64,000 nucleotides of DNA from Stigmatella aurantiaca DW4/3-1 (GTDB lineage Bacteria > Myxococcota > Myxococcia > Myxococcales > Myxococcaceae), in the NCBI RefSeq assembly GCF_000165485.1, contig NC_014623.1:2313501-2377500 (forward strand), written 5' to 3'. A model generated the notes under the pieces. The model did not search any database. It saw only the letters and a list, made by a program, of their open reading frames with translations, and was not told the DNA's origin. This document shows, piece by piece, positions 1 to 64,000 of this stretch (positions within the stretch are counted from its first letter, which is position 1; the number at the start of each line of letters is the position of its first letter). A program made the translations under genes and the position numbers.

Positions 1-2
1 AG

Positions 3-944
3 GCAGGGCGGCGGGGCGGCTTTGGGTGCGTCATCGGTGTTCGCCGATCAGGCGCCGAGGGGGCCTTGGTGAAGGCAGGCGCGGACGTGGAGGTGACGGA
101 GCTGTCCTCTGTGGGGGTGGAGGCGGACTTGGAGACGCGGCCCATGCGAGAGGTTCCCCTGGCGATGGAGCGGCGCGAGGAGTGGTTGCGGCGGATGACG
201 GGCCGGGTGGCCGTCTTCCTGGACTACGACGGCACGCTGACGCCCATCGTGCCCGTTCCGGAGGAGGCTTTTCTCGCAGACAGCATGCGGACCACCCTGG
301 AGGAACTGGCCCGGTACGTGCCCGTGGCCATCGTGAGCGGCAGGGATTTGCCCATGCTGAAGGGGTTCGTGAAGCTTCAGGGCTTGTACTTCGCCGGCAG
401 CCACGGCTTCGACATCGAGGGCCCGGGGGGGCGCCACTTCCAGCAAGAAGAGGGCAAGGCGCTGCTGCCCGAGCTGGACGCAGCAGAGCGGGAACTGACG
501 GAGGCGCTCGCGGGCATTCCGGGCGCGGGGGTGGAGCGCAAGCGCTTCAGTGTGGCGGTGCACTGGCGGCACGTGGAGGCCGCGCGGCTGCCAGAGGTGG
601 AACAGGCGGTGGCGGGGTGTCAGGCCCGGCACCCGAAGCTGACCCGGTCCGGGGGGAAAAAGGTGTTCGAACTCCGTCCCGGCATCGACTGGCACAAGGG
701 ACGCGCCGTGGAGTGGCTGCTGAAAGCCCTCGGGCTGGAGGGCGAGGGCGTGCTGCCGGTGTTCATTGGCGATGACCTCACGGACGAGGATGCCTTCCGG
801 ACATTGAAAGGGCGGGGGCTTGGGTTGGTGGTGAGGGGAGATGAAGAGCGGCCCACGGCGGCGGACTACGCGCTGCGGGACGTTGAAGAGGTGCGCCGCT
901 TCCTGGGGGTGCTCATCGCCCACGTGGGAGGCGCCAAGCGATGA
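3..944 (+). CDS. otsB: beta-phosphoglucomutase / trehalose-6-phosphate phosphatase fusion (5' truncated by window edge)
   Basis: The frame is open to the first complete codon (base 3), so the gene starts upstream of the window. The first ~35 visible residues (GGFGCVIGV, then a run ending [10 protein letters not shown]) look like the end of a beta-phosphoglucomutase-family HAD hydrolase, where this glycine-rich strand and A-G-A-D-V-V-V-x-D-L tail are typical. A complete trehalose-phosphatase domain follows: HAD motif [12 protein letters not shown] (about bases 214-246), motif II AIVSGRD, and the late motif [10 protein letters not shown] near bases 769-798. TTG (66) or GTG (69) could start a free-standing OtsB, but no ribosome binding site decides for them and the upstream homology argues for a fusion. 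Known family: OtsB hydrolyses trehalose-6-phosphate to trehalose; beta-PGM interconverts beta-Glc1P and Glc6P. The stop overlaps the next ATG (ATGA). Fusion inferred, OtsB assignment firm. Confidence 0.88.
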
Positions 945-3397
945 GGCCAGAGCACGGACTGTTCGCCTACGAGGGCTTCGAGCCCGAGCAGGAGAAGCTG
1001 CGCGAGGCGCTGTGCACGCTGGGCAACGGCTACTTCGCCACGCGAGGCGCGGCGCCGGAGGCCGAGGCGGACGAGGTGCACTACCCCGGAACATACCTGG
1101 CGGGAGGGTACAACCGGCTGAAGACAGAGCTGGCTGGCCGGGTGGTGGAGAACGAGGACCTGGTCAATCAGCCCAACTGGTTGTCCCTCTCGTTCCGCAT
1201 CGAGGACGGTGACTGGTTCAACGTGAGCACCGTGAAGGTGCTGGTGTACCGGCAAGTGCTCGACATGGCGCAGGGCCTGTTGCTGCGCACGGTGTCCTTC
1301 GAGGACTCAGGGGGACGGCGCACGCGGGTGGAGCAGCGGCGCTTCGTCCACATGCGGCACAAACACCTGGCGGGGCAGGAACTCGTGTTGGTGCCCGAGA
1401 ACTGGAGCGGGCGCGTGCAGGTGCGCTCCGCGCTGGATGGGCGGGTGATCAACGGCGGTGTGCCGCGCTACCGGCAGCTCAGCAGTCGGCACCTCCGGCT
1501 GGTGATGGCGAAGGAGGTGGATGCGGAGACGCTGCTGATGGAGGTGGAGACGGTGCAGTCCCGCCTGGGCGTGGCGGAGGCGGCCCGGACGCGTTTGTAC
1601 GTGGAGGGGCACCGGGCGGAGGCTCAGTGCCGCCTGATCCAGGAGGAGGGCTTGCTCGCGCACGAATTCACCGTGGAGGTGAAGGCGCACGAGCGGTTGG
1701 GGGTGGAGAAGGTGGTGGCGCTGTACTCGTCCAAGGATCCCGCGGTGTCCGAGGCGGCGATGGAGGCGCGGCACGCGGTGAAGTGGGCCCCGGCGCGCTT
1801 CGACGAGCTGGTGGCCACGCACGTCCAGGCCTGGACGCACTTGTGGAACCGGAGCGATCTGGACCTGGAGCTGGCGGAACCGGATGGGACCCACCGGGCG
1901 CTGCGGCTTCACATCTTCCATCTGCTTCAGACCGTGTCGCCGCACACCCTCGACCAGGACGCGGGGGTGCCCGCCCGGGGGTGGCATGGGGAGGCGTACC
2001 GGGGTCACATCTTCTGGGACGAGCTGTTCATCTTCCCGTTCCTCAACTTGAGGCTTCCCGCCTTGACGCGTGCCCTCTTGCGCTACCGCTTCCGGCGGTT
2101 GGGGCGGGCGCGCGAGGCCGCGCACGAGGCGGGCTTTCGGGGAGCGATGTTCCCCTGGCAGAGCGGCAGCGATGGCAGTGAAGAGAGTCCCCGCGTGCAC
2201 CTCAACCCGCGCTCTGGACGCTGGCTGCCGGACGAGACGTGGTTGCAGCGGCACATCAATGCCGCGGTGGCCTACAACATCTGGCAGTACTACCAGGCCA
2301 CGGACGACTCCGAGTTCCTGTACTTCCATGGCGCGGAGATGCTGCTGGAGCTGGCGCGCTTCTGGGCGAGCGTGGCCCAGTGGAACCCCTCGCTGCGGCG
2401 CTACGAAATCAAGAAGGTGATGGGGCCGGACGAGTACCACACGGGCTACCCGGATCAACCCGAACCCGGCCTGAACAACAACACCTATACGAACCTCATG
2501 GCGGTCTGGGTCCTGTGCAAGGGCTTGGAGGTGTTGCGGTTGATGCCCAAGGAGCGGCGGGAGGAACTCCTCGAGAGCCTGGAACTGGAGCCCTCGGAGC
2601 TGGCCCATTGGGAGGACGTGAGCCGGAAGATGCGGCTGGTGTTCCACGAGGACGGCGTCCTCAGCCAGTTCGAAGGCTACGAGCAGCTCCAGGAGTTCGA
2701 CTGGGAGGCGTACCGCGCGCGCTACGGGGACATCCAGCGGCTGGACCGCATCCTGGAGGCGGAAGGGGATTCGCCCAACCGCTACAAGCTGTCGAAGCAG
2801 GCGGATGTGTTGATGCTGTTCTACCTGTTCTCCTCCGAGGAGTTGAAAGAGCTCGTCGAGCGGCTGGGGTATCCCTTCGAGCTGGAGATGATCCCGAAGA
2901 CGGTCGACTACTACCTCCAGCGCACCTCTCATGGCTCGACGCTGAGTGGGGTGGTGCACTCGTGGGTGCTGGCCCGCAGTGACCGTCCCCGCTCGTGGAA
3001 GCTGTTCATCGAGGCGCTGCAGAGCGACATCTCGGATGTGCAAGGGGGGACGACCCAGGAGGGCATCCACCTGGGCGCCATGGCCGGGACGGTGGATCTC
3101 GTGCAGCGTGCTTACACGGGCATCGAGATGCGCGGAGACCGGTTGCACTTCAACCCGAACCTGCCGGAGGGCATGAGGCGGCTGAAGTTCTCGCTGCGCT
3201 ACCGCAAGCACCTGCTGGATGTGGAAATCACCCCCGAGACGCTGGTGCTCGTCAGCCGCTGGGACACCCAGGGGCCGCTGAAGGTGGCCGTTCGAGGGGA
3301 GCGCCACCTGCTGCGTCCCTCCGAGACGCGCCGGTTCCACCTCTCCCAGAAGCCCTCCTGGGAGGCGGAGGGTGCAGGCGTGAGCCCGCAGGGCTGA
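941..3397 (+). CDS. GH65 family trehalose/maltose phosphorylase or hydrolase
   Basis: An 818-residue cytosolic protein (no signal peptide) with the GH65 layout: N-terminal beta-sandwich beginning ALCTLGNGYFATRG, (alpha/alpha)6 barrel, and small C-terminal jelly roll. The general acid should be E498 in VMGPDEYHTGY, followed by the conserved LNNNTYTNLMA. The loop SHGSTLSGVVH (from H664) and GTTQEGIHLGAM lie where phosphorylases bind phosphate. GH65 enzymes split trehalose or maltose, usually by phosphorolysis to beta-Glc1P and glucose; a few members hydrolyse. Adjacency to a beta-PGM domain, which consumes beta-Glc1P, favours a phosphorylase, but the sequence alone does not settle substrate or mechanism. 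Start ATG overlaps the upstream stop by 4 bp, so it is translationally coupled. Mycobacterial OtsB1 is known as one polypeptide with PGM, OtsB and GH65-like parts; here the third part is a separate gene. Confidence 0.88.
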   Translation: MRPEHGLFAYEGFEPEQEKLREALCTLGNGYFATRGAAPEAEADEVHYPGTYLAGGYNRLKTELAGRVVENEDLVNQPNWLSLSFRIEDGDWFNVSTVKVLVYRQVLDMAQGLLLRTVSFEDSGGRRTRVEQRRFVHMRHKHLAGQELVLVPENWSGRVQVRSALDGRVINGGVPRYRQLSSRHLRLVMAKEVDAETLLMEVETVQSRLGVAEAARTRLYVEGHRAEAQCRLIQEEGLLAHEFTVEVKAHERLGVEKVVALYSSKDPAVSEAAMEARHAVKWAPARFDELVATHVQAWTHLWNRSDLDLELAEPDGTHRALRLHIFHLLQTVSPHTLDQDAGVPARGWHGEAYRGHIFWDELFIFPFLNLRLPALTRALLRYRFRRLGRAREAAHEAGFRGAMFPWQSGSDGSEESPRVHLNPRSGRWLPDETWLQRHINAAVAYNIWQYYQATDDSEFLYFHGAEMLLELARFWASVAQWNPSLRRYEIKKVMGPDEYHTGYPDQPEPGLNNNTYTNLMAVWVLCKGLEVLRLMPKERREELLESLELEPSELAHWEDVSRKMRLVFHEDGVLSQFEGYEQLQEFDWEAYRARYGDIQRLDRILEAEGDSPNRYKLSKQADVLMLFYLFSSEELKELVERLGYPFELEMIPKTVDYYLQRTSHGSTLSGVVHSWVLARSDRPRSWKLFIEALQSDISDVQGGTTQEGIHLGAMAGTVDLVQRAYTGIEMRGDRLHFNPNLPEGMRRLKFSLRYRKHLLDVEITPETLVLVSRWDTQGPLKVAVRGERHLLRPSETRRFHLSQKPSWEAEGAGVSPQG

Positions 3398-3413
3398 GGA
3401 GGAGCCGCTCCCG

Positions 3414-4199
3414 TCAGGTGCCCTGGGCAGGCGCGTGCAGCACCTTGCGCAGGAACTCCCGGGTGCGGGGTTGCGAGGGCTTTGTGAAGACCTCCGAGGG
3501 AGGGCCCTGCTCCAGGATCCGGCCCTCTTCCATGACGATGATGCGGTGGGCCACCTCGCGAGCGAAACTCATCTCGTGGGTGACCACCAGCATGGTCATC
3601 CCTTCCTGGGCGAGCCCTTGCATGGCCTGGAGCACCTCGTCGGCCAGCTCGGGATCGAGCGCGGACGTGGCCTCGTCGAAGAGCATGACCTCCGGCTCCA
3701 TGGCCATCGCCCGGGCAATGGCCACCCGCTGCTGCTGGCCGCCCGAGAGGCGGACCGGGTATTCGTCCTTCCGGTCGAGCAGCTCCACGCGCTCCAGCAG
3801 CCGCAGGCCGAGCGCTTCCGCCTGGGCGCGTGGCAGCCCCTTCACCCGCATGGGCGCCTCGATGACGTTGCCCAGCGCCGTCATGTGAGGGAACAAGTTG
3901 AAGCGCTGGAAGACCATGCCGACATGGGTCCGTTGAAGGTCCACTTCGGCCTCGGGGCGGGCCACCAGCCGGCCTTCCTTTTCCTGTCTGCCCAGCAGCT
4001 CGCCCCGGAGCCAGATGCGCCCTTGCGTGGGCACCTCCAGGTAGTTGAGGCAGCGCAACAGCGTGGACTTGCCACAGCCGCTCGGGCCAATGAGGACGAC
4101 GACCTCTCCGGCGGCGACGTCCAGGTCGATTCCCCGGAGCACCTCGCGCTGGCCGAACGACTTGCGCAGCCCCTCCACGCGGATGATGGGCTCGCTCAT
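3414..4199 (-). CDS. polar amino-acid ABC transporter ATPase (GlnQ/HisP-like)
   Basis: 261 residues counted from the ATG at 4199, which overlaps the stop of the upstream permease gene (ATGA); the frame stays open further upstream, but that extension lies inside the permease gene and is not expected to be used. All ABC ATPase motifs are present: Walker A GPSGCGKST, Q-loop MVFQRFNLFPHMT, signature LSGGQQQR, Walker B VMLFDEATSALDP and the H-loop VVTHEMSFA. The HMTALGNVIEAP stretch and the overall length are typical of PAAT-family amino-acid importers. It should power the fused binding-protein/permease encoded immediately upstream; together they form a complete two-gene importer. Its 3' end converges on the GH65 gene with a 16-bp gap and no obvious terminator. 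Confidence 0.93.
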   Translation of the reverse strand: MSEPIIRVEGLRKSFGQREVLRGIDLDVAAGEVVVLIGPSGCGKSTLLRCLNYLEVPTQGRIWLRGELLGRQEKEGRLVARPEAEVDLQRTHVGMVFQRFNLFPHMTALGNVIEAPMRVKGLPRAQAEALGLRLLERVELLDRKDEYPVRLSGGQQQRVAIARAMAMEPEVMLFDEATSALDPELADEVLQAMQGLAQEGMTMLVVTHEMSFAREVAHRIIVMEEGRILEQGPPSEVFTKPSQPRTREFLRKVLHAPAQGT

Positions 4200-5647
4200 G
4201 TCCCGCGTGCCTCCAGCCGCCGCTCCAGCCGTTGGGCCAGGGCCGACAGCGCGGCCACGATGAGCAGGTAGCCGATCGCCGCCCATGCGTATACCTCCGG
4301 GCGCAGGTACGTTCCCGCGAGCTGTTTCGTCTCGTAGAGCATCTCCGGCAAGGCGATGACCATGACCAGGGAGGTGTCCTTGGAAAGCGCCGCCAGCTCG
4401 TTCACGAGCGGCGGGATGAGGCGGCGAAACGTCTGCGGCAGGATGACGCGGCGCATGGCCAGCTCGTGGCTCATGCCGAGCGCCCGCGCCGCTTCCATCT
4501 GTCCCTTGTCGATGGACTCGATGGCGGCCCGGAAGATCTCCGCGATGTAGGCCGCGGCGTTGAGCGAGAGCGCGATGACGCCCGCGGCCATGGGGCCCAT
4601 CCGGATGCCCGCGACGATGGGCAGCGCGAAGAAGATGAAGAGCAATTGCAGCAGCAGCGGTGTCCCCCGGAACAGGGTGATGTAGGCCACCGCCAGCCCG
4701 CGAAGGCCCGTTCGCCGGGAGATGCGTGCCAGCGCCACGAGCATGCCCCAGGCGATGCCGAGCCCACCCGCCCCCAGCGTGAGCTGGAGCGTCACCCCGA
4801 GGCCTTGGAGCACCCGGGGCAGCGCCACCTCGCGGGAGAACATCCAGAAGCCCTGGGGCTTCGCGGCCTGGCCCAGCTCCGCCCCGAACCAGCGCTCGGA
4901 GAGCCGTTTCTGCTCCCCGCTGTCCCGGATGTCCTGCAACGCCCGGGTGAGGGCGGCGGTCAGGTCAGGGGCCTTCTTGTCGATGGCGATGCCGATGGGC
5001 TCCGCGTCCAGCGCCTTGCCCGTCATGACGAACGCGTCATCCCGGCGGGCGAAGAACAGGCCGACCGGCTCATCGATGACGATGACGTCGGCCTGGCCCG
5101 CCTTGACCGCGCTGAAGCACTCGGTGGCCCCTGGGAAAGGGCGGATCTCCCGGACGTGGACGCCCCGTTGCTGGAGCCGCTCCACCCATCGCTGGGAGGT
5201 CGTATTGGTCTGCACCGCGACGCGGTGGCCCGCGAGCTCCTGCTCGGTGCGGATGCTCTGGCCCCGGGTGGTGACGAAGACCTGGGACAAGCGCGCGTAC
5301 TCGATGAAGTCGACCTGTTGCAGGCGCTCGGGGGTGATGTTCATCGAGGAGACGATGATGTCGTAGCGGCCCGAGGTGAGCCCGGCGAGGATGCCGTCCC
5401 AGTCCATGACGATGAACTGCGCGGTGACGCCCAACCGGCGCGCCAGCTCCCGGGAGAGATCGACGTCGAAGCCCACCGGCTGGCCGTTCTCCAGGAACTC
5501 CATGGGAGGGTAGGTGGCGTCGATGGCCACCCGAAGCACTCCCGCGGTGCGGATCCGTTCCAGCTCTCCGGCCGGGGCCGGCTCGGCGAGCACGGGCAGG
5601 AGCACCCCCAGGAGGAGACAGGCCGTGGCGGCACTCCAACGGTTCAA
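4196..5647 (-). CDS. fused periplasmic substrate-binding protein / permease of an amino-acid ABC importer
   Basis: A 483-residue single-chain protein. The N-terminus is a signal peptide (hydrophobic LLLGVLLPVLAEPAPA), then an SBP_bac_3 domain (residues ~25-260) with the family opening GVLRVAIDATYPPMEF and VGFDVDLSREL. From about residue 270 a BPD_transp_1 permease domain follows, with several membrane segments (ITLFRGTPLLLQLLFIFF) and an EAA-type coupling loop. Such fusions tether the receptor to the translocator. The first codon is TTG (5647), with AGGAGG about 12 nt upstream; no better start is visible. The substrate is probably a polar or charged amino acid, but the binding-site residues cannot be read with confidence. 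It lies 28 bp downstream of the MbtH-like gene on the same strand. Confidence 0.9.
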   Translation of the reverse strand: MNRWSAATACLLLGVLLPVLAEPAPAGELERIRTAGVLRVAIDATYPPMEFLENGQPVGFDVDLSRELARRLGVTAQFIVMDWDGILAGLTSGRYDIIVSSMNITPERLQQVDFIEYARLSQVFVTTRGQSIRTEQELAGHRVAVQTNTTSQRWVERLQQRGVHVREIRPFPGATECFSAVKAGQADVIVIDEPVGLFFARRDDAFVMTGKALDAEPIGIAIDKKAPDLTAALTRALQDIRDSGEQKRLSERWFGAELGQAAKPQGFWMFSREVALPRVLQGLGVTLQLTLGAGGLGIAWGMLVALARISRRTGLRGLAVAYITLFRGTPLLLQLLFIFFALPIVAGIRMGPMAAGVIALSLNAAAYIAEIFRAAIESIDKGQMEAARALGMSHELAMRRVILPQTFRRLIPPLVNELAALSKDTSLVMVIALPEMLYETKQLAGTYLRPEVYAWAAIGYLLIVAALSALAQRLERRLEARGT

Positions 5648-5675
5648 AATGAGAGAAGCCCTCCTGGGGAGCGCT

Positions 5676-5897
5676 TTAAGGCTTCTTGGCGGCTTCCTCC
5701 ATCTTTTTGCGCAGGCTCAAGGGGCGCATGTCCGTCCACACTTCCTTGATGTACTCCAGGCACTCGGCCTTGGTGCCCGCTTTGCCTGCGTCGTTCCAGC
5801 CGAGGGCGTTCTCTCGGTCCACGGGCCAGATGGAGTACTGCTCTTCGTGGTTGACCACGACCTTGTACCGGGTGGTGTCTTCGCGTTCGTCGCTCAT
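5676..5897 (-). CDS. MbtH-like protein (orphan)
   Basis: 73 residues with the MbtH family pattern: [10 protein letters not shown], then LGW, then [19 protein letters not shown]. The invariant SxWP, GW and WTDxRP positions are kept; the usual P before xGW is Ala (ENALGW). MbtH-like proteins bind and activate the adenylation domains of nonribosomal peptide synthetases and normally sit inside NRPS clusters. No NRPS, carrier protein or phosphopantetheinyl transferase occurs in this window. The gene instead lies 28 bp upstream of an amino-acid ABC importer on the same strand, possibly co-transcribed. It is contained within a much longer open frame on the same strand, but the ATG at 5897 and the family length fix the start. 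Confidence 0.92.
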
Positions 5898-6001
5898 CGG
5901 GCCATTGCACCCCGCGAGCCCCCCGGGAGGCAACAGGTACGTGAGCGTGGCCCCGTGCTTTTCAGTGGACACTCGCGGAGGGCCGCGCGTGGGGCCTGGG
6001 G

Positions 6002-7033
6002 TCAGCCCGGTTGTTGTTTGGGAGTTCCATTCCATCTGAGCAGGAACAGCCCCGCGGGCAGGGGAAGCCAGAGGGTGAAACCGCGCAACAGCAACACCCC
6101 GGCGAGCGCGGCCTCCACCGGAACGCCGAAGACGCTGAGCATGCCCACGGCCGCGGGCTCGAAGGTGCCCACCCCGCCCGGGAGGATGGACACCGTCTCC
6201 GCGACGGAGGCGAGCAGATAGCTGACCAGGGCCCCCTCCAGCGCGAGCGGCTCCCCAATCGCCCGGAGTGTGGCCACGAGGGTCGCGCCATCGAGGATGA
6301 AGACGGTCAGGGTGCACAGGGTCGCTTCGGCGAGCAGGCGCGGGTTGCGCAGGAGCCCTGGCGGGACTTCGGACAGGGCGCGCAGCAGGGCCTCGAGGCC
6401 CGGCACGCGCCGGGTCCACGGGCCCGGGGGGCGGCTCCGGTGGCGTGTCAGCAGCAGCAGGGCCACGGGGACGATGGCGAGCACGATGGCGAAGGCGGTC
6501 ACCAGCCAGCGCATCAGGTCCGTCACCTGATGGCGTGACCAGAGAAAGAGCATGCTGGCGCCCAGCGCAATGGCCTGGGCGGCGTAGAGGCTCAGCGTGG
6601 CGACGAGCACGGAGGCCGCGGCGGCCCCGGAGGAGGCACCCCGCTTGCGCAGCCCCCGGGCCACCACCAGCGAGCCCCCAATGCCGCCACTGGGGACGAG
6701 CTGATCGAAGGCCAGCTTCATCAGCGCCAGCCGGGCCAGGGCGAGCACCGGCGTGTGGATCCCCGTGCGCATGAGCACGCGCTTCCAGAGGAACGCCGTG
6801 CTCAGGTACGTGCCCGCTTGGAGGACCAGCGCCACCAACAGCCAGGCGGGCTGGGCATGGAGGAAGAGCTGGCCGAGCTTGCGCTCCTCCGAGGGGCGCG
6901 TGAGCACGAAGACAAAGAAAGCCGCCAGCAGCAGAAATCCAGGAACCCACCGCCAGCGCTTCCGGCCTGTGAGGGGAGGCGGCGCTGGGAGCCCCTCTTT
7001 CGTGTCCAGTTCCCCGGCGACGTCCGTTCTCAC
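6002..7033 (-). CDS. flippase-like integral membrane protein (LPG synthase TM / UPF0104 family)
   Basis: 343 residues, highly hydrophobic after a short basic N-terminus ([18 protein letters not shown]), with roughly eight membrane segments. The motifs [20 protein letters not shown] and [22 protein letters not shown] match the 'lysylphosphatidylglycerol synthase transmembrane region' family, which also covers hopanoid- and lipid-associated membrane proteins without a transferase domain. There is no soluble catalytic domain, so this is not a full MprF. Start is GTG at 7033 with GGGAGGG about 10 nt upstream. It precedes the MbtH-like gene by 104 bp on the same strand. The lipid or glycolipid it acts on cannot be told from the sequence. 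Confidence 0.8.
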
Positions 7034-7354
7034 CCCTCGACCCTCCCGTCGGTAACTCCGAGGCCTGCCCTCCGGCCAGGTTGAAAGTTTCCTATCGGAA
7101 TCTGGCCTCGGCAGTGCCGCCGCGCACCGTGGATGAGGGCAGCAGAGGGGGGCGAGGGCTGGCTGGCTGCACGCTGGCCAACCATGACGCGGTGGGTCGC
7201 ACCCTTATGCGCCATCCGACCGGTCGGTCAGCAATTGTGAAGTCACTTTCACTGGCAGCTTGCTTCGATTTGTGAGATAGGGAAGGCGTACTGCGTCTTA
7301 GAAGGGCGTGGTCCGCGGCCCAATTCATGCGGCCGGCAAGAAAGAAGAAGAGTA
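7034..7354. other. 321-bp intergenic region: divergent upstream of flippase gene and cold-shock gene
   Basis: No convincing protein-coding frame here. It holds the ribosome binding site of the minus-strand flippase gene at its left end and the presumptive long leader of the cold-shock gene at its right end. A perfect 12-bp palindrome (CCGACCGGTCGG) lies at 7216-7227. I do not see a confident -35/-10 pair. Long structured leaders are a known feature of cspA-type genes, but no specific structure can be proven by eye. Confidence 0.5.
7216..7227. promoter_or_regulatory. perfect 12-bp palindrome, possible TetR-type operator
   Basis: CCGACCGGTCGG is a perfect inverted repeat in the divergent region, 128 bp upstream of the cold-shock start codon. 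The ACCGACCGGTCGGT-like form resembles operators bound by TetR-family dimers, but no TetR gene is in the window, and GC-rich DNA yields such palindromes by chance. Confidence 0.25.
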
Positions 7355-7558
7355 ATGGCAACTGGTACCGTGAAGTGGTTCAACGACGCGAAGGGCTTTG
7401 GGTTCATCACGCAGGACGGCGGGGGCGAGGATCTCTTCTGCCACCACACTGCGATTCAGACCCAGGGCTTCCGCAGCCTGCAGGAAGGCCAGAAGGTGGA
7501 GTTCGACGTGGCCCGCGGCCCCAAGGGCCTCCAGGCGCAGAACGTCCGCCCGGTCTAA
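7355..7558 (+). CDS. cold-shock domain protein (CspA family)
   Basis: A 67-residue single OB-fold cold-shock protein. RNP1 is KGFGFI (residues 13-18); the RNP2 position reads DLFCHHT, in place of the enteric VFVHFS. The end [11 protein letters not shown] is typical. These proteins bind single-stranded RNA/DNA and act as RNA chaperones; several paralogues are usual in myxobacteria and not all are cold induced. A purine-rich AAGAAGAAGAG stretch precedes the ATG as a weak ribosome binding site. It is monocistronic, ending just before a clear intrinsic terminator. Confidence 0.96.
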
Positions 7559-7586
7559 AAAGAGCGCTCGTTCGACTCAATTCAAG

Positions 7587-7616
7587 GCTCGGTCCCTCTG
7601 GGGGCCGGGCTTTTTT
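7587..7616 (+). terminator. intrinsic terminator of the cold-shock gene
   Basis: A 10-bp stem (7587-7596 with 7601-7610, one G-T pair), a TCTG tetraloop and a run of six T. It lies 28 bp after the cold-shock stop codon. Classic rho-independent form. Confidence 0.85.
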
Positions 7617-7731
7617 CGTTTCAGGCCTCGCGGGCATGCGGGCGGGCCCAACAAGGAGACTGGAGTCTCAGGCGGGGAACTCCCACCTTCATGGGGCTGT
7701 CTGCCACGGTTCCTTGCACAGGGAGGTTTTC

Positions 7732-8301
7732 ATGCTCCGCCCTCGTCTGGTTGTTGTTTCCCTGCTGGTATTGGCCCTTGCCGCCTGCGCGGGCATCGAG
7801 ACGCGCACAGACTATGATCCGGGTTCCGTGGACAAGTTGACAGGTTATCGAACCTACGCTTGGTTGCCTTCACCTCACACGCAGAACTCGCAAGTTTACA
7901 ATCCCATTGTCGAATCACGGGTGCGGAAGGCCGTGGAGCAGGAACTCCAATCACGCGGCTATCAAGAGGTCTCTCAAAACCCTGACTTCAAGATTGGATG
8001 GCATGGTGCCGTGGACCAGAAGTTGGATGTTCAGACCGTAGACCAGTACTACGGCTACGCCTGGGACCCTTGGTACTCGCCTTTTTACCTGGGCCCCTCG
8101 GTGCCCGAGACGCGCGTCCGGGAGTACCAGGAGGGAACACTCATCCTCGACTTCATCGATGCGGCCAGCAACAAGCTGGTCTGGCGCGGCACGGCCCAGG
8201 CGGAGTTGAGGGAGTCGGCCTCCGCCAGCAAGCGCCAGGAGCGGCTCAACGAAGCCGTTCACGGCATGCTCAAGGACTTCCCACCCAAGCCGAAGAAGTA
8301 G
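7732..8301 (+). CDS. DUF4136 family lipoprotein
   Basis: 189 residues counted from the ATG at 7732, which has GGGAGG about 7 nt upstream; the open frame extends further but that part lacks protein-like composition. Residues 1-19 form a lipoprotein signal with lipobox LAAC (Cys19). The mature part shows the DUF4136 pattern: YRTYAWLP near the start, paired 'VRKAVEQELQSRGY' helix, a Tyr/Trp-rich middle (YYGYAWDPWYSPFY), and GTLILDFIDAASNKLVWRG near the end. Function of the family is unknown; members are envelope lipoproteins. The 3' end overlaps the converging P450 gene by 32 bp, an unusual tail-to-tail overlap. Confidence 0.85.
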   Translation: MLRPRLVVVSLLVLALAACAGIETRTDYDPGSVDKLTGYRTYAWLPSPHTQNSQVYNPIVESRVRKAVEQELQSRGYQEVSQNPDFKIGWHGAVDQKLDVQTVDQYYGYAWDPWYSPFYLGPSVPETRVREYQEGTLILDFIDAASNKLVWRGTAQAELRESASASKRQERLNEAVHGMLKDFPPKPKK

Positions 8302-9499
8302 CCAGGGCTCCCGCTCTCACGGGGGTGAGTTCGAGCGGGAGGGCGTGGAGACTTCTGACCGTGAGTGCTTTGTTCCAGGTGAGATCCGCCGGGACCAGGC
8401 AGAAGCCCTCGAAGCGGGAGAGCAATGCCTCCAATCCGATCCGGGCCTGCATCCGGGCCAGCGGGGCGCCGAGGCAGGTGAGGGAATCCTTCCCGAAGGC
8501 GATCGAAGACTGCTCGCGGTGGAGGAGGAATCGATCGGGCTCGGGGTACTGGCGCTCATCCCGGCCGGCGGAGCCTGTCAGGGCGAGCACCCCGGCGCCC
8601 TTGGGAAGGCTCACGCCGGAGATTTCCACCTCCTCCAGGGTGGTCCGCAGAACGCCCTGGGTGGGCGGATCATAACGAAGCAATTCCTCGACGAACGAAG
8701 GAATCAAGGTCCGGTCCGCCCGGAGCTGGGCAAGCAGCTCCGGCTGGTGGGCGAGGAGGATGAGGCCGTTGGCCAGCAGGGGCACGGTGGTCTCGAGCCC
8801 AGCGACCAGCAAGAGCGTCAACAGCTCGATCCGTTCCCGGTCGGTGGGCACCGGTCCAGGCAGGTCGTCACGGAGCATCTCGGAGATCAGATCATCCGCG
8901 GGGGTCAGACGCCGCTGCTCGATGAGGCACGTCAGGTGGCCCGTCAGGCGCGTCACGGTGTTGCGGAGACGCAGGGCGTCCTCTGAGGGCACCTTGGGGA
9001 GAATGCAAGCGAAGTCGTCCGACCAGTTCTTGAACAGCCGGTAGTCCGATGCCTCCAGCCCCAGCAGATCGCTCAGGACGAGCGCGGGCAAGGGCAAGGC
9101 GAAAGACGCGATGAAGTCCGTGCTTTTGCGCGAGAGGAGTTCATCCGAGAGGATGTCCGCGAGCTGTCTCACGCGGGGCTCCAACCGTTGAAGGGCGCTG
9201 GGGCTGAAGGACTGGCTCACCCAGGTCTTGAGCGGAGCGTCCCGCGGCCCATCCAGGGAGGCCATCGCATGGGCCAGCGGGTTGTAGCCCAGCCACGCCG
9301 GTTCCCACACGGCTTGAATGCCCTCGGCGGAGAAGAGCAGCGGGTTGTCGAGGACGAAGGCCACGTCCTCGTACCGGGAGACGGCCCAGAGCCCCGAGGG
9401 CTCGACCTGCGTCACCGGGCTGTTCCGGCGCAGCTCGGCGTAGCCTGGATAGGGATTGGCCCGAAAATCATCGGACAGGATGTTCACACGTCGCGTCAT
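8270..9499 (-). CDS. cytochrome P450
   Basis: 409 residues from ATG 9499 (a GTG directly before it and a start at 9556 are alternatives). Bacterial soluble P450, similar in layout to the CYP107 group. The I-helix oxygen-activation motif reads VAGLETT (normally AG-x-[D/E]-T), the K-helix ExxR is EELLR, and the heme loop reads FGKDSLTCLGAPLAR. Compared with FGxGxHxCxG the heme-ligand Cys is kept, but the second Gly is Asp and the usual His is Leu. Redox partners are not adjacent, and there is no biosynthetic cluster except an orphan MbtH gene 2.4 kb away. Substrate unknown. The C-terminal codons overlap the DUF4136 gene on the other strand. Confidence 0.93.
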   Translation of the reverse strand: MTRRVNILSDDFRANPYPGYAELRRNSPVTQVEPSGLWAVSRYEDVAFVLDNPLLFSAEGIQAVWEPAWLGYNPLAHAMASLDGPRDAPLKTWVSQSFSPSALQRLEPRVRQLADILSDELLSRKSTDFIASFALPLPALVLSDLLGLEASDYRLFKNWSDDFACILPKVPSEDALRLRNTVTRLTGHLTCLIEQRRLTPADDLISEMLRDDLPGPVPTDRERIELLTLLLVAGLETTVPLLANGLILLAHQPELLAQLRADRTLIPSFVEELLRYDPPTQGVLRTTLEEVEISGVSLPKGAGVLALTGSAGRDERQYPEPDRFLLHREQSSIAFGKDSLTCLGAPLARMQARIGLEALLSRFEGFCLVPADLTWNKALTVRSLHALPLELTPVRAGALATSSAWVGSP

Positions 9500-9679
9500 C
9501 ACTGTGTTCCCACGGGTCTCGCCGGGTGAGATTCGCGAAGGGCCACACTTCCCCAAGCCCCCCTGCCGCCTGGAGGGAAGGCGGACGCTGCGAATTCAAC
9601 GCGCGAAAGCCCTTCGTGGGGGGTCAAACGTCTGGGGAGGTTTAGAACTGTTCAGCAGTGGATGAAGTCAGGGGCGGGG

Positions 9680-11146
9680 TCAGGGCTCCTGGCGGGAGCT
9701 GCGTTCCAGGGGCAGTGTGACGGTGAACACCGTGTTTCCCGGGGCCGAAGAGAGCGACAGCTCTCCGCCGTGCGCCCGGATGATCTTCCGGGCCAGGGGC
9801 AGTCCCAGGCCCGTGCCCTTCTCCCGGGTGGTGAAGAAGGGCTCGAAGATGCGTTCTGTCTCGGGGGGGGGAACCCCCGGGCCGCTGTCCCTGACCTGGA
9901 TGGCGTAGACCGCGTCCGCGGGGCGTCCTGTGACCTGGACCCGGCCGCCGGACGGGGAAGCCTGGATGGCGTTCTTCACCAGGTTCACCAGGGCGGCCGT
10001 CAACAGGCTGCCGTCTGCCTCCAGCCGGGTTGGGACCGCGTCCACCTCCAGGGCGACGCCCTTGGCCTCGGCCTCTCCCGCCAGGAGTTCGCAGGCGTCT
10101 GAGAGCAGGGTGGGGGCTTCCACGGGGGCCCGGGCCAGGGGTTGTTCACGGGCAAAGGCCAGGAAGTCCTCGACGATGCGCTGGAGGTAGGCCACCTCCC
10201 GCTGGATGCGCGTCACGTGGCCCCCTGCCTCGGAGAGGCTCCCGGCCCGGACGTCCTCCGCGAGCAGGCCCGAGAACAGCTCGATGCCCCCGATGGGGTT
10301 GCGCACCTCGTGGGCCACGCCCGCGAGCATGAGCTTGAGCTGCCGGTCCCGGCTCTCCAAGGCTTCGCGCATCACCTCCAACTCGCGCGCCAACACACCA
10401 ATCTCCCGCGTGGGCTCGGGGGGCACGGGGGTCGTCAAGTCTCCCCGGCCGATGCGCAGCGCCGAGTCCATCAACCGGCGCAGCGGGCGGGCCAACCCTT
10501 GGGCCGTGAGCACCGCCACCGCCGCCAGCACCGCCAGGGCCACCGCGCTGGCCACCGCGAAGGCCTGGGACAGCCGCACCAGCAGGCCGAAGAAGGCCGC
10601 GCTGCCCTCCACGGCCACCACGCCCACCACCTGGTCCGCTTGCCGGATCGGAGCATAGCCCGTCTTGTAGAGCTGTCCGTCCGAGCCCGTGAAGAGCACC
10701 TGGCTTGCGGTGCGCTCCCCGGCCAGGACGCGCCCCAGCTCCCTCCGGTCCCTCGCCAGCTCGGGCACTTCCGCCCCCACCGGCAGGCCGCCGCCGATGT
10801 CCACCCGGACGCGCCCCTGGGTGTCCACGGCGTAGACGCGGCGCACGCCGCTGGCCCGTTGCACTTCGCCCAGCAGCCTCGAGAGGTTGCGCCAGGTCCG
10901 CGTGCCCTGCACGTCGTCGCCTGGCTCGATGGTCAGCATTCGCTCCCCACTGACCTGGCTGGCGGTGGCGGCGGCGATGGCCGACAGGCTTTGCCCCAGC
11001 TCCTCCTCGAGAATGGAGTGCGCCAGGGCGTACCCACCACTGCCCATGAGTCCGAAGAACCCCAGGGCTGGAAGCAAGAAGGCCAACAGCAGCCTCGCGG
11101 TGAGCGAGGCCAGGGGACCGGTGGGAAGGGGGGCGGGGCCGCTCAT
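9680..11146 (-). CDS. membrane sensor histidine kinase with HAMP domain
   Basis: 488 residues. One membrane helix near residues 15-45, a periplasmic sensor region (residues ~50-190, CACHE-like in size with VYAVDTQGRVRVDIGG), a second helix around 195-225, then HAMP (PLRRLMDSALRIGRGDL). HisKA carries the phospho-acceptor His279 in VAHEVRNPIGGIELFSG. The HATPase_c boxes are NLVKNAIQAS (N box), DSGPGVP (G1) and KGTGLGLPLARKI (G2). No response regulator is adjacent. It lies 10 bp downstream of a CPA2 antiporter gene on the same strand, so the two are probably co-transcribed and the kinase may sense an ionic or pH cue; that link is inference. Confidence 0.93.
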   Translation of the reverse strand: MSGPAPLPTGPLASLTARLLLAFLLPALGFFGLMGSGGYALAHSILEEELGQSLSAIAAATASQVSGERMLTIEPGDDVQGTRTWRNLSRLLGEVQRASGVRRVYAVDTQGRVRVDIGGGLPVGAEVPELARDRRELGRVLAGERTASQVLFTGSDGQLYKTGYAPIRQADQVVGVVAVEGSAAFFGLLVRLSQAFAVASAVALAVLAAVAVLTAQGLARPLRRLMDSALRIGRGDLTTPVPPEPTREIGVLARELEVMREALESRDRQLKLMLAGVAHEVRNPIGGIELFSGLLAEDVRAGSLSEAGGHVTRIQREVAYLQRIVEDFLAFAREQPLARAPVEAPTLLSDACELLAGEAEAKGVALEVDAVPTRLEADGSLLTAALVNLVKNAIQASPSGGRVQVTGRPADAVYAIQVRDSGPGVPPPETERIFEPFFTTREKGTGLGLPLARKIIRAHGGELSLSSAPGNTVFTVTLPLERSSRQEP

Positions 11147-11156
11147 GGCGTGAGGC

Positions 11157-12941
11157 TCAGCCGGACTTCCGGGCGTCCTGCTCGAAGATGCTCTCCAGCT
11201 CCTTGCGGGCCTGGGCCGCCATCTCGCTCAGCTTCTTCTCGTCCCGGTGATACGGGGAGGTGGCCACGAGCAGGTCCTCGTCGTGCTGGCGGAACCGCTC
11301 CAGCGCGGACCGGCTCTCCGAGTACGTCAGCCCCAGCGCCTCCAGGATGCCCCCTCCCATCTCCAGGCTGGAGACCCACGTCTCGCGCATGATGTTTTTG
11401 ATGCCCAGGTTCAGCAGTTGATAGGCGTGCTGGCGGTTGCGCGCGCGCGCGAAGATCGTGAGGTGGGGGAAGTGCTGGAGGACCGTCTCGGCGGTCCTCA
11501 GGGAGGCAGCCGCATCGTCGATGGCGAGCACGAAGACCTTGGCCTTGTCGGCGCGCGCGGCCCTCAGCAGCTCCAGCCGGGAGGCGTCCCCATAGTGGAC
11601 GTTGTTGCCGAAGCGCTTGAGGAAGTCGATGTTCTCGGAGCTGATGTCCAGCGCGGTGAAGCCGATGCGCTTGGCGCGCAGGAGGCGGCCCACCACCTGG
11701 CCGACACGGCCGAAGCCCGCGATGAGGACAGGGTTGTCTTCCTGGGGGGAGACATCGAACGCCCGGGGGGCTTTTTGCTGGAGGCGGGGCCGGAGCCAGC
11801 GCGTGTAGGCCGCGAACAGCAGCGGCGTGACGGCCATGGACAAGCTCACGGTCACCACCATCAAGTCCGCCAGGGCCTGGTCCATCACCTGGAGCCCCAC
11901 CGCCAGGCCGAACAGCACGAACGCGAACTCGCCTCCCTGGGAGATGATCAGCGCCAGGCTCAGGGCGGACTCGGTGCTTCCCAGGCGCCAGCGGCCCAGG
12001 CCGAAGAGGACCAGCGCCTTGAGGGCCACCAGGCCCAGCACCCAGGCCAGAACGCGCAGGGGGCTGGCGGCGATGAGCCCGATGTTCACCGACATGCCCA
12101 CGGCGATGAAGAACAGGCCCAGCAAGAGCCCCTTGAAGGGCTCGATGTCCGCCTCCAACTCGTGGCGGAACTCGGAGTCCGCCAGCAGCACCCCGGCGAG
12201 GAAGGCGCCCAGGGCCATGGAGAGCCCGACCGCGTTGACCAGCACCGCGGTGCCGATGACGAGCAGCAAGGCGGTGGCGGTGAACAACTCCTGGCTGTGG
12301 GCCGCGGCCACCCGCCGGAAGACCGGGCGGACCAGGTAGCGCCCCGCGCCGATGACCCCGGCCAGCACGGCCAACCCCTTGAGCGCCGAGAGCCATCCTG
12401 GCCCGGCCGAGGGGCCCTCCGAGGCGGCGGACGTGCCCCCGAGCAGGGGCAACAGGGCCAGCAGGGGGATGACGGCCAGATCTTGGAACAGGAGGATGCC
12501 AAAGGAGGCCTGCCCGTGGGGGGTGGGCAGCTCGTTCTTCTCGGAGAGCAGCTGGAGCGCGAAGGCCGTGGAGGACAGGGACAACCCCAGGCCCACGACG
12601 GCGGCGGTGGCGGGCTTCAGGCCGGCCACCACCCCCACCCCGGCCAGCAGCGCGCCCGTGCCAAGCACCTGGGCCCCTCCGAGCCCGAACACCGTCCGGC
12701 GCAGCGCCCAGAGCCGGGCGGGCTCGAGCTCCAGGCCGATGATGAACAGGAGCAGCACCACGCCAAACTCGGAGAAGTGCAGGATGCTCTCCACGTCCGG
12801 CACGGCCCCGATGCCCCAGGGGCCGATGACCATGCCCGCCGCGAGGTAGCCCAGGACGGACCCGAGCCCGAGCTTCTTGAAGAGAGGCACGGCGACGACG
12901 GCGGCCGCCAGGAAGACCAGGGCTTGCTGCAGGAGGGACAT
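11157..12941 (-). CDS. CPA2 family cation/proton antiporter with TrkA-N domain (KefB/KefC-like)
   Basis: 594 residues. Residues ~1-380 form a 12-13 helix exchanger domain (LGYLAAGMVIGPWG, LLFIIGLELEP, FQDLAVIPLLALLPLL, ISQGGEFAFVLFGLAVG). A linker leads to an RCK/TrkA-N Rossmann domain from about residue 400 with VLIAGFGRVGQVVGRLL and the downstream NVHYGDASRLELL typical of NAD(H)-binding Kef regulators. Such proteins exchange K+ or Na+ for H+ and are gated by nucleotide or, in true Kef, by glutathione adducts. The C-terminus is charged and helical. First gene of a unit with the histidine kinase; divergent from the CPA1 antiporter across 92 bp. Confidence 0.93.
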   Translation of the reverse strand: MSLLQQALVFLAAAVVAVPLFKKLGLGSVLGYLAAGMVIGPWGIGAVPDVESILHFSEFGVVLLLFIIGLELEPARLWALRRTVFGLGGAQVLGTGALLAGVGVVAGLKPATAAVVGLGLSLSSTAFALQLLSEKNELPTPHGQASFGILLFQDLAVIPLLALLPLLGGTSAASEGPSAGPGWLSALKGLAVLAGVIGAGRYLVRPVFRRVAAAHSQELFTATALLLVIGTAVLVNAVGLSMALGAFLAGVLLADSEFRHELEADIEPFKGLLLGLFFIAVGMSVNIGLIAASPLRVLAWVLGLVALKALVLFGLGRWRLGSTESALSLALIISQGGEFAFVLFGLAVGLQVMDQALADLMVVTVSLSMAVTPLLFAAYTRWLRPRLQQKAPRAFDVSPQEDNPVLIAGFGRVGQVVGRLLRAKRIGFTALDISSENIDFLKRFGNNVHYGDASRLELLRAARADKAKVFVLAIDDAAASLRTAETVLQHFPHLTIFARARNRQHAYQLLNLGIKNIMRETWVSSLEMGGGILEALGLTYSESRSALERFRQHDEDLLVATSPYHRDEKKLSEMAAQARKELESIFEQDARKSG

Positions 12942-13033
12942 GCCTCACTCATGGCACAGCCCGCCGCCGCGCGACAATTCCCGCGCCGCCGGTGTACCGG
13001 CCCGTCAGAGGGCTGGGTAGAGTCTCCCGCGCG

Positions 13034-14515
13034 ATGCCTTCGGCCGAACCCCTTCCTACCGCCTTTCTGCTGGTGCTCTCAGGCGTGCTGATGGCGGTGA
13101 GCGTGATGTTCAGCCGCGCCTCGGGACGCTTCGGGGTTCCGGTGGCCTTGCTCTTCCTGGGGATCGGGATGGCCGCTGGCTCCGAGGGGCCCGGGGGCAT
13201 CGCCTTCGAGGACTACGGCTTCGCCTTCCGCATGGGCACGGTGGCGCTGGTGCTCATCCTCTTCGATGGCGGCCTCAACACCCCCATGATGGCGCTGCGC
13301 ACCGCCTTGCGGCCCGCCTCGATGCTCGCCACCGTCGGGGTGGTGGCCACCGCGGCCGTGGTGGGCCTGGCGGCCTATGCGCTGTTCGGCTTCACCTGGG
13401 CAGAAGCCTTCCTGCTAGGTGCCATCGTTTCGTCCACGGACGCGGCGGCGGTGTTCGCCGTGCTTCGGGGCAGCGGTTTGCACCTCAAGCGCCGGGTCGG
13501 CACCACGCTGGAGCTGGAGTCTGGCCTCAACGATCCGATGGCCATCATCCTCACCATCGCGCTCACCGAGAGCCTGACGCAGGGCGTACAGCCCGGCTGG
13601 GGGTTGGTGCCTCACGCGGCGGTGCAGATGGTCGTGGGCGGAGGCATGGGCCTGGGGATCGGCTGGGCCGGTCGGCACCTCCTCAAGCGCCTGCGCCTCC
13701 ATGCCGCGGGCCTTTATCCCGTGCTGACGCTGGCGCTGGCCTTCCTGGCCTTCGGGTTGCCCACGCTCATCGAAGGCAGCGGCTTCCTGTCGGTGTACAC
13801 GGCCGGGGTCATGCTGGGCAACGAGACGCTGCGCTACCGCACGGGGTTGCTGCGGGTGCACGACGCGCTCGCCTGGCTCTCGCAGGTGGCCATGTTCCTG
13901 GTGCTCGGGCTGCTCGTGTTCCCCTCGCAGCTCCTGGGGGTGGCGGGCGTGGGGCTGGGCCTGAGCCTCGTGCTGGCCTTCGTGGCCCGGCCGCTGGCGG
14001 CGCTGCTGTGCCTGCTGCCCTTTCGTTTCCCTGCCGGGGAGATTCTCTTCACGGGCTGGGTAGGGCTGCGCGGCGCGGTGCCCGTCATCCTCGCCACCTA
14101 CCCGGTGTTGCATGGGGCGCCCGGAGCGCAGCACATCTTCAATGTCGTCTTCTTCATCGTGGTGGTGAACGGCCTCATCCCCGGGGCCACCGTGCCCTGG
14201 GTCACGCGAAAGCTGGGACTGGCGGCCAATGTGCCCGAGGCCCCCCCGGCCGTGCTGGAAATCGCGACCACCCAGTTGCTCAACGGCGAGGTGAGCGCCT
14301 TCTATATCGATGTGGCCTCGGCGGCGGCGGGGGCGCGCATCTCGGAGTTGCCGTTCCCCGCGGCCTCCGCCGCCATGCTCATCGTGAGGGGGCAGGAGTT
14401 GCTGGCGCCCAAGGGGGACACGGTGCTCCAGCAGGGAGACCACGTCTATGTCTTCTCCCACTCGGAGGACGTCCCGTTCCTGAGGCTGATGTTCGGCCAG
14501 AGCGAGGACGAGTAG
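13034..14515 (+). CDS. CPA1 family potassium/proton antiporter (NhaP2/CvrA-like)
   Basis: 493 residues from ATG 13034 (an in-frame start at 12992 would add 14 arginine-rich residues and is less likely). The exchanger domain contains VALVLILFDGGLNTPMMAL, GAIVSSTDAAAVFAVL and LESGLNDPMAIILTIALTE, the last with the conserved acidic pair for ion exchange. After ~395 residues of membrane domain comes a TrkA-C-like domain (ISELPFPAASAAMLIVRG, GDHVYVFSHSED). NhaP2-type proteins exchange K+ (or Na+/Rb+) for H+. Its closeness to two CPA2 genes makes a pH/osmotic homeostasis locus likely. Confidence 0.92.
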   Translation: MPSAEPLPTAFLLVLSGVLMAVSVMFSRASGRFGVPVALLFLGIGMAAGSEGPGGIAFEDYGFAFRMGTVALVLILFDGGLNTPMMALRTALRPASMLATVGVVATAAVVGLAAYALFGFTWAEAFLLGAIVSSTDAAAVFAVLRGSGLHLKRRVGTTLELESGLNDPMAIILTIALTESLTQGVQPGWGLVPHAAVQMVVGGGMGLGIGWAGRHLLKRLRLHAAGLYPVLTLALAFLAFGLPTLIEGSGFLSVYTAGVMLGNETLRYRTGLLRVHDALAWLSQVAMFLVLGLLVFPSQLLGVAGVGLGLSLVLAFVARPLAALLCLLPFRFPAGEILFTGWVGLRGAVPVILATYPVLHGAPGAQHIFNVVFFIVVVNGLIPGATVPWVTRKLGLAANVPEAPPAVLEIATTQLLNGEVSAFYIDVASAAAGARISELPFPAASAAMLIVRGQELLAPKGDTVLQQGDHVYVFSHSEDVPFLRLMFGQSEDE

Positions 14516-14588
14516 CGGACCAGGCATGCCGGGGCGGAAGTCGCGCGCGGGGCTTTACTGACGGATCCGTGCGTAGTACTGGCTTTGT

Positions 14589-15071
14589 GTGCGCTCCCTC
14601 CACCTCACAGCACAGCATGCAGGGTATGGGCGGGGAGCGCTTCGGGCCCTCGTGGTCCTCAGCGGCTGGCTCGTGGTGCTTCTCCTCGTGGCGTGTGTCC
14701 GCGGGGGCGGGGGACGCTCGCCGGGGACCCCAGGTCTCGACACCAGGGTGGCGGCCGAGGGTCGGCTCATTGACTCGGGCCGGCCGTCCACGAAGCCATG
14801 GAAGGCGACGAGCGACGCGCTGGCCTCGGGGACACACGAGACGCTCACGCTCCAACTGCACCGGTCGTTGCAGATCTCCTGGCGTGGCCGCGCGGGCTTT
14901 CCGCCGGACGTGCAGGCTGTTCAGCGAGCGCTTCGCGCCCGGCAGGAAGCCCTCTGTGCGGCGTTGGCCTACCAGTTCTGCCATCCCGTGGCCTCTGTCG
15001 CCACGGGCTATCACGCGGACCGTCCGACCATTCTCACGCAATCCCTCCGGGGCCCCCCCGCTTTCGGGTGA
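14589..15071 (+). CDS. hypothetical small lipoprotein
   Basis: 160 residues with a GTG start. The N-terminal part has a hydrophobic stretch VVLSGWLVVLLLVAC ending in a plausible lipobox (LLVAC, Cys near residue 36), after an unusually long basic lead that may mean the true start is internal. The rest is polar, with RALRARQEALCAALAYQFCHP near the end. No family recognised. Overlapping frames in both strands are also open here, as expected at this GC content, so the gene is supported mainly by the lipobox and by filling the gap between two antiporter genes. Confidence 0.4.
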   Translation: MRSLHLTAQHAGYGRGALRALVVLSGWLVVLLLVACVRGGGGRSPGTPGLDTRVAAEGRLIDSGRPSTKPWKATSDALASGTHETLTLQLHRSLQISWRGRAGFPPDVQAVQRALRARQEALCAALAYQFCHPVASVATGYHADRPTILTQSLRGPPAFG

Positions 15072-15252
15072 AGAGGGCCCCTGGCGCGGTCCCACGCGGA
15101 CCGCCGGGCCCATGGGCACCGAGGCCTGCCCCGGGCATGGCCGAGGTGTGAGTCCGGAAGCGTCCGCACGTCCTGACGAGCGGCCCCCTCCCTGTCTTTT
15201 CGCGCTGGGGTGTGAACCCCGCCCCTCCATCCCCAATTCTTTCGCGAGGTGA

Positions 15253-17352
15253 ATGATGCATGGCGCACACGAGTTCCTGAAGGCCATCACGCTCGTCCTG
15301 TGTGTAGCCGCGGTGACGACGGTTCTGTTCCAGCGGCTGCGCCAGCCGGTCGTCTTGGGCTACATCATCGCGGGGCTCATCGTCGGCCCCTACGTCGCCT
15401 TTCCGCTCTTCGCGGACCCGGCCACCGTCCAGACGCTCTCGGAGATGGGCGTCATCCTCCTCATGTTCTCGCTCGGGCTGGAGTTCAGCCTGCGCAAGCT
15501 GTTCTCGGTGGGGCCCACCGCGGGGCTCACCGCCGTCATCCAGTGCAGCATCATGATCTGGCTGGGCTTCGTCGTCGGCCGTGCCTTCGGATGGACGGCG
15601 CGTGAGAGCATCTTCGCGGGCTCGCTCATCGCCATCTCGAGCACGACGATCATCGCCAAGGCGTTCGACGAGCAGGGGATTCGTGGCCGTCTGCGCGAGC
15701 TCGTCGTCGGCGTGCTCATCGTCGAGGACCTCATCGCGGTGCTGCTGATGGCGACGCTCACGGCCATCTCGACGGGGACAGGCCTCTCCGCGGGCCAGCT
15801 CGCCCTGACCACGGGCCGCCTCGTGGCGTTCCTGGTGGGGCTCGTCGTGGTGGGGCTGCTGGTGGTGCCCCGTGTCATGCGCGCGGTCGTCCGGCTCAAC
15901 CGCCCGGAGACGACGCTCGTGGCCAGCGTGGGCCTCTGCTTCGCCGTGGCGCTGCTGGCCCAGTCCTTCGGCTACTCGGTCGCGCTGGGGGCCTTCCTGG
16001 CCGGGTCCCTGGTGGCCGAGTCAGGCGAGGAGAAGGTGGTGGAGCACCTGGTCCTGCCCGTGAAGGACATGTTCGCCGCCATCTTCTTCGTGTCCGTGGG
16101 CATGCTCATCGATCCGGCGCTCATCGCCGAGCACTGGGCCGCCATCGCGGTGCTGACGGCCGTGGTCATCGTCGGGAAGATTGTCAGCGTCTCGTTGGGT
16201 GCCTTCCTGACCGGAAACGGGACGCGCACGTCCGTTCAGGCGGGCATGAGCCTGGCGCAGATCGGCGAGTTCTCGTTCATCATCGCGGGGTTGGGCTTGT
16301 CGCTGAAGGCGACGGGGGAGTTCCTCTACCCGGTGGCGGTGGCCGTCTCTGCCATCACCACGCTCACCACGCCCTTGTTGATCCGCGCGTCGGGGCCCGT
16401 GGCGAACTTCGTCGACCGGAAGCTTCCCAAGCCGTTGCAGACGTTCGTGACATTGTATGGAAGTTGGTTGGAGGGGCTGCGTGCTGCTCCTCGCCAGAAG
16501 ACGCTGGGCACCACCGTGCGTCGGCTCATCGGGCTCTTGTTGCTCGACATGGCCGTGCTGGTGGCACTGGTGATCGGCACGTCGCTCACCATCGGGCGGA
16601 TCGCCCTCATCATCGAGGAGAGGACGGGGGTGAGGGGCTCGCTCGCGGAGACGCTGGTCATCGTGGGCGCCGTGGTCCTGTCCCTGCCGTTCCTGGTGGG
16701 CGTGGCGCGCCTGGCGAGCCGGCTCGGGGTGACCCTGGCCGAGGTGGCGCTGCCCCGGCGGCTGGACCGCAAGGTGGATCTCGCGGCCGCCCCCCGGCGG
16801 GCGCTCACCGTGACGATCCAGGTGATCATCGTCCTGCTCATCGGGGCCCCGGTCATCGCCATCACCCAGCCCTTCCTGAGCGGCTTCACGGGCGCGCTGC
16901 TCGTGTTGGTGCTGCTCGGGGCCTTGGGCGTGGTGTTCTGGCGCAGCGCGACGAACCTCCAGGGGCACGTCCGGGCAGGGGCGCAGCTCATCGTGGAGGC
17001 CCTCGCGGCGCAGTCCCGCTCGAAGGAGCCAGGGGCCGAACCCCAGGCCCTGGAGCAGGTGCATGGCATGTTGCCTGGATTGGGAGAGCCCACGCCTGTC
17101 CGGTTGGGAGACAAGAGCCCCGCCATTGGCCGGACCCTGGCGGAGCTGAACCTCCGGGGCCAGACGGGGGCCACGGTGCTCGCCATTCAGCGGGGGGAGG
17201 AGGGCATCTCCTTCCCCACGGCCAAGGAGGTGCTCAAGCTGGGAGATGTGCTCGCCCTGGCGGGCACCCACGAAGCGGTGGAGGCGGCCCGGAACCTGCT
17301 GATGCCCGAGGCCCTGGCCCCCCCGCCGGAGGGCACTCAGGTCCACGCCTGA
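15253..17352 (+). CDS. CPA2 family cation/proton antiporter, long form with TrkA-C domain
   Basis: 699 residues, start at ATG 15253 or the adjacent ATG 15256 (GAGGT lies just upstream). The first ~390 residues are a Na_H_exchanger domain: VLGYIIAGLIVGPYV, LMFSLGLEFSLRKLF, SLIAISSTTIIAKAFDE and MSLAQIGEFSFIIAG. Unlike the KefB-like protein upstream, this one continues with a second set of about four membrane helices (~residues 415-580) and ends in a TrkA-C (RCK-C) domain (IGRTLAELNLRGQTGATVLAIQRG ... GDVLALAGTHEAVEAA). No TrkA-N Rossmann domain is present. It converges on the hybrid kinase gene with 6 bp between stops. Confidence 0.92.
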   Translation: MMHGAHEFLKAITLVLCVAAVTTVLFQRLRQPVVLGYIIAGLIVGPYVAFPLFADPATVQTLSEMGVILLMFSLGLEFSLRKLFSVGPTAGLTAVIQCSIMIWLGFVVGRAFGWTARESIFAGSLIAISSTTIIAKAFDEQGIRGRLRELVVGVLIVEDLIAVLLMATLTAISTGTGLSAGQLALTTGRLVAFLVGLVVVGLLVVPRVMRAVVRLNRPETTLVASVGLCFAVALLAQSFGYSVALGAFLAGSLVAESGEEKVVEHLVLPVKDMFAAIFFVSVGMLIDPALIAEHWAAIAVLTAVVIVGKIVSVSLGAFLTGNGTRTSVQAGMSLAQIGEFSFIIAGLGLSLKATGEFLYPVAVAVSAITTLTTPLLIRASGPVANFVDRKLPKPLQTFVTLYGSWLEGLRAAPRQKTLGTTVRRLIGLLLLDMAVLVALVIGTSLTIGRIALIIEERTGVRGSLAETLVIVGAVVLSLPFLVGVARLASRLGVTLAEVALPRRLDRKVDLAAAPRRALTVTIQVIIVLLIGAPVIAITQPFLSGFTGALLVLVLLGALGVVFWRSATNLQGHVRAGAQLIVEALAAQSRSKEPGAEPQALEQVHGMLPGLGEPTPVRLGDKSPAIGRTLAELNLRGQTGATVLAIQRGEEGISFPTAKEVLKLGDVLALAGTHEAVEAARNLLMPEALAPPPEGTQVHA

Positions 17353-17358
17353 AGGGCC

Positions 17359-19926
17359 TCAGGCAGGCCCTGGAGGCGTGAGGGGACGGGTGCGAGGCAA
17401 GCGCACGCGGAAGGTGGTGCCCCCCACGGCCGTGGACTCCATCGCCACGCTCCCGCCATGGGCCCGCGCGATGTTCTCCACGATATAGAGGCCCAGCCCG
17501 ATGCTGCGCCCCTGCTTGTCCCACTGGCTCGTGGCGCGCTGCAAGGGCTGGAACAGCAAGGTCTGGGCTTCCAACGGGATGGGCGCCCCCTCGTTGTGGA
17601 CTTCCAGGAGGAGCGTGTCCTGCTCGCCCCGCGTCTTCACCAGCACGGGTGTGGCGGCAGGGCTGTACTTGAGCGCGTTGGTCACCAGGTTCGTCATCAA
17701 CTGGGTGATGCGGTCTGGGTCCCACTCCCCCTCGCCGTTGCCCTCCGCCGTGATGAGGATCTCCCGCTCGGGGGCGTTCATTCCCACCTCTTCCGCCACT
17801 TGCCGGACCAGGGCGTGCGCGTCGAGGGGGCGCGGTTGGATGGGGAGGCCTCCTCCCAGCCTGGCCTGGGTGAAGTCCAGCAGATCGCGCACCATGCGCG
17901 TGGCCAGCTCCGCATTGTTCTGAATGCGCGCGATGGATTTGAGCGTCCGTCCTTCCAGCTCTTCCTGGCGCATCAGCACCTGCGTGCTCATGAGGATGAC
18001 GCTGAGGGGATTGCGCAGGTCGTGGCTGACGATGCCGGCGAGGTGCTGCTCGAACTCGCGCGCCTTTTCCGCCTCCCTGCGCGCCGTCGTCTCGGCCACG
18101 AGCAAGGCTTGCGTCCGCTGATGCAGCTTTTCCGCCTCCCGGCTCAACCGCTCGCGTTCTTTCTCCACGGACTTGCGCGAGCTGATGTCCTCGAAGGACA
18201 CCACCGCGCCCACCACCTGGTTGTCCTTCCGCAGCGGGTTGGCCTGATAGCGCACGTGCAAGCGCTGTCCGTCCTTGCGGCTGAGGAGTTCATTGTCCAT
18301 GCCCACATGCTGCCCGGAGGTCAGCGCGATGGAGATGCCGCAGGTTTCGGGGGTGCAAGGGGTTCCGTCCGCCCGGGTGTGGCGGGTCAAGGCGTGGATG
18401 TCGTGGCCCAGGATCTCCTGCACCGTGGAGTACCCCAGCAGGCTCAGGCACGCGGGGTTGGCGAAGATGCAGTGGCCCTCCGCGTCCATGCCCCAGATGC
18501 CCTCGGCGGTGGCATCCAGGAGCCCCCGGAAGAGCTCCTCGCGCTCGCGCAGCGCCTCGATCGAGCGGCGCTGGTGGGTGGCGTCTTGCATGGCGCCGAC
18601 CATGCGCACCGCGTTGCGGCCGGTGTCCCGGACGACGAACGCGCGGTCCTTCACGAAGGCATGGGTGCCATCCGAGCGGAGGTAACGGTACTCGGCGTAC
18701 CAGTTCTGGCCATGCGGTGAGCCGATGACGGACTGGATGCCCTGGATGACCCGCTGCCGGTCGTCCGGGTGGATGCGTTCGATCCTCCAGGAGGCATCGG
18801 AGCCGATCTCCTGGCTGTTGTAGCCGAAGAGGCTGGAGATGCCCGGGTTCCAGCTCACCGTGTTCGTCACCAAGTTCCAGTCCCAGATGGCATCTTGTGT
18901 CGCCCGGAACGCCAACGCGAAGCGCTCCTCCGAGGCGCCGAGGGCCGCGTTGGCTTCCCGGGTTTCCTGGAGGGAGCGCTCGGCGAACTCGCGGGCCGTG
19001 CGCGCATCGCTGAGGGCCAGGGAGCGCTCGGCTTCGGCCAGCTTCTTGTCGCTGATGTCGCGGAAGACGAGGACGACGCCCGTCAGGGTGCCCTTGCTGT
19101 CCCGGATGGGCGCCGCGCTGTCGTCGATGGGGACCTCGCTCCCATCCTTGCGGATGAGCAGGGTGTGGTTGGCCAGGCCCACCACGTGTCCCTCGCGCAG
19201 CACGCGCTCCACGGGGTTTTCCACCGGCAAGCGCGTGTACTCGTTGATGATGCGGAAGATGCTGGTGAGCGGCTGGTTGCGGACCTCCTCCCAGGTCCAG
19301 CCCGTCACGGCCACCGCCACGGGGTTGAGAAAGGTGATGCACCCCGTCGAGTCCGTGGCGATGACGGCGTCGCCGATGCTGTGCAGCGTGGTGGAGAGCC
19401 ACTCCTCGCGCATGCGCAGGGCCTCGGCTTGCTGCCGGATGCGCACCAGCGTCCTGACTCGCGCGAGCAACTCCGCATCGTCATAGGGCTTGGCCACATA
19501 GTCATTGGCGCCCGCCGTGAGGCCCTCGAGGAAGTCCGTCCGTTCTCCGCGGACCGTCAGCATGAGGATGGGCAGGTACGTCTCGCCGTACATCTGGCGG
19601 ACGAAGCGGCAGACCTCCAGGCCCGAGGTGCCCGGCAATTGCCAGTCGAGCAGCAGGGTGTCCGGCGGGGGAGAGGCCTGGGCGAGGGCCTCCAGCATGG
19701 ACTCGCCGTCCAGGAACGTCTCCACGGTGTAGTGGGGCTCCAGGAGACGGCGGGCATGCGCGGCCTGGGTGGGACTGTCTTCCAGCAACCAGACTTGCCC
19801 CCGTTGAGGAAACTCGCCACCCGGGCCCATTTCCCAGGGGTACCTGCTGCCGAAGACATTGGCCTCGGGCCCCTGCCGCACGTGCTGCGAGGTGCGTCTT
19901 GGAGGCGCCTTGGTCTGGTGATCCAT
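17359..19926 (-). CDS. hybrid sensor kinase: receiver - three PAS - HisKA - HATPase
   Basis: 855 residues from ATG 19926 (a TTG three codons earlier is possible). The receiver domain comes first: phospho-acceptor Asp94 in LLLDWQLPG, Thr in LTVRG, and Lys146 in VAKPYDD. Then three PAS domains follow (about residues 180-300, 325-450 and 455-575; e.g. VIATDSTGCITFLNPVA, YRYLRSDGTHAF, GIWGMDAEGHCIFANPA). HisKA has His635 in IVSHDLRNPLSV; HATPase_c carries NLVTNALKYSP and SIGLGLYIVENIARAHGG. There are no membrane helices, so the kinase is cytosolic and probably a mid-relay integrator, accepting phosphate at its receiver from another kinase. No output regulator is adjacent. It follows radA on the same strand after 43 bp. 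Confidence 0.95.
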   Translation of the reverse strand: MDHQTKAPPRRTSQHVRQGPEANVFGSRYPWEMGPGGEFPQRGQVWLLEDSPTQAAHARRLLEPHYTVETFLDGESMLEALAQASPPPDTLLLDWQLPGTSGLEVCRFVRQMYGETYLPILMLTVRGERTDFLEGLTAGANDYVAKPYDDAELLARVRTLVRIRQQAEALRMREEWLSTTLHSIGDAVIATDSTGCITFLNPVAVAVTGWTWEEVRNQPLTSIFRIINEYTRLPVENPVERVLREGHVVGLANHTLLIRKDGSEVPIDDSAAPIRDSKGTLTGVVLVFRDISDKKLAEAERSLALSDARTAREFAERSLQETREANAALGASEERFALAFRATQDAIWDWNLVTNTVSWNPGISSLFGYNSQEIGSDASWRIERIHPDDRQRVIQGIQSVIGSPHGQNWYAEYRYLRSDGTHAFVKDRAFVVRDTGRNAVRMVGAMQDATHQRRSIEALREREELFRGLLDATAEGIWGMDAEGHCIFANPACLSLLGYSTVQEILGHDIHALTRHTRADGTPCTPETCGISIALTSGQHVGMDNELLSRKDGQRLHVRYQANPLRKDNQVVGAVVSFEDISSRKSVEKERERLSREAEKLHQRTQALLVAETTARREAEKAREFEQHLAGIVSHDLRNPLSVILMSTQVLMRQEELEGRTLKSIARIQNNAELATRMVRDLLDFTQARLGGGLPIQPRPLDAHALVRQVAEEVGMNAPEREILITAEGNGEGEWDPDRITQLMTNLVTNALKYSPAATPVLVKTRGEQDTLLLEVHNEGAPIPLEAQTLLFQPLQRATSQWDKQGRSIGLGLYIVENIARAHGGSVAMESTAVGGTTFRVRLPRTRPLTPPGPA

Positions 19927-19969
19927 CACGCCCAAGGGTGGGACCTTGACCGTGTCCGGGCAACCCCTC

Positions 19970-21331
19970 TCAGTCGAACATGGCGCTCAGCGCCTCGCCG
20001 AGTGTCTCCACTCCTACCACTTTGAGCTTCGCCGCCTCCAGCCGCCGGGCGCTGCCGGAGGGCAGCACCACGCGCTGGAAGCCCATCTTCGACGCCTCGG
20101 CCAGCCGGGGCTCTACCTGCCCCACGGCGCGCACCTCGCCGGCGAGGCCCACCTCGCCCAGCACCAATGTATGGGGGTCCAAGGGCCTGTTCTGGAGGCT
20201 GGACACCAGCGCCGCGCAGACGGCCAGATCACACGCGGGCTCGGACAACTGCATGCCTCCCGCCACGTTGACGAACAGATCGCACCCCACGAGGGGAATG
20301 TCTTCCTTCTTTTCCAGCACCGCGGCCAGCAGTGCCACGCGGTTGCCATCCACGCCGATGGCCGTGCGGCGGGCCGTGCCGTAGCCCGTGGGCGCCACCA
20401 GCGCTTGCACCTCCACCAGCAGGGGCCGGGTGCCGTTGAGCGTGGAGGTCACCACGCTGCCCGCCTTGCCCGCGGGCCGCTCCGCGAGGAAGAGGGCGGA
20501 CGGGTCTGGCACCTCCACGAGCCCCAGCCCCTTCATCTCGAAGACACCGATCTCGTTGGTGGATCCGAAGCGGTTCTTGTGGGCCCGGAGGATGCGGAAG
20601 GGGTGGCCGCGTTCGCCCTCGAAGTAGAGGACGGTGTCCACCATGTGCTCCAGCACGCGGGGGCCGGCGATGGAGCCCTCCTTCGTTACGTGGCCCACGA
20701 TGAAGGTGGGGACCCCGGTCCGCTTGGCGTAGGCCATCAGCCGCCCCGCCACCTCGCGCACCTGGGTGATGCTGCCCGGCGCGCTGCCCAACTCCGGCAG
20801 ATACATCGTCTGGATGGAGTCCACCACCAGGGCCATGGGTTTGAGGGCCTCGGCGGCGCTCAGCACCCGGTCCGCGTCGGTTTCCGCGAACAGGTGGATG
20901 GCCTCTCCCTCGACCCGCAGCCGCTCGGCGCGCATCTTCGTCTGCCGCAGGCTCTCTTCGCCCGACACGTAGAGCACCGGTCCATGGCGGGCCAGCCGAT
21001 CCAGCGCGGCCAGCAGCAGGGTGGACTTGCCAATGCCCGGGTCTCCCCCCAGCAGCACCAGCGAGCCTCCCACCACGCCCCCTCCGAGGACCCGGTCGAA
21101 CTCGGCGATGCCCGTGCGCCGCCGCGCCTCGACCTCTCCGCTCACATCCTTGAGGAGGACGGGCTTGGTGGACCCGCCCGAGGCGCCCCAGGCGGGGCGC
21201 TTCTCGTCGGGTTTGGCCTCCGACTCCTCCAGCAGCGAACTCCATGCTCCACAGTCAGGACATTTCCCGAGCCACTTCGCCGTCTGGTACCCGCACGCCT
21301 GACAGGAGTAATGGGTCTTTGCCTTCGCCAT
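19970..21331 (-). CDS. radA: DNA repair protein RadA
   Basis: 453 residues from ATG 21331. An N-terminal C4 zinc finger (Cys10, 13, 24, 27 in YSCQACGYQTAKWLGKCPDC), then a RecA-like ATPase with Walker A GGDPGIGKST, the RadA-specific KNRFG motif (AHKNRFGSTNEIGVFEM), and a C-terminal Lon-protease-like domain (LVLGEVGLAGEVRAVGQ). RadA drives branch migration of recombination intermediates as a hexameric helicase. Length and motifs match the family exactly; the upstream in-frame extension to 21517 is not RadA-like. Confidence 0.97.
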   Translation of the reverse strand: MAKAKTHYSCQACGYQTAKWLGKCPDCGAWSSLLEESEAKPDEKRPAWGASGGSTKPVLLKDVSGEVEARRRTGIAEFDRVLGGGVVGGSLVLLGGDPGIGKSTLLLAALDRLARHGPVLYVSGEESLRQTKMRAERLRVEGEAIHLFAETDADRVLSAAEALKPMALVVDSIQTMYLPELGSAPGSITQVREVAGRLMAYAKRTGVPTFIVGHVTKEGSIAGPRVLEHMVDTVLYFEGERGHPFRILRAHKNRFGSTNEIGVFEMKGLGLVEVPDPSALFLAERPAGKAGSVVTSTLNGTRPLLVEVQALVAPTGYGTARRTAIGVDGNRVALLAAVLEKKEDIPLVGCDLFVNVAGGMQLSEPACDLAVCAALVSSLQNRPLDPHTLVLGEVGLAGEVRAVGQVEPRLAEASKMGFQRVVLPSGSARRLEAAKLKVVGVETLGEALSAMFD

Positions 21332-21549
21332 GAGGGGGTTCTCTATCGCGCCCGGCTGACGTTTCCCCGCCTCATTTGACCGTGAGGCCGTTGCGCGAGG
21401 CCGGTATCGCCCGGAGAGCAGGCAGCCAGGCAGCGCCCGCACAGGGATGGAATGGCCACATGTTGCCCCCGGGGGAGGGCCACCCCAACTTGCCCCCAAC
21501 AACGAACAACGCCGCACACCGCGGCGCTCCTCGAACGGGGGATTCTCTC

Positions 21550-21819
21550 ATGAGTATTATCGCGTTTCTGGTGATTGGTCTTCTGGCGGGGTTGCTTGCG
21601 CGTGCTCTCATGCCGGGCAATCAGTCCATGGGGCTTCTGGCCACCACGCTGTTGGGGATCGCGGGCTCTTTCGTGGGCGGCTTCATCGGCTCGTTCTTCA
21701 ACAGCGACGGCCGCATTCTGGATCTGCACCCCTCGGGGCTGATCTTCTCGGTGATTGGCGCGATGGTGTTGCTGCTGCTGGTGGGATTCGCGGGCCGCAG
21801 CAGGCGTGTCCGCATCTAG
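21550..21819 (+). CDS. GlsB/YeaQ/YmgE family stress-response membrane protein
   Basis: 89 residues counted from the ATG at 21550; the open frame runs further upstream but this is the family length. Three hydrophobic segments (about residues 2-19, 28-47, 60-80), with the family motifs [31 protein letters not shown] and [15 protein letters not shown], and a short basic tail. Annotated in databases as transglycosylase-associated or general stress-response proteins; the biochemical function is not known. GGGGG-rich sequence upstream gives a weak ribosome binding site. Followed by a strong terminator hairpin, so it is a single-gene unit. Confidence 0.9.
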
Positions 21820-21844
21820 CGGGGTTCCCTGCCGCACGGGGGGC

Positions 21845-21886
21845 GAGGGCCGGTATCCCAGAAACCTGGGTCCGGCCCTCCTGCTT
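21845..21886 (+). terminator. intrinsic terminator after the GlsB-type gene
   Basis: Outer perfect 9-bp inverted repeat GAGGGCCGG / CCGGCCCTC (21845-21853 with 21872-21880), with a nested CCCAG-AAAC-CTGGG hairpin (21857-21870), followed by CTGCTTTT. It sits between the membrane-protein gene and bioB and should separate their transcripts. Confidence 0.75.
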
Positions 21887-22003
21887 TTCCACCCCTTTTT
21901 TCTCCTCCAAGGGCTGGAAACCTGTCAACCCGGAGCCGGCTCGGCGTTGACAAGTTCCCGGCGTCCGCGCAGGTTGGGCCCCTCTTCATCCTTCGAGGAG
22001 CCC

Positions 22004-23029
22004 ATGTCCGACGCCGCCGAGTCCTTCCACGGCCACGCCCACTTCGCCGCGCCTCCACCGGAGCTCACGGTCCGCCACGACTGGACGCTGGAGGAAGTGC
22101 GCGCCCTCTACACGCTGCCGTTGCTGGAACTGGTGCACAAGGCGCAGACCGTGCACCGGGCAGTGTTCCAGGACAACAAGGTGCAGCTCTGCTCGCTGCT
22201 GTCCATCAAGACAGGGGGGTGTTCCGAGGACTGCTCCTATTGCCCCCAGGCCGCGCGCTACAAGACGGGCGTCAAGGCCGAGAAGCTGATGGCCGTGCAA
22301 GAGGTGCTGGAGGCCGCTGGCAAGGCCCGCGCCGCTGGGGCCACCCGCTTCTGCATGGGCGCTGCCTGGCGCGAGGTGAAGGACGGTCCCCAGTTCGACA
22401 GCGTCCTGGAGATGGTCAAGGGCGTGAAGGCCCTGGGCATGGAGGCTTGTGCCACGCTGGGAATGCTCACCGAGAGCCAGGCCCAGCGCCTGCGCTCCGC
22501 GGGCCTGTCCGCTTACAACCACAACCTGGACACGTCCGCCGAGCACTACGGGGACATCATCTCCACGCGCACCTACGAGGATCGGCTCAACACCCTGGAG
22601 CGTGTGCGCCGGGCGGGCATCTCCGTGTGCTCGGGGGGCATCATCGGCCTGGGGGAGTCCCTGGAAGATCGCTGCAAGCTGCTCCTCACCCTGGCCAACC
22701 AGGAGGTCCACCCCGAGTCCGTGCCCATCAACGCGCTGGTCGCCGTGGAGGGCACGCCGTTGGCCGGGCAGAAGCGCGTGGAGACCGTGGAGATGGTTCG
22801 CACCATCGCCACCGCGCGCCTGCTCATGCCCCTGGCCATGGTGCGGCTGTCGGCGGGCCGCATGCAGATGAATGAAGAGGCGCAGCTTCTGTGCATGCTC
22901 GCGGGGGCCAACTCGCTCTTCTTCGGCGAGAAGCTGCTCACCACGGGCAACCCCGAGTACACCCGCGACATGGCCTTGCTGGAAAAGGCCGGCATCCAGC
23001 CCCTCGCGCCGGATGTGTCACGCGAGTGA
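22004..23029 (+). CDS. bioB: biotin synthase
   Basis: 341 residues from ATG 22004, with GAGGAG 5 nt upstream; the frame is open earlier but the family starts here. Radical SAM enzyme that inserts sulfur into dethiobiotin. The SAM-cluster cysteines are Cys73, Cys77 and Cys80 in [16 protein letters not shown]; further conserved pieces are YNHNLDTS and [11 protein letters not shown]. The second (sacrificial) [2Fe-2S] site ligands, including the Arg in VRLSAGR, appear intact. First gene of a biotin operon: its stop overlaps the bioF start (GTGA). Confidence 0.97.
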
Positions 23030-24231
23030 GCCTCTCGCCTGAGTCGGATTCCCTGCCGGCAGGGGCGGGGACGGCCACGGCCTGGGCCCAGGAGGACCTG
23101 GAGACCCTGGCGGCGCGAGGGCTGCGCCGCTCCCTGGAGCCGCTGGAGTCCGCCCAGGGCGCGCTGGTGCGCGTGGGCGGAGAAGTGCTCATCAACTTCT
23201 CTTCCAACGATTACCTGGGCCTGGCCGCTTCGCCCACGCTGCGCGCCGCCGCCGCCGCCGCCCTCGAGCAGTACGGTGTGGGCACCGGCGCCAGCCGTCT
23301 GGTGGTGGGGGATACCGTGGCCCATCGGCGCCTGGAGGCCCGGCTGGCCGCCTTTGAGCGTTCCGAGGCCGTCCTCCTCTTCAACACCGGCTTCGCCGCC
23401 AACACGGGCATCCTCCCGGCCCTGGTGGGCTCCGGGGATGCCGTCTTCTCCGACGCCCTCAACCATGCCTCCCTTGTGGATGGCTGCCGGCTGTCCCGCG
23501 CCCGCGTCGTCGTTTACCCCCACGCGGAGGTCGAGGCCCTGGCCCGGGCGCTGGAGGAGACGCCCGCGCGCCGCAAGCTCGTCGTCACCGACACGGTCTT
23601 TTCCATGGATGGCGACCATGCCCCGCTGGCCGAGCTGGTGTCCCTCTGCCGGGAGCGGGGGGCCGCGCTGATGGTGGACGAGGCCCACGCCACCGGTGTG
23701 CTGGGGCCCCGTGGGGCCGGGCTGTGCGAGGAACTGGGCTTGAGCGAGCAGGTGGACCTGCGCATGGGGACCTTGAGCAAGGCGTTCGGAGGCATGGGAG
23801 CCTACGTGGCCACCTCGCGCCCCGTGGCGGAGCTGCTCCTCAACCGGGCCCGCCCCTTCATCTTCTCCACCTCGTTGCCCGCCGCCCTCTGTGCCGCCGC
23901 CGAGGCCGCCGTGGACGTGGTGGAGGGGGATGAGCCCCTGCGGGAGCGGCTCTGGCGCAACATCCGCCGCTTCTCGGCGGGTCTCCGGGCCCTGGGGTTT
24001 CCCGCCGAGGCCCGCAGTGCCATTTTTCCCGTCATCCTCGGCGAGCCGGCGCGCGCGCTGGACGCCGCCCGGCACTGCCGGGAGCGGGGCTTGCTGGTGA
24101 AGGCCATCCGTCCGCCCACCGTTCCCGAAGGCACCAGCCGCTTGCGCTTCTGCCTCTCCGCCGCGCACACCGAGGGGCACATTGATGCCGCGCTGGAGGT
24201 TCTGCGCGGCTTGCGAGGCGTCCGTGGCTAA
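23026..24231 (+). CDS. bioF: 8-amino-7-oxononanoate synthase
   Basis: 401 residues with GTG start at 23026, overlapping the bioB stop by 4 bp. A PLP-dependent alpha-oxoamine synthase (fold type I) that condenses pimeloyl thioester with alanine. Motifs: [12 protein letters not shown] near the N-terminus, [23 protein letters not shown], and the PLP lysine K252 in [16 protein letters not shown]. An upstream in-frame start at 22891 lies inside bioB and is discounted. The 3' end overlaps bioD by 8 bp. Confidence 0.96.
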
Positions 24232-24916
24232 GCCCTTCCAGCTCTTCGTGACGGGGACGGACACCGGGGTGGGGAAGACGCAGGCCTCGTGCGCCTTGTT
24301 GTCCCTGCTCGCTGACGCGGGGCTGGAGCCCCAGGGCTTCAAACCCTACGAGAGTGGCTGTGAGCGGTTGTCCGCGCCGGCGGACACCCTGGCCCTGCGC
24401 GCGGCGGCCCGGAGCCAGTGGCCCGTGGAGCAGCTCTGTCCGCACCGTTTCCGGGCCCCGCTGGCCCCGGGAATCGCCGCGCGCCGCCTGGGACGGGAAC
24501 CCCGATGGGACACCACCCTGGCCGCCTGGGAGCGCCTGCGCCACGGTTCGGTCATCGTCGAGGGGGCGGGCGGTCTTTTTGTTCCCATCGACTCCCAGCG
24601 GGACATCATCGACCTGATTGCCGCGCTGCGTCTGCCCGTGCTGCTGGTGGCCCGTGCGGGCCTGGGCACCCTCAACCATACAGCCCTGTCGCTGCGGGCC
24701 CTGGCCGAGCGGAACGTGAAGGTGAGCGCGGTTTTGCTGAGCCGCGCGACTCCCGCCAGAGACCCTTCCGAGCGTGACAACCGCCTGTGGCTGGAGGAGC
24801 GCCACGGCCTCCAGGTGCTCGGTCCGGTGCCCTTCCTGAAGGACCCCCGGCGGCGCCACGCCGCTTTCCGCGCGGCCCTGGGTCCATTGGTGCCTCATCG
24901 CGTGCGAGGCCGGTAA
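24224..24916 (+). CDS. bioD: dethiobiotin synthetase
   Basis: 230 residues if started at GTG 24224 ([11 protein letters not shown]), which overlaps the bioF stop; ATG 24182 would add 14 residues not typical of BioD. P-loop GTDTGVGKT (residues 11-19), KPYESGC substrate loop, [11 protein letters not shown], and the [14 protein letters not shown] strand. It carries out ATP-dependent ureido ring closure on 7,8-diaminopelargonate. The operon here is bioB-bioF-bioD; bioA, bioC and a pimeloyl-ACP esterase are not in the window. Confidence 0.96.
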
Positions 24917-25001
24917 ATCGGCCTCCCGCGCGTTTGGAGTGCTACAGGCCGCGCAAGTTTTCGTGTGTCGTGGCCGTGAAATGGACGGGTGTTTTGATCT
25001 G

Positions 25002-25020
25002 CGCGAGAACCCCTCTCGCG
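25002..25020 (+). promoter_or_regulatory. perfect hairpin directly abutting a start codon
   Basis: CGCGAGA-ACCCC-TCTCGCG: a 7-bp perfect stem with a 5-nt loop, ending 1 nt before the ATG at 25022. It occupies the place where a Shine-Dalgarno sequence should be, and no other is visible. It could hide the ribosome site, act as a binding site, or imply a short-leader transcript. Confidence 0.45.
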
Positions 25021-25021
25021 A

Positions 25022-25300
25022 ATGGGCGACATCATCGACCTCACGCTCCTGACGGACGTCAGGCGCTACTTCCAGAAACTCCTCGAAGCGCGCGGGCTTC
25101 CCTACTTCCTCCAGAAGGAGAGCAAGAGGCTCTTCCAGATCGAGCCAGCCCGGGTCGAACTTGTCCTCCGGACCGCACTCCGGATGAGAGATCCTGCCCT
25201 GCCGAAGCCTCCCCCCCAGGCGATCGAGCACTGCCGCCAGGAGATCCGCCGGGAGCTGATCCGCCGCGTCGCCAATGCGATGCTGCAGACGGGGCTGTGA
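25022..25300 (+). CDS. conserved-looking small protein of unknown function
   Basis: 92 residues, soluble, starting MGDIIDLTLLTDVRRYFQKL. Amphipathic helices dominate, with a charged Arg/Glu-rich C-terminal half (CRQEIRRELIRRVANAML). I do not recognise a family. Reasons to believe it: normal protein-like composition, good third-position GC, and a GTGA overlap that couples its stop to the aminotransferase start. No Shine-Dalgarno sequence is seen; a perfect hairpin lies immediately upstream. It begins 105 bp after bioD and could be part of the same transcript. Confidence 0.7.
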   Translation: MGDIIDLTLLTDVRRYFQKLLEARGLPYFLQKESKRLFQIEPARVELVLRTALRMRDPALPKPPPQAIEHCRQEIRRELIRRVANAMLQTGL

Positions 25301-26466
25301 GCGGGTTCTCCTCGCGCACCGGCTTCTCCCGGACGTGGAATGCCCTGTCCCAGGCCCTGGCCCAGCGCCAGGCCCAGGGGCTGCCCTGGATCGACCTCAC
25401 CGTGAGCAACCCGGCCCGCGTGGGACTGTCCACGTTGGACCCAGGTCTGCTGGCCACTCCAGGGGCGCTCACCTACGAACCCGACCCCCTGGGCCTGCGC
25501 TCCGCGCGAGAGGCCGTGGTGGCCTACCTGGCCTCGCGGGGGGCGGCCATCCATGCGGAGCACCTGCTCCTGTCGGCGAGCACGAGCGAGGCCTACGCGT
25601 GGCTCTTCAAGCTGCTGTGCGAGCCGGGGGACAATGTGCTCGTTCCGGCGCCCAGCTACCCCCTCTTCGAGCACCTCGCCCGCCTGGAAGGCGTGGAGGT
25701 GAAGCCCTACCGCCTGCCCCGGGCACATGGCTTTGGCCTGGACGTGGGCGCGGTGGCGGCCGCCCGGGACGCCCGCAGCCGGGCGGTGCTCGTCGTCAAC
25801 CCGGGCAACCCCACGGGCCACTTTCTCCACGAAGGCGAGCTGACAGCCCTGGCGGGCCTGTGCGCGGAGACCGGGCTGGCGTTGCTCTCCGATGAGGTGT
25901 TCTCGGACTTCGCCTGGGCGCCGGAGCCGGACCGGGTGCCCACGGTGGCCGGCCGGCCGCTGCCCATGCTCACCTTCAGCCTTTCGGGGCTCTCCAAAGT
26001 CGCGGGACTGCCTAGCCTCAAGCTGGGCTGGACGCACGTGGGAGGGCCCCCAGAGAGACGGGACGAGGCGCTGGCGCGGTTGGAGTGGGTGGCGGACACC
26101 TTCCTCTCCGTGGGCACGCCGGTCCAGCGGGCGCTTCCCGCGATCCTGGCGCAGCATGTGCCGCGATTCCAGACGGCGTTGCTGGAGCGGGTGAGAGAGA
26201 ACCGGCGCCAACTGGTGTCGGCCCGTCCGCGCGGTGCCTCCTGGGACGTGGTCCCCGCGCATGGTGGGTGGAGCGCGGTGCTGCGCATTCCCCTGGCGCC
26301 CGGCGAGGAGGCCATGTGTCTGGCGCTCCTCGATGCGGGGGTGGGGGTGCAGCCGGGCTACTTCTACGACTTCGCGGGCGGCGCCTTCTTGGTGCTCTCC
26401 CTCTTGCCCCCGCCAGAGGTATTCCGTACCGCGCTGGGCACGCTCACCGCCGTGCTGGCGGGGTAG
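25297..26466 (+). CDS. PLP-dependent class I/II aminotransferase
   Basis: 389 residues with GTG start at 25297, overlapping the stop of the small upstream gene. Fold type I aminotransferase with VNPGNPTGHFLHEGEL (Asn contacting PLP), SDEVFSDFAW (Asp pairing with the pyridine N) and the PLP lysine K234 in FSLSGLSKVAGLPSLKLGW. The long upstream open frame (to 24787) crosses bioD and is spurious. It is not BioA, which belongs to the class III (ornithine-type) group; the substrate is undetermined. Converges on a solute-binding lipoprotein gene with a 36-bp gap. Confidence 0.92.
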   Translation: MSGFSSRTGFSRTWNALSQALAQRQAQGLPWIDLTVSNPARVGLSTLDPGLLATPGALTYEPDPLGLRSAREAVVAYLASRGAAIHAEHLLLSASTSEAYAWLFKLLCEPGDNVLVPAPSYPLFEHLARLEGVEVKPYRLPRAHGFGLDVGAVAAARDARSRAVLVVNPGNPTGHFLHEGELTALAGLCAETGLALLSDEVFSDFAWAPEPDRVPTVAGRPLPMLTFSLSGLSKVAGLPSLKLGWTHVGGPPERRDEALARLEWVADTFLSVGTPVQRALPAILAQHVPRFQTALLERVRENRRQLVSARPRGASWDVVPAHGGWSAVLRIPLAPGEEAMCLALLDAGVGVQPGYFYDFAGGAFLVLSLLPPPEVFRTALGTLTAVLAG

Positions 26467-26502
26467 GGGCGCAGAGCGCCACCGGGGAGCCGTGGGCGAA
26501 CG

Positions 26503-27891
26503 TCAGTTCGCATCGATGATTTTGATGGTGACGAAGTTGGAGCCCTGCACCTGCCACAACTCGATGGGAGAGGGGGCCTCGCCCGCTTCATCGAACTGGA
26601 GGTTGCCACTGGCCCCGACGACGTTGATGTCGATGCCGCTGGCCAGCTTTCCCGAGAGCTCGCCGAATGTGCTGGAGGTCATCTCGACCGCTGTCCCCGG
26701 GCTCGACACATGAGTGAGTCCCTCCGCCATTTTCAGCCCCGTGACTTGGCCCGCCTGCCCCTGGGCGTAGGCCACCGCCAGTCCGAGGAGATACATGGAA
26801 TCATAGCTGTGCGAGGTGAAGGAGTAGTTGGACGGATCCACGCCGTCGTACTGAGATTTGAACCGGGACTGGAAGGCCTTGAAGGCCTGGCCCGCGCCCT
26901 GGGCTGGCGCCGTGCCGAAGGAGTTCTGGATGGCGGCAAGCACCGTGGGGTCATCCAGGAGCGCTGCGTCCTTGACGCTGTCGGTGAAGAACCACTGGTG
27001 GCCTGTCCCAGCCTTGAGGTTGCTCGAGGTTTGGGCGCTTTCAATGATGCGGGAGACATCGTCCTCGAAGCCCACCACCACCGTGAGATCCGGATCGAAG
27101 CTGTTGAGCAGCGCCATCGGCGAGGCGAGGTTCCCGGTCTTGCGCGCGTAGGCAATGGACGAGGTCTGCTTGGAAGTGCCCAGCCGCTCGGTGATGACGT
27201 TGAAGAGGCCCTGCCCATACTGATCGTCCAGGTAGAGGATGCCCACCTTCTTGACGGACGTGAACCTCGAATCGTTCAACAGCAAGTCCGCGATGACGTT
27301 GCCCTGGATGGCATCCGAGGGCGCGGTGCGCCACAACAGGCCCGGGGAGGTGTTGGACTCCCGCGAGGTCAGCTCCGGAGATGTGGCGGTGGAACTCATG
27401 GTCAGCACCCCCCGGGGGAGCGTCACCTCCGCTGCGGCGAGCGTCTGGTTGCTGCCCGCCGTCAGCAGCGCGGCGATCTTCTTGTCGTTCACCAGCCACT
27501 CGGTCTGCTGCCGCGTGCGAACGATGTCGGACGCGGTGTCGCACAAGTTCAGGGTGATTCGCCGGCCGGCGGCGCCTCGCTGGTTGATCTCATTGAGCGC
27601 GAGCCGGATGGCGTTGAGCCCTTGCTCCTCGGATGCGTCCTTGCCCAGGCTCGGGTCCGTGGGCGAAAGGCTCAAGGGCAGCACCGCGCCGATCTGCACG
27701 GTGTCCGAGGCGGTCAGCTCGCCATAGCGGATCCCACAGCCGGCGGGCTGGGGCAGACAGAAGTTGTTCGTGCAGACCTGGTCGCTGTTGCAGTCGGCAC
27801 TGCTCTCGCACTCCGAGAGCCCGCCCGCGGTGGTGAGGCTGCACCCGGCGAGCAGGGCGGCGAGCAGAGGGACGATTCCCGTGGTACGCAT
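26503..27891 (-). CDS. solute-binding lipoprotein (Peripla_BP_6, branched-chain amino-acid type)
   Basis: 462 residues. Lipoprotein signal with lipobox LLAGC (Cys17). Next comes a short Cys-rich segment (ESSADCNSDQVCTNNFCLPQPAGC), of a kind common at the N-terminus of myxobacterial surface lipoproteins. The rest is a periplasmic-binding-protein type I fold: VQIGAVLPLSLS, GLNAIRLALNEINQRGG-like helix, AALLTAGSNQTLAAAEV, VGILYLDDQYGQGLFNV. No permease or ATPase gene of the Liv type is adjacent. It is the second gene of a pair: its ATG overlaps the stop of the TPR gene (ATGA). A sensing or scavenging role is as likely as transport. Confidence 0.85.
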   Translation of the reverse strand: MRTTGIVPLLAALLAGCSLTTAGGLSECESSADCNSDQVCTNNFCLPQPAGCGIRYGELTASDTVQIGAVLPLSLSPTDPSLGKDASEEQGLNAIRLALNEINQRGAAGRRITLNLCDTASDIVRTRQQTEWLVNDKKIAALLTAGSNQTLAAAEVTLPRGVLTMSSTATSPELTSRESNTSPGLLWRTAPSDAIQGNVIADLLLNDSRFTSVKKVGILYLDDQYGQGLFNVITERLGTSKQTSSIAYARKTGNLASPMALLNSFDPDLTVVVGFEDDVSRIIESAQTSSNLKAGTGHQWFFTDSVKDAALLDDPTVLAAIQNSFGTAPAQGAGQAFKAFQSRFKSQYDGVDPSNYSFTSHSYDSMYLLGLAVAYAQGQAGQVTGLKMAEGLTHVSSPGTAVEMTSSTFGELSGKLASGIDINVVGASGNLQFDEAGEAPSPIELWQVQGSNFVTIKIIDAN

Positions 27892-28715
27892 CAGAAGCTC
27901 ACCTCCATGCCTGCTCCGAGCCCCTGGGGCGCGACGGTCATCCGGACCTCGCCTTGGGCGGGAGGGCTTTCCTTGGGGTAGAGGATGATGGCGCCGATGG
28001 CGGCGGCCAGCCCCACGCCGAAGCCGATGTCGGCCACCAGGGCCTTGCCCCGGGTGCTGTCCGCGGCGGATTCCTTGTCCTCCAGTTGGGTGGCCGCATC
28101 GAACTTCTTCCGGGCATCCCGCGCCTGGATGCCGAAGAGGATCCCCGTGCCCACGCTGGCCAGGGACACGCCGCCCAGGGCGAACGCGGCCAGCCGGGTG
28201 CGGCGGTAGGCATTCTGTGCCCGCTGCTGCTCGGCTTGCTGCTGCCGCTGGGAGGTTTCCTCGGCGCGCCGGGCGGCTTCTTGCTCCGCCTCTGCTTGCT
28301 TGCGCGCGGCGTCGGCTTCGTCCTGGAGCCGCTTGCGCTCGGCATCAACGGCCACCTGCTGTTGCTCTTCCTTGTCGATGAGCAGCCGCAGCCGCTCCAC
28401 GGCCGAGTGGGCGCGCTTGACGAGCAGCGGATCGGTCTCGCCGCTGGAGGTGCTGATGAACTGGTTGTAGTAGTTCATCGACTCGCGCAGGTCGCCCACC
28501 TGCTCGTACGCGCGGGCGATGTTGTAGAGGATGCGCGGGTCGGGCGAGGCCTCGTAGGCCTTCTTCAAGGTGTCCGCCGCCTCGCGGTACCGCCTCGCGC
28601 TGTAGAGCCGCTCGCCCTCTTTGACGAGCGCGGCTTGGCTCTTCGCCCCCCGCTGAGCGTGCGCCAGGGGAGGGGTGAGCAGCAGGGTCATCAAAAACAG
28701 GCAAGCCCATTTCAT
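27891..28715 (-). CDS. secreted/membrane TPR protein with coiled coil
   Basis: 274 residues from ATG 28715. A cleavable signal peptide (LFLMTLLLTPPLAHAQ) is followed by TPR-like repeats (EGERLYSARRYREAADTLKKAY; ILYNIARAYEQVGDLRESMNYY), a Gln/Glu/Ala-rich coiled coil (residues ~115-175), and two hydrophobic helices near residues 185-205 and 235-255. This TPR plus coiled coil plus helix layout is frequent in myxobacterial envelope proteins of unknown role. Overlaps the solute-binding lipoprotein gene by 4 bp, suggesting a stoichiometric partnership at the inner membrane. Confidence 0.8.
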   Translation of the reverse strand: MKWACLFLMTLLLTPPLAHAQRGAKSQAALVKEGERLYSARRYREAADTLKKAYEASPDPRILYNIARAYEQVGDLRESMNYYNQFISTSSGETDPLLVKRAHSAVERLRLLIDKEEQQQVAVDAERKRLQDEADAARKQAEAEQEAARRAEETSQRQQQAEQQRAQNAYRRTRLAAFALGGVSLASVGTGILFGIQARDARKKFDAATQLEDKESAADSTRGKALVADIGFGVGLAAAIGAIILYPKESPPAQGEVRMTVAPQGLGAGMEVSF

Positions 28716-28839
28716 GGAGCCCGAGCCTACTGCCGAATCCGCCATGGGGCGAAGCGCAGGATGCCGGGCCCCTGCCTGGGCAAGGGCCGTCCAGCCTCCC
28801 GGGGGAGGGACGGCTCAGGAAGAACGGCTTGAGCGGGTT

Positions 28840-30630
28840 TTAACTGCCCAGGCGGGAGATCAGGAGTTTGCGCTGGAGCATGAGGGCCTCGGGGGCCTTG
28901 GTGCCCAGTTGCTCGAAGAAGACCTCCTGGCTCTTGAGCTCGGACTTCCACTCATCGGCCTTGATGGAAGTGGCCTCCGCGATGGCCTCGGGCGGCAGGT
29001 CCAGCCCCTGGATGGGAATGTCTCCCTGGCGCGGCACCCAGCCGAGCAGCGTCTCCTGGGTGGGCACGCGGCCGTGGACGCGGTTCACGATCCACTCCAG
29101 CACGCGCATGTTCTCGCCGTAGCCCGGCCACAGGTACTTGCCGTTCTTGTCCTGCCGGAACCAGTTCACCTGGAAGATCTTCGGCAGGTGGGTGATGGAC
29201 TTCTGCATGTCCAGCCAGTGCTGGAGGTAGTCCCCCATGTGGTAGCCGCAGAAGGGCAGCATGGCCATGGGATCGCGCCGCACCACGCCCACCTTGCCGG
29301 TGGCCGCGGCCGTCGTCTCGCTGCCCATGGTGGCGCCGAGGAACACCCCGTGCGTCCAGTTGAAGGCCTGGAGCACCAGCGGCACCGTGTTGGAGCGGCG
29401 CCCGCCGAAGATGATGGCGCTGATGGGCACGCCCTGCGGATCATTCGCCTTGGGGCTCAGGGCGGGGTTGTTCGTCATCGGCGCGGTGAAGCGGCTGTTG
29501 GGGTGGGCCGCCTTTTCCGGGCAGCCCTTCTTCCAGGGGCGGCCCTGCCAGTCGACGAGCTCCTCGGGCACCTCGCCGTCCTTGCCCTCCCACCACACGT
29601 CCCCATCCGCGGTCATGGCCACGTTGGTGAAGAGGGTGTCCTTGGCGATGGTGGCCATCGCGTTGGGGTTGGTCTTGGTGTTGGTGCCGGGCACCACGCC
29701 GAAGTAGCCCGCCTCGGGGTTGATGGCGTACAGCCTGCCGTCGGGGCCCACCCGCATCCAGGCGATGTCATCGCCGACGGTCTCCACCTTCCAGCCCTGG
29801 TAGCTCTTGGGCGGAATCATCATCGCGAAGTTCGTCTTGCCGCAGGCGGACGGGAAGGCGGCGGCGACGTACGTCGTCTGTCCCTTCGGATCGGTGACGC
29901 CCAGGATGAGCATGTGCTCGGCGAGCCACCCCTCCTCGCGGCCCAGGTAGCTGCCAATGCGCAGCGCCAGGCACTTCTTGCCCAGCAGCACGTTGCCCCC
30001 ATAGCCGGAGCCGAAGCTCCAGATGGTGTTGTCCTGGGGGAAGTGGCAGATGTAGCGGCGGTCCGGGTTGACGTCGCCGGTGCTGTGCAGGCCGCGGTTG
30101 AAGTCCTCCGAGTCGCCCAGCATGTCCAGGGCGGGTTTGCCCATGCGCGTCATGATGCGCATGTTCAGAACGACATAGATGCTGTCGGTCAGCTCCACGC
30201 CAATTTTCGTGGAGGGGCCGCCCAGAGGGCCCATTGCGTACGGCACCACGTACAGGGTCCGGCCCTTCATGCTCCCGTCGAAGAGCAGGCCCAGCTTGGT
30301 GTACGCCTGTTCGGGGTCCATCCAGTTGTTGGTGGGACCGGCGTCCGTCTTGTTGGGCGTGCAGATGAAGGTCAGGTGCTCGACGCGCGCCACGTCATTG
30401 GGGTTCGAGCGGTGCAGGTAACACCCGGGACGCTTCTCCTGGTTGAGTGGGATGAGGATGCCTTCCTTCACCGCCTGCTCGGTCAGGCGCTTCTTCTCCG
30501 CCTCGGAGCCATCACACCAGACGATGCGATCCGGCTGGGTCATCCGCGCACAGCGGGTCACCCAGCTCAGCAAGTCCGCGTTCTTCGTCGGAGCGTCATG
30601 GCCAACGGCCGCCTGATGCGTTGAAGACAT
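28840..30630 (-). CDS. pckG: phosphoenolpyruvate carboxykinase (GTP)
   Basis: 596 residues from ATG 30630, with GAGGG 9 nt upstream; family length ~600. The GTP-type enzyme is shown by the kinase loop [13 protein letters not shown] (with the reactive Cys), [21 protein letters not shown] and [12 protein letters not shown]. It converts oxaloacetate to PEP with GTP, the first committed step of gluconeogenesis, which matters for an amino-acid-consuming predator. Monocistronic by appearance: 124 bp from the TPR gene downstream and a 439-bp gap upstream. Confidence 0.97.
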
Positions 30631-31069
30631 GGAAGTACCCTCGTGCCGCCTCATGTGAAATTCCCCCGGCCCCGGCCCTGACATCGGGGCTCGGACCGTA
30701 CCAAGCGGGCGAGGGTTCAATGTCGAGAACGGGCCCGTTAAAAGCAACACCCGTCGGATGGTGAACCTGCCCGCCCCTGGAGGCTTCTCTAATTTCACTT
30801 ATCAGGGGGCGGTTTTTCGTTTTGTAGACGATGCACTGCGTCGCAAGGCTGTGTTCATTCGATGACCATGACGCAGGGAGCCACGGTGTTCTCAGGCACG
30901 GAATTCATGATGCAGCAGGCCTTCACCGGGCGTGAGGCACATGATGCTCTTGGTTCAGACGGTGAATTCGAGCAATGCATTCAGACAGCGCAAAGACATC
31001 CATGATGAACCGGTCTATAGAGTCCCGCCGCTCTCAACCTCCCCAGAGGGAAAGGACGAAGTGAGGACG
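30631..31069. other. 439-bp intergenic region between divergent pckG and DUF2911 genes
   Basis: Relatively AT-rich for the window around 30790-30840. It must carry both promoters, but I cannot name -35/-10 pairs with confidence. A 47-codon plus-strand frame (30862-31005, starting MTMTQGATVFSGTEF) exists without a clear ribosome binding site; I do not call it a gene. No repeat or hairpin stands out. Confidence 0.45.
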
Positions 31070-31915
31070 ATGATGAGGTTTTTCGGGTACGCAGCCGGTG
31101 TTCTCTTGGCCCTCGCCACTACACCCGCGTTGGCCCAGCTCGAGCTGCCTCCGGCCAGCCCGGCGGCGAAGGTGATGCAGGTGGTCGGCTTGACCGAAGT
31201 CTCGGTCGACTATGCGAGCCCCGCGGTCAAGGGACGGAAGATCTGGGGCGGCCTGGTGCCCTGGGACCAGGTGTGGCGGACCGGCGCGAATGCGGCCACG
31301 AAGATCTCCTTCGGCCGCGATGTGACCTTCGGGGGCAAGCCGGTCCCCGCGGGCTCCTACTCGATCGTCACCATTCCCTCGGAGAAGGGTTGGACGGTCG
31401 TGCTGAACAAGGAACTGGCGCTGTTTGGCGGCGGGAAGACCTATGACGCCAAGGACGACGTCGTGCGCGTCTCCGGGGCCACTTCCGAGATTCCCTTCCG
31501 CGAGCGCTTGACGTTCCTCTTCTCCAACACGACCGATGACCAGACGTCGCTGGACCTGGAGTGGGAGAAGCTGCGCGTCTCGGTGCCCATCCAGGCGGAC
31601 ACGGCCGCGCAAGCGCAGCAGAACATCCAGGCCGCGGTGACGGGCTCGTGGCGATCGCTGGCCAACGCCGGACGCTACGTGGCCGATACGTCGAAGGACT
31701 ACCCCACGGCGTTGAAGTACCTGGACAACTCGCTCGCCATCCAGCAGCACTGGTACAACACCTGGATCAAGGCCGACATCCTGGCCCGCTCGGGCAAGTA
31801 CGCCGATGCCCGCAAGCTGGCGCAGACGGCCTGGGACATGGGCCAGAAGGACCCGAACTTCTTCTTCAAGGACGCGGTCGCCAAGGCGCTCGTGGACTGG
31901 AAGGGCAAGAAGTAG
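31070..31915 (+). CDS. DUF2911 family secreted protein
   Basis: 281 residues from ATG 31070 (preceded by GTGAGGACG). Signal peptide FFGYAAGVLLALATTPALAQ, then the DUF2911 domain: QVVGLTEVSVDYASPAVKGRKIWGGLVPWDQVWRTGAN-type sequence, with GGKPVPAGSYSI and WTVVLNKE further on. After about residue 170 comes a helical part with a TPR-like arrangement (YPTALKYLDNSLAIQ; YADARKLAQTAWDMG). The family is widespread in Bacteroidetes and Myxococcota and has no known biochemical function; its place is the periplasm. Converges on bshA, with a shared hairpin between them. Confidence 0.9.
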   Translation: MMRFFGYAAGVLLALATTPALAQLELPPASPAAKVMQVVGLTEVSVDYASPAVKGRKIWGGLVPWDQVWRTGANAATKISFGRDVTFGGKPVPAGSYSIVTIPSEKGWTVVLNKELALFGGGKTYDAKDDVVRVSGATSEIPFRERLTFLFSNTTDDQTSLDLEWEKLRVSVPIQADTAAQAQQNIQAAVTGSWRSLANAGRYVADTSKDYPTALKYLDNSLAIQQHWYNTWIKADILARSGKYADARKLAQTAWDMGQKDPNFFFKDAVAKALVDWKGKK

Positions 31916-31926
31916 TCCCGCCCTGG

Positions 31927-31967
31927 GCCCGAAAGCCTCCCTCGCTTCAGCGGGGGGAGGCTTGGGC
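31927..31967. terminator. bidirectional terminator-like hairpin between DUF2911 and bshA genes
   Basis: AAGCCTCCC (31933-31941) pairs with GGGAGGCTT (31955-31963), and GCCC/GGGC extends the stem beyond a 2-nt bulge. Lies across the end of bshA and the DUF2911 3' region. T-runs are short, so efficiency is uncertain. Confidence 0.5.
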
Positions 31968-33113
31968 GGCCAGACGGCGGTAGATGGACTCGTAGCGGTC
32001 GATGGCGGGCGCGAGCTGGAAGCACGCGAGGACGTGCTGGCGGGCATTGCGCGAGAAGCGGCGCCAGTGTGCTGGGTCGCGGACGAGCGCGAGGACATGC
32101 TGAGCCATGGCCTCCACGTCGCCGACGGGCGTCAGGTAGCCTCGCACTCCGTGCTCGACCTGTTCGGGGATGCCTCCGACGTCGCTCGCGACCACCGGGA
32201 CGCCGCAACTCAGCGCCTCGAGCGCGGCGAGGCCGAAGCTCTCCTGCTGGCTCGGGAGGAGGAAGACGTCGGCCGCGGCGAGCAGCTCGACGAAGCGCTC
32301 CTGCTTGCCCAGGAAGGCCACGCGGTCCTGGAGGCCGAGTTCGCGCACCTTGCGCTCGGCGGGGGAGCGATCGGGGCCATCTCCGATCATCACCAACCGG
32401 CAGGGGTGCTCGCGGTGGACCCTGGCGAAGATGGACACCACGTCGCCGATGCGCTTGACCGGCCGGAAGTTCGAGACGTGGATGAGCACGGGCTCGCGGT
32501 CTCTCAGGTCTGGAAAGAGCTGGCGCAGGTGGGCCCGGTCGCGGATGGGCGTGTAGCGCTCCGTGTCAACGAAGTTGGGGATGACCTCGATGGGGAAGGT
32601 TTCCGGAGCAATGTCGAAGCCTTCCCAGGTGGCCCGCTGGAGAAACGCCGAGGGTGTGGTGACCGCATCACTGCGCAGGATGGAGAAGCGGGTGATGGGC
32701 AGGTAGGTGGGATCTGTCCCGACGAGCGTGGTGTCGGTGCCGTGGAGCGTCGTCACGATGCGCGGCGCCTTGGCCCCCAGGACCTCCCGGGCCATCCAGG
32801 CGGCCGTGGCATGGGGCACCGCGTAATGGACGTGCAGGATGTCCAGGTGTTCGTAGTTGGCGACCTCGATCATCTTGGAGGCGAGCGCCAGCGGGTACGT
32901 CCCCGAGTGAGCGAGCGCTGGGTAGTCACTCTCGGTCACTTCGTGAAAGATGACTTTCCGCGTCATGCCGTGAAGGCGCACCGGAAGGTCTCTGGCGATG
33001 AAGTGGACGCGGTGGCCGCGATCGGCCATCGCCAGGCCGATCTCGGTCGCGACCATGCCGCTGCCTCCAAAGGTGGGGAAGCAGGTGATGGCCAGGTTGA
33101 GGGGGGCGCTCAT
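31947..33113 (-). CDS. bshA: N-acetyl-alpha-D-glucosaminyl L-malate synthase (bacillithiol step 1)
   Basis: 388 residues. A GT4-family glycosyltransferase whose sequence matches BshA throughout: NLAITCFPTFGGSGMVATEIG at the N-terminus, LDILHVHYAVPHATAAWMA, TTLHGTDTTLVG, VTTPSAFLQ, PVLIHVSNFRPVKR and the E-x7-E region ESFGLAALEALSCGVPVVASD. It joins GlcNAc from UDP-GlcNAc to L-malate. Last gene of the bshC-bshB1-bshA operon, its ATG overlapping the bshB1 stop (ATGA). Confidence 0.95.
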   Translation of the reverse strand: MSAPLNLAITCFPTFGGSGMVATEIGLAMADRGHRVHFIARDLPVRLHGMTRKVIFHEVTESDYPALAHSGTYPLALASKMIEVANYEHLDILHVHYAVPHATAAWMAREVLGAKAPRIVTTLHGTDTTLVGTDPTYLPITRFSILRSDAVTTPSAFLQRATWEGFDIAPETFPIEVIPNFVDTERYTPIRDRAHLRQLFPDLRDREPVLIHVSNFRPVKRIGDVVSIFARVHREHPCRLVMIGDGPDRSPAERKVRELGLQDRVAFLGKQERFVELLAAADVFLLPSQQESFGLAALEALSCGVPVVASDVGGIPEQVEHGVRGYLTPVGDVEAMAQHVLALVRDPAHWRRFSRNARQHVLACFQLAPAIDRYESIYRRLAAQASPR

Positions 33114-33916
33114 CGGGGGCCGGGGAAGAACAGGGGACGCGCGAAGGAATTCCGGCGGAAATGCTCCACGGGATCGGTCAGACCCAGGGTCTCGCGCAGC
33201 ACGTAGGGTTCACCGTGGGAGACACCGATGCGGGCGCCGTAGAACCGGTCACGGGCCTCGAGCGAGGTGAGTGACAAGGGCGAGCCGACCAGCGTCTGAG
33301 GACCGTCCACCCGGGCCTCCACCTGGCTGGCGTAGCAACGGATGGCCGCCATCTTCTGGTCATGGGCCGCCGTCACGTCGACGACGAAGCTGGGCTCGGC
33401 CAGGTGACGCATGGGGTAATAAAGGACCTGCCTCGGCGTGAAGGGCGCGCTGGAAGGGTCGGTCTCGAACTTGCGGACCGAGGCGAAGAACAGCGCGCGC
33501 GTCACCAGGGCGCTGGTGGCCTCATGGTCTGGGTGGCGTTCGTGCTGCCACGGGACGAGGACGAGTTCGGGGCGCAGGCGGCGCAGCACCTCGACCACCC
33601 GCGCGACGGGAGCGGTCCTCGCGCGCTCGGCCTCGGGCACCTCGAAGCCCGCCCACGGATCGATCCACCCATCGGGCAACCCGAGGTTCTCGCGCACGGT
33701 GAGCCCCAGCATCCGGGAGGCTGCTTCGGTCTCGGCGGCCCGTGTCTCGGGCGTCCCGCGCGAACTCTTCTCCCCACGCGTCAGATCCACGATGCCGGTG
33801 CGGTGGCCAAGCCCCGCGAGGGTGGCCAGCAGGCCACCGCAGAAGAGCTCGACATCGTCGGGATGGGGCCCGAAGGCGAGGACCTCGAGGCCATGGGTGG
33901 GCTCTGCCGTGCTCAT
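33110..33916 (-). CDS. bshB1: GlcNAc-malate deacetylase (bacillithiol step 2)
   Basis: 268 residues, PIG-L/LmbE deacetylase fold. The zinc motif is [14 protein letters not shown] (His-Pro-Asp-Asp), with the third ligand His in [29 protein letters not shown] and LGLPDGWID are the usual BshB1 signatures. It removes the acetyl group from GlcNAc-malate. Both ends overlap neighbours in ATGA style (bshC upstream, bshA downstream), so the three enzymes are translationally linked. Confidence 0.95.
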
Positions 33917-35559
33917 GGCTTCAGATCCTTCAGCTCGCCGGAGAAGGGAACGCAGGCATCGAGGACGAGCCGCGTGAAGGCGCGGCTCCCGAAGTGGCAG
34001 GCGTAGTACGGCAGCCCATGGATGCGCTCCTGCGGCGCACCGGTGGGGAGGAGGGAGGCTTGGAGGCGTTCCACTCGCTCGCGGGTCACCTGATCTCGCT
34101 GGGCGATGGCGCGGCCGTAGCGCGCCACGAGACGGGAGATGCCTCCACGAACGGTCTTGTCCGTGCGGGAGAGGGCCCGGGCGAAGCCCGGCTCGAAGGA
34201 GGCCGTGCGCTCGCCGAGGCGCGCGAGCTCTGCGGCGAAGGTGCTCACGAGGCGTGCCTCGACAGCCTCGGGTGGCTCGAAGCCTTCCCCGGTGTTCTGG
34301 GCGGCGAGGCGGGCCAGCAACTCGTCCCGCGGGGCGGCCGCGTCCTCTGGCGAGAGGCCGAGCTTGTCGAGCAGGCGGCGCACGCGGTCGTCGATCACCC
34401 GGAACCGGGCCCGCGGGACGATGAGGGGCATCGGCAGCCCCATGTGCGCGTAGAGGGGCGCGAGCTGTGCGAAATAGGCGATCTCTCCCGGTCCGCCGAC
34501 ATAGGCCGCCGTGGGAAGCCAGGTGTCCTGGAGGATCGGGCGCAAGAGGGCCGAGGTCGTGAAGCGGAGCGGTTCACGCTCGAGCCAGGAGCGGAGCTCG
34601 GCCGTCGTCACGGAGGCTTCCTCCGGGTGACCCACGAGATTCCATGTGCCTGGGGAGGCGGCGGGGTCGAGACGGTAACGCGCGCCTTTGGGGCCACTGG
34701 GCGAGAAGAAGCTCAGGGGAGAACCTGGACGGATGTGAACCTGCTCGGAAAAACCCGCCGCGGAGAGCGCCCCGCCCCGCTCGGCGAGTTCTCGGGCGAT
34801 GGCCGAGGCCTCCTCGATGGACCGGCGGTGGATGGGCGTGGCGAAGGGAGCAAGGCGTGGATCGCGTGGATCGAGGAACACGAGCCCCTCGTCCGCGAAC
34901 AGGGAGGAGAGGACTTCGGCGAAGGCGTCCGCCATCGTCGCCTCGGGGCGATAGGCGCGCTCGAGCAACGCCAGATGCTCCTCCGCATGGGGCTGGCTGC
35001 CCAGCTCGGCGCGCAGTGAGGCCAGTGCGCGGGGGATGTTCTCTCCGAGATGGCAATGCGCGACCGGGGTGCGCGAGGTGGCCGCACCGGGCACTTGGAG
35101 GGCCACGCGCAGGGGCTCACCCGAGGCTCTCGGAGCGAAGCAATGATCGATCTCTGGCAGGTCGTGGTCCTCGGTCTGCAGCCAGAAGATGGGGACGCAG
35201 GGACGGCCCGTCTCCTCGGAGAGGGCTCGGGCGGTGACGATGGCGGAGGCGGCCTTGTAGACCGTGAAGAGGGGCCCGAGGAACAGCCCCACCTGCTGCC
35301 CGGTCACCACGGCCGTCGTGCCGGGGCGGGCCAGCAGTTCCAGGTTTCGCTCGCGGGCGGGACTTGGCGCAAGGCGCGTGTTCCGGGCCACCAGCGCCGC
35401 GTGAAGCGCTGGGGCGATGGTGCGCGAGGCCGCGGAGGTCACGGCCTCGGCGCGGGCCGCGCGGTGCCGGAAGCGGTCGGAGAGAAAGGCGAGTGCGCGC
35501 GGATCGCCGCGCATCCAGGATGCGGAGAAAGGGGAGGCCACGGGACGCGGTGATAACAA
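33913..35559 (-). CDS. bshC: bacillithiol biosynthesis cysteine-adding enzyme
   Basis: 548 residues. Putative ligase adding cysteine to GlcN-malate. Family pieces visible: [93 protein letters not shown] coiled-coil stretch typical of BshC lies in the C-terminal third. The start is uncertain: TTG 35559 opens the frame, and GTG 35541 (VASPFSASW) is as plausible; neither has a clear Shine-Dalgarno sequence. First gene of the bsh operon, divergent from the PIG-L gene across about 70 bp. Confidence 0.93.
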
Positions 35560-35591
35560 GTCCGGTGCGCTGGAGCGATCAGAAGGAGTCC

Positions 35592-35603
35592 CCGCCCGGG
35601 CGG
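35592..35603. promoter_or_regulatory. 12-bp palindrome in the bshC / PIG-L divergent region
   Basis: CCGCCCGGGCGG, a perfect palindrome roughly midway between the two divergent start codons. The position is right for a shared operator, but GC-only palindromes are common here by chance. Confidence 0.25.
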
Positions 35604-35628
35604 CTGGGTTCTGTTAGGGTCCGCGCCG

Positions 35629-38115
35629 ATGCGGACCTGGGTCATCTTCGGAGTGGCACTGGCCATGAGCCTTGGAATCTCTTCGGAGGCCCTCGGGCAG
35701 CCTTCCCGGCAGCCTCATGCGGGAGAGATTGCCTTGGGCATCCGGCGCCTCGGTGTGACTGGGAGTGTGCTTTACGTGGCGGCTCACCCCGACGACGAGA
35801 ACACGCGGCTGTTGGCTTGGCTGGCGGGTGGGCGAGGCCTGCGCGCGGGTTATCTGTCGATGACGCGCGGAGACGGTGGGCAGAACCTCATCGGGACGGA
35901 ACAGGACGAGCTGCTCGGGCTCATTCGCACGAACGAGCTCCTCGCGGCGCGGCGCGTCGATGGTGCCGAGCAGCTGTTCACGCGAGCAAGGGACTTCGGC
36001 TACTCGAAGAGCGTCGAGGAGACGTTGCGCATCTGGGGCCATGACGCGGTGCTGGCCGACGTCGTGCTCGCCATCCGCCGCTTTCAGCCGGACGTCATCG
36101 TGACGCGCTTCACCACGAAGCCGCCCAACCATGGGCACCATACTGCCTCGGCGCTCCTGGCCGAGGAGGCTTTCGCGGCCGCGGCGGATCCCGCGCGCTT
36201 TCCCGAGCAGCTCGGAGCGCTGAAACCGTGGAAGGCCGACCGGCTGCTGAACAACGTTTCGACCTGGAACCTGAAGCCCGATGCCGACATGTCCGCCTAC
36301 CTCAAGGCCGATGTCGGAGGCTACGAGCCGCTCCTGGGACGTTCCTGGGGGGAGGTCGCGGCGGAGAGCCGCAGCCAGCACAAGAGCCAGGGTTTCGGGG
36401 TGGCCGCCGAGCGCGGATCACTGCTGGAGTACTTCGCCCCCCTCGCCGGAACGCGCCCGAAGTCGGATCTCTTCGAGGGTCTCGAACTCACATGGCGCCG
36501 GTGGGGAGGGACGGAGAAGGTCATCCAGGCCGTCAACGCGGCGTCGAGCGGTTTCGATCCTCGCGCCCCCCACCTGAGCCTCCCCGCGCTCCAGCGCGTG
36601 CACGAGGCGATTTCGGCCCTGCCCGAAGACAATCCATGGAAGGCCCCCAAGCTGCGCGAGACCGAGGCGCTCATGACCGCGTGCGCGGGCTTGTTCCTCG
36701 AGGTGCGTGCGGCGGAGGCGTCCGCCGTTCCAGGCAGCCAGGTGACGTTGAACCTGATGGCGTTGAACCGCTCGCCCTCCGCGCTCCGGTTGGTGAGCGT
36801 GACGCTCCCGGGCGGTGAGCCGGTGGCGGTGGAGGCGGCACTGCTGGGAGACAAGCCCTTCACCCTCTCCAGCCCGGTGGAGATCCCAGCGGATGCGCGG
36901 ATCTCGACGCCCTACTGGCTCCGGAAACCCGTCGAAGGGGGCCTCTACACCGTGGAGGCGCAGGACCGGGCGCTCATCGGTCGGCCTGAAGGGGAGCCTG
37001 CCCTGACGGTGACCTTCGTCTATGAGGCCGGGGGCAAGCGCTTCACCGTGGTTCGCCCCGTGGTCTTCGTTTGGACGGATCCCGTGCGCGGCGAGCTCTA
37101 CCGGGCCTTCGAGATTGCTCCGGCCGTCACGGCGACGCTTGACCGGGAGGTTCTCATGTTCCCCAACGGCATGTCCCAGACCGTTCCCGTGGTCTTGGCG
37201 GCAGGCCGCGCCGATGCCGCTGGCACGGTCCGGCTTGAGGTGCCGGGCGGCTGGCGTGCCGAACCCGCCGAGGTGCCTTTCCAACTCGCCGCGCGCGGTG
37301 ACGAGCGCACGGTCCGCTTTCAGCTCACACCTCCCAAGGGCGCGAGCGAGCGGGCACGGTTGCGTGTCGTGGTGGAGAGTGGCGGCCGTGCCGAGTCGTG
37401 GCGCGTCCGCACCGTGACGCATGAGCACATCCCGCCTCAGTCGGTGCGCCAGCCCTCCGAGGCGGCCTTGGTGCCGGTGGCCCTCGCCATGAAGGGGCGG
37501 CGGATCGGCTATGTCCCCGGGCCGGGGGACCGGGTGGCCGAGAGCCTCGCGGCCGTTGGGTACGAGGTGACGGTGCTGCCCGAGGAGCCACTGGCCTCCG
37601 AGAAGCTCGAGCGCTTCGATGCCATCCTGATCGGGGTACGCGCCTTCAACGCCAACCCGCGTCTCTCCCTCCACCGCGAGCGGCTCCTGCGGTACGTGGA
37701 GGGGGGAGGGCGGTTGGTCGTCCAGTACAACACCAACAGCCGTGTGGGGCCGCTCACCGCTTTTGTCGGCCCTTATCCCCTGGAGATCGGGCGCGAGCGG
37801 GTGACGGACGAGACCGCGGCGATGACGCCCGTGGATCCGAAGGTCCCGCTGCTGAATGCTCCCAACCGCCTTGGGCCCGCCGACTTCGAGGGCTGGGTCC
37901 AGGAGCGTGGGCTCTACTTCGCTTCGAAGTGGGACGAGCACTATCAGCCCATCTTCTCCATGCAGGACCCGGGTGAGGAGCCGCTCCAGGGAGGGCTGCT
38001 CGTGGCCCGTCATGGCAAGGGGACCTTCATCTACACGGGCATTGCGTTTTTCCGTCAACTTCCCGCGGGCGTGCCCGGTGCCTACCGCCTGCTCGCGAAC
38101 CTCCTCGCCCGATGA
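35629..38115 (+). CDS. large secreted PIG-L family deacetylase with C-terminal amidotransferase-like fold
   Basis: 828 residues, far longer than a single PIG-L domain (~230). Signal peptide FGVALAMSLGISSEALGQ. The deacetylase domain (residues ~35-260) has the zinc motif VAAHPDDENTRLLAWL, SMTRGDGGQNLIG, and PPNHGHHTASALLAEEAF for the distal His ligand. A long beta-rich middle follows (residues ~370-610). The last ~210 residues look like a GATase1/ThuA-type Rossmann fold (RIGYVPGPGDRVAESLAAVGYEVTVLPEEP; FDAILIGVRAFN; YVEGGGRLVVQYNTN). The substrate is unknown; known PIG-L enzymes act on N-acetyl-glucosaminyl groups. Start of a three-gene unit coupled by overlaps, divergent from the bsh operon. 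Confidence 0.88.
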   Translation: MRTWVIFGVALAMSLGISSEALGQPSRQPHAGEIALGIRRLGVTGSVLYVAAHPDDENTRLLAWLAGGRGLRAGYLSMTRGDGGQNLIGTEQDELLGLIRTNELLAARRVDGAEQLFTRARDFGYSKSVEETLRIWGHDAVLADVVLAIRRFQPDVIVTRFTTKPPNHGHHTASALLAEEAFAAAADPARFPEQLGALKPWKADRLLNNVSTWNLKPDADMSAYLKADVGGYEPLLGRSWGEVAAESRSQHKSQGFGVAAERGSLLEYFAPLAGTRPKSDLFEGLELTWRRWGGTEKVIQAVNAASSGFDPRAPHLSLPALQRVHEAISALPEDNPWKAPKLRETEALMTACAGLFLEVRAAEASAVPGSQVTLNLMALNRSPSALRLVSVTLPGGEPVAVEAALLGDKPFTLSSPVEIPADARISTPYWLRKPVEGGLYTVEAQDRALIGRPEGEPALTVTFVYEAGGKRFTVVRPVVFVWTDPVRGELYRAFEIAPAVTATLDREVLMFPNGMSQTVPVVLAAGRADAAGTVRLEVPGGWRAEPAEVPFQLAARGDERTVRFQLTPPKGASERARLRVVVESGGRAESWRVRTVTHEHIPPQSVRQPSEAALVPVALAMKGRRIGYVPGPGDRVAESLAAVGYEVTVLPEEPLASEKLERFDAILIGVRAFNANPRLSLHRERLLRYVEGGGRLVVQYNTNSRVGPLTAFVGPYPLEIGRERVTDETAAMTPVDPKVPLLNAPNRLGPADFEGWVQERGLYFASKWDEHYQPIFSMQDPGEEPLQGGLLVARHGKGTFIYTGIAFFRQLPAGVPGAYRLLANLLAR

Positions 38116-38282
38116 AACCCCCTTCCAAGCCTCCTGAACCAGCCGGAGCCCCAGCGCCTCGGCCTGAACTCGACGATGCGCCGCCCGTGCTCGGGTCCTG
38201 GCGCAACATCTACCTCTTCGTGCTGGGCACCCTTGCCCTGCTCATTGCCCTGTTCTGGGCGCTGACCCGGGCTTACTCGTGA
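38112..38282 (+). CDS. 56-residue single-pass membrane protein
   Basis: A short gene that fits exactly between two overlaps: its ATG shares ATGA with the PIG-L stop, and its TGA shares GTGA with the symporter start. The product begins MKPPSKPPEPAGAPAPRPEL (proline-rich, soluble) and ends with one membrane helix, about residues 33-52 (IYLFVLGTLALLIALFWALT). No family recognised. The double coupling argues that it is a real subunit, perhaps an accessory of the symporter, as small single-helix partners exist for other SSS-family carriers. Function otherwise unknown. Confidence 0.75.
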   Translation: MKPPSKPPEPAGAPAPRPELDDAPPVLGSWRNIYLFVLGTLALLIALFWALTRAYS

Positions 38283-39997
38283 CACTGCTCGATTGGCTGG
38301 TCCTCATCGGAACGACGGCGTTCATCGTGGGGTGGGGGCTCTGGCGGACGCGCGGCGAGAGCACCACCACGGAGGGCTTTCTGCGCGGCGGCCACGAGAT
38401 GCGCTGGCCCACCATTGGCCTGTCCGTCATGGCCACGCAGGCGAGCGCCATCACCTTCCTCTCCGTTCCAGGCCAGGCCTACGAGGACGGGATGCGCTTC
38501 GTGCAGTTCTACTTCGGCCTGCCGATCGCGATGGTGATCATCAGTGCCGTCTTCGTGCCCATCTACTACCGGCTCAATGTCCTCACCGCGTATGAGTACC
38601 TGGAATCGCGCTTCGACTTGAAGACCCGCCTGCTCGGTGCGCTCCTCTTCCTCATCCAGCGAGGGCTGGCCTCTGGCATCACCCTCTACGCGCCCTCCAT
38701 CATTCTCTCGGCCATCTTCGGTTGGCCGCTCGAGCCCACCATCGTGCTCATGGGGGCGCTGGTCATTCTCTACACCGTGACGGGCGGCTCCAAGGCCGTC
38801 AGCCAGACACAGAAGCAGCAGATGGTGGTGATGCTGGGGGGCATGGCCGTGGCGGCCATCGTCATCGTGTGGAAACTGCCCGAGAACGTGTCTTTCGGGC
38901 AGGCCGTCGATGTCGCGGGGGCCCTGGGCCGGATGAACGTGGTCAGCTTCAACCTCGACTTTCAGGACCGTTACAACGTCTGGTCCGGAATCACGGGGGG
39001 GCTTTTCCTGTCACTGTCTTACTTTGGAACCGATCAGTCCCAGGTGGGCCGCTATCTGACGGGCCGTTCCATCACGGAGAGCCGTCTCGGGCTGCTGTTC
39101 AACGGCGTTCTGAAGATCCCGATGCAGTTCTTGATCCTCTTCGTCGGGCTCCTGGTCTTCGTGTTCTACCAATTCACCGCTCCGCCCCTGCTCTTCAATC
39201 AGCCCCTGCGGGCACGGGTCCAGGCGACCGCGCAAGCGGGAGAGTTCGCTGCCCTCGAGGAGAAATGGGCCCAGGTGCAGGCGGAGAAGCGTGTCGAGGC
39301 AGAGCGCTACGTGGCGGCGCGGGAGGCCGGTGACGGCTCCGCGGAGGCAAGCTCGCGCGAGCGGCTCCAGGCCGCGGCCCGGACGGCCGAGACGGTTCGC
39401 AAGGAGGCCAAGGCCGTGGTCTCCCGCGCCCTGCCTGGAAGTGAGACGAAGGACTCGGACTACATCTTCATCTCGTTCGTGAAGGACTGGATGCCCAGCG
39501 GCCTGGTCGGGTTGCTCGTCACCGTCATCCTGGCGGCGGCCATGAGTTCGATCTCGAGCGAGCTCAACGCCCTGGGCGCGACGACCACGGTCGACTTCTA
39601 CCGGCGAGTCATCCGCCGTGACGCGACCGACCGCCAGTTCCTCGTGGCCTCCAAGCTGTGCACCGTGCTCTGGGGTTTTGTCGCGATTGCCTTCGCGAGC
39701 TTCGCCTCGCTGCTCGACAACCTCATCCAGGCGGTGAACATCCTCGGCTCGCTCTTCTATGGAACCGTGCTGGGCTTGTTCCTCGTGGCCTTCTTCCTCA
39801 GGCGCGTCCGGGGGAATGCCGTTTTCCTCGCCGCGCTCCTCTCGCAGGGGGGGGTGCTCGGCCTCTTCACGTTCTCCGGAATCGGCTATCTCTGGTTCAA
39901 CGTGATTGGCTGTGCGCTGGTCGTCGTCCTGGGAGTGATTCTCCAGGCCCTCCTGCCTGGCTCCCGTTCCGGCGCGAAGCCAGCCCACGACACCTGA
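38279..39997 (+). CDS. sodium:solute symporter (SSS family)
   Basis: 572 residues, GTG start at 38279 inside the stop of the preceding small gene. Around 13 membrane segments, with SSS family stretches: FLRGGHEMRWPTIGLSVMATQASAITFLS-type TM1 region, YLESRFDLKTRLLGA, and FVKDWMPSGLVGLLVTVILAAAMSSISSELNALGATTTVDFY. An unusual feature is a ~95-residue hydrophilic, Glu/Ala/Arg-rich and probably coiled-coil loop (residues ~300-392) inserted between membrane segments. Substrate unknown. Gene context (PIG-L deacetylase, bacillithiol genes) suggests an amino-sugar or thiol-derived compound; that is inference. Confidence 0.9.
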   Translation: MTLLDWLVLIGTTAFIVGWGLWRTRGESTTTEGFLRGGHEMRWPTIGLSVMATQASAITFLSVPGQAYEDGMRFVQFYFGLPIAMVIISAVFVPIYYRLNVLTAYEYLESRFDLKTRLLGALLFLIQRGLASGITLYAPSIILSAIFGWPLEPTIVLMGALVILYTVTGGSKAVSQTQKQQMVVMLGGMAVAAIVIVWKLPENVSFGQAVDVAGALGRMNVVSFNLDFQDRYNVWSGITGGLFLSLSYFGTDQSQVGRYLTGRSITESRLGLLFNGVLKIPMQFLILFVGLLVFVFYQFTAPPLLFNQPLRARVQATAQAGEFAALEEKWAQVQAEKRVEAERYVAAREAGDGSAEASSRERLQAAARTAETVRKEAKAVVSRALPGSETKDSDYIFISFVKDWMPSGLVGLLVTVILAAAMSSISSELNALGATTTVDFYRRVIRRDATDRQFLVASKLCTVLWGFVAIAFASFASLLDNLIQAVNILGSLFYGTVLGLFLVAFFLRRVRGNAVFLAALLSQGGVLGLFTFSGIGYLWFNVIGCALVVVLGVILQALLPGSRSGAKPAHDT

Positions 39998-40041
39998 ACG
40001 GCGCCCGTGGGTCCTCCCGTGCTGTCATTCTGGCGCGAGGC

Positions 40042-40662
40042 TCAGTGGATGGCCGCGCGCAGCCCCACGGAGGCCACCACCTGGGCCTCTCCGGCCAGCA
40101 AGGTTTCGAGCCGCTCCTTCACCGTGGCTTCGTCCCCCGAGGCCGTCACGGCCAGGCGATAGAAGAGGGACTGGTGTCCGTCCTCGGACTGGGCCAGCTC
40201 TCCATAGAAACGCCGCAGGGAAGGATCCTCCAAGCCCTCGGCGAGCAGGGAGAGGCGCTCGCAGGAGCGGGCCTCGATGATGGCGGCCACCAGCAGGCGG
40301 TCCACCCGGCGGTCTGGGGAAGGGGTCCGGATGAGCTTCTGGAGCCCCTGGGCATAGGGGTCTCCCGCGTCGCGGCTCAAGGTGAGGCCCCGGGCGGCCA
40401 TCAAATCGAGCACCCGGGCCAGGTGGGCGCTCTCCTCGCGGGCCAGCCGGGCCATCTGCGCGGGCAGGCCCGGCAGGTCCGGATAGGCCTGGAGCAGCGA
40501 CAGGGCGTTGGCGGCCGCCTTCTTCTCGCAGTGGGCATGGTCGATGAGCACCTCGTTGAAGTGCTCGAGCGCCAGCGGCAGCCAGCGCGGATCCGTGGGC
40601 GAGTGCAGGAAGACAGGGCCCTCTCCAGAGAGGGGACGGCGGCTGGGGGTCGGGCGGGACAT
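40042..40662 (-). CDS. miaE: tRNA-(ms2io6A37) hydroxylase-type diiron protein (MiaE)
   Basis: 206 residues from ATG 40662. Ferritin-like four-helix diiron enzyme, with ligands visible as EKKAA, REESAHLAR, EARSCER and SEDGHQSLF, the spacing of MiaE. MiaE hydroxylates the isopentenyl group of ms2i6A at position 37 of tRNAs reading UNN codons, and needs O2. It begins 5 bp after the end of the GNAT gene on the same strand, so they form a pair. Confidence 0.88.
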   Translation of the reverse strand: MSRPTPSRRPLSGEGPVFLHSPTDPRWLPLALEHFNEVLIDHAHCEKKAAANALSLLQAYPDLPGLPAQMARLAREESAHLARVLDLMAARGLTLSRDAGDPYAQGLQKLIRTPSPDRRVDRLLVAAIIEARSCERLSLLAEGLEDPSLRRFYGELAQSEDGHQSLFYRLAVTASGDEATVKERLETLLAGEAQVVASVGLRAAIH

Positions 40663-40667
40663 GGGGG

Positions 40668-41513
40668 CTATTCCAGGAGAACGATGCGCTGGACGCGGCC
40701 GGACAGGTAGCCGACCTTGCGCGCGATGCGGGCCAGGCTCTCGTGCTTGTCGTCCAGGCGCAGGATGAGCCGGGGCAGCGAGGACAGCAGGTGGCGGGAG
40801 ATTTGCCCCAGGCACAGGGTGGCGTGGCCCTTGTTGCGCTCGTGGGGCACCGTGTACAGCCCCTCCAGCTCCGCGCCGTGCTGGGAGCGGCTCCCGACGT
40901 CCACCTTGAAGACCAGGGCCCCCTGCTCCTCCAGCACATAGGTGCGCCGGCCCCGGACGCGTTGCATGACGCGCGCTTCGTAGCCGCAGGGGTCCTCGGC
41001 GAGCGGGTCCCGCTCCAGGGTTTCCCTCACCGCGCCGAGCGCCAGCGGCATCAGCCGGGGGATGTCCTCTTCCCGGGCCAGCCGCAGCGTGGGGTTGGTG
41101 AAGGGCCCCAGATCATCGGCCGAGACGCTGAAGAGGCGCTGGGTGCGTGTGAGCCGCGTCTTGCCGGAGCCGCCCAGGTGCCGCACCAGCTCGTCCACCG
41201 AGGACTTCTCGCCCAGCGAGGCCTGGAGCCGGACCTGGGAGGCCAGGGTCTTCGCGATGTCGCAGATGAAGGAGGATTCGTTCGCGGAAGGGACCACCAG
41301 GCCGCCTTCGCCGCCCACGAAGAGCGCGGCGGTGAGGTTCTTGCTGGCGTCGAAGCGTCCGTGGAAGGCGAACCGGGCCCTCCCGGCGCGTGGGACGATG
41401 CCGAACTCCTCGAAGAGACCCAGCAGGTAGACGTTGTGGGGAGGATCCTTCACCAGGAGCGAGCGCAGGGCGTCCGTGTGCTGGGGGCCGAGCTGTTCAA
41501 TCGTGAAGGACAT
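40668..41513 (-). CDS. GNAT family N-acetyltransferase
   Basis: 281 residues in two halves: an N-terminal degenerate GNAT-like domain (residues ~1-130, LRSLLVKDPPHNVYLLGLFEEFG) of the DUF4081 type, and a C-terminal GNAT fold with the acetyl-CoA loop region LYTVPHERNKGHATLCLGQISRHLL. Similar two-part proteins occur in actinobacteria and myxobacteria; the acceptor is unknown. Immediately upstream of miaE (5 bp) on the same strand. Confidence 0.85.
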   Translation of the reverse strand: MSFTIEQLGPQHTDALRSLLVKDPPHNVYLLGLFEEFGIVPRAGRARFAFHGRFDASKNLTAALFVGGEGGLVVPSANESSFICDIAKTLASQVRLQASLGEKSSVDELVRHLGGSGKTRLTRTQRLFSVSADDLGPFTNPTLRLAREEDIPRLMPLALGAVRETLERDPLAEDPCGYEARVMQRVRGRRTYVLEEQGALVFKVDVGSRSQHGAELEGLYTVPHERNKGHATLCLGQISRHLLSSLPRLILRLDDKHESLARIARKVGYLSGRVQRIVLLE

Positions 41514-41565
41514 GGGCGGGTCGCCGGTCTCGGCTGGCCCGGCCCACCTTATGGGAAAGGGGCCC

Positions 41566-42159
41566 TCAACGGCCAGCGTCCGGCGCGGGCTCGAAACGGA
41601 AGGGGTAGGTCACGGTGACCTTGCCCCCGTCCCGAGGGGGCGGCAGCGAGACGTCCAGCAGGGAGTCCACGAAACAGGCCTGGAGAAAAGGGTCCTGCAG
41701 GGTTGTCTCCACCACCTCGCCGCCTTGGAAGCGGCCCACCGGTCCTTCCGCCGCCAGGGTGAATTTCAGCGTCACCGATTGAGAGCCCGGGTAGCGCCCC
41801 AGGGTGTCCTCGAAGCACTGGCGCATGAGCGGGACGGCCTTCTGGATGGCGAGGCGGAGTTCCTCCCGGTTCACGGGGCCTTCGGAGGCCAGGATCTGGG
41901 GTTCGGCCTCGGGAATGACAATGGGCGGCGCCCGGGGGGAAGCGGCCTGGCGAGGCGAAGGCGCGGGCATCGCGGGCCGCGGCGGGGCTGGAGGCGAAAG
42001 GGGCGGGGGTGGGGGGCCCGCCGGGGAAGGGGGCACCGAGGGGGCCGGGGGCTCCTGGGAGAAGGCCGGTGGGGGAGGCGGTCGCGTGAGCCAGAGCCCC
42101 ACGGCACACAGGGCCATGAAGGGGAGGATGACCGCGAGGAGAAGAAACCGGCCCGGCAT
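41566..42159 (-). CDS. AgmX/PglI C-terminal domain protein
   Basis: 197 residues from ATG 42159 (the frame is open to 42201). One N-terminal membrane helix (FLLLAVILPFMALCAVGLWL), a proline-rich linker (residues ~26-80), then an AgmX/PglI-like C-terminal domain: NREELRLAIQKAVPLMRQCFEDTLGRYPG, VTLKFTLAAEGPVG, FLQACFVDSLLDVSLP. The domain resembles TonB-type C-termini and is characteristic of myxobacteria, where the founding proteins act in gliding motility. This one is a short stand-alone form; its role cannot be told. Confidence 0.78.
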   Translation of the reverse strand: MPGRFLLLAVILPFMALCAVGLWLTRPPPPPAFSQEPPAPSVPPSPAGPPPPPLSPPAPPRPAMPAPSPRQAASPRAPPIVIPEAEPQILASEGPVNREELRLAIQKAVPLMRQCFEDTLGRYPGSQSVTLKFTLAAEGPVGRFQGGEVVETTLQDPFLQACFVDSLLDVSLPPPRDGGKVTVTYPFRFEPAPDAGR

Positions 42160-42225
42160 GGCGCTCACTATGCCACTGGGGCGGCCCAAGGCCTTTTCCA
42201 CTTCGGACGCCTGCCTGGGGGAAGC

Positions 42226-43887
42226 TCACTCCTCCTTGAGGGGCTCGCGCGCCGCGTTGCGCCCGGCGATGAAGCCAAACGTCATTGCGGGGCCGAGGGT
42301 GCCCCCCGCGCCCCAGTACGCCTGGCCGCTGGGCGAGGCGATGCAGTTGCCCGCCCCATAGAGACCGGGAATGGCCGAGCCGTCGGTGCGCAGGACCCTC
42401 GCGTCCGGATCCATCGTGGGTCCCCCGCAGGTGTCCAGCGTCGCGGGGCCCAGGATCGCGGCGTAATAGGGGCCGGTGCGAGAGATGGGATACAGGGTGC
42501 GGTTGCCCGTGGTGCTGCGGGAGGGGCCTTGCCAGGCCTGCTCCAGGGCCGTCTCCCCCCGCTGGAAGTCCAGGTCCACCCCGCTGGTGGCGAAGGTGTT
42601 GAAGCGCTGGAGGGTTTCTTCCAGCTGGGAGACGAAGTCCGGCGCCAGCTTCAGGGTGGGGGTGATCGCGGCGCTCAGGAAGGAGCGTCCCCGGAGCCGC
42701 TCCAGGCGCTCCTCGATGCGGACGGCCAGCTCCGAGAGCGTCTGGGCCTGGATGACGAGCGGGGACTCCTGTCCAGGCAAGGGAACGACGCCGCGCCAGG
42801 GCCAGAAGGTGGGCTCCTGGGCGACGGCCTCGTCCCAGATCATGAACTGCACCAGGTGAGGATAGTCCTTGCCGCTCCAGTGGAAGTGGGTCTGGGCCCG
42901 GTCGTGGTAGGGGGCCTTCTCGTTGGCCACGCGATTGCCCTGCTTGTTCACCACGACGGTGCTGTCGCCATACGGGAAGAAGACGTGCGCATCGCCTCGG
43001 ACCACCTCGCCGCCGTGGGCCGCCGCGTCCTCGATGGCCGCTTGGTAGAAGAAGCCGTTGGCGAGGTTGTCGAGCCGCGCCCCCAGCCGGGAGGCGATGT
43101 CGATGAAGGCTCCCCGGCTGGTGGGAACGCTGCCGCTGCCAAAGAGGGGGCCTTTCAGGAAGGCGCGTGCCTTGTGGGTGTCATGGGCAAAACCGCCCGA
43201 GCCGAAGACCACGGCCTTGCGGGCGCGCACGCTCATCAGGGCGCCTTCATGCTCTGCCTCCACCCCCGTGACCTCTCCCCGGGAGTTGGTGCGCACCTGG
43301 GTCACCCGGTGCTTCGTGAGCAGGGGCACGCCGTGCTTCTGGAGGTAGGCGAGCATTCCGTCCACCAGGAGGACGCCTGGCCACTGCATGGACCCAGGGG
43401 GCATCCGGGCCGAGAGCACGCGGCCATAGGGCGCTTGGTTTTCGGGCAACTCCGCGTGGTAGTCCGGATCCGAGACGGGCTGGGGCGAGAAGCCGTAGGA
43501 GCCGAGGATGACGGGATCGATCGCCCCAAGCTGGGTCAGCCGGTCGATGGCGGGCGCCGCGTTGTCATAGAAAGCGGCGAGCAACTCGTACTGGAGCGGG
43601 GGAAGGCCGAGAGACGGATGCTCCGGTGTGTAGAGCGTGGGGTAGGCCACGCGTGCCATCAACTGGAGTGCGTTGGCGCGGGGGTCTGTCAGCCCCTGGC
43701 CCCTCATGAGCGAGTTGTTGGGAATCCAAAAGGCTCCGCCGGATTTCCGGGTGGTTCCTCCCAGGGTCTCGGCCGCCTCCAGCAGGATGGCAGAGGCCCC
43801 CTGGTCCACCGCGGCGGCCGCGGCTGACAGGGCGGCCCCGCCGGAGCCCACGATGACCACGTCCGCTTGAAGGTTCCACGTTGGCAT
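42226..43887 (-). CDS. FAD-dependent oxidoreductase (FAD_binding_2, fumarate reductase/ketosteroid dehydrogenase type)
   Basis: 553 residues. N-terminal dinucleotide-binding motif ADVVIVGSGGAALSAAAAAVDQG, then LLEAAETLGGTTRKSGGAFW, typical of FAD_binding_2 flavoproteins. VVFGSGGFAHD gives the second FAD contact, and the C-terminal TLDTCGGPTMDPDARVL and YGAGNCIASPSGQAYWGAGGTLGPAMTFGFIAGR closes the FAD site. The 3-ketosteroid-1/4-dehydrogenases and fumarate reductases share this plan, so the substrate is undetermined. No signal peptide. It is divergent from the PAS kinase across 78 bp. Confidence 0.9.
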   Translation of the reverse strand: MPTWNLQADVVIVGSGGAALSAAAAAVDQGASAILLEAAETLGGTTRKSGGAFWIPNNSLMRGQGLTDPRANALQLMARVAYPTLYTPEHPSLGLPPLQYELLAAFYDNAAPAIDRLTQLGAIDPVILGSYGFSPQPVSDPDYHAELPENQAPYGRVLSARMPPGSMQWPGVLLVDGMLAYLQKHGVPLLTKHRVTQVRTNSRGEVTGVEAEHEGALMSVRARKAVVFGSGGFAHDTHKARAFLKGPLFGSGSVPTSRGAFIDIASRLGARLDNLANGFFYQAAIEDAAAHGGEVVRGDAHVFFPYGDSTVVVNKQGNRVANEKAPYHDRAQTHFHWSGKDYPHLVQFMIWDEAVAQEPTFWPWRGVVPLPGQESPLVIQAQTLSELAVRIEERLERLRGRSFLSAAITPTLKLAPDFVSQLEETLQRFNTFATSGVDLDFQRGETALEQAWQGPSRSTTGNRTLYPISRTGPYYAAILGPATLDTCGGPTMDPDARVLRTDGSAIPGLYGAGNCIASPSGQAYWGAGGTLGPAMTFGFIAGRNAAREPLKEE

Positions 43888-43968
43888 GTTCCTGTTTTCC
43901 TCGTCTCATGACGCGCATGGCCCGGTGGGGCATTCTAGAATCCCAGCAACCCAGGAACAGGAGGGGTG

Positions 43969-45255
43969 GTGAAAGACGCATCCGCCGAAGGGCCGTCGGG
44001 TTCCGCGCACGCGGCAGGTCAGGAGACGACCCGGGAAGAGCTGCTCGAGTTCATCACCCGGCTTGCGACCAACGAGCCGAATGTCCGCTGCCGGGTGGGA
44101 GAAGGTGCCTTGGCGCCCGTGGCGGAGGCGCTCAATGGGCTGGCGAACCTGCTCGAGACGCGGCGGTTGGCCTCGGTGGAGAAGTTCGGAATCGAGGCGC
44201 TGGTCGAGCAGTCCCAGAACATGATGATGACGGCGGACACCGAGGAGCGGCTCCGCTTCGTCAACTTCACCATCCCGGGGTTGACCTATGAGCAGGTGGT
44301 GGGCCGGAGTGTCTATGACTTCGTGCTTCCCGCCGACCATGACCGTGTCCGTGCCGCCATCCGCAAGGTGCTCGAAACGGGAGAGCCCGAGACGTATGAC
44401 ATCCAGTCCTATGCCGAGACAGGCCCCCAATGGTACGTGGTGCGGGTAGGGCCGATCCGGGATCACGGCCGCATCGTGGGTTGCACGATGATCACCACGG
44501 ATGTCTCCACCCTCAAGAAGGCCCAGCTCAAGCTGGAGCAGTCCAACCGTGAGCTGGCCCAGTCCAACCGCGAGCTGGAAGGCTTTGCATCCGTGGCCTC
44601 GCACGACCTGCAAGAGCCGCTGAGGAAGATCCAATCCTTTGGGGAGCGCCTGGAGAGCGTGGCGGGCGAGGCGATCGGGCCGGATGGCCGGGATTACCTG
44701 GCGCGGATGCGGAGTGCCGCGACCCGGATGCGAGGGCTGATCAACGACCTGCTCTCCTTCGCGCGGGTGACCTCCCAGGCAAAGCCTTTCGTTCAGGTGG
44801 AGCTGTCTCAGATCGCCCGCGAAGTGCTGGTGGATCTCGAAGTGGCCATCGAGCAGGCAGGTGCTTCCATCACGGTGGACCCGCTCCCCGTGGTGGATGC
44901 CGATCCGACCCAGATGCGTCAGTTGCTCCAGAACCTGCTGGGCAATGCCCTCAAGTTCCGCCGGGAGGGAGCCGCTCCTCGAGTGGCACTCCGAAGCACG
45001 GTGGACGCGGCCGCGGGGCAGTGCGAGTTGCGTGTAGAGGACAACGGCATCGGCTTTGACGAGAAGTACCTCGACCGCATTTTCGACGTGTTCCAGCGCT
45101 TGCACTCCCAGGGCAAGTACCCCGGGACGGGCATGGGATTGGCGATCTGCCGCAAGATCGTCGAGCGGCACCGGGGCTCCCTCTCCGCCCGGAGCGCTCC
45201 GGGCCAGGGCGCCACGTTCATCGTCACCCTGCCCCTTCAGCAGGCCCATCCGTAA
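43969..45255 (+). CDS. soluble PAS-domain sensor histidine kinase
   Basis: 428 residues from GTG 43969, four nt after ACAGGAGG; GTG 43966 directly precedes it but is too close to the ribosome binding site. Helical N-terminus, one PAS domain (residues ~80-185: NFTIPGLTYEQVVGRSVYDFV; WYVVRVGPI), a duplicated SNREL(A/E) coiled turn, HisKA with His212 in VASHDLQEPLRKIQSFGERL (the phytochrome-kinase style), and HATPase_c (NLLGNALKFR; DNGIGFDEKYLDRIFDVFQRLH; GTGMGLAICRKIVERH). No receiver and no membrane segments. The partner regulator is not adjacent. Confidence 0.94.
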   Translation: MKDASAEGPSGSAHAAGQETTREELLEFITRLATNEPNVRCRVGEGALAPVAEALNGLANLLETRRLASVEKFGIEALVEQSQNMMMTADTEERLRFVNFTIPGLTYEQVVGRSVYDFVLPADHDRVRAAIRKVLETGEPETYDIQSYAETGPQWYVVRVGPIRDHGRIVGCTMITTDVSTLKKAQLKLEQSNRELAQSNRELEGFASVASHDLQEPLRKIQSFGERLESVAGEAIGPDGRDYLARMRSAATRMRGLINDLLSFARVTSQAKPFVQVELSQIAREVLVDLEVAIEQAGASITVDPLPVVDADPTQMRQLLQNLLGNALKFRREGAAPRVALRSTVDAAAGQCELRVEDNGIGFDEKYLDRIFDVFQRLHSQGKYPGTGMGLAICRKIVERHRGSLSARSAPGQGATFIVTLPLQQAHP

Positions 45256-45269
45256 GGTGTGCACAATGG

Positions 45270-45305
45270 CCCCGGGCGCTGGGACGCTCTGCCCAGCACC
45301 CGGGG
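45270..45305. terminator. hairpin between convergent genes
   Basis: A 13-bp GC-rich stem with one mismatch (45270-45283 with 45292-45305) and an 8-nt loop, sitting between the kinase stop (45255) and the opposing membrane-protein stop (45335). No clear T-run; a bidirectional terminator is the simplest reading. Confidence 0.5.
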
Positions 45306-45334
45306 GAGTGCGCACGAGGCCCTGGCTTCATCCG

Positions 45335-46267
45335 TTACGGGTAGACCTCGCGGCGCGTGCCCATGGAGGAGAGCAGGGTGCCCCCCGCCTGGAGGCGCTG
45401 GCGCTTGCTGACGCCCAGGGTGGCGCCCAGCATCGAGGAGGCGAGCCCCAGCAGCAGGGCGAAGAAGATCCCCCAGAAGACTCGGCCCGTGGTGTCCGCG
45501 GCCTTGAGGGCTCCCTGCTGCACCTGCTGGCCCACTTGCGCCACCCGGCTCTGGGCCTGGTTCCACTGTGCCTCGATGCGGTTGGCGATGTCCTGGGTAT
45601 CCGCCTGGGAGAGGGCTGTCTCGCGAGCGATGGAACTCACCAGCATGTCCCGGTCGAGCCTGCCCTCCCGGATCGCCGTGTTGAGCACGTCGCGCGTCGC
45701 CCCCTGGAGCTGGTTCGCGGTGATGGCGGGCTTGCCCTGCTCCTGGAGTTTCTGGTTGATGGGGGCCAAGGCGTCATTGGCGTCGAGCCCGAACGAGCGG
45801 GCCAGATTGCCTGCCTCACCGCCTTGAGAGACCGCCCCAGCCACGGCGGCTCCCGTCGCGCCCACCGCGGCCTTCCCCACATTGAGGACCGTCCCCAGCA
45901 AGGACGAGACGAGCATGCCCATCATGATGATGCCCGCCAGCGTCGTGAGGCCCCACAGCACCGCGCCATGGAGCGCGCCGCCGGTCTTGTCCACGATGCC
46001 CGCGGTCCGCGCTGCCACCATGCCTCCGGCGAAGAGCGCGATGAGGGGCGCGATCAGGGACCAGATGCCCGTCCCGATTCCCGCCGAGCGCGCGCTGCCC
46101 GGATCCGCTGGGTCCACCGAGGACAGGCCCAGCGCCAATCCGAGCGCATAAAGGAGGATCCAGACGCCCAGGGCAACGAAGGTACCTCCCAGGATGGCTC
46201 CCCAACTCAGCTTGAAGGTGCCGGTGGGGAGCATCTCCACCCGCGACTTCTCCGTGATTTCAGCCAT
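45335..46267 (-). CDS. multi-pass membrane protein of unknown function
   Basis: 310 residues from ATG 46267, with AGGTGAGG 5 nt upstream (the frame is open to 46411). Four or so membrane helices: WGAILGGTFVALGVWILLYALGLALGL, IWSLIAPLIALFAGGMVAAR, GAVLWGLTTLAGIIMMGMLVSSLLGTV, and FWGIFFALLLGLASSMLGATLG at the C-terminus. Between helices 3 and 4 lies a ~130-residue soluble helical region (residues ~140-270) full of Gln/Ala/Asp. No family identified. The first helix pair resembles YrzE-type small membrane proteins. Confidence 0.75.
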   Translation of the reverse strand: MAEITEKSRVEMLPTGTFKLSWGAILGGTFVALGVWILLYALGLALGLSSVDPADPGSARSAGIGTGIWSLIAPLIALFAGGMVAARTAGIVDKTGGALHGAVLWGLTTLAGIIMMGMLVSSLLGTVLNVGKAAVGATGAAVAGAVSQGGEAGNLARSFGLDANDALAPINQKLQEQGKPAITANQLQGATRDVLNTAIREGRLDRDMLVSSIARETALSQADTQDIANRIEAQWNQAQSRVAQVGQQVQQGALKAADTTGRVFWGIFFALLLGLASSMLGATLGVSKRQRLQAGGTLLSSMGTRREVYP

Positions 46268-46397
46268 GTCAGCCTCACCTTTGAAGAAAAGCGCCAATGC
46301 CAGTGAGTCGATCTGACTCAGGGCAAAGCTGTCCATTCGCCGGATTCTTGAGAATTCATTGGCCACCGCATGGCCCCTCGAATGCCCGTGCGGAAGC

Positions 46398-47342
46398 TTA
46401 CGGCAGGCCAAGTGCCGTGATGACTGTCTGCTCCTGGGTCACCACGGGCGTGCGAGGCAGCCGCTCGGCATGGAAGCGGTGCACCAGCTCGTCCAGCCCC
46501 AGGGGACTCCCGTCTCCGAGGCCACTCCATGCGGCGAGCAAGCCGAGAACCCGCTCGGCGGCCAGCCCCCGCTCGCGCAGCTCCGCCAGCGCGAAGGCCC
46601 CTTCGCGCTTGGCGAGCCGCTTGCCGTCTTCTCCCAGCACCAGGGGCACATGAAAGAACCCGGGGGCGGAGAGCCCCAGCGCCGTGTAGAGCTGAAGCTG
46701 CCGGGGCGTGGAGCTGAGCAGATCCTCGCCTCGCAACACGTGGGTGATGCCGGTGGCCGCATCGTCCACCACCACCGCGAGCTGATAGCTGGCGACCCCA
46801 TCATTTCGGCGCACCACGAAGTCGCCCACGGCCGCGGCCACATCCTGTGTGTAAGGCCCTTGCAGCCCGTCCTCGAAGCGCACGTCGCCAGGTAGGGCGC
46901 GGAAACGGTACGCGGGAGGGCGTGTCCGGGAGCGTTCGGCCCGTTCGGCCAGGCTCAGCCGGGCGCAGGTGCCCGGGTAGCGCGGCCCCTCATCGCTCAA
47001 GCCGTGGGGGGCGCTGGCCGCCCGGGCGATCTCTGCCCGGGTGCAGAAGCAGGGGTAGACGAGGTCCTCCCGCTCCAACTGCTCCAGCGCCGCCCGGTAG
47101 ACGCCGTCGCGTTCGCTCTGGAAAAGGGGTGTTTCATCCCAGCCGAGCCCCAACCACTCCAGGTCACGCATCAGCTCATCGACGTACTCGGCGCGGCAGC
47201 GGGACCGGTCGAGGTCCTCCACGCGCAGCAGGAAGCGCCCACCGGCGGCCCGTGCCTGAAGCCAACCCAGCAAGGCGCTTCGCGCGTTGCCCAGGTGGAG
47301 CCTTCCCGTGGGGCTGGGCGCGAAACGGCCTCGGAAGCTCAT
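46398..47342 (-). CDS. gluQ: glutamyl-Q tRNA(Asp) synthetase
   Basis: 314 residues. GlxRS-type class I catalytic core only, without anticodon-binding domain: signature FAPSPTGRLHLGNARSALLGW, zinc ligands in YPCFCTRAEI ... RYPGTC, and KRLAKREGAF as the KMSKS-type loop. Glu-Q-RS charges glutamate onto queuosine 34 of tRNA(Asp). The length (~300) separates it from full GltX (~470). Its ATG overlaps the stop of the upstream PEGA-type gene (ATGA), an unexpected partnership, since in many proteobacteria the gene follows dksA. Confidence 0.95.
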   Translation of the reverse strand: MSFRGRFAPSPTGRLHLGNARSALLGWLQARAAGGRFLLRVEDLDRSRCRAEYVDELMRDLEWLGLGWDETPLFQSERDGVYRAALEQLEREDLVYPCFCTRAEIARAASAPHGLSDEGPRYPGTCARLSLAERAERSRTRPPAYRFRALPGDVRFEDGLQGPYTQDVAAAVGDFVVRRNDGVASYQLAVVVDDAATGITHVLRGEDLLSSTPRQLQLYTALGLSAPGFFHVPLVLGEDGKRLAKREGAFALAELRERGLAAERVLGLLAAWSGLGDGSPLGLDELVHRFHAERLPRTPVVTQEQTVITALGLP

Positions 47343-48544
47343 GGGCGGACGAGGGGCTTTCGAGGGGTGAGGGGCGTCCGGGAAGGCGCGGGGGCCGCAG
47401 GGGGGGCCGGGGCGTCGGGCCGCTCCACCACTGGGTATTCAGTCTGGAGGAGACGGGGCTCGGGCTTCTCTTGGGACGCGGGGACGGCGGGAAGGGCGGC
47501 AGGCTCGCCGGCTTGAGCGCCTTGGGAGGCCAGGGCGCTGGTCAAGCCTCTCAAGCGAGGGCCCGCGTCCAGCAGCTCCGCATCCAGGGTGACGCGAGGC
47601 AACCGGCGCGGCGAGCGGGTGTCCGGGGCGAGGACGAAGCTGTCGAAGACGAGCCCTGTCTTCTCCGAGAGGGACACGGTCCCAAAGAGGAGCAGGTCCG
47701 CGCCCAGGGCTCGCCCAAGCGCGCCCGCCGCGTCCACTGCGGCGGTGTCCAGGCGATTGCCCGCGAGGGCCGCGGAAAGCACCGCGCTGGGTCCTTCTCC
47801 AGGGGGTTGGATCGTCACCACCGCCTCCCGGCCACTGGCCACTTCGACGAGCCCACCCGTGACCTCGCCCGAGGGCAACACGGTCCGCCACAGGTGGAGG
47901 CCAGGAGGAACGCCCGTGACGCGCACGGGGGCGGTCTCCACGGGCTGCCCGTCGAGTGTCACCGCAACGCCCGAGGGGGCGGAGGCGAACCGGATCGAGC
48001 CCCGGGGTTGTTCCCGCAGGGCCGCGCGGACGCGGCTCACCGTTTGCGCGAAGAGGGGAGAGGTGGCCGCCAGCGAGGGCGTTCTCCCCGGAGCAAGGGT
48101 CAGGGCGAACATCAGGGCGCGCGACGCCTCCTCGTCCTTGCCCTGGGCATAGAGGATCGCCGCCCGCAGGGCGTAGACATCCGCCAGCTCCTGTCCCTGG
48201 GACAGGGAAGCGGCCAGGGCGGCAAAGTCCTCCAGGGCCTTGTCGAGCGAGCGTTCCGCACCGGCGAAATCACGCTGCTGCCTCTGGGCTTCGGCTGTCT
48301 TGACCGCGGCACGGGCCAGGGCAAGCCTGTCCGGGGGCGGCTCGTCCAGGGGCGGCGTGACGAGGAGCAGCCCCCCGGTTCCGCGGATCTCGGACATCAG
48401 CCGCTCCGTGAGCCGGGGGCCACTTCGCGAGGTCATGTCTCCGGACAGCGCCTGGATGGGCACCACGGCCACTCGCCGGGCACCTCCCTGGGCGCCTGCG
48501 GTGGCGCCGAGGAGCAGAAGCAAAGGGAGCGCAAGCCGCATCAT
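47339..48544 (-). CDS. secreted PEGA-domain protein of unknown function
   Basis: 401 residues. Signal peptide MMRLALPLLLLLGATAGAQ; the N-terminal domain VAVVPIQALSGDMTSRSG resembles the myxobacterial 'curli/CsgG-like, TPR' secreted family. The middle is helical and repeat-like (FAGAERSLDKALEDFAAL; DVYALRAAILYAQGKDEEASRALMFALTLAPGR), followed by a PEGA domain (GSIRFASAPSGVAVTLDGQPVETAPVRV...). The C-terminus is proline/alanine-rich and low complexity. PEGA domains occur in envelope proteins and are thought to bind other surface structures. Upstream member of a pair with gluQ (4-bp overlap); divergent from the metallophosphoesterase gene. Confidence 0.8.
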   Translation of the reverse strand: MMRLALPLLLLLGATAGAQGGARRVAVVPIQALSGDMTSRSGPRLTERLMSEIRGTGGLLLVTPPLDEPPPDRLALARAAVKTAEAQRQQRDFAGAERSLDKALEDFAALAASLSQGQELADVYALRAAILYAQGKDEEASRALMFALTLAPGRTPSLAATSPLFAQTVSRVRAALREQPRGSIRFASAPSGVAVTLDGQPVETAPVRVTGVPPGLHLWRTVLPSGEVTGGLVEVASGREAVVTIQPPGEGPSAVLSAALAGNRLDTAAVDAAGALGRALGADLLLFGTVSLSEKTGLVFDSFVLAPDTRSPRRLPRVTLDAELLDAGPRLRGLTSALASQGAQAGEPAALPAVPASQEKPEPRLLQTEYPVVERPDAPAPPAAPAPSRTPLTPRKPLVRP

Positions 48545-48591
48545 GGTATGCGCACATTAGCGCGCAACGCTTCCTGCCTTCGAGAATCCCG

Positions 48592-49482
48592 ATGCGCTTC
48601 ATCCATTGCTCCGACGTCCACGTTACCGGCGATTACTTCGCCCTTCCCCTGCGGCGGCTCGGGTGGCGCCGGTGGCTGGCCATGGTGGAGCTGACGGTGG
48701 GAAGACGGGCCCGTGCCTACCGTCACGCTCCCGCGACGCTCGCCCGGATCGCCCAGGAGGCGCACGCGCACGCCGCGGACCACCTCATCCTCTCGGGAGA
48801 CATCACCGCCTATGCCCTCGAGAGCGAGTTCCAGGGGGCACGCGAGGCGCTCGGGGAGTGGGCTCAGGACCGGCGGCGCTGCACCGTCATCCCCGGCAAC
48901 CACGATGTTTTCACCCCGGGAGGCCATCGGAGCCGCCGCTTCGAGCGTTACTTTGGCCACCTTCTAGAGAGCGATCTGCCCGAGCACTGCCGGGAGGGGG
49001 CCTTCCCCTTCGTCCGCCTGGTCGGGGAGGGGGCCGCGGTCGTGGGGCTGCTCTCCGCCCGGGTGCCCTTCATGCCGGGAATAGCGCATGGCTGGGTCGG
49101 CCCCGCCCAGCTCGAGGGGCTCGCGGCGGTGGTGAAGGATCCCCGGCTGGAGGGCCGGGCGCTTCTGGTGGTGGTCCACCATGCCCCGTTGACCCCGCGG
49201 GGACGGACAGACCATGTGTTTCATGGGCTCCGGGACGCGGAGGCGCTGTGCCGGCTCTTGCCCGGGCCCCGGTACGCCGTTCTTCACGGGCACATCCACC
49301 ACCGCTATCACCACGAGGCCACCGCCGGGCGTCCGCACCTTTTCGGAGCGGGCTCCTCCACCCTCGAAGGACACGAGGGCTACTGGGTCATCGACGTGGC
49401 CGCGGGACAGGTGATGGGAGGGCAGATGCACACGCCGGGACAGCACTCCCGGGCGGACCTGCCCCTTGGACGTCACGCCTGA
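48592..49482 (+). CDS. calcineurin-like metallophosphoesterase
   Basis: 296 residues. The five metal-binding blocks are all present: HCSDVHVTGD near the N-terminus, ILSGDITAYA, IPGNHDVF, VVVHHAPLTPRG and LHGHIHHRYHH. This is the metallophos superfamily, bimetallic (Mn/Fe/Zn) phosphoesterases; the group closest in layout contains 3',5'-cAMP phosphodiesterases and nucleases, and the substrate is open. No signal peptide, so cytosolic. The 3' end overlaps the converging gene by 10 bp. Confidence 0.92.
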   Translation: MRFIHCSDVHVTGDYFALPLRRLGWRRWLAMVELTVGRRARAYRHAPATLARIAQEAHAHAADHLILSGDITAYALESEFQGAREALGEWAQDRRRCTVIPGNHDVFTPGGHRSRRFERYFGHLLESDLPEHCREGAFPFVRLVGEGAAVVGLLSARVPFMPGIAHGWVGPAQLEGLAAVVKDPRLEGRALLVVVHHAPLTPRGRTDHVFHGLRDAEALCRLLPGPRYAVLHGHIHHRYHHEATAGRPHLFGAGSSTLEGHEGYWVIDVAAGQVMGGQMHTPGQHSRADLPLGRHA

Positions 49483-49856
49483 AGGTGGGCTCCGGTGTAG
49501 CGGCGCACGAAGTGAATCCAGCGGCGCTCGTCCACCTCCACCTGCCACTCGGAGTTGGGCGTCAGCGGCATGCGGTTGCGCAGGAACGTCTCCAGGTGGT
49601 CGGCGGCCTTCACGGGCGTCAGGCCGGGCGCGCGGAAGGCGACGCGGAGCGAGACATCCAGGGTGGCCGAGACGTCCACACAGGCACAGATGCGCAGAGG
49701 CCCGACGCGGCGTTGGTAGACCGCATTCTGGACGGGCCTCACAGAAGGATCCTCGGCCTGTCGTTCGAGGGGTAGCCAGTTGTCTGGCACCAGGACGAAG
49801 CCGAGCAGATCGCCACTCGCTTCTTCCACTGTCATGTGCTCATGGATGGCAAGCAT
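49473..49856 (-). CDS. hypothetical protein
   Basis: 127 residues from ATG 49856, with GGAGGAGG about 7 nt upstream; the open frame extends to 50102 but the added part looks non-coding. Soluble, with LLGFVLVPDNWLPLERQ near the start and a mixed alpha/beta composition, ending WIHFVRRYTGAHLQA. Two Cys close together (ICACVDVS). I recognise no family. Its own strong ribosome binding site supports it. Confidence 0.7.
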   Translation of the reverse strand: MLAIHEHMTVEEASGDLLGFVLVPDNWLPLERQAEDPSVRPVQNAVYQRRVGPLRICACVDVSATLDVSLRVAFRAPGLTPVKAADHLETFLRNRMPLTPNSEWQVEVDERRWIHFVRRYTGAHLQA

Positions 49857-50047
49857 CGCCCCACCTCCTCCGGTGTTGCCACGCGAAGAATGTGCCCACG
49901 TGCCAAGTCCATGCAAGAGGCCTGGAAGCACTTTGATCGCGCCTGTCCAACAAAGCGCCCGCGCGGGGGGGAGGATGCCGGTCCCGCTTCCGCTACCACT
50001 GAACACGCCCTGTCCCCGGGGGGATGTGGGCGGGCGTGAGAGGTGCG

Positions 50048-51130
50048 TCACCCTGGCAGCGAGCGGCGAGGCCGCTCCACCGCCGCCTTGAGCTGTCCGC
50101 ACCCCGCGTCGATGTCGATGCCCCGCCGCTGCCGCACGGTGCTGGGCAGGCCGTAGGAGGTGAGCACCTGCTGGAAGGCCCGGACGGCCTCCGGCGTGCT
50201 GGGAGTTCCGCCGAACCCCACCGTGGGGTTGAGGGGGATGACGTTGACGTGGGCTTCCATGCCCTTCAGGAGCTGTCCGAGGGTATGGGCCTGGTCAACG
50301 GTGTCATTTTGACCGGCGATGAGGGTCCACTCGAAGAAGATGCGGCGCCCGCGCTTTTCGCTGTAGTAGCGGCACGCGTCCATCAACTCGTTGAGTGGCC
50401 AACGCTTGCCCACCGGCACCAGCGCGGCGCGCTCCGCGTCGGTGGCGCCGTGGAGGCTGACGGCGAGTTGCACCGGCCGGTCCTCGTCCGCGAGCCTGCG
50501 GATGCCTGGCACCACGCCCACCGTGCTCAGGGTGATAAAGCGCGGACCGATGGCCAGCCCCCGGGGATCCACGAGGATGTCCACCGCCTCCAGGGTGGCG
50601 TCGTAGTTGTGCAGGGGCTCGCCCATGCCCATGAGGACGATGTTGCGCAGGGTCTCGCCGGTCTGCCGCAGGAGGCCCACGACGTGGAGGACCTGCGCCA
50701 CGATCTCCCCGGGGCTCAGGTGGCGGGCCAGGCCCATTTGACCGGTGGCGCAGAAGACGCAGCCCATGGCACAGCCCGCCTGGGTGCTGACACACACGGT
50801 GGCCCGGCCCTTGAACCGCATCAGCACGGTTTCGATCGTCTGCCCATCGTGTTGGCGCAGGAGCAGCTTGTGGGTGTGGCCATCGCTGCTGAAGGTTTCG
50901 TGGTGCACGGTGGGGGAGCGCAGGCAGGTGTGCTCCCGGAGGCGCGTGACCAGCTCCGGACGCACCAGCCCCTCGAGTTCATCGAGCGACTTCACGTGCC
51001 GCCGGTACAGCGCCTCCCAGAGCGCGTCCCGGTGGAAGGCGCTGTAGCCCCACTCGGCCAGACGCTGGCCCAGGGCGGCCCGCGACAGGTCGTGGAGTGA
51101 AACGAGGGGCGGAGAGGCGGCTGGCGGCAT
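50048..51130 (-). CDS. rlmN: RlmN/Cfr family radical SAM rRNA (adenine-C2) methyltransferase
   Basis: 360 residues from ATG 51130. Radical SAM cluster Cys120, 124 and 127 in GCAMGCVFCATGQMG; Cys113 in CVSTQAGC and the C-terminal Cys in DIDAGCGQL correspond to the catalytic pair of RlmN. NIVLMGMGEPLHNYD is the GMGEP SAM motif. The N-terminal accessory domain is normal. RlmN methylates C2 of A2503 in 23S rRNA and A37 of some tRNAs. Cfr (C8 methylation) shares the fold, and the sequence cannot exclude a Cfr-like paralogue, but RlmN is more likely in a chromosome context. Confidence 0.9.
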   Translation of the reverse strand: MPPAASPPLVSLHDLSRAALGQRLAEWGYSAFHRDALWEALYRRHVKSLDELEGLVRPELVTRLREHTCLRSPTVHHETFSSDGHTHKLLLRQHDGQTIETVLMRFKGRATVCVSTQAGCAMGCVFCATGQMGLARHLSPGEIVAQVLHVVGLLRQTGETLRNIVLMGMGEPLHNYDATLEAVDILVDPRGLAIGPRFITLSTVGVVPGIRRLADEDRPVQLAVSLHGATDAERAALVPVGKRWPLNELMDACRYYSEKRGRRIFFEWTLIAGQNDTVDQAHTLGQLLKGMEAHVNVIPLNPTVGFGGTPSTPEAVRAFQQVLTSYGLPSTVRQRRGIDIDAGCGQLKAAVERPRRSLPG

Positions 51131-51309
51131 GGCGCGGTCGAGCGATAGCACACCCGGCGGGAGACGGGCGCTGTGGGGGCTTCTCCGTTGCTCGCCTTGC
51201 ATGGAGATGGCCAGGCGGTCAAGCCCCGGCCGTCTCCAGGGCAGGCGTCCAAGGGGGAGCTTGGGAGGGGCAGCCTGCCAAGAAGGGAGGGCGTGCCCAA
51301 GTCTCAGGA

Positions 51310-52797
51310 ATGGGCTTGGCCATCGAACGCGAAGAGTTCAGTCCCGAAGACCACCAGCGTTTTGCCCGGCGGCTCTCCGAGTGTCTGGAGGCGCTGCGCT
51401 CGGTGCTCCGTCGGCCCGGATTCGGTGAGGGCCCCCACACCATGGGCGCCGAGTTGGAGATGTTCCTGGTGGACGCGGCGGGCTTTCCGCTGCCGGTGAA
51501 CCAGCAGGTTCTGGGGCAGACGGCGGACCCTCGGGTGACGCTGGAGATCAACCGCTACAACATTGAATGCAACCTCCGGCCCACGGCCCTGGCGGGACGG
51601 CCCTTCACGGTGATGCACGGGGAGTTCGAGGATGCGCTCGCCGAGGTGCGCCGGGCGGCCGCCACGCAAGGCGCGCGGGTGGCGGTGATGGGCATCCTGC
51701 CCACCTTGCGTGAGGCGGACCTGGGCAGCTCGGCGCTGACGGGCAAGCCCCGCTATCGCGCCCTGTCGGCGGCCCTGCGCCGCCGGAAAGAGGCGCCCTT
51801 CAAGGTGGCCATCTCGGGGGAGGACCACCTGATGCTCACGTGGGAGGACGTGACGCTGGAGGGGGCGAACACCTCGTTGCAGTTCCACCTGCGGGTGGCG
51901 CCCTCGGAGTTCGCGCGCACGTACAACGCGGCACAGCTCGCGACGGCGCCCGTGTTGGCGGTGTCCGCCAACTCGCCGCACTTCCTGGGACGCAGGCTGT
52001 GGGACGAAACGCGGGTGGCGCTCTTCCGGCAAGCCCTGGATGACCGGGGCGAGCCTCAAGGGAGCGAATTCGCATCGCATGCCCGGGTGACGTTCGGGCA
52101 TGGCTGGGCACGCGAGGGGGCGCTGGAGCTCTTCGCGGAGACGGTGGCGCTGCACGCGCCGCTGTTGCCCGTGGTGGGGCCGCAGTCTCCCCTGGAGTGC
52201 GTGGCGCGGGGGCAGATTCCCAGCTTGGACGAGCTGCGGCTGCACCAGGGCACCGTGTGGAACTGGAACCGTGCCATCTACGATCCGCACGATGGCGGCC
52301 ACCTGCGCATCGAGTACCGTGCGCTGCCCGCGGGGCCGTCGGTGGTGGACATGATGGCCAACGGCGCGTTGTTGCTGGGGCTGTCGCTGGGCCTGGCGGA
52401 CGAGATGGAGACGCTCTTGCCCGCGATGCCCTTCACCCACGCGCAGGGCAACTTTCTCCGGGCGGCGAAGCAGGGGCTCGACGCGGTGATGCTGTGGCCG
52501 TCGGCGAAGACGCCCTCGCCCCAGCCGGTTTCCGTGCCGGACTTGGTGAAGAAGCTGCTCCCGGTGGCCCGGCGGGGCCTGGTGGGGGCGGGCGTGGAGG
52601 AGGCGGAGGCAGACGCGATGCTGGGCATCATCGAGGCCCGCCTGGAGGCGCGAATCACCGGGGCGGGGTGGCAGCGCCGGACGCTGGCGCGGCTGGAAAA
52701 ACAGATGCCCCGGGCAGACGCACTGGCGGCGATGCTGGAGCAGTACCTCCAGCACGCCGCCTCGGGCCGCCCGGTGCACGAGTGGCCTCTGGAGTGA
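51310..52797 (+). CDS. glutamate-cysteine ligase family protein (GCS2 / carboxylate-amine ligase)
   Basis: 495 residues from ATG 51310 (the open frame to 51097 overlaps the upstream region and is arginine-rich). GCS2-type ATP-dependent carboxylate-amine ligase: TMGAELEMFLVDAAGFPLP near the N-terminus, INRYNIECNLRP, MGILPTL, SLQFHLRVAP, LAVSANSPHFLGRRLWDETR, and RIEYRALPAGPSVVDMMAN. Members make gamma-glutamylcysteine or related gamma-glutamyl amides. No gshB neighbour is present. The same genome also carries the bacillithiol operon 16 kb away, so this may be a second thiol route or a different ligase. Convergent with the LPMO gene. Confidence 0.85.
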   Translation: MGLAIEREEFSPEDHQRFARRLSECLEALRSVLRRPGFGEGPHTMGAELEMFLVDAAGFPLPVNQQVLGQTADPRVTLEINRYNIECNLRPTALAGRPFTVMHGEFEDALAEVRRAAATQGARVAVMGILPTLREADLGSSALTGKPRYRALSAALRRRKEAPFKVAISGEDHLMLTWEDVTLEGANTSLQFHLRVAPSEFARTYNAAQLATAPVLAVSANSPHFLGRRLWDETRVALFRQALDDRGEPQGSEFASHARVTFGHGWAREGALELFAETVALHAPLLPVVGPQSPLECVARGQIPSLDELRLHQGTVWNWNRAIYDPHDGGHLRIEYRALPAGPSVVDMMANGALLLGLSLGLADEMETLLPAMPFTHAQGNFLRAAKQGLDAVMLWPSAKTPSPQPVSVPDLVKKLLPVARRGLVGAGVEEAEADAMLGIIEARLEARITGAGWQRRTLARLEKQMPRADALAAMLEQYLQHAASGRPVHEWPLE

Positions 52798-52829
52798 GGC
52801 CACCTCGGGGCCGCCTGGCGGCCTGGACC

Positions 52830-53846
52830 TCAGTGACAGCCCCCGCCCTCATCGGGCGGCGGGGGGAGAGGCCGTGACCGGGAGTCTGCCGGTTCGTCCA
52901 CGTCGAGCTGGAAGTGGTACCCGGCCTCCTGGACGTAGACGCTGTTGCTTTGCCGGCTCTCGACGGGGGGAACCTCCCCGGAAGCATTGAGGACCCCTAC
53001 CTTGACATGCCTGGAGGTGGCATTGACTTTCTGGGCCAGACGGAAGAGCCAGGTAGCAGCCGGGGTGGCGGCATCCAGCTGGAGCGAGTGGGACTCGATG
53101 TCCTTGCCCGTTCGGTCGAACAGACGGAAGGTGACCTGGCTCTGGGCGGGCAGATCGGCCTGGGCCAGAACCTTCCCCAGCTCCTTCCAGCGGGTCGGCG
53201 CCACGGCGGTCTCCGGGAAGCTCACGTCGCTGCACGAGTAGAAGGCCTCCGTGCTGTCGGCGCGCTGCCAGATGGCGTAGATGACATGTGGCCCCTTCTT
53301 CGCCTTGGGCAGCGGACAGTTCATCCGGTACCGGTGATCCTCATCCGTGAGGTTCGTCGCGGTGCAGAACGGCGCATCCTCCAGGTCCGACCACTTCAAC
53401 GGCTGGGAGGGATCATAGCCGTCATGCGTGATAAAGAGCTGCATGGTTTTGGTGGCATGCAGGGCGGTGGCGTGAAACACGAACTCGAAGTTGCCCTGAG
53501 CATCGGGCAGCATCAGCGTGCTTTGCCAATCCGTCCGGGTGAGATCCAGGCCTCGATGGCTGGCATTGCCGCCGCTGCACAGTTGGCCATCGGGGATGAA
53601 CTGACGATGTCTGTCATTGGCCTTGGTTTGCCGGATGGCATTCCACTCGTAGAGCTGTGGTTTCCCACTGTGGGCAATCAATGCCTTGCAGGCAGTGGAC
53701 GTGGGGAACTCGGGATTGCCCTTGTAGCAATTGTAGACGCGGCTGATGGGGACTTCCATGGAGCCGTGTGCAAGCGCCTGGGTTGCCAGCAGAGAGCCCA
53801 ACAAGACGAGAAACGGCTTCAGATGAGTTTGGCGAGAGATGGTCAT
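52830..53846 (-). CDS. AA10 lytic polysaccharide monooxygenase, secreted
   Basis: 338 residues from ATG 53846. Signal peptide PFLVLLGSLLATQALA with cleavage before His27 (HGSMEVPISRVYNC), which becomes the N-terminal copper-brace histidine. The second brace His is H130 in FHATALHATKTMQLFIT; Phe202 in TEAFYSCSDV takes the axial position. Conserved Cys pairs of the AA10 domain lie in NCYKG, TACKAL, QLCSGG and MNCPL. After ~residue 212 a second domain of about 110 residues follows, with no recognised carbohydrate-binding module, ending GGGCH. AA10 enzymes oxidatively cleave chitin or cellulose; a chitin or cell-wall role suits a predatory saprophyte. Confidence 0.92.
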   Translation of the reverse strand: MTISRQTHLKPFLVLLGSLLATQALAHGSMEVPISRVYNCYKGNPEFPTSTACKALIAHSGKPQLYEWNAIRQTKANDRHRQFIPDGQLCSGGNASHRGLDLTRTDWQSTLMLPDAQGNFEFVFHATALHATKTMQLFITHDGYDPSQPLKWSDLEDAPFCTATNLTDEDHRYRMNCPLPKAKKGPHVIYAIWQRADSTEAFYSCSDVSFPETAVAPTRWKELGKVLAQADLPAQSQVTFRLFDRTGKDIESHSLQLDAATPAATWLFRLAQKVNATSRHVKVGVLNASGEVPPVESRQSNSVYVQEAGYHFQLDVDEPADSRSRPLPPPPDEGGGCH

Positions 53847-53899
53847 TGGAGTGTGGTATGAGTGTTTGTCTACCGTCACTCCGAGGGTTCTCACCGTGA

Positions 53900-53927
53900 G
53901 GTCCGCCAGCAATCGGACTGGCGGACC
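53900..53927. promoter_or_regulatory. perfect 10-bp inverted repeat upstream of the LPMO gene
   Basis: GGTCCGCCAG (53900-53909) and CTGGCGGACC (53918-53927) flank an 8-nt spacer, about 55 bp upstream of the LPMO start codon and 90 bp beyond the cyclophilin stop. Lacks a T-run on either strand, so an operator fits better than a terminator. Confidence 0.4.
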
Positions 53928-54017
53928 ATCCGGGAAAAGGCGCTTGCAAGCCTCCCCCACCCTCGAGGCGGTCCCCATGAAGGGGGCCGCCCCGCCCACC
54001 CGGGGGCCTGGGGACTG

Positions 54018-54533
54018 CTACACCGCGCCGCTGTCCGTGATGACGATCTTGGCCTTGGGTTGACCCGAGGCCGTGCCGAACGACTCGATCTTCTTCACCA
54101 GATCCATCCCCTCGATGACTTCGCCGAAGACGACGTGCTTCCCGTCGAGCCACGTGGTGGGAATGGTGGTGATGAAGAACTGCGAGCCGTTGGTGTTGGC
54201 CCCCGCGTTGGCCATGGACAGCTGGCCGGGCTTGGTGTGCTTGTTGATGAAGTTCTCGTCCTTGAACTTCTCCCCGTAGATGGACTCCCCTCCGGTGCCA
54301 TTGCCGTTGGTGAAGTCGCCCCCCTGGAGCATGAACTGCGGGATGATGCGGTGGAAGATCGAGCCCTTGTAGTGCAGCGGCTTGCCCTGCTTTCCGATGC
54401 CCTTCTCGCCCGTGCACAGGGCCCGGAAGTTCTCGGCGGTCTTGGGCGTGCGCTCATAGTCGAGCGCGAAGACGATGCGGCCGGACGGGGTGTCGTTGAT
54501 GGAAATGTCGAAGAAGACGTTGCTGTTCGCCAT
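54018..54533 (-). CDS. cyclophilin-type peptidyl-prolyl isomerase, eukaryote-like with divergent loop
   Basis: 171 residues from ATG 54533 (AGGATC upstream). Very close to eukaryotic cytosolic cyclophilins: the core [20 protein letters not shown] is intact, with Arg62, Phe67, Gln70, Trp128 and His133 at the positions of human CypA R55, F60, Q63, W121 and H126. An insertion ([11 protein letters not shown], residues ~48-57) corresponds to the divergent loop of plant and nematode cyclophilins, and Cys40 of plant CypA is kept. The Trp is what confers cyclosporin binding. No signal peptide, so cytosolic. Typical bacterial PpiA/PpiB lack this loop. Confidence 0.95.
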
Positions 54534-54818
54534 TTTGATCCTCCATTCACTGCGGGAGCGTGTGCGGGGGACTGCGGTCCGCACGACGGGCCCGGGATAT
54601 CAGAGCCCGCCACGAAGGAGCGAAAAAGTGACGCCCGAGCGTGCACCTCTCAATAGAGCGGCTGCCTTGGGGGACTCGAAAGCGCACGAAGAGGGGGTGG
54701 AGACAGTGCCGGGAGGGCCGGGCGGGGGCCCTCCAGCGAAGCCGTTGTGCTGGGCGGCAGTGCTTTCCGTGTAGTGTTTGGCCTGGGCCTCGAGGCCCGT
54801 CAACCCAGGGGATTTGCG

Positions 54819-55121
54819 ATGAAGCGCATGGTCAGCAGGGCGTCCTTTCTCGTGGTGGCGCTGATGGCGGTTGCGGTGGGGCCACTGGCCTCCGTCCAGG
54901 CCGCGGAAGACACGCGCGATGCTTCCTCGAAGCAATGTCTGGCCGAGCGCGCCGGGGAGACGGAGCGTCTCCAGGAAGTGCGGATGTCCCAGGACTCGGG
55001 GGCCGCGCCGGGGTACTGCACGGTGGATTGTTCGCGATGTGCGTCGACCCAGGAGTGCCTGAGCCGGGGCGCGGGAAGCTGCACCGCGATCAAGGCTTGC
55101 CGGGGTCCATCTCAGGAGTAG
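54819..55121 (+). CDS. small secreted Cys-rich protein
   Basis: 100 residues from ATG 54819. Signal peptide SFLVVALMAVAVGPLASVQA (cleavage near residue 28), then a ~70-residue mature part with seven cysteines (40, 67, 71, 74, 80, 88, 94), including the cluster CTVDCSRCASTQEC. The spacing suggests disulfides. No family recognised. Unpaired from its neighbours: divergent from the cyclophilin gene, convergent with the anti-sigma gene. Confidence 0.65.
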   Translation: MKRMVSRASFLVVALMAVAVGPLASVQAAEDTRDASSKQCLAERAGETERLQEVRMSQDSGAAPGYCTVDCSRCASTQECLSRGAGSCTAIKACRGPSQE

Positions 55122-55169
55122 GCGTTGGCCAGGAAGGCCCAAGGGCGGGCTCCTTGGCACCGGAAGGGC

Positions 55170-55940
55170 TCAGGGGGCGTAGTTGCGCGAGGGCAACCTC
55201 GCGCGCAGCAGCAGCGTCACCACGGACAGCAGCAGCCACGGGGCGATGTGGCCGAGCGCCAGGTGTTCGGCGCTCCCATCCGCACAGTGCAGGTGCAGGA
55301 CGAAGAGTCCCACTCCCGCCGAGGACAGGCCGGCGGCCACGGCGCGCCATGGCTGGAAGGCCGAGCGGCAGAGCAGGACAAGCGTGAGCGCCAAGGGCGG
55401 GACGCTCAGGGCCACCTCGGTCACCATGCACCCCAGCACCCCGGCAAGAAAGCTCCGCATCCCCGTGTAGCCCGAGCCGCCCAGAAGTTGGAAGAGCACC
55501 ACCCCCGCGGCGCCCCCGCCGATGAGGCCCCACGCCGGGCGCCGGCGCGCCGGCGCCAGAGCGATGAACGCACCGCCCCCCACCAGCACGAGGATGAGGA
55601 GCGCCAGTCCCGCGACAACGGCCGGGGAGGCCGCGTTGTTCACCCATCCCCGGCGGCCCAAGGCGAACAGCCCTCCCCCCATGACCCCGCCGAAGACCGC
55701 CAGCAGGACCAGCAGCTCGCGCCACCAAGGCGAGGCTCTGGGATGGGCGGCCAGCTCCCGCAGGGCCTGGGTGCGGGAGCGCTCGGGGGGCTCGGACAGG
55801 GGCGCTTGGGGCAGCGCTCCAAGCGCCCCGAAGCCCTCGGTGATGGCGCGGCAGTCCTCACACGAGGCGGCGTGCGCGGCCAGCTCCGGCGGCAGGGGGC
55901 CTCCCAGGGCATCCATCACGCGTGCGCACTCGGGCCTCAT
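55170..55940 (-). CDS. membrane anti-sigma factor with zinc-binding N-terminus
   Basis: 256 residues. The N-terminal part has C-x-n-HAASCEDC, a zinc anti-sigma (ZAS/zf-HC2) motif (Cys5, His22, Cys26, Cys29 region). Then six or so membrane helices follow (LLVLLAVFGGVMGGGLFAL; VAGLALLILVLVGGGAFI; ...; APWLLLSVVTLLLRA). Multi-helix anti-sigmas of this type hold their ECF partner at the membrane until a signal arrives. Its ATG overlaps the stop of the sigma factor gene, as usual for such pairs. The signal is unknown. Confidence 0.85.
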   Translation of the reverse strand: MRPECARVMDALGGPLPPELAAHAASCEDCRAITEGFGALGALPQAPLSEPPERSRTQALRELAAHPRASPWWRELLVLLAVFGGVMGGGLFALGRRGWVNNAASPAVVAGLALLILVLVGGGAFIALAPARRRPAWGLIGGGAAGVVLFQLLGGSGYTGMRSFLAGVLGCMVTEVALSVPPLALTLVLLCRSAFQPWRAVAAGLSSAGVGLFVLHLHCADGSAEHLALGHIAPWLLLSVVTLLLRARLPSRNYAP

Positions 55941-56506
55941 TCCCTCATCTCCTCGCGCTGTTGGGCCAGCAGCTCCCTCAGCCGCGCGTAACCCCGGTGG
56001 GCGCGTACCTTCACCGCTGTCTCTGTCAGGCCCATGGCCTCGGCAATCTCCGCGAAGCTCATTCCCTCGAAGCGATGCAGGACGATGGGGACCCGCTGGC
56101 CCTCTGGCAGCAGCGAGAGGGCGCGTTGCACGGTGCGCTCCAGCCCCGGGTCGCGAGGGTCCTGCGTGTCAGCGGCGGCATGGACGGGGAGCTCGCCCTC
56201 CGCGGTGAGCTCTTCCGGCCGTGCATTGCGGCGCTGCTGATCCCGGGCCGCGTTGGTGGCGATGGCGTACAGCCACGGTTTCAAGCGGGCCCCCGAAAGG
56301 AAGCGCCCCCGGGCTCGCACCAAGGAGAGAAAAGTGACCTGCACCAGGTCCTCGGCGGCCGTCCGGCTGCCGGTCAGCCGGGTGAGGTAGCCTTGCACGG
56401 GCCGGGCGTAGCGCTGGAAGAGCTCGTTGAAGGCCGCCGCATCGCCCTGGCAGAACCGCGCCATCAACGCTTCGTCGGAGGCCTCACTGCCGGAGGCGCG
56501 CCCCAT
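55937..56506 (-). CDS. ECF-type RNA polymerase sigma factor
   Basis: 189 residues from ATG 56506 (the open frame to 56782 is non-coding in character). Region 2: DEALMARFCQGDAAAFNELFQRY, with AAEDLVQVTFLSLVRA and the -10 recognition helix WLYAIATNAARDQQRR. Region 4: LLPEGQRVPIVLHRFEGMSFAEIAEAMGLTETAVKVRAHRG, a helix-turn-helix for the -35 element. No extra C-terminal domain. Directly followed by its membrane anti-sigma gene (ATGA overlap). Confidence 0.95.
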   Translation of the reverse strand: MGRASGSEASDEALMARFCQGDAAAFNELFQRYARPVQGYLTRLTGSRTAAEDLVQVTFLSLVRARGRFLSGARLKPWLYAIATNAARDQQRRNARPEELTAEGELPVHAAADTQDPRDPGLERTVQRALSLLPEGQRVPIVLHRFEGMSFAEIAEAMGLTETAVKVRAHRGYARLRELLAQQREEMRE

Positions 56507-56769
56507 GTCCGTTTCCGGGCATCGTGGGGCGGTTTCGGGTTTGAGCGGTGACACGGACCTCGGCAGCTTAACCCATGTTGGCCGGGCGGCCCTGGGCGTT
56601 TTCAGCCGATGGGCGCCTGCCGGCCTGTCAGGCGGCTTTTTCTTGAAATCAGGTGTGACCTGTGCCCTGGGGCCCCGGAGACGCACCGTGGGTGGGATTG
56701 AAAAGAGACACCCGGTCATCCACGAGCCCTGGCACGTGCTTCCATTCTGTCCGTCAAACGAGAAGAAGG

Positions 56770-56783
56770 TGTGAGCGCTCACA
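56770..56783. promoter_or_regulatory. lacO-like operator upstream of araD
   Basis: TGTGAGCGCTCACA, a perfect 14-bp palindrome identical to the core of the idealised lac operator. It ends 5 bp before a candidate -35 box and 105 bp before the araD ATG. Suggests a LacI/GalR-family regulator; none is in the window. Confidence 0.6.
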
Positions 56784-56787
56784 TCAC

Positions 56788-56816
56788 TTGAGCCGACATG
56801 CGTCGATTGTTGTTAT
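56788..56816 (+). promoter_or_regulatory. candidate sigma-70 promoter of araD
   Basis: TTGAGC, a 17-bp spacer, then TGTTAT. Moderate match, well placed beside the palindrome; it implies a leader of roughly 65 nt. Confidence 0.35.
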
Positions 56817-56888
56817 GAGATGTGGTGATCCCGGTGCGATGGATTAAAATGCATGAGCGGCGTTTGGTATCGGCCGCTCAGAGGCGAC

Positions 56889-57587
56889 ATGGGATCGAAA
56901 TACCGGGAGTTGAAGGAGCGCGCCTGGGAAGCCAACAGGGAGATCCCAAGGCGCGGACTCGCCATCTTCACTTTTGGGAATGTGTCTGCTCTGGATTCCG
57001 CCGCGGGTGTTTTCGCCATCAAGCCCAGCGGCGTCGCTTACGACAAGCTGTCATGGGATGACATGGTGGTGGTCGATCTCGACGGGAAGACCGTGGAAGG
57101 CACGCTCCGCCCCTCGTCTGACACGAAGACTCACATGGTGCTCTACCGGAACCTGCGGGGGCTGGGAGGGATTGCCCATACGCATTCCACCTATGCCACG
57201 GGATGGGCCCAGGCGAGGTTGCCCATCCCCTTGTATGGGACGACTCACGCGGACCACCTGACCGAGGACATTCCCTGCACCGCGGTCATGAGCGATGAGG
57301 CGGTGGAGCGCGATTATGAACTCGAGACTGGCAATCAAATCCTCGAGTGTTTCCGGAACCGGAATCCGTTGCACACGCCCATGGTGCTGGTGGCTGGGCA
57401 TGCGCCTTTTGCCTGGGGAGAGTCCGCCGAGAAGGCCGTCTACAATGCGGGCGTTCTGGAGGAGATCGCGAAGATGGCGTTCATCACCCGTGGGATTACC
57501 TCGGAGGCTGTCCGCTTGCCTGACCGCCTCATCCGCAAGCACTTCGAGAGAAAGCACGGCAAGAGCGCGTATTACGGACAGAAATAA
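56889..57587 (+). CDS. araD: L-ribulose-5-phosphate 4-epimerase
   Basis: 232 residues from ATG 56889 (AGAGG upstream); ATG 56853 is possible but extends beyond the family. Class II aldolase fold: LTWGNVSA-like FTFGNVSALD, KPSGVAYD, zinc histidines in HTHSTYATGWAQA, and GHAPFAWG carrying the third His. Length matches E. coli AraD (231). It converts L-ribulose-5-P to D-xylulose-5-P, the last step before the pentose phosphate pathway. Transcribed towards, not with, the araB-araA/transporter operon; stops are 18 bp apart. Confidence 0.95.
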   Translation: MGSKYRELKERAWEANREIPRRGLAIFTFGNVSALDSAAGVFAIKPSGVAYDKLSWDDMVVVDLDGKTVEGTLRPSSDTKTHMVLYRNLRGLGGIAHTHSTYATGWAQARLPIPLYGTTHADHLTEDIPCTAVMSDEAVERDYELETGNQILECFRNRNPLHTPMVLVAGHAPFAWGESAEKAVYNAGVLEEIAKMAFITRGITSEAVRLPDRLIRKHFERKHGKSAYYGQK

Positions 57588-57605
57588 TCCCCCCCTCGCC
57601 CGCGC

Positions 57606-58649
57606 TCACCCCGCGCGGGCTTGTCCCCGGCGGTGGGTGATTTTCTCGAACACCTTCTGGAACAGGCAGAAGACGAGCAGCAGCAGGCCGATGACAATCT
57701 TCGTCCACCAGGAGCTGAGGCTCCCCTCGAACATGATCAACGTCTGGATGGTGCCGTAGATCAGCACGCCGACGAGGGTACCCGCGACATAGCCCGAGCC
57801 TCCCGTGAGCAAGGTGCCGCCGATCACCGCCGCGGCGATGGCGTCCATCTCCATGCCCTGCGCGTGCAGCCCATAACCCGAGAGCATGTAGAAGGTGAAG
57901 GAGACGCCGGCGAGGGCGGAGCAGAGGCCGCTGAACGTGTAGGTGAGGATCTTGGTCCGCGCCACCGGCAGCCCCATCAGCAAGGCCGATTGCTCGTTTC
58001 CGCCCATCGCATAGATGGTCCGGCCAAACCGCGTGTAGTGGGCGAGGTAGATCGCCCCCGCGAGCACGGCCAGCGCGATGACGACGTTGATGGAGATGGA
58101 GCTGTCAAAGGGCAGCGGAAAGCGGAGCGCGGAGACCTCGGTGAAGAAGGTGTGGGTGATGGCGATCGAGTTGATGCTGATGAGGTAGCAGAGCCCCCGT
58201 GCCAGGAACATGCCCGCCAACGTGACGATGAAGGGCTGGATCGCGAAGTAATGGATGACGAAGCCCTGGATGGAGCCGATGACCGCCCCCATGACGAGGA
58301 CCAGCGGGACGGCCAGGGCAGGGCTCCAGCCCTGGTTCTCGACCAGGGCGGCCAGCACCATGGTGGTCAGCGCGATGACCGAACCCACCGAGAGATCGAT
58401 GCCCCCGGAGATGATGACGAAGGTCATCCCGATCGCCGTGACGACGAGGAATGAGTTGTCGATGAAGAGGTTGAGGAAGACCTGGAGCGAGAAGAAGCCG
58501 TCGAATGCGAAGGAGCCGGCCCCGAACATCGCCACGAAGAGCCCCAGGGTGACGGTGAGGGGCAGGTAACGCGGGTCCAGGCGGAGCTTGGGCCTTGGGG
58601 GGATCAGCAGGGGAAGTTCCGCGGCGGGGGCGGCCTTGACGTGGTTCAT
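57606..58649 (-). CDS. yjfF: sugar ABC transporter permease, YjfF-like
   Basis: 347 residues from ATG 58649. BPD_transp_2 permease with about nine helices; conserved GMTFVIISGGIDLSVGSVIALTTM, FGRTIYAMGGNEQSALLMGLPV and VIGGTLLTGGSGYVAGTLVG. Closest in layout to YjfF, one of the two permeases of the YtfQRT-YjfF galactofuranose system. Its ATG overlaps the YtfT stop. It is contained in a longer in-frame open region that runs antisense-free into other genes, which is an artefact of GC-rich coding. Last gene of the operon. Confidence 0.9.
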   Translation of the reverse strand: MNHVKAAPAAELPLLIPPRPKLRLDPRYLPLTVTLGLFVAMFGAGSFAFDGFFSLQVFLNLFIDNSFLVVTAIGMTFVIISGGIDLSVGSVIALTTMVLAALVENQGWSPALAVPLVLVMGAVIGSIQGFVIHYFAIQPFIVTLAGMFLARGLCYLISINSIAITHTFFTEVSALRFPLPFDSSISINVVIALAVLAGAIYLAHYTRFGRTIYAMGGNEQSALLMGLPVARTKILTYTFSGLCSALAGVSFTFYMLSGYGLHAQGMEMDAIAAAVIGGTLLTGGSGYVAGTLVGVLIYGTIQTLIMFEGSLSSWWTKIVIGLLLLVFCLFQKVFEKITHRRGQARAG

Positions 58650-59725
58650 GACAGTGCCTCCCGTGCCTTGCCCAGGGAGGTGAGGCGGTTCCGGACCTTG
58701 TCCGATTGCAGGATGCTGACGAGGAAGACGACACCGGCCTTCACGACGAGCGTCACTTCGGGGGCAACCCCCGCGGCGTAGATGGTCGTGGTGAGCGTCT
58801 GGATGATGAGGGCGCCCAGCACGCCGCCGGTCAGCGTGAACCGGCCGCCCCCGAGCGAGGTGCCTCCCAGCACCACCGCCAGGATGGCGTCCAGCTCGAA
58901 GAGGAGCCCCGCGTTGTTTCCATCCGCGCTCTTGACGTTCGAGCTGACGATCAAGCCGGCAATCCCTGCGCACAGGCCGCAGAAAGCGTAGACCCAGAAG
59001 GTGATGGCCCGTGCCCGGACCCCCGAGAAACGGGCGGCCACGGGGTTGATGCCAATCGCCTCGATGAAGAGGCCCAGCGCCGTCTTTCGGGTGAGGAGCA
59101 GCAGGACGCTTAGCACGGCCGCCACGATGAAGAGCGAGAAGGGAATCCCCGCCAGGAAGCCGTTTCCGATGAAGGAGTAGGGGCTGTAGTAGATGGTGAT
59201 GATCTGTCCCCCCGTGATGAGCTGCGCCAGCCCACGTCCCGTCACGAGGAGGATCAGCGTGGCGATGATGGGCTGCATGCCGAAGTAGGAGACGAGCAAG
59301 CCGTTCCACATTCCCAGGAGCATGGCCACGGCCAGCGACACGGCGATGACCGCGGGGAGCGGATACAGGGTGACGTTCTGCATCCCGCCCTCCAGGACGA
59401 GCTGGCCGCCAATCATCGTCGCCGCCACGGCCCCGGAGATGGCCACCACCGCGCCCACGGAGATGTCGATGCCGTGCGTCGCGATCACCAGGGTCAGCCC
59501 CATGGCGATGATCATCAGGGGAGAGGCGCGGTTGAGGATGTCGATCAAGCTTCCATACAGGTGCCCATCCCGCATGGTGATGGAGAAGAACTGCGGGTTG
59601 GTGACCAGGTTGAACAGCAAAAGCAGGGCCAGCGTGACCAGGGGCCAGAAGATGCGCGCCTTGGCCAGGTCTCTCAGCGGGCTGGAATCCCGTGCCTGGC
59701 CACGCTGCGCTGAAGAGGACGTCAT
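58646..59725 (-). CDS. ytfT: sugar ABC transporter permease, YtfT-like
   Basis: 359 residues. BPD_transp_2 permease: PLMIIAMGLTLVIATHGIDISVGAVVAISGAVAATM, GVRARAITFWVYAFCGLCAGIAGLI and DAILAVVLGGTSLGGGRF are the expected conserved blocks. Forms the heteromeric pore with the YjfF-like protein. Overlaps both neighbours by 4 bp (ATGA with the ATPase before it and with yjfF after it). Confidence 0.92.
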   Translation of the reverse strand: MTSSSAQRGQARDSSPLRDLAKARIFWPLVTLALLLLFNLVTNPQFFSITMRDGHLYGSLIDILNRASPLMIIAMGLTLVIATHGIDISVGAVVAISGAVAATMIGGQLVLEGGMQNVTLYPLPAVIAVSLAVAMLLGMWNGLLVSYFGMQPIIATLILLVTGRGLAQLITGGQIITIYYSPYSFIGNGFLAGIPFSLFIVAAVLSVLLLLTRKTALGLFIEAIGINPVAARFSGVRARAITFWVYAFCGLCAGIAGLIVSSNVKSADGNNAGLLFELDAILAVVLGGTSLGGGRFTLTGGVLGALIIQTLTTTIYAAGVAPEVTLVVKAGVVFLVSILQSDKVRNRLTSLGKAREALS

Positions 59726-61275
59726 GCCTGGCCTCCCGCGATGATCTTGAACACGCTGCCCTCGTCCGCCTCACGGGTTTCGAGCTCGCCCACCTTCTGG
59801 CGGTCGCGCATGACCGCGATGCGGTCCGAATAGCGGAGAACCTCTTCGATCTCCGAGGAGATGAAGAGGATGGCCATGCCCTGGTCACACAATGCCATCA
59901 CCTGTCCCATGATCTCGGCCTTCGCCGCGACGTCGATGCCCCGGGTGGGCTCATCGAGGATGAGCATCCGCGGATGGGTGGCCAGCCAGCGTGCCAGGAG
60001 CACCTTCTGCTGATTGCCGCCGGAGAGCTGGGAGATGGGCGTCTCCATGTCGGAGACCTTGATGCCCAGGGCCTGGATGTAGCGCTCCGCCAGCTCCTCC
60101 TGCTGCTTCCGGGAGATGCTCCGGAAAATGCCCGACTTCGCCTGGAGCGCGAGCACCATGTTCTCGCGGATCGACAACTCTCCGATGATGCCTTCGTGCT
60201 TGCGGTCCTCTGGACAGAAGCCGATGCCTCGCTGGATGGCCTCCATCGGCGAGGAGAGCCGCGCCGGTTCTCCTTCGATTTCGATCGAGCCCTGCTCGGC
60301 CCGGTCGATGCCGAAGAGCAGCCGGGCCAGCTCGGTTCTTCCCGAGCCCAGAAGGCCTCCCATGCCCAGGGATTGGCCTTGCTGGACCTCCAGTTCCACG
60401 TCCTGAACCGAGCCCCGGCGGCCGAGCTTCTCCGCGCGCAGGAAAGGCTTCCTGGTCCCCGAGCGCTCCCCGTCACCCGCTGCCTTGGGCTCCAGCGGGA
60501 GGGGGGCGCGGGCGCTCTGGGTCCTGCTCGTCCCTTCGCTGGAGACTTCGCGGCCGACCATCTTGTTCACCAACTCCATGCGGGACACGCCATTCACGGG
60601 ATGCTCGCTGACGAGCTCGCCGTTTCTCAGAATGGTGATGCGGTCGGAGATCTCGAAGGTCTGGCCGAGGAAGTGCGTGACGAAGAGGATGGCCATCCCC
60701 TGGGCCTTGAGCCTCCGCATGACGGACAAGAGCATCTTCACCTCGTCCTCGGCGAGGCTCGAAGTGGGCTCGTCGAGGATGAGGATCTTCGCCTGCATGT
60801 TCAGCGCCCGGGCGATGGCGCACACCTGCTGGACCGCGATCGAGCAGGTGAACAGGGGCGCGCTGACATCGACGTGGAGGTTGAGGTCCGACAGGAGAGA
60901 CTCCGCCCTCTGGTGCATCTGTTTCCAGCGGATGGCGAAGGACTCGGAGCCGTTGTGGCCCAGGCAGATGTTCTCGGCGACCGAGAGGTTGGGGCAGAGG
61001 TTCACCTCTTGGTAGACCGTGCTGATTCCCAGCCGCTGCGCCTCCAGGGGGCTCTTGGGTTTGACCTCGCGGCCCTGAAGGAGGATGCGGCCTGCGTCCG
61101 GGCGATGGACGCCGGTCAGGACCTTGATCAGCGTCGACTTTCCCGCGCCATTCTGGCCCATCACCGAGTGGACCTCGCCCGGGAAGAGACGGAAGTCGAC
61201 GCCACGGAGGGCCTGGACACCGGAGAAGCGCTTCGAGATCCCCTTCATCTCGAGCACCGGAACGGCTTCGCTCAT
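59722..61275 (-). CDS. ytfR: sugar ABC transporter ATPase, YtfR/AraG type (tandem ABC)
   Basis: 517 residues from ATG 61275 (the frame is open to 61338). Two ABC domains. The first has an intact Walker A (GQNGAGKST), a Walker B LILDEPTSSLAEDE and a degenerate signature region (CSIAVQQVCAIARAL). The second has a degenerate P-loop region (LLGSGRTELARL), full signature LSGGNQQKV and Walker B LILDEPTRGIDVAAK. This asymmetry is normal for the RbsA/AraG/YtfR group. Lies 28 bp after the binding-protein gene. Confidence 0.95.
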   Translation of the reverse strand: MSEAVPVLEMKGISKRFSGVQALRGVDFRLFPGEVHSVMGQNGAGKSTLIKVLTGVHRPDAGRILLQGREVKPKSPLEAQRLGISTVYQEVNLCPNLSVAENICLGHNGSESFAIRWKQMHQRAESLLSDLNLHVDVSAPLFTCSIAVQQVCAIARALNMQAKILILDEPTSSLAEDEVKMLLSVMRRLKAQGMAILFVTHFLGQTFEISDRITILRNGELVSEHPVNGVSRMELVNKMVGREVSSEGTSRTQSARAPLPLEPKAAGDGERSGTRKPFLRAEKLGRRGSVQDVELEVQQGQSLGMGGLLGSGRTELARLLFGIDRAEQGSIEIEGEPARLSSPMEAIQRGIGFCPEDRKHEGIIGELSIRENMVLALQAKSGIFRSISRKQQEELAERYIQALGIKVSDMETPISQLSGGNQQKVLLARWLATHPRMLILDEPTRGIDVAAKAEIMGQVMALCDQGMAILFISSEIEEVLRYSDRIAVMRDRQKVGELETREADEGSVFKIIAGGQA

Positions 61276-61303
61276 GGGTGTTTCCTCGCCGTGCCGGGGA
61301 GGC

Positions 61304-62278
61304 TTAGTACTTCCGATGGGGGAACTCCTTGGCGGCAACCTCCTGCGGGAACACGCCCTCTTCGGTGACGATGCGCTTGGGCACCGGCTTGCCGGCCACG
61401 ACGTCCTTCACGGCGCTCATCAGCTGGGGCCCGAGCAGGGGGCTGCACTCCACCGTGCAGTTCAGCTTGCCGGCGATCATCGCCTCGAAAGCGCCCTTCA
61501 CCGCGTCGATGGACACGATGACCACGTCCTTGCCGGGACGCAGGCCCGCCTCCTCGATGGCCTGGATGGCGCCAATGGCCATGTCGTCGTTGTGGGCATA
61601 GAGGACGTTGATCTTCTTGCCCTCGGCTTTCAGGAAGGCCTCCATGACCTCCTTGCCCTTCGCCCGGGTGAAGTCACCGGTCTGGGAGCGGATGATCTTG
61701 AACTTCGGGGCGTTCTTGAGGACCTCCTCGAAGCCCTGCTTGCGGTCGATCGCGGGGGCAGAGCCGACGGTCCCCTGGAGCTCGACGATGTTCACATCGC
61801 CCTTGGCGGCCAGCTCCTTGACGGGCGGGTAGTCGATGAGCCATTTCGCCGCGCGGCGGCCTTCCTCCACGAAGTCCGAGCCCATGAAGGACACCCAGAG
61901 GGAGTCATCCTTCACGTCCACGGCGCGGTCAGACAGGATGACAGGGATCCGGGCGGCCTTGGCCTCCCGGAGGACGGGCTCCCAGCCGGTCTCCACGACG
62001 GGCGAGAAGGCAATCACGTCCACCCGTTGGGCAATGAAGGAGCGGATGGCCTTGATTTGGTTCTCTTGCCGTTGCTGGGCGTCGGAGAATTTCAAGGTGA
62101 TACCTTCCGTGGCCGCGGCATCCTTGATGGACTGGGTGTTGGCGGTGCGCCACTCGCTTTCCGCGCCCACCTGGGAGAAGCCGAGAACGATTTTCTTGTC
62201 CTTGGCCAGGGCGAGCCCTGGGACGAATGCAAGGACGAGAAGGACCGCGGAGGCAGCGTTGAAGACAGCTCTTTTCAT
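61304..62278 (-). CDS. ytfQ: periplasmic sugar-binding protein, YtfQ-like
   Basis: 324 residues. Signal peptide VFNAASAVLLVLAFVPGLALA, then a Peripla_BP_4 fold with the YtfQ-type opening KIVLGFSQVGAESEWRTANTQSIKDAA, conserved IKAIRSFIAQRVDVIAFSPVVETGW, ILSDRAVDVKD, NVLYAHNDDMAIGAIQAIEEAG, and VECSPLLGPQLM near the end. E. coli YtfQ binds galactofuranose; L-arabinofuranose has the same ring configuration. In this ara operon the ligand is more likely L-arabinose (probably the furanose form); this is inference. Confidence 0.92.
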   Translation of the reverse strand: MKRAVFNAASAVLLVLAFVPGLALAKDKKIVLGFSQVGAESEWRTANTQSIKDAAATEGITLKFSDAQQRQENQIKAIRSFIAQRVDVIAFSPVVETGWEPVLREAKAARIPVILSDRAVDVKDDSLWVSFMGSDFVEEGRRAAKWLIDYPPVKELAAKGDVNIVELQGTVGSAPAIDRKQGFEEVLKNAPKFKIIRSQTGDFTRAKGKEVMEAFLKAEGKKINVLYAHNDDMAIGAIQAIEEAGLRPGKDVVIVSIDAVKGAFEAMIAGKLNCTVECSPLLGPQLMSAVKDVVAGKPVPKRIVTEEGVFPQEVAAKEFPHRKY

Positions 62279-62367
62279 GGGTCGTCCCTCTCACTGAGCT
62301 ACCCTGGTGTGTGGAAACACTGGTCACGAGCGCCAGGTTCGCGGTGACGGTCCAGCAAGCCATCCGC

Positions 62368-63870
62368 CTAGCGGGCCAGCCGGTAGGCCAAGTCGTTCCA
62401 CCGGAGCTCGTTCTTGAGGGCGTGGAGCTCCATGCCTTTGCCGATGTGGATGAACTCGATGCCCACCATCGCCGCGAAGTCCTCGAGGACCTGAGGCGGG
62501 ACGGCCCGGCTGAAGCCGGCATGGTGAGCGCCTCCCGCGAGGATCCAGGCTTCGCAGCTCTCCTTGAAGCTGGGGCGGGGCGTCCAGATGGCACGCGCCA
62601 CCGGCAGGTGGGGCATGGTCTGCCCGGGCTGGACGACATCGAGCTCGTTGACGATCATCCGCATGCGGCCCCCCATGTCGACCAGGGTCGCGTTGACCGC
62701 GGGGCCCGCCGCGGCCTCGAAGACCAGCCGGCAGGGATCGGCCTTCCCTCCGATGTCGAGGGGGTGGATCTCCAGCGAGGGTTTGCCCGCCGCGATCGAC
62801 GGGCAGACTTCGAGCATGTGCGCGCCCAGGACGAGCTCGTTCCCCTTGGCCAGGTGGTACGTGTAGTCCTCCATGAAGGAGACACCTCCCGGCAGGCCCG
62901 CGCTCATCACCTTCATGATGCGGATGAGGGCGGCGGTCTTCCAGTCGCCCTCCGCGCCGAAGCCATAGCCCTCGGCCATGAGCCGTTGACAGGCCAGGCC
63001 GGGCAGTTGTTTGAGCCCGTGGAGATCCTCGAACGTGGTGGTGAAGGCGCTGAAGCCGCCATCCCGCAGGAAGCCGCGCATGCCGATCTCCTGCCGCGCG
63101 GCGTCGCGCAGCACCGCTCGCCGCTCGCCGCCCTTGCGGAGGGCCGGCACGAGCGAATACTTCTCCTCGTACTCGGCGAGCTGGGCGTCGACCTCGGACT
63201 CGCCCACGTCGGCGATGCGCCCGACGAGGTCGCCCACGGAGTACCCATTCACGGACCAGCCGAACTGGATCTGCGCCTCGACGCGGTCACCACCCGTGAC
63301 GGCCACTTCCCGCATGTTCATCCCGCCGAAGCGGACGATCTTCATGCGCCGCGACTCGGCCAGGCCGCAGGCCGCCCGTGCCCAGCCGTCGAGCTTCGCC
63401 AGGACGTCCTCATCCTTCCAGTAGCCGACGACGATCTTCCGGTCCAACCGCAGGCGGGCGCCGATGAACCCGAACTCGCGGTCGCCATGGGCGGACTGGT
63501 TCAGGTTCATGAAATCCATGTCGATCTTGTCCCAGGGCAGCTCCCGCTCGGTTTGCGTGTGGAGGTGCGCCAGAGGCTTCTGGAGCCGCGTGAGCCCGGC
63601 GATCCACATCTTCGAGGGCGAGAAGGTGTGCATCCAGGTGATGACGCCCACGCAGGCCGGTGAGGCATTGGCCTCGAGGCAGACGTTCAGGATCGCCTCC
63701 GGGTCCGTGAGCGTGGGCTTGCAGACCACGCGGACGGGAAGCTTTCCGGAGGTGTCGAGGAAGCCAGCGATCTTCCGCGAGTCCGCGGCCACCGTCGCGA
63801 GCGCCGCCTCGCCGTAGAGATGCTGACTGCCGGTGAGAAACCACACTTCCTGCTGCTTCAGATCGATCAT
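62368..63870 (-). CDS. araA: L-arabinose isomerase
   Basis: 500 residues, matching E. coli AraA (500). N-terminus VWFLTGSQHLYGEAAL and GVITWMHTFSPSKMWIAGL are family signatures. Mn-site residues lie in EGYGFGAEGDWKTAA, FMEDYTYHL and HMLEVCPSI, with a later His in AGGAHHAGFSRAVP. It converts L-arabinose to L-ribulose. Its ATG overlaps the stop of the partial araB gene (ATGA). An 89-bp gap separates it from the sugar-binding-protein gene, where a second promoter or processing site could lie. Confidence 0.97.
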   Translation of the reverse strand: MIDLKQQEVWFLTGSQHLYGEAALATVAADSRKIAGFLDTSGKLPVRVVCKPTLTDPEAILNVCLEANASPACVGVITWMHTFSPSKMWIAGLTRLQKPLAHLHTQTERELPWDKIDMDFMNLNQSAHGDREFGFIGARLRLDRKIVVGYWKDEDVLAKLDGWARAACGLAESRRMKIVRFGGMNMREVAVTGGDRVEAQIQFGWSVNGYSVGDLVGRIADVGESEVDAQLAEYEEKYSLVPALRKGGERRAVLRDAARQEIGMRGFLRDGGFSAFTTTFEDLHGLKQLPGLACQRLMAEGYGFGAEGDWKTAALIRIMKVMSAGLPGGVSFMEDYTYHLAKGNELVLGAHMLEVCPSIAAGKPSLEIHPLDIGGKADPCRLVFEAAAGPAVNATLVDMGGRMRMIVNELDVVQPGQTMPHLPVARAIWTPRPSFKESCEAWILAGGAHHAGFSRAVPPQVLEDFAAMVGIEFIHIGKGMELHALKNELRWNDLAYRLAR

Positions 63871-64000
63871 GACCCTGCTCCAGTCTCCACGAAGGCGCCG
63901 AACTCGAGGTACTTCGCGTAGAGCGGCGCGTAGTGCTGGGCGCGCTCCGGGCGCGGCCGGTAGGTCTGCTCGGTGCCGGCGGACATGGCCTGCTGTGCTT
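63867..64000 (-). CDS. araB: L-ribulokinase, C-terminal fragment (cut by window edge)
   Basis: Only the last ~43 codons are in the window. The reading frame ends with TGA inside the araA start overlap, and its product includes QAMSAGTEQTYRPRPERAQ and HYAPLYAKYLEFGAFVETG. The pattern of Y-x-P-x-P, then Y-x-x-L-Y-x-x-Y, is the usual end of an FGGY-family ribulokinase. Position directly upstream of araA supports AraB. It phosphorylates L-ribulose with ATP. Confidence 0.85.
   Translation of the reverse strand, partial: AQQAMSAGTEQTYRPRPERAQHYAPLYAKYLEFGAFVETGAGS

Follow-up and report, generated by a model that had tools for sequence, protein, structure and literature searches.

The window, a 64-kb stretch of the source genome (G000:C1:2313501-2377500), opens inside a gene that fuses a beta-phosphoglucomutase (PGM)-like domain to a trehalose-6-phosphate phosphatase (TPP) domain and runs on into a gene for a GH65 phosphorylase (Table 1). 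The PGM-TPP gene is read in frame 3, open from window base 3 to a TGA at 942-944, and the ATG of the GH65 gene at 941-943 overlaps this stop by 4 bp, placing the two genes in different frames. The ATGA overlap suggests that they are translationally coupled. The pair is conserved in relatives at 76-95% identity, and the source genome holds just one GH65.

Table 1. Features of the PGM-TPP/GH65 locus, in window coordinates.
Feature	Position	Strand	Evidence
PGM-TPP gene, 3' part in window	1..944	+	open frame; upstream stop-free; PF02358/TIGR00685 and TIGR02009 above cut-off; catalytic residues kept in relatives
End of beta-PGM domain and linker	3 to about 180	+	part of PGM-TPP gene
TPP domain	about 195-910	+	part of PGM-TPP gene
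ATGA overlap, GH65 start and PGM-TPP stop	941..944	+	direct sequence reading
GH65 alpha-glucoside phosphorylase, predicted trehalose 6-phosphate (T6P) phosphorylase, 818 aa	941..3397	+	Pfam GH65 N/m/C; active site; fingerprint; AF2 model; Foldseek

The PGM-TPP reading frame is whole in the source genome. Upstream of the window it continues stop-free to an ATG at L003:6367 (locus numbering L003, window coordinate + 7000; thus window -633, 634 bases before the window), giving 525 codons and a protein of 525 aa. Two observations in relatives support this ATG as the start: in the nearest one (L134) a stop interrupts the frame just before it, and all seven genomes in the comparison have an ATG at the aligned position. 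Domain positions are numbered on the 542-aa P0001, the supported protein being 525 aa. Residues 33-239 belong to the HAD/beta-PGM family (TIGR02009, 160.7 bits versus a cut-off of 153.35), and residues 297-534 form the TPP domain (TIGR00685, 169.8 bits versus 68.05). The original prediction, made from the window, had read a frame open from base 3 with the tail of a beta-PGM, an unbroken OtsB, and a GH65 starting in a 4-bp overlap, and had called for the upstream part of the gene to be checked; all of this was borne out, as a complete beta-PGM-like domain lies upstream with no intervening stop in the source genome and the TPP domain follows in the same frame.

The catalytic residues of both domains are in place. 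The PGM domain has those of the HAD family (DxD, T, H, S, K, E, and D), and its closest structure, 8h5s, is named as a beta-PGM (216 bits). It scored 97 bits against the specific beta-PGM equivalog TIGR01990, below the cut-off of 189.4, and its mutase activity is therefore presumptive. The TPP domain carries the motifs DYDGT, SGR, K, and GDDLTDE, and its catalytic residues are unchanged across 67-68 loci except for one Ser-to-Thr replacement.

The GH65 protein has the N, middle, and C domains of its family, with a catalytic domain match of 2.2e-129. An AF2 model built on a 67-sequence alignment reached a pLDDT of 89 (54 with an alignment of 5 close sequences), and its top Foldseek match was 9lb6 from Weissella ceti (TM 0.90/0.95). 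On the GH65 tree, the clade is sister, with full support, to the 9lb6 and L. plantarum enzymes, and the L. plantarum gene adjoins pgmB. Phosphorylases and hydrolases of GH65 can be told apart by a general acid Glu and a phosphate site of Lys, His, and two Ser/Thr (PMC8626586). Here the general acid E498 and the phosphate site K619/H710/S666/T667 are all present, so by its residues the active site is of the phosphorylase type. A trehalase or other hydrolase was ruled out on the intact phosphate site, which hydrolases lose while gaining a general-base Glu.

We then compared the protein with the published specificity fingerprints (PMC8537180), which are DQGQDE for T6P phosphorylases (positions 64, 392, 394, 402, 416, and 585 in CsKP numbering) and TRIGPP for trehalose phosphorylases (EC 2.4.1.64). 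For one bearer of DQGQDE, CaGP from Caldithrix abyssi, T6P formation from beta-Glc1P and G6P has been demonstrated (PMC8537180). In a MAFFT alignment, D64, Q392, G394, and E585 match DQGQDE. Position 416 is E in that alignment and D when placed gap-free beside LQRH (D431, invariant in the clade); counting the latter, the protein carries five of the six T6P phosphorylase residues. The exception is position 402, where the source protein, like its genus, has P and most relatives have Q (P, Q, and D all occur). The protein departs from TRIGPP at all six positions, and other GH65s of the same order have T64, R392, and P585. Three of its arginines, R386, R437, and R600, are shared with the LAB enzymes and missing from other GH65s, and we propose them as candidate 6-phosphate contacts. 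The original prediction took trehalose as the GH65 substrate; the fingerprint residues instead suggest that the enzyme most likely acts on T6P. A different substrate is what that prediction had named as counting against it, and this outcome is so far a predicted one.

We compared 80 related loci from many phyla. PGM-TPP/GH65 (or TPP/GH65) was found in 41, PGM-GH65 without TPP in 16, and a single three-part protein in 11. The three-part frames (1323-1455 codons) occur in Actinomycetota, Desulfobacterota, Campylobacterota, and an archaeal bin, and full fusion required at least two changes on the GH65 tree. The locus had been described as a split version of the mycobacterial OtsB1 architecture. 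The order of parts is indeed the same, but the label misleads, since split loci are the most frequent and full fusions the minority. PGM-GH65 modules without TPP lie mostly in genomes having OtsA plus a separate TPP. Shared neighborhood was sparse outside gammaproteobacterial glycogen clusters, with OtsA near 5 loci and phosphoketolase near 4. In OtsA-less gammaproteobacteria, the module sits within clusters with glgC, glgB or glgX, treS-maltokinase, treZ, treY, or malQ.

To relate the module to T6P supply, we scored which of 293 Pseudomonadales and 138 Nitrospirota genomes carry OtsA, TPP, and the module. Wherever an intact TPP occurred in the absence of OtsA, it lay beside the module. Among the 22 Pseudomonadales genomes with TPP, 20 have OtsA and lack the module, and the two without OtsA both carry it (p 0.004, the genomes being related and thus not independent). 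All four OtsA-less Nitrospirota genomes with an intact TPP likewise carry it (p 0.0005 with one TPP fragment counted as a counter-example, again from related, nonindependent genomes). Further OtsA-less modules occur in Desulfobulbus, Marinobacter, Oleiphilaceae, and Bipolaricaulota, with only one TPP in each. This pattern makes GH65 the likely source of the TPP substrate.

Taken together, the gene layout, the intact catalytic residues in all three parts, the phosphorylase-type site, the T6P fingerprint, and the co-occurrence of module and TPP without OtsA lead us to read PGM-TPP and GH65 as a three-enzyme T6P module for OtsA-independent trehalose synthesis, with T6P recycling in reverse; we put the probability of this reading at roughly one half. 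The PGM domain would interconvert G6P and beta-Glc1P, GH65 would couple beta-Glc1P to G6P to give T6P, and the TPP domain would convert T6P to trehalose, pulling synthesis and rendering that direction irreversible. The net reaction would be 2 G6P + H2O -> trehalose + 2 Pi, without UDP-glucose or OtsA. With TPP inactive or absent, the same enzymes would return T6P to 2 G6P. For this enzyme class, T6P synthesis is the favored direction in vitro (PMC13121652). The original prediction had left an apparent futile cycle to explain, which disappears once T6P is the predicted GH65 substrate, since the three parts then form a route from 2 G6P through T6P to trehalose, or the reverse. Substrate, direction, and physiological role are what we infer, and several points count against this reading: the P rather than Q at position 402 in the source genus, the missed TIGR01990 cut-off, and three genomes (G207, G210, and G230; all metagenome assemblies, maybe incomplete) with PGM-GH65 and neither OtsA nor TPP, in which a T6P enzyme would have no obvious source or outlet. 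The source genome also encodes a fused OtsA-OtsB and TreS, so the module is not needed for synthesis there; it may serve as a second, cheaper route to T6P and trehalose or as a recycling branch.

GH65 might instead only degrade, taking T6P + Pi to G6P and beta-Glc1P and thence to 2 G6P, with TPP on the same transcript as a competing exit to trehalose, so that the module would govern how much T6P there is, or how flux divides between storage and glycolysis. The OtsA of the source genome makes T6P, TPP-less modules mostly keep company with OtsA and a separate TPP, as would suit recycling in those genomes, and the known Lactococcus lactis T6P phosphorylase is catabolic (PMC12125463). We nevertheless consider this rather unlikely, as it leaves unexplained the TPP-containing modules of OtsA-less genomes, where another T6P source was not found.

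The route originally predicted, in which TPP makes trehalose from T6P, GH65 splits it to glucose and beta-Glc1P, and PGM yields G6P (net T6P + H2O -> Glc + G6P), is chemically sound; its outcome is like that of the TreC phosphotrehalase, reached in three steps. OtsA-less gammaproteobacteria could supply its trehalose through TreS (and TreY/TreZ in one), and the three PGM-GH65 genomes without OtsA and TPP would suit it. However, six OtsA-less genomes (Nitrospirota G206, G208, G213, G600, and G616; Bipolaricaulota G239) gave no match to the TreS model and thus have no obvious trehalose source, TPP would lack a substrate in OtsA-less genomes despite its conserved catalytic residues, and the fingerprint fits T6P phosphorylases rather than the tested TRIGPP enzyme. 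This route is therefore unlikely. Action of GH65 and a TPP-like domain on another phosphorylated glucoside (other linkage or acceptor phosphate), by the same reverse phosphorolysis and dephosphorylation, is highly improbable: GH65 specificities are diverse, several subgroups lack an assignment in De Beul et al. (PMC8537180), and position 402 varies, but the TPP domain scores 100 bits above the trehalose-phosphatase equivalog cut-off and GH65 fits the T6P fingerprint.

If the synthesis reading is true, it adds a trehalose route that dispenses with UDP-glucose and costs one nucleoside triphosphate less per trehalose, accounts for bacteria that keep a T6P phosphatase without a T6P synthase, and gives mycobacterial OtsB1 a testable function. 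More tentatively, the module may be a natural nucleotide-sugar-independent trehalose pathway that replaces OtsA altogether in several bacterial lineages, with OtsB1 as its one-protein version. For trehalose, reviews name OtsAB, TreYZ, TreS, TreT, and TreP, and T6P phosphorylase figures in them solely as a breakdown enzyme (PMC12125463). In the literature, we found no OtsA-less trehalose route for Marinobacter or Nitrospira and no paper proposing the synthetic direction of T6P phosphorylase in vivo.

The proposed route shares its last step and product with OtsA-OtsB. The difference lies in T6P formation, from UDP-glucose and G6P by a GT20 synthase in OtsA-OtsB and from beta-Glc1P and G6P by a phosphorylase here, which by our own calculation is one nucleoside triphosphate cheaper. 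Mycobacterium tuberculosis OtsB1 (Rv2006, 1327 aa), which we take to be one protein with PGM, TPP, and GH65 in that order, has by description the same order of parts, and its reported length equals their sum; it is a single polypeptide, whereas GH65 here is a separate, overlapping gene in another frame. Mycobacterial OtsB1, whose function is described as unknown, is reported to have neither TPP activity nor a mutant phenotype, which counts against the synthesis reading (PMC11046441).

The T6P phosphorylases (EC 2.4.1.216) of L. lactis and other LAB (W. ceti 9lb6; L. plantarum L113) are like the GH65 here in fold, phosphate site, and most fingerprint residues, and in L. plantarum also in having a beta-PGM partner gene. 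They form the sister branch, with 9lb6 at 33% identity; at the loci seen they lack a TPP partner, and the L. lactis enzyme serves trehalose utilization. In vitro cocktails (Taguchi 2020; PMC13121652) also make T6P from beta-Glc1P and G6P without T6P synthase, Taguchi's with beta-PGM, but these are TPP-free laboratory pathways that draw beta-Glc1P from maltose phosphorylase; the proposed route would be the natural counterpart of the one called new-to-nature in 2026 (PMC13121652). Trehalose phosphorylase/beta-PGM pairs of the TRIGPP type (L026-L029) share the GH65 and beta-PGM neighbors but differ in identity (about 27-30%), fingerprint residues, tree branch, and the absence of TPP at their loci. 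A precedent for the originally predicted route is the Enterococcus faecalis system of MapP, maltose phosphorylase, and beta-PGM, which reportedly acts on maltose 6'-phosphate (work cited in PMC8537180); like the module here, it combines a disaccharide-phosphate phosphatase, a GH65 phosphorylase, and a beta-PGM, but it handles maltose rather than trehalose and is said to be solely catabolic, following PTS uptake.

We confirmed that the locus carries a PGM-TPP gene (beta-PGM and trehalose-6-phosphate phosphatase domains) overlapped by a GH65 gene, on the basis of the full upstream frame, domain models and a 4-bp overlap. As anticipated, the open frame extends upstream of the window, with no stop in the DNA of the extended locus (L003; window coordinate + 7000). 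A conserved ATG is the likely start, because the closest relative has an in-frame stop just upstream of it. In the 525-residue PGM-TPP protein, the first domain belongs to the HAD/beta-PGM family, above the TIGR02009 cut-off, and the TPP domain exceeds the TIGR00685 cut-off by far. The closest solved chains are 8h5s (beta-PGM) and 5gvx (TPP), both presumably from M. tuberculosis. Residues 89-179 of 5gvx, in its N-terminal part, can be aligned to the final stretch of the PGM domain (residues 204-299 of P0001, the PGM-TPP protein in 542-residue numbering), which suggests that the N-terminal domain of 5gvx is a decayed PGM and the fusion old. The second protein, of 818 residues, is the sole GH65 of the 10.26-Mb source genome. 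A strong hairpin (-27 kcal/mol, RNAfold) lies immediately 5' of the start codon of PGM-TPP and overlaps the likely ribosome-binding site; it is conserved in three same-genus genomes and missing in two sister genera, and translational control is possible.

Coordinates of the module and related features in the source genome (G000, contig C1)
Feature	Coordinates	Remark
Window	C1:2313501-2377500
Hairpin	L003:6321-6372	window -679 to -628
PGM-TPP start (likely)	L003:6367	conserved ATG
PGM-TPP open frame in window	frame 3, from base 3	up to stop codon 942-944
GH65 start codon	window 941-943	ATG
Second, divergent OtsA-like gene	G000:C1:3777514-3778905	225 bits; far from module

The original prediction had the GH65 enzyme splitting trehalose. 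The AF2 model of this enzyme (pLDDT 89) resembles GH65 phosphorylases: its best match is 9lb6 from Weissella ceti (TM 0.90/0.95), and it gives Z 49 against kojibiose phosphorylase 3wiq. The 9lb6 entry uses the name "trehalose-6-phosphate hydrolase" as well as "trehalose 6-phosphate phosphatase" (9lb6 and 9lb7 have the former as name and phosphatase in the title); we take it for a trehalose-6-phosphate (T6P) phosphorylase, judged by fold, phosphate site and fingerprint. The active site of both entries reads this way, and their labels look mistaken. The source GH65 has its general acid (E498) and all four phosphate ligands (K619, H710, S666 and T667), making it a phosphorylase by the active-site criteria that separate GH65 phosphorylases from hydrolases (PMC8626586) and ruling out a hydrolase.

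Substrate specificity was read at the six positions of De Beul et al. (PMC8537180), which are DQGQDE in T6P phosphorylase, TRIGPP in trehalose phosphorylase and EEAPxx in kojibiose phosphorylase; those authors confirmed that an enzyme with DQGQDE synthesizes T6P. The source GH65 reads D, Q, G, P, D, E (position 416 placed without a gap), which fits T6P phosphorylase at five of the six positions and differs from TRIGPP, so trehalose is probably the wrong substrate. D, Q, G, Q, D, E is found in most of about 100 GH65 relatives; the proline at position 402 in the source genus counts against the assignment. Within the same order, four GH65s belong to the trehalose-phosphorylase type (R392, P585 and, where aligned, T64) and form a separate branch on the GH65 tree. 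R386, R437 and R600 are among the residues common to the module clade and the lactic acid bacterial enzymes and found in no other GH65 type, making them candidates for holding the 6-phosphate. We know of no assayed enzyme in the module clade.

If GH65 makes T6P, the TPP of the module needs no OtsA (UDP-glucose-dependent T6P synthase). Searching 58 module-bearing genomes for OtsA as PF00982, we found 13 without it. Ten of these have TPP, one copy each: eight within a module read as PGM-TPP, one in the gene directly upstream of GH65 (D. alkaliphilus) and one in a 519-codon frame elsewhere (M. orientalis). Three PGM-GH65 genomes lack both OtsA and TPP, which counts against this reading. As background we used whole groups, 293 Pseudomonadales and 138 Nitrospirota genomes. 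Clear TPP occurs in 22 Pseudomonadales genomes, 20 of them with OtsA and no close module; the two without OtsA are exactly the two carrying the module (Fisher p = 0.004). Among 56 Nitrospirota genomes with a TPP match, 51 have OtsA, and the module is present in four of the other five, the fifth match being a 67-position TPP fragment (p = 0.0005). Since the genomes share ancestry, the weight rests on repetition across lineages rather than on p-values. Nor was there a TreS-model match in six of the OtsA-less genomes, five from Nitrospirota and one from Bipolaricaulota. The TPP catalytic residues are invariant in all TPP-bearing modules bar one Ser-to-Thr, indicating constraint on this domain. 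The direction first proposed, splitting, is probably wrong as well.

PGM would interconvert G6P and beta-Glc1P, GH65 would reversibly join beta-Glc1P and G6P into T6P and Pi, and TPP would release trehalose and Pi from T6P, in sum 2 G6P + H2O -> trehalose + 2 Pi. Of this scheme, the analysis shows the parts, their residues and the co-occurrence. In vitro, GH65 T6P phosphorylase strongly favors T6P synthesis (PMC13121652). The source genome has a fused OtsA-OtsB gene 53 kb upstream of the module, as well as TreS and the second OtsA-like gene elsewhere, so recycling of T6P to 2 G6P by the module is also plausible in that organism. For the module in general, an OtsA-independent synthetic route from 2 G6P to trehalose is most likely, with substrate, direction and physiology inferred.

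In OtsA-less gammaproteobacteria, the module clusters with treS-maltokinase, treZ and malQ-treY (Kineobactrum), with glgC, glgB and malQ (an Oleiphilaceae bin) or with glgX, glgC and malQ (G262); there, trehalose would serve as input to alpha-glucan synthesis. A polyphosphate kinase 2 gene adjoins the module in one Nitrospirota genome. On Rhodococcus plasmids, its neighbors are either genes for universal stress protein and hydrogenase or a phosphoketolase gene. One R. qingshengii plasmid (locus L112) encodes a 1080-residue TPP-GH65 protein without PGM, annotated trehalose-phosphatase; the surrounding genes, for universal stress protein, wax ester synthase and hydrogenase, resemble a hypoxia or dormancy regulon.

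Several related genera of the phylum have the PGM-TPP/GH65 pair (76-95% identity), and others do not. In one sister genus, PGM and GH65 are present but no TPP lies between them (L016 and L017, from genomes G093 and G091; GH65 still 76-77% identical), a natural TPP-less version of the module; the single TPP of G093 lies elsewhere, in one frame with OtsA. A three-part module in the source genus (L019) is only ~54% identical to the source and branches far from its relatives; it was likely acquired from elsewhere, or is a contaminating contig. In two Caballeronia loci (L106, L118), the GH65-fused PGM domain lacks several catalytic residues (Lys, Glu-Asp) and may be inactive.

Across 80 loci, one genome per species, from Pseudomonadota, Myxococcota, Desulfobacterota, Nitrospirota, Actinomycetota, Bacteroidota, Planctomycetota, Campylobacterota and others, the split layout (PGM-TPP or TPP, then GH65) is found in 41, fusion of all three parts in 11 and a PGM-GH65 fusion lacking TPP in 16 (L094 has its PGM match in another frame and L107 a TPP match downstream); the remaining 12 have other or cut layouts. 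The GH65 tree (FastTree, local support only) requires six changes for TPP gain or loss and two for full fusion. Thus, there is nothing unusual about the split layout, and full fusion is a recurrent variant. The locus had been described as a split version of mycobacterial OtsB1; the split layout is real, and the architecture belongs to a widespread, little-studied family. Mycobacterial OtsB1 reportedly showed no TPP activity (PMC11046441), which counts against the synthetic reading. The proposed route has in vitro counterparts in T6P cocktails, one with beta-PGM and another termed new-to-nature (PMC13121652).
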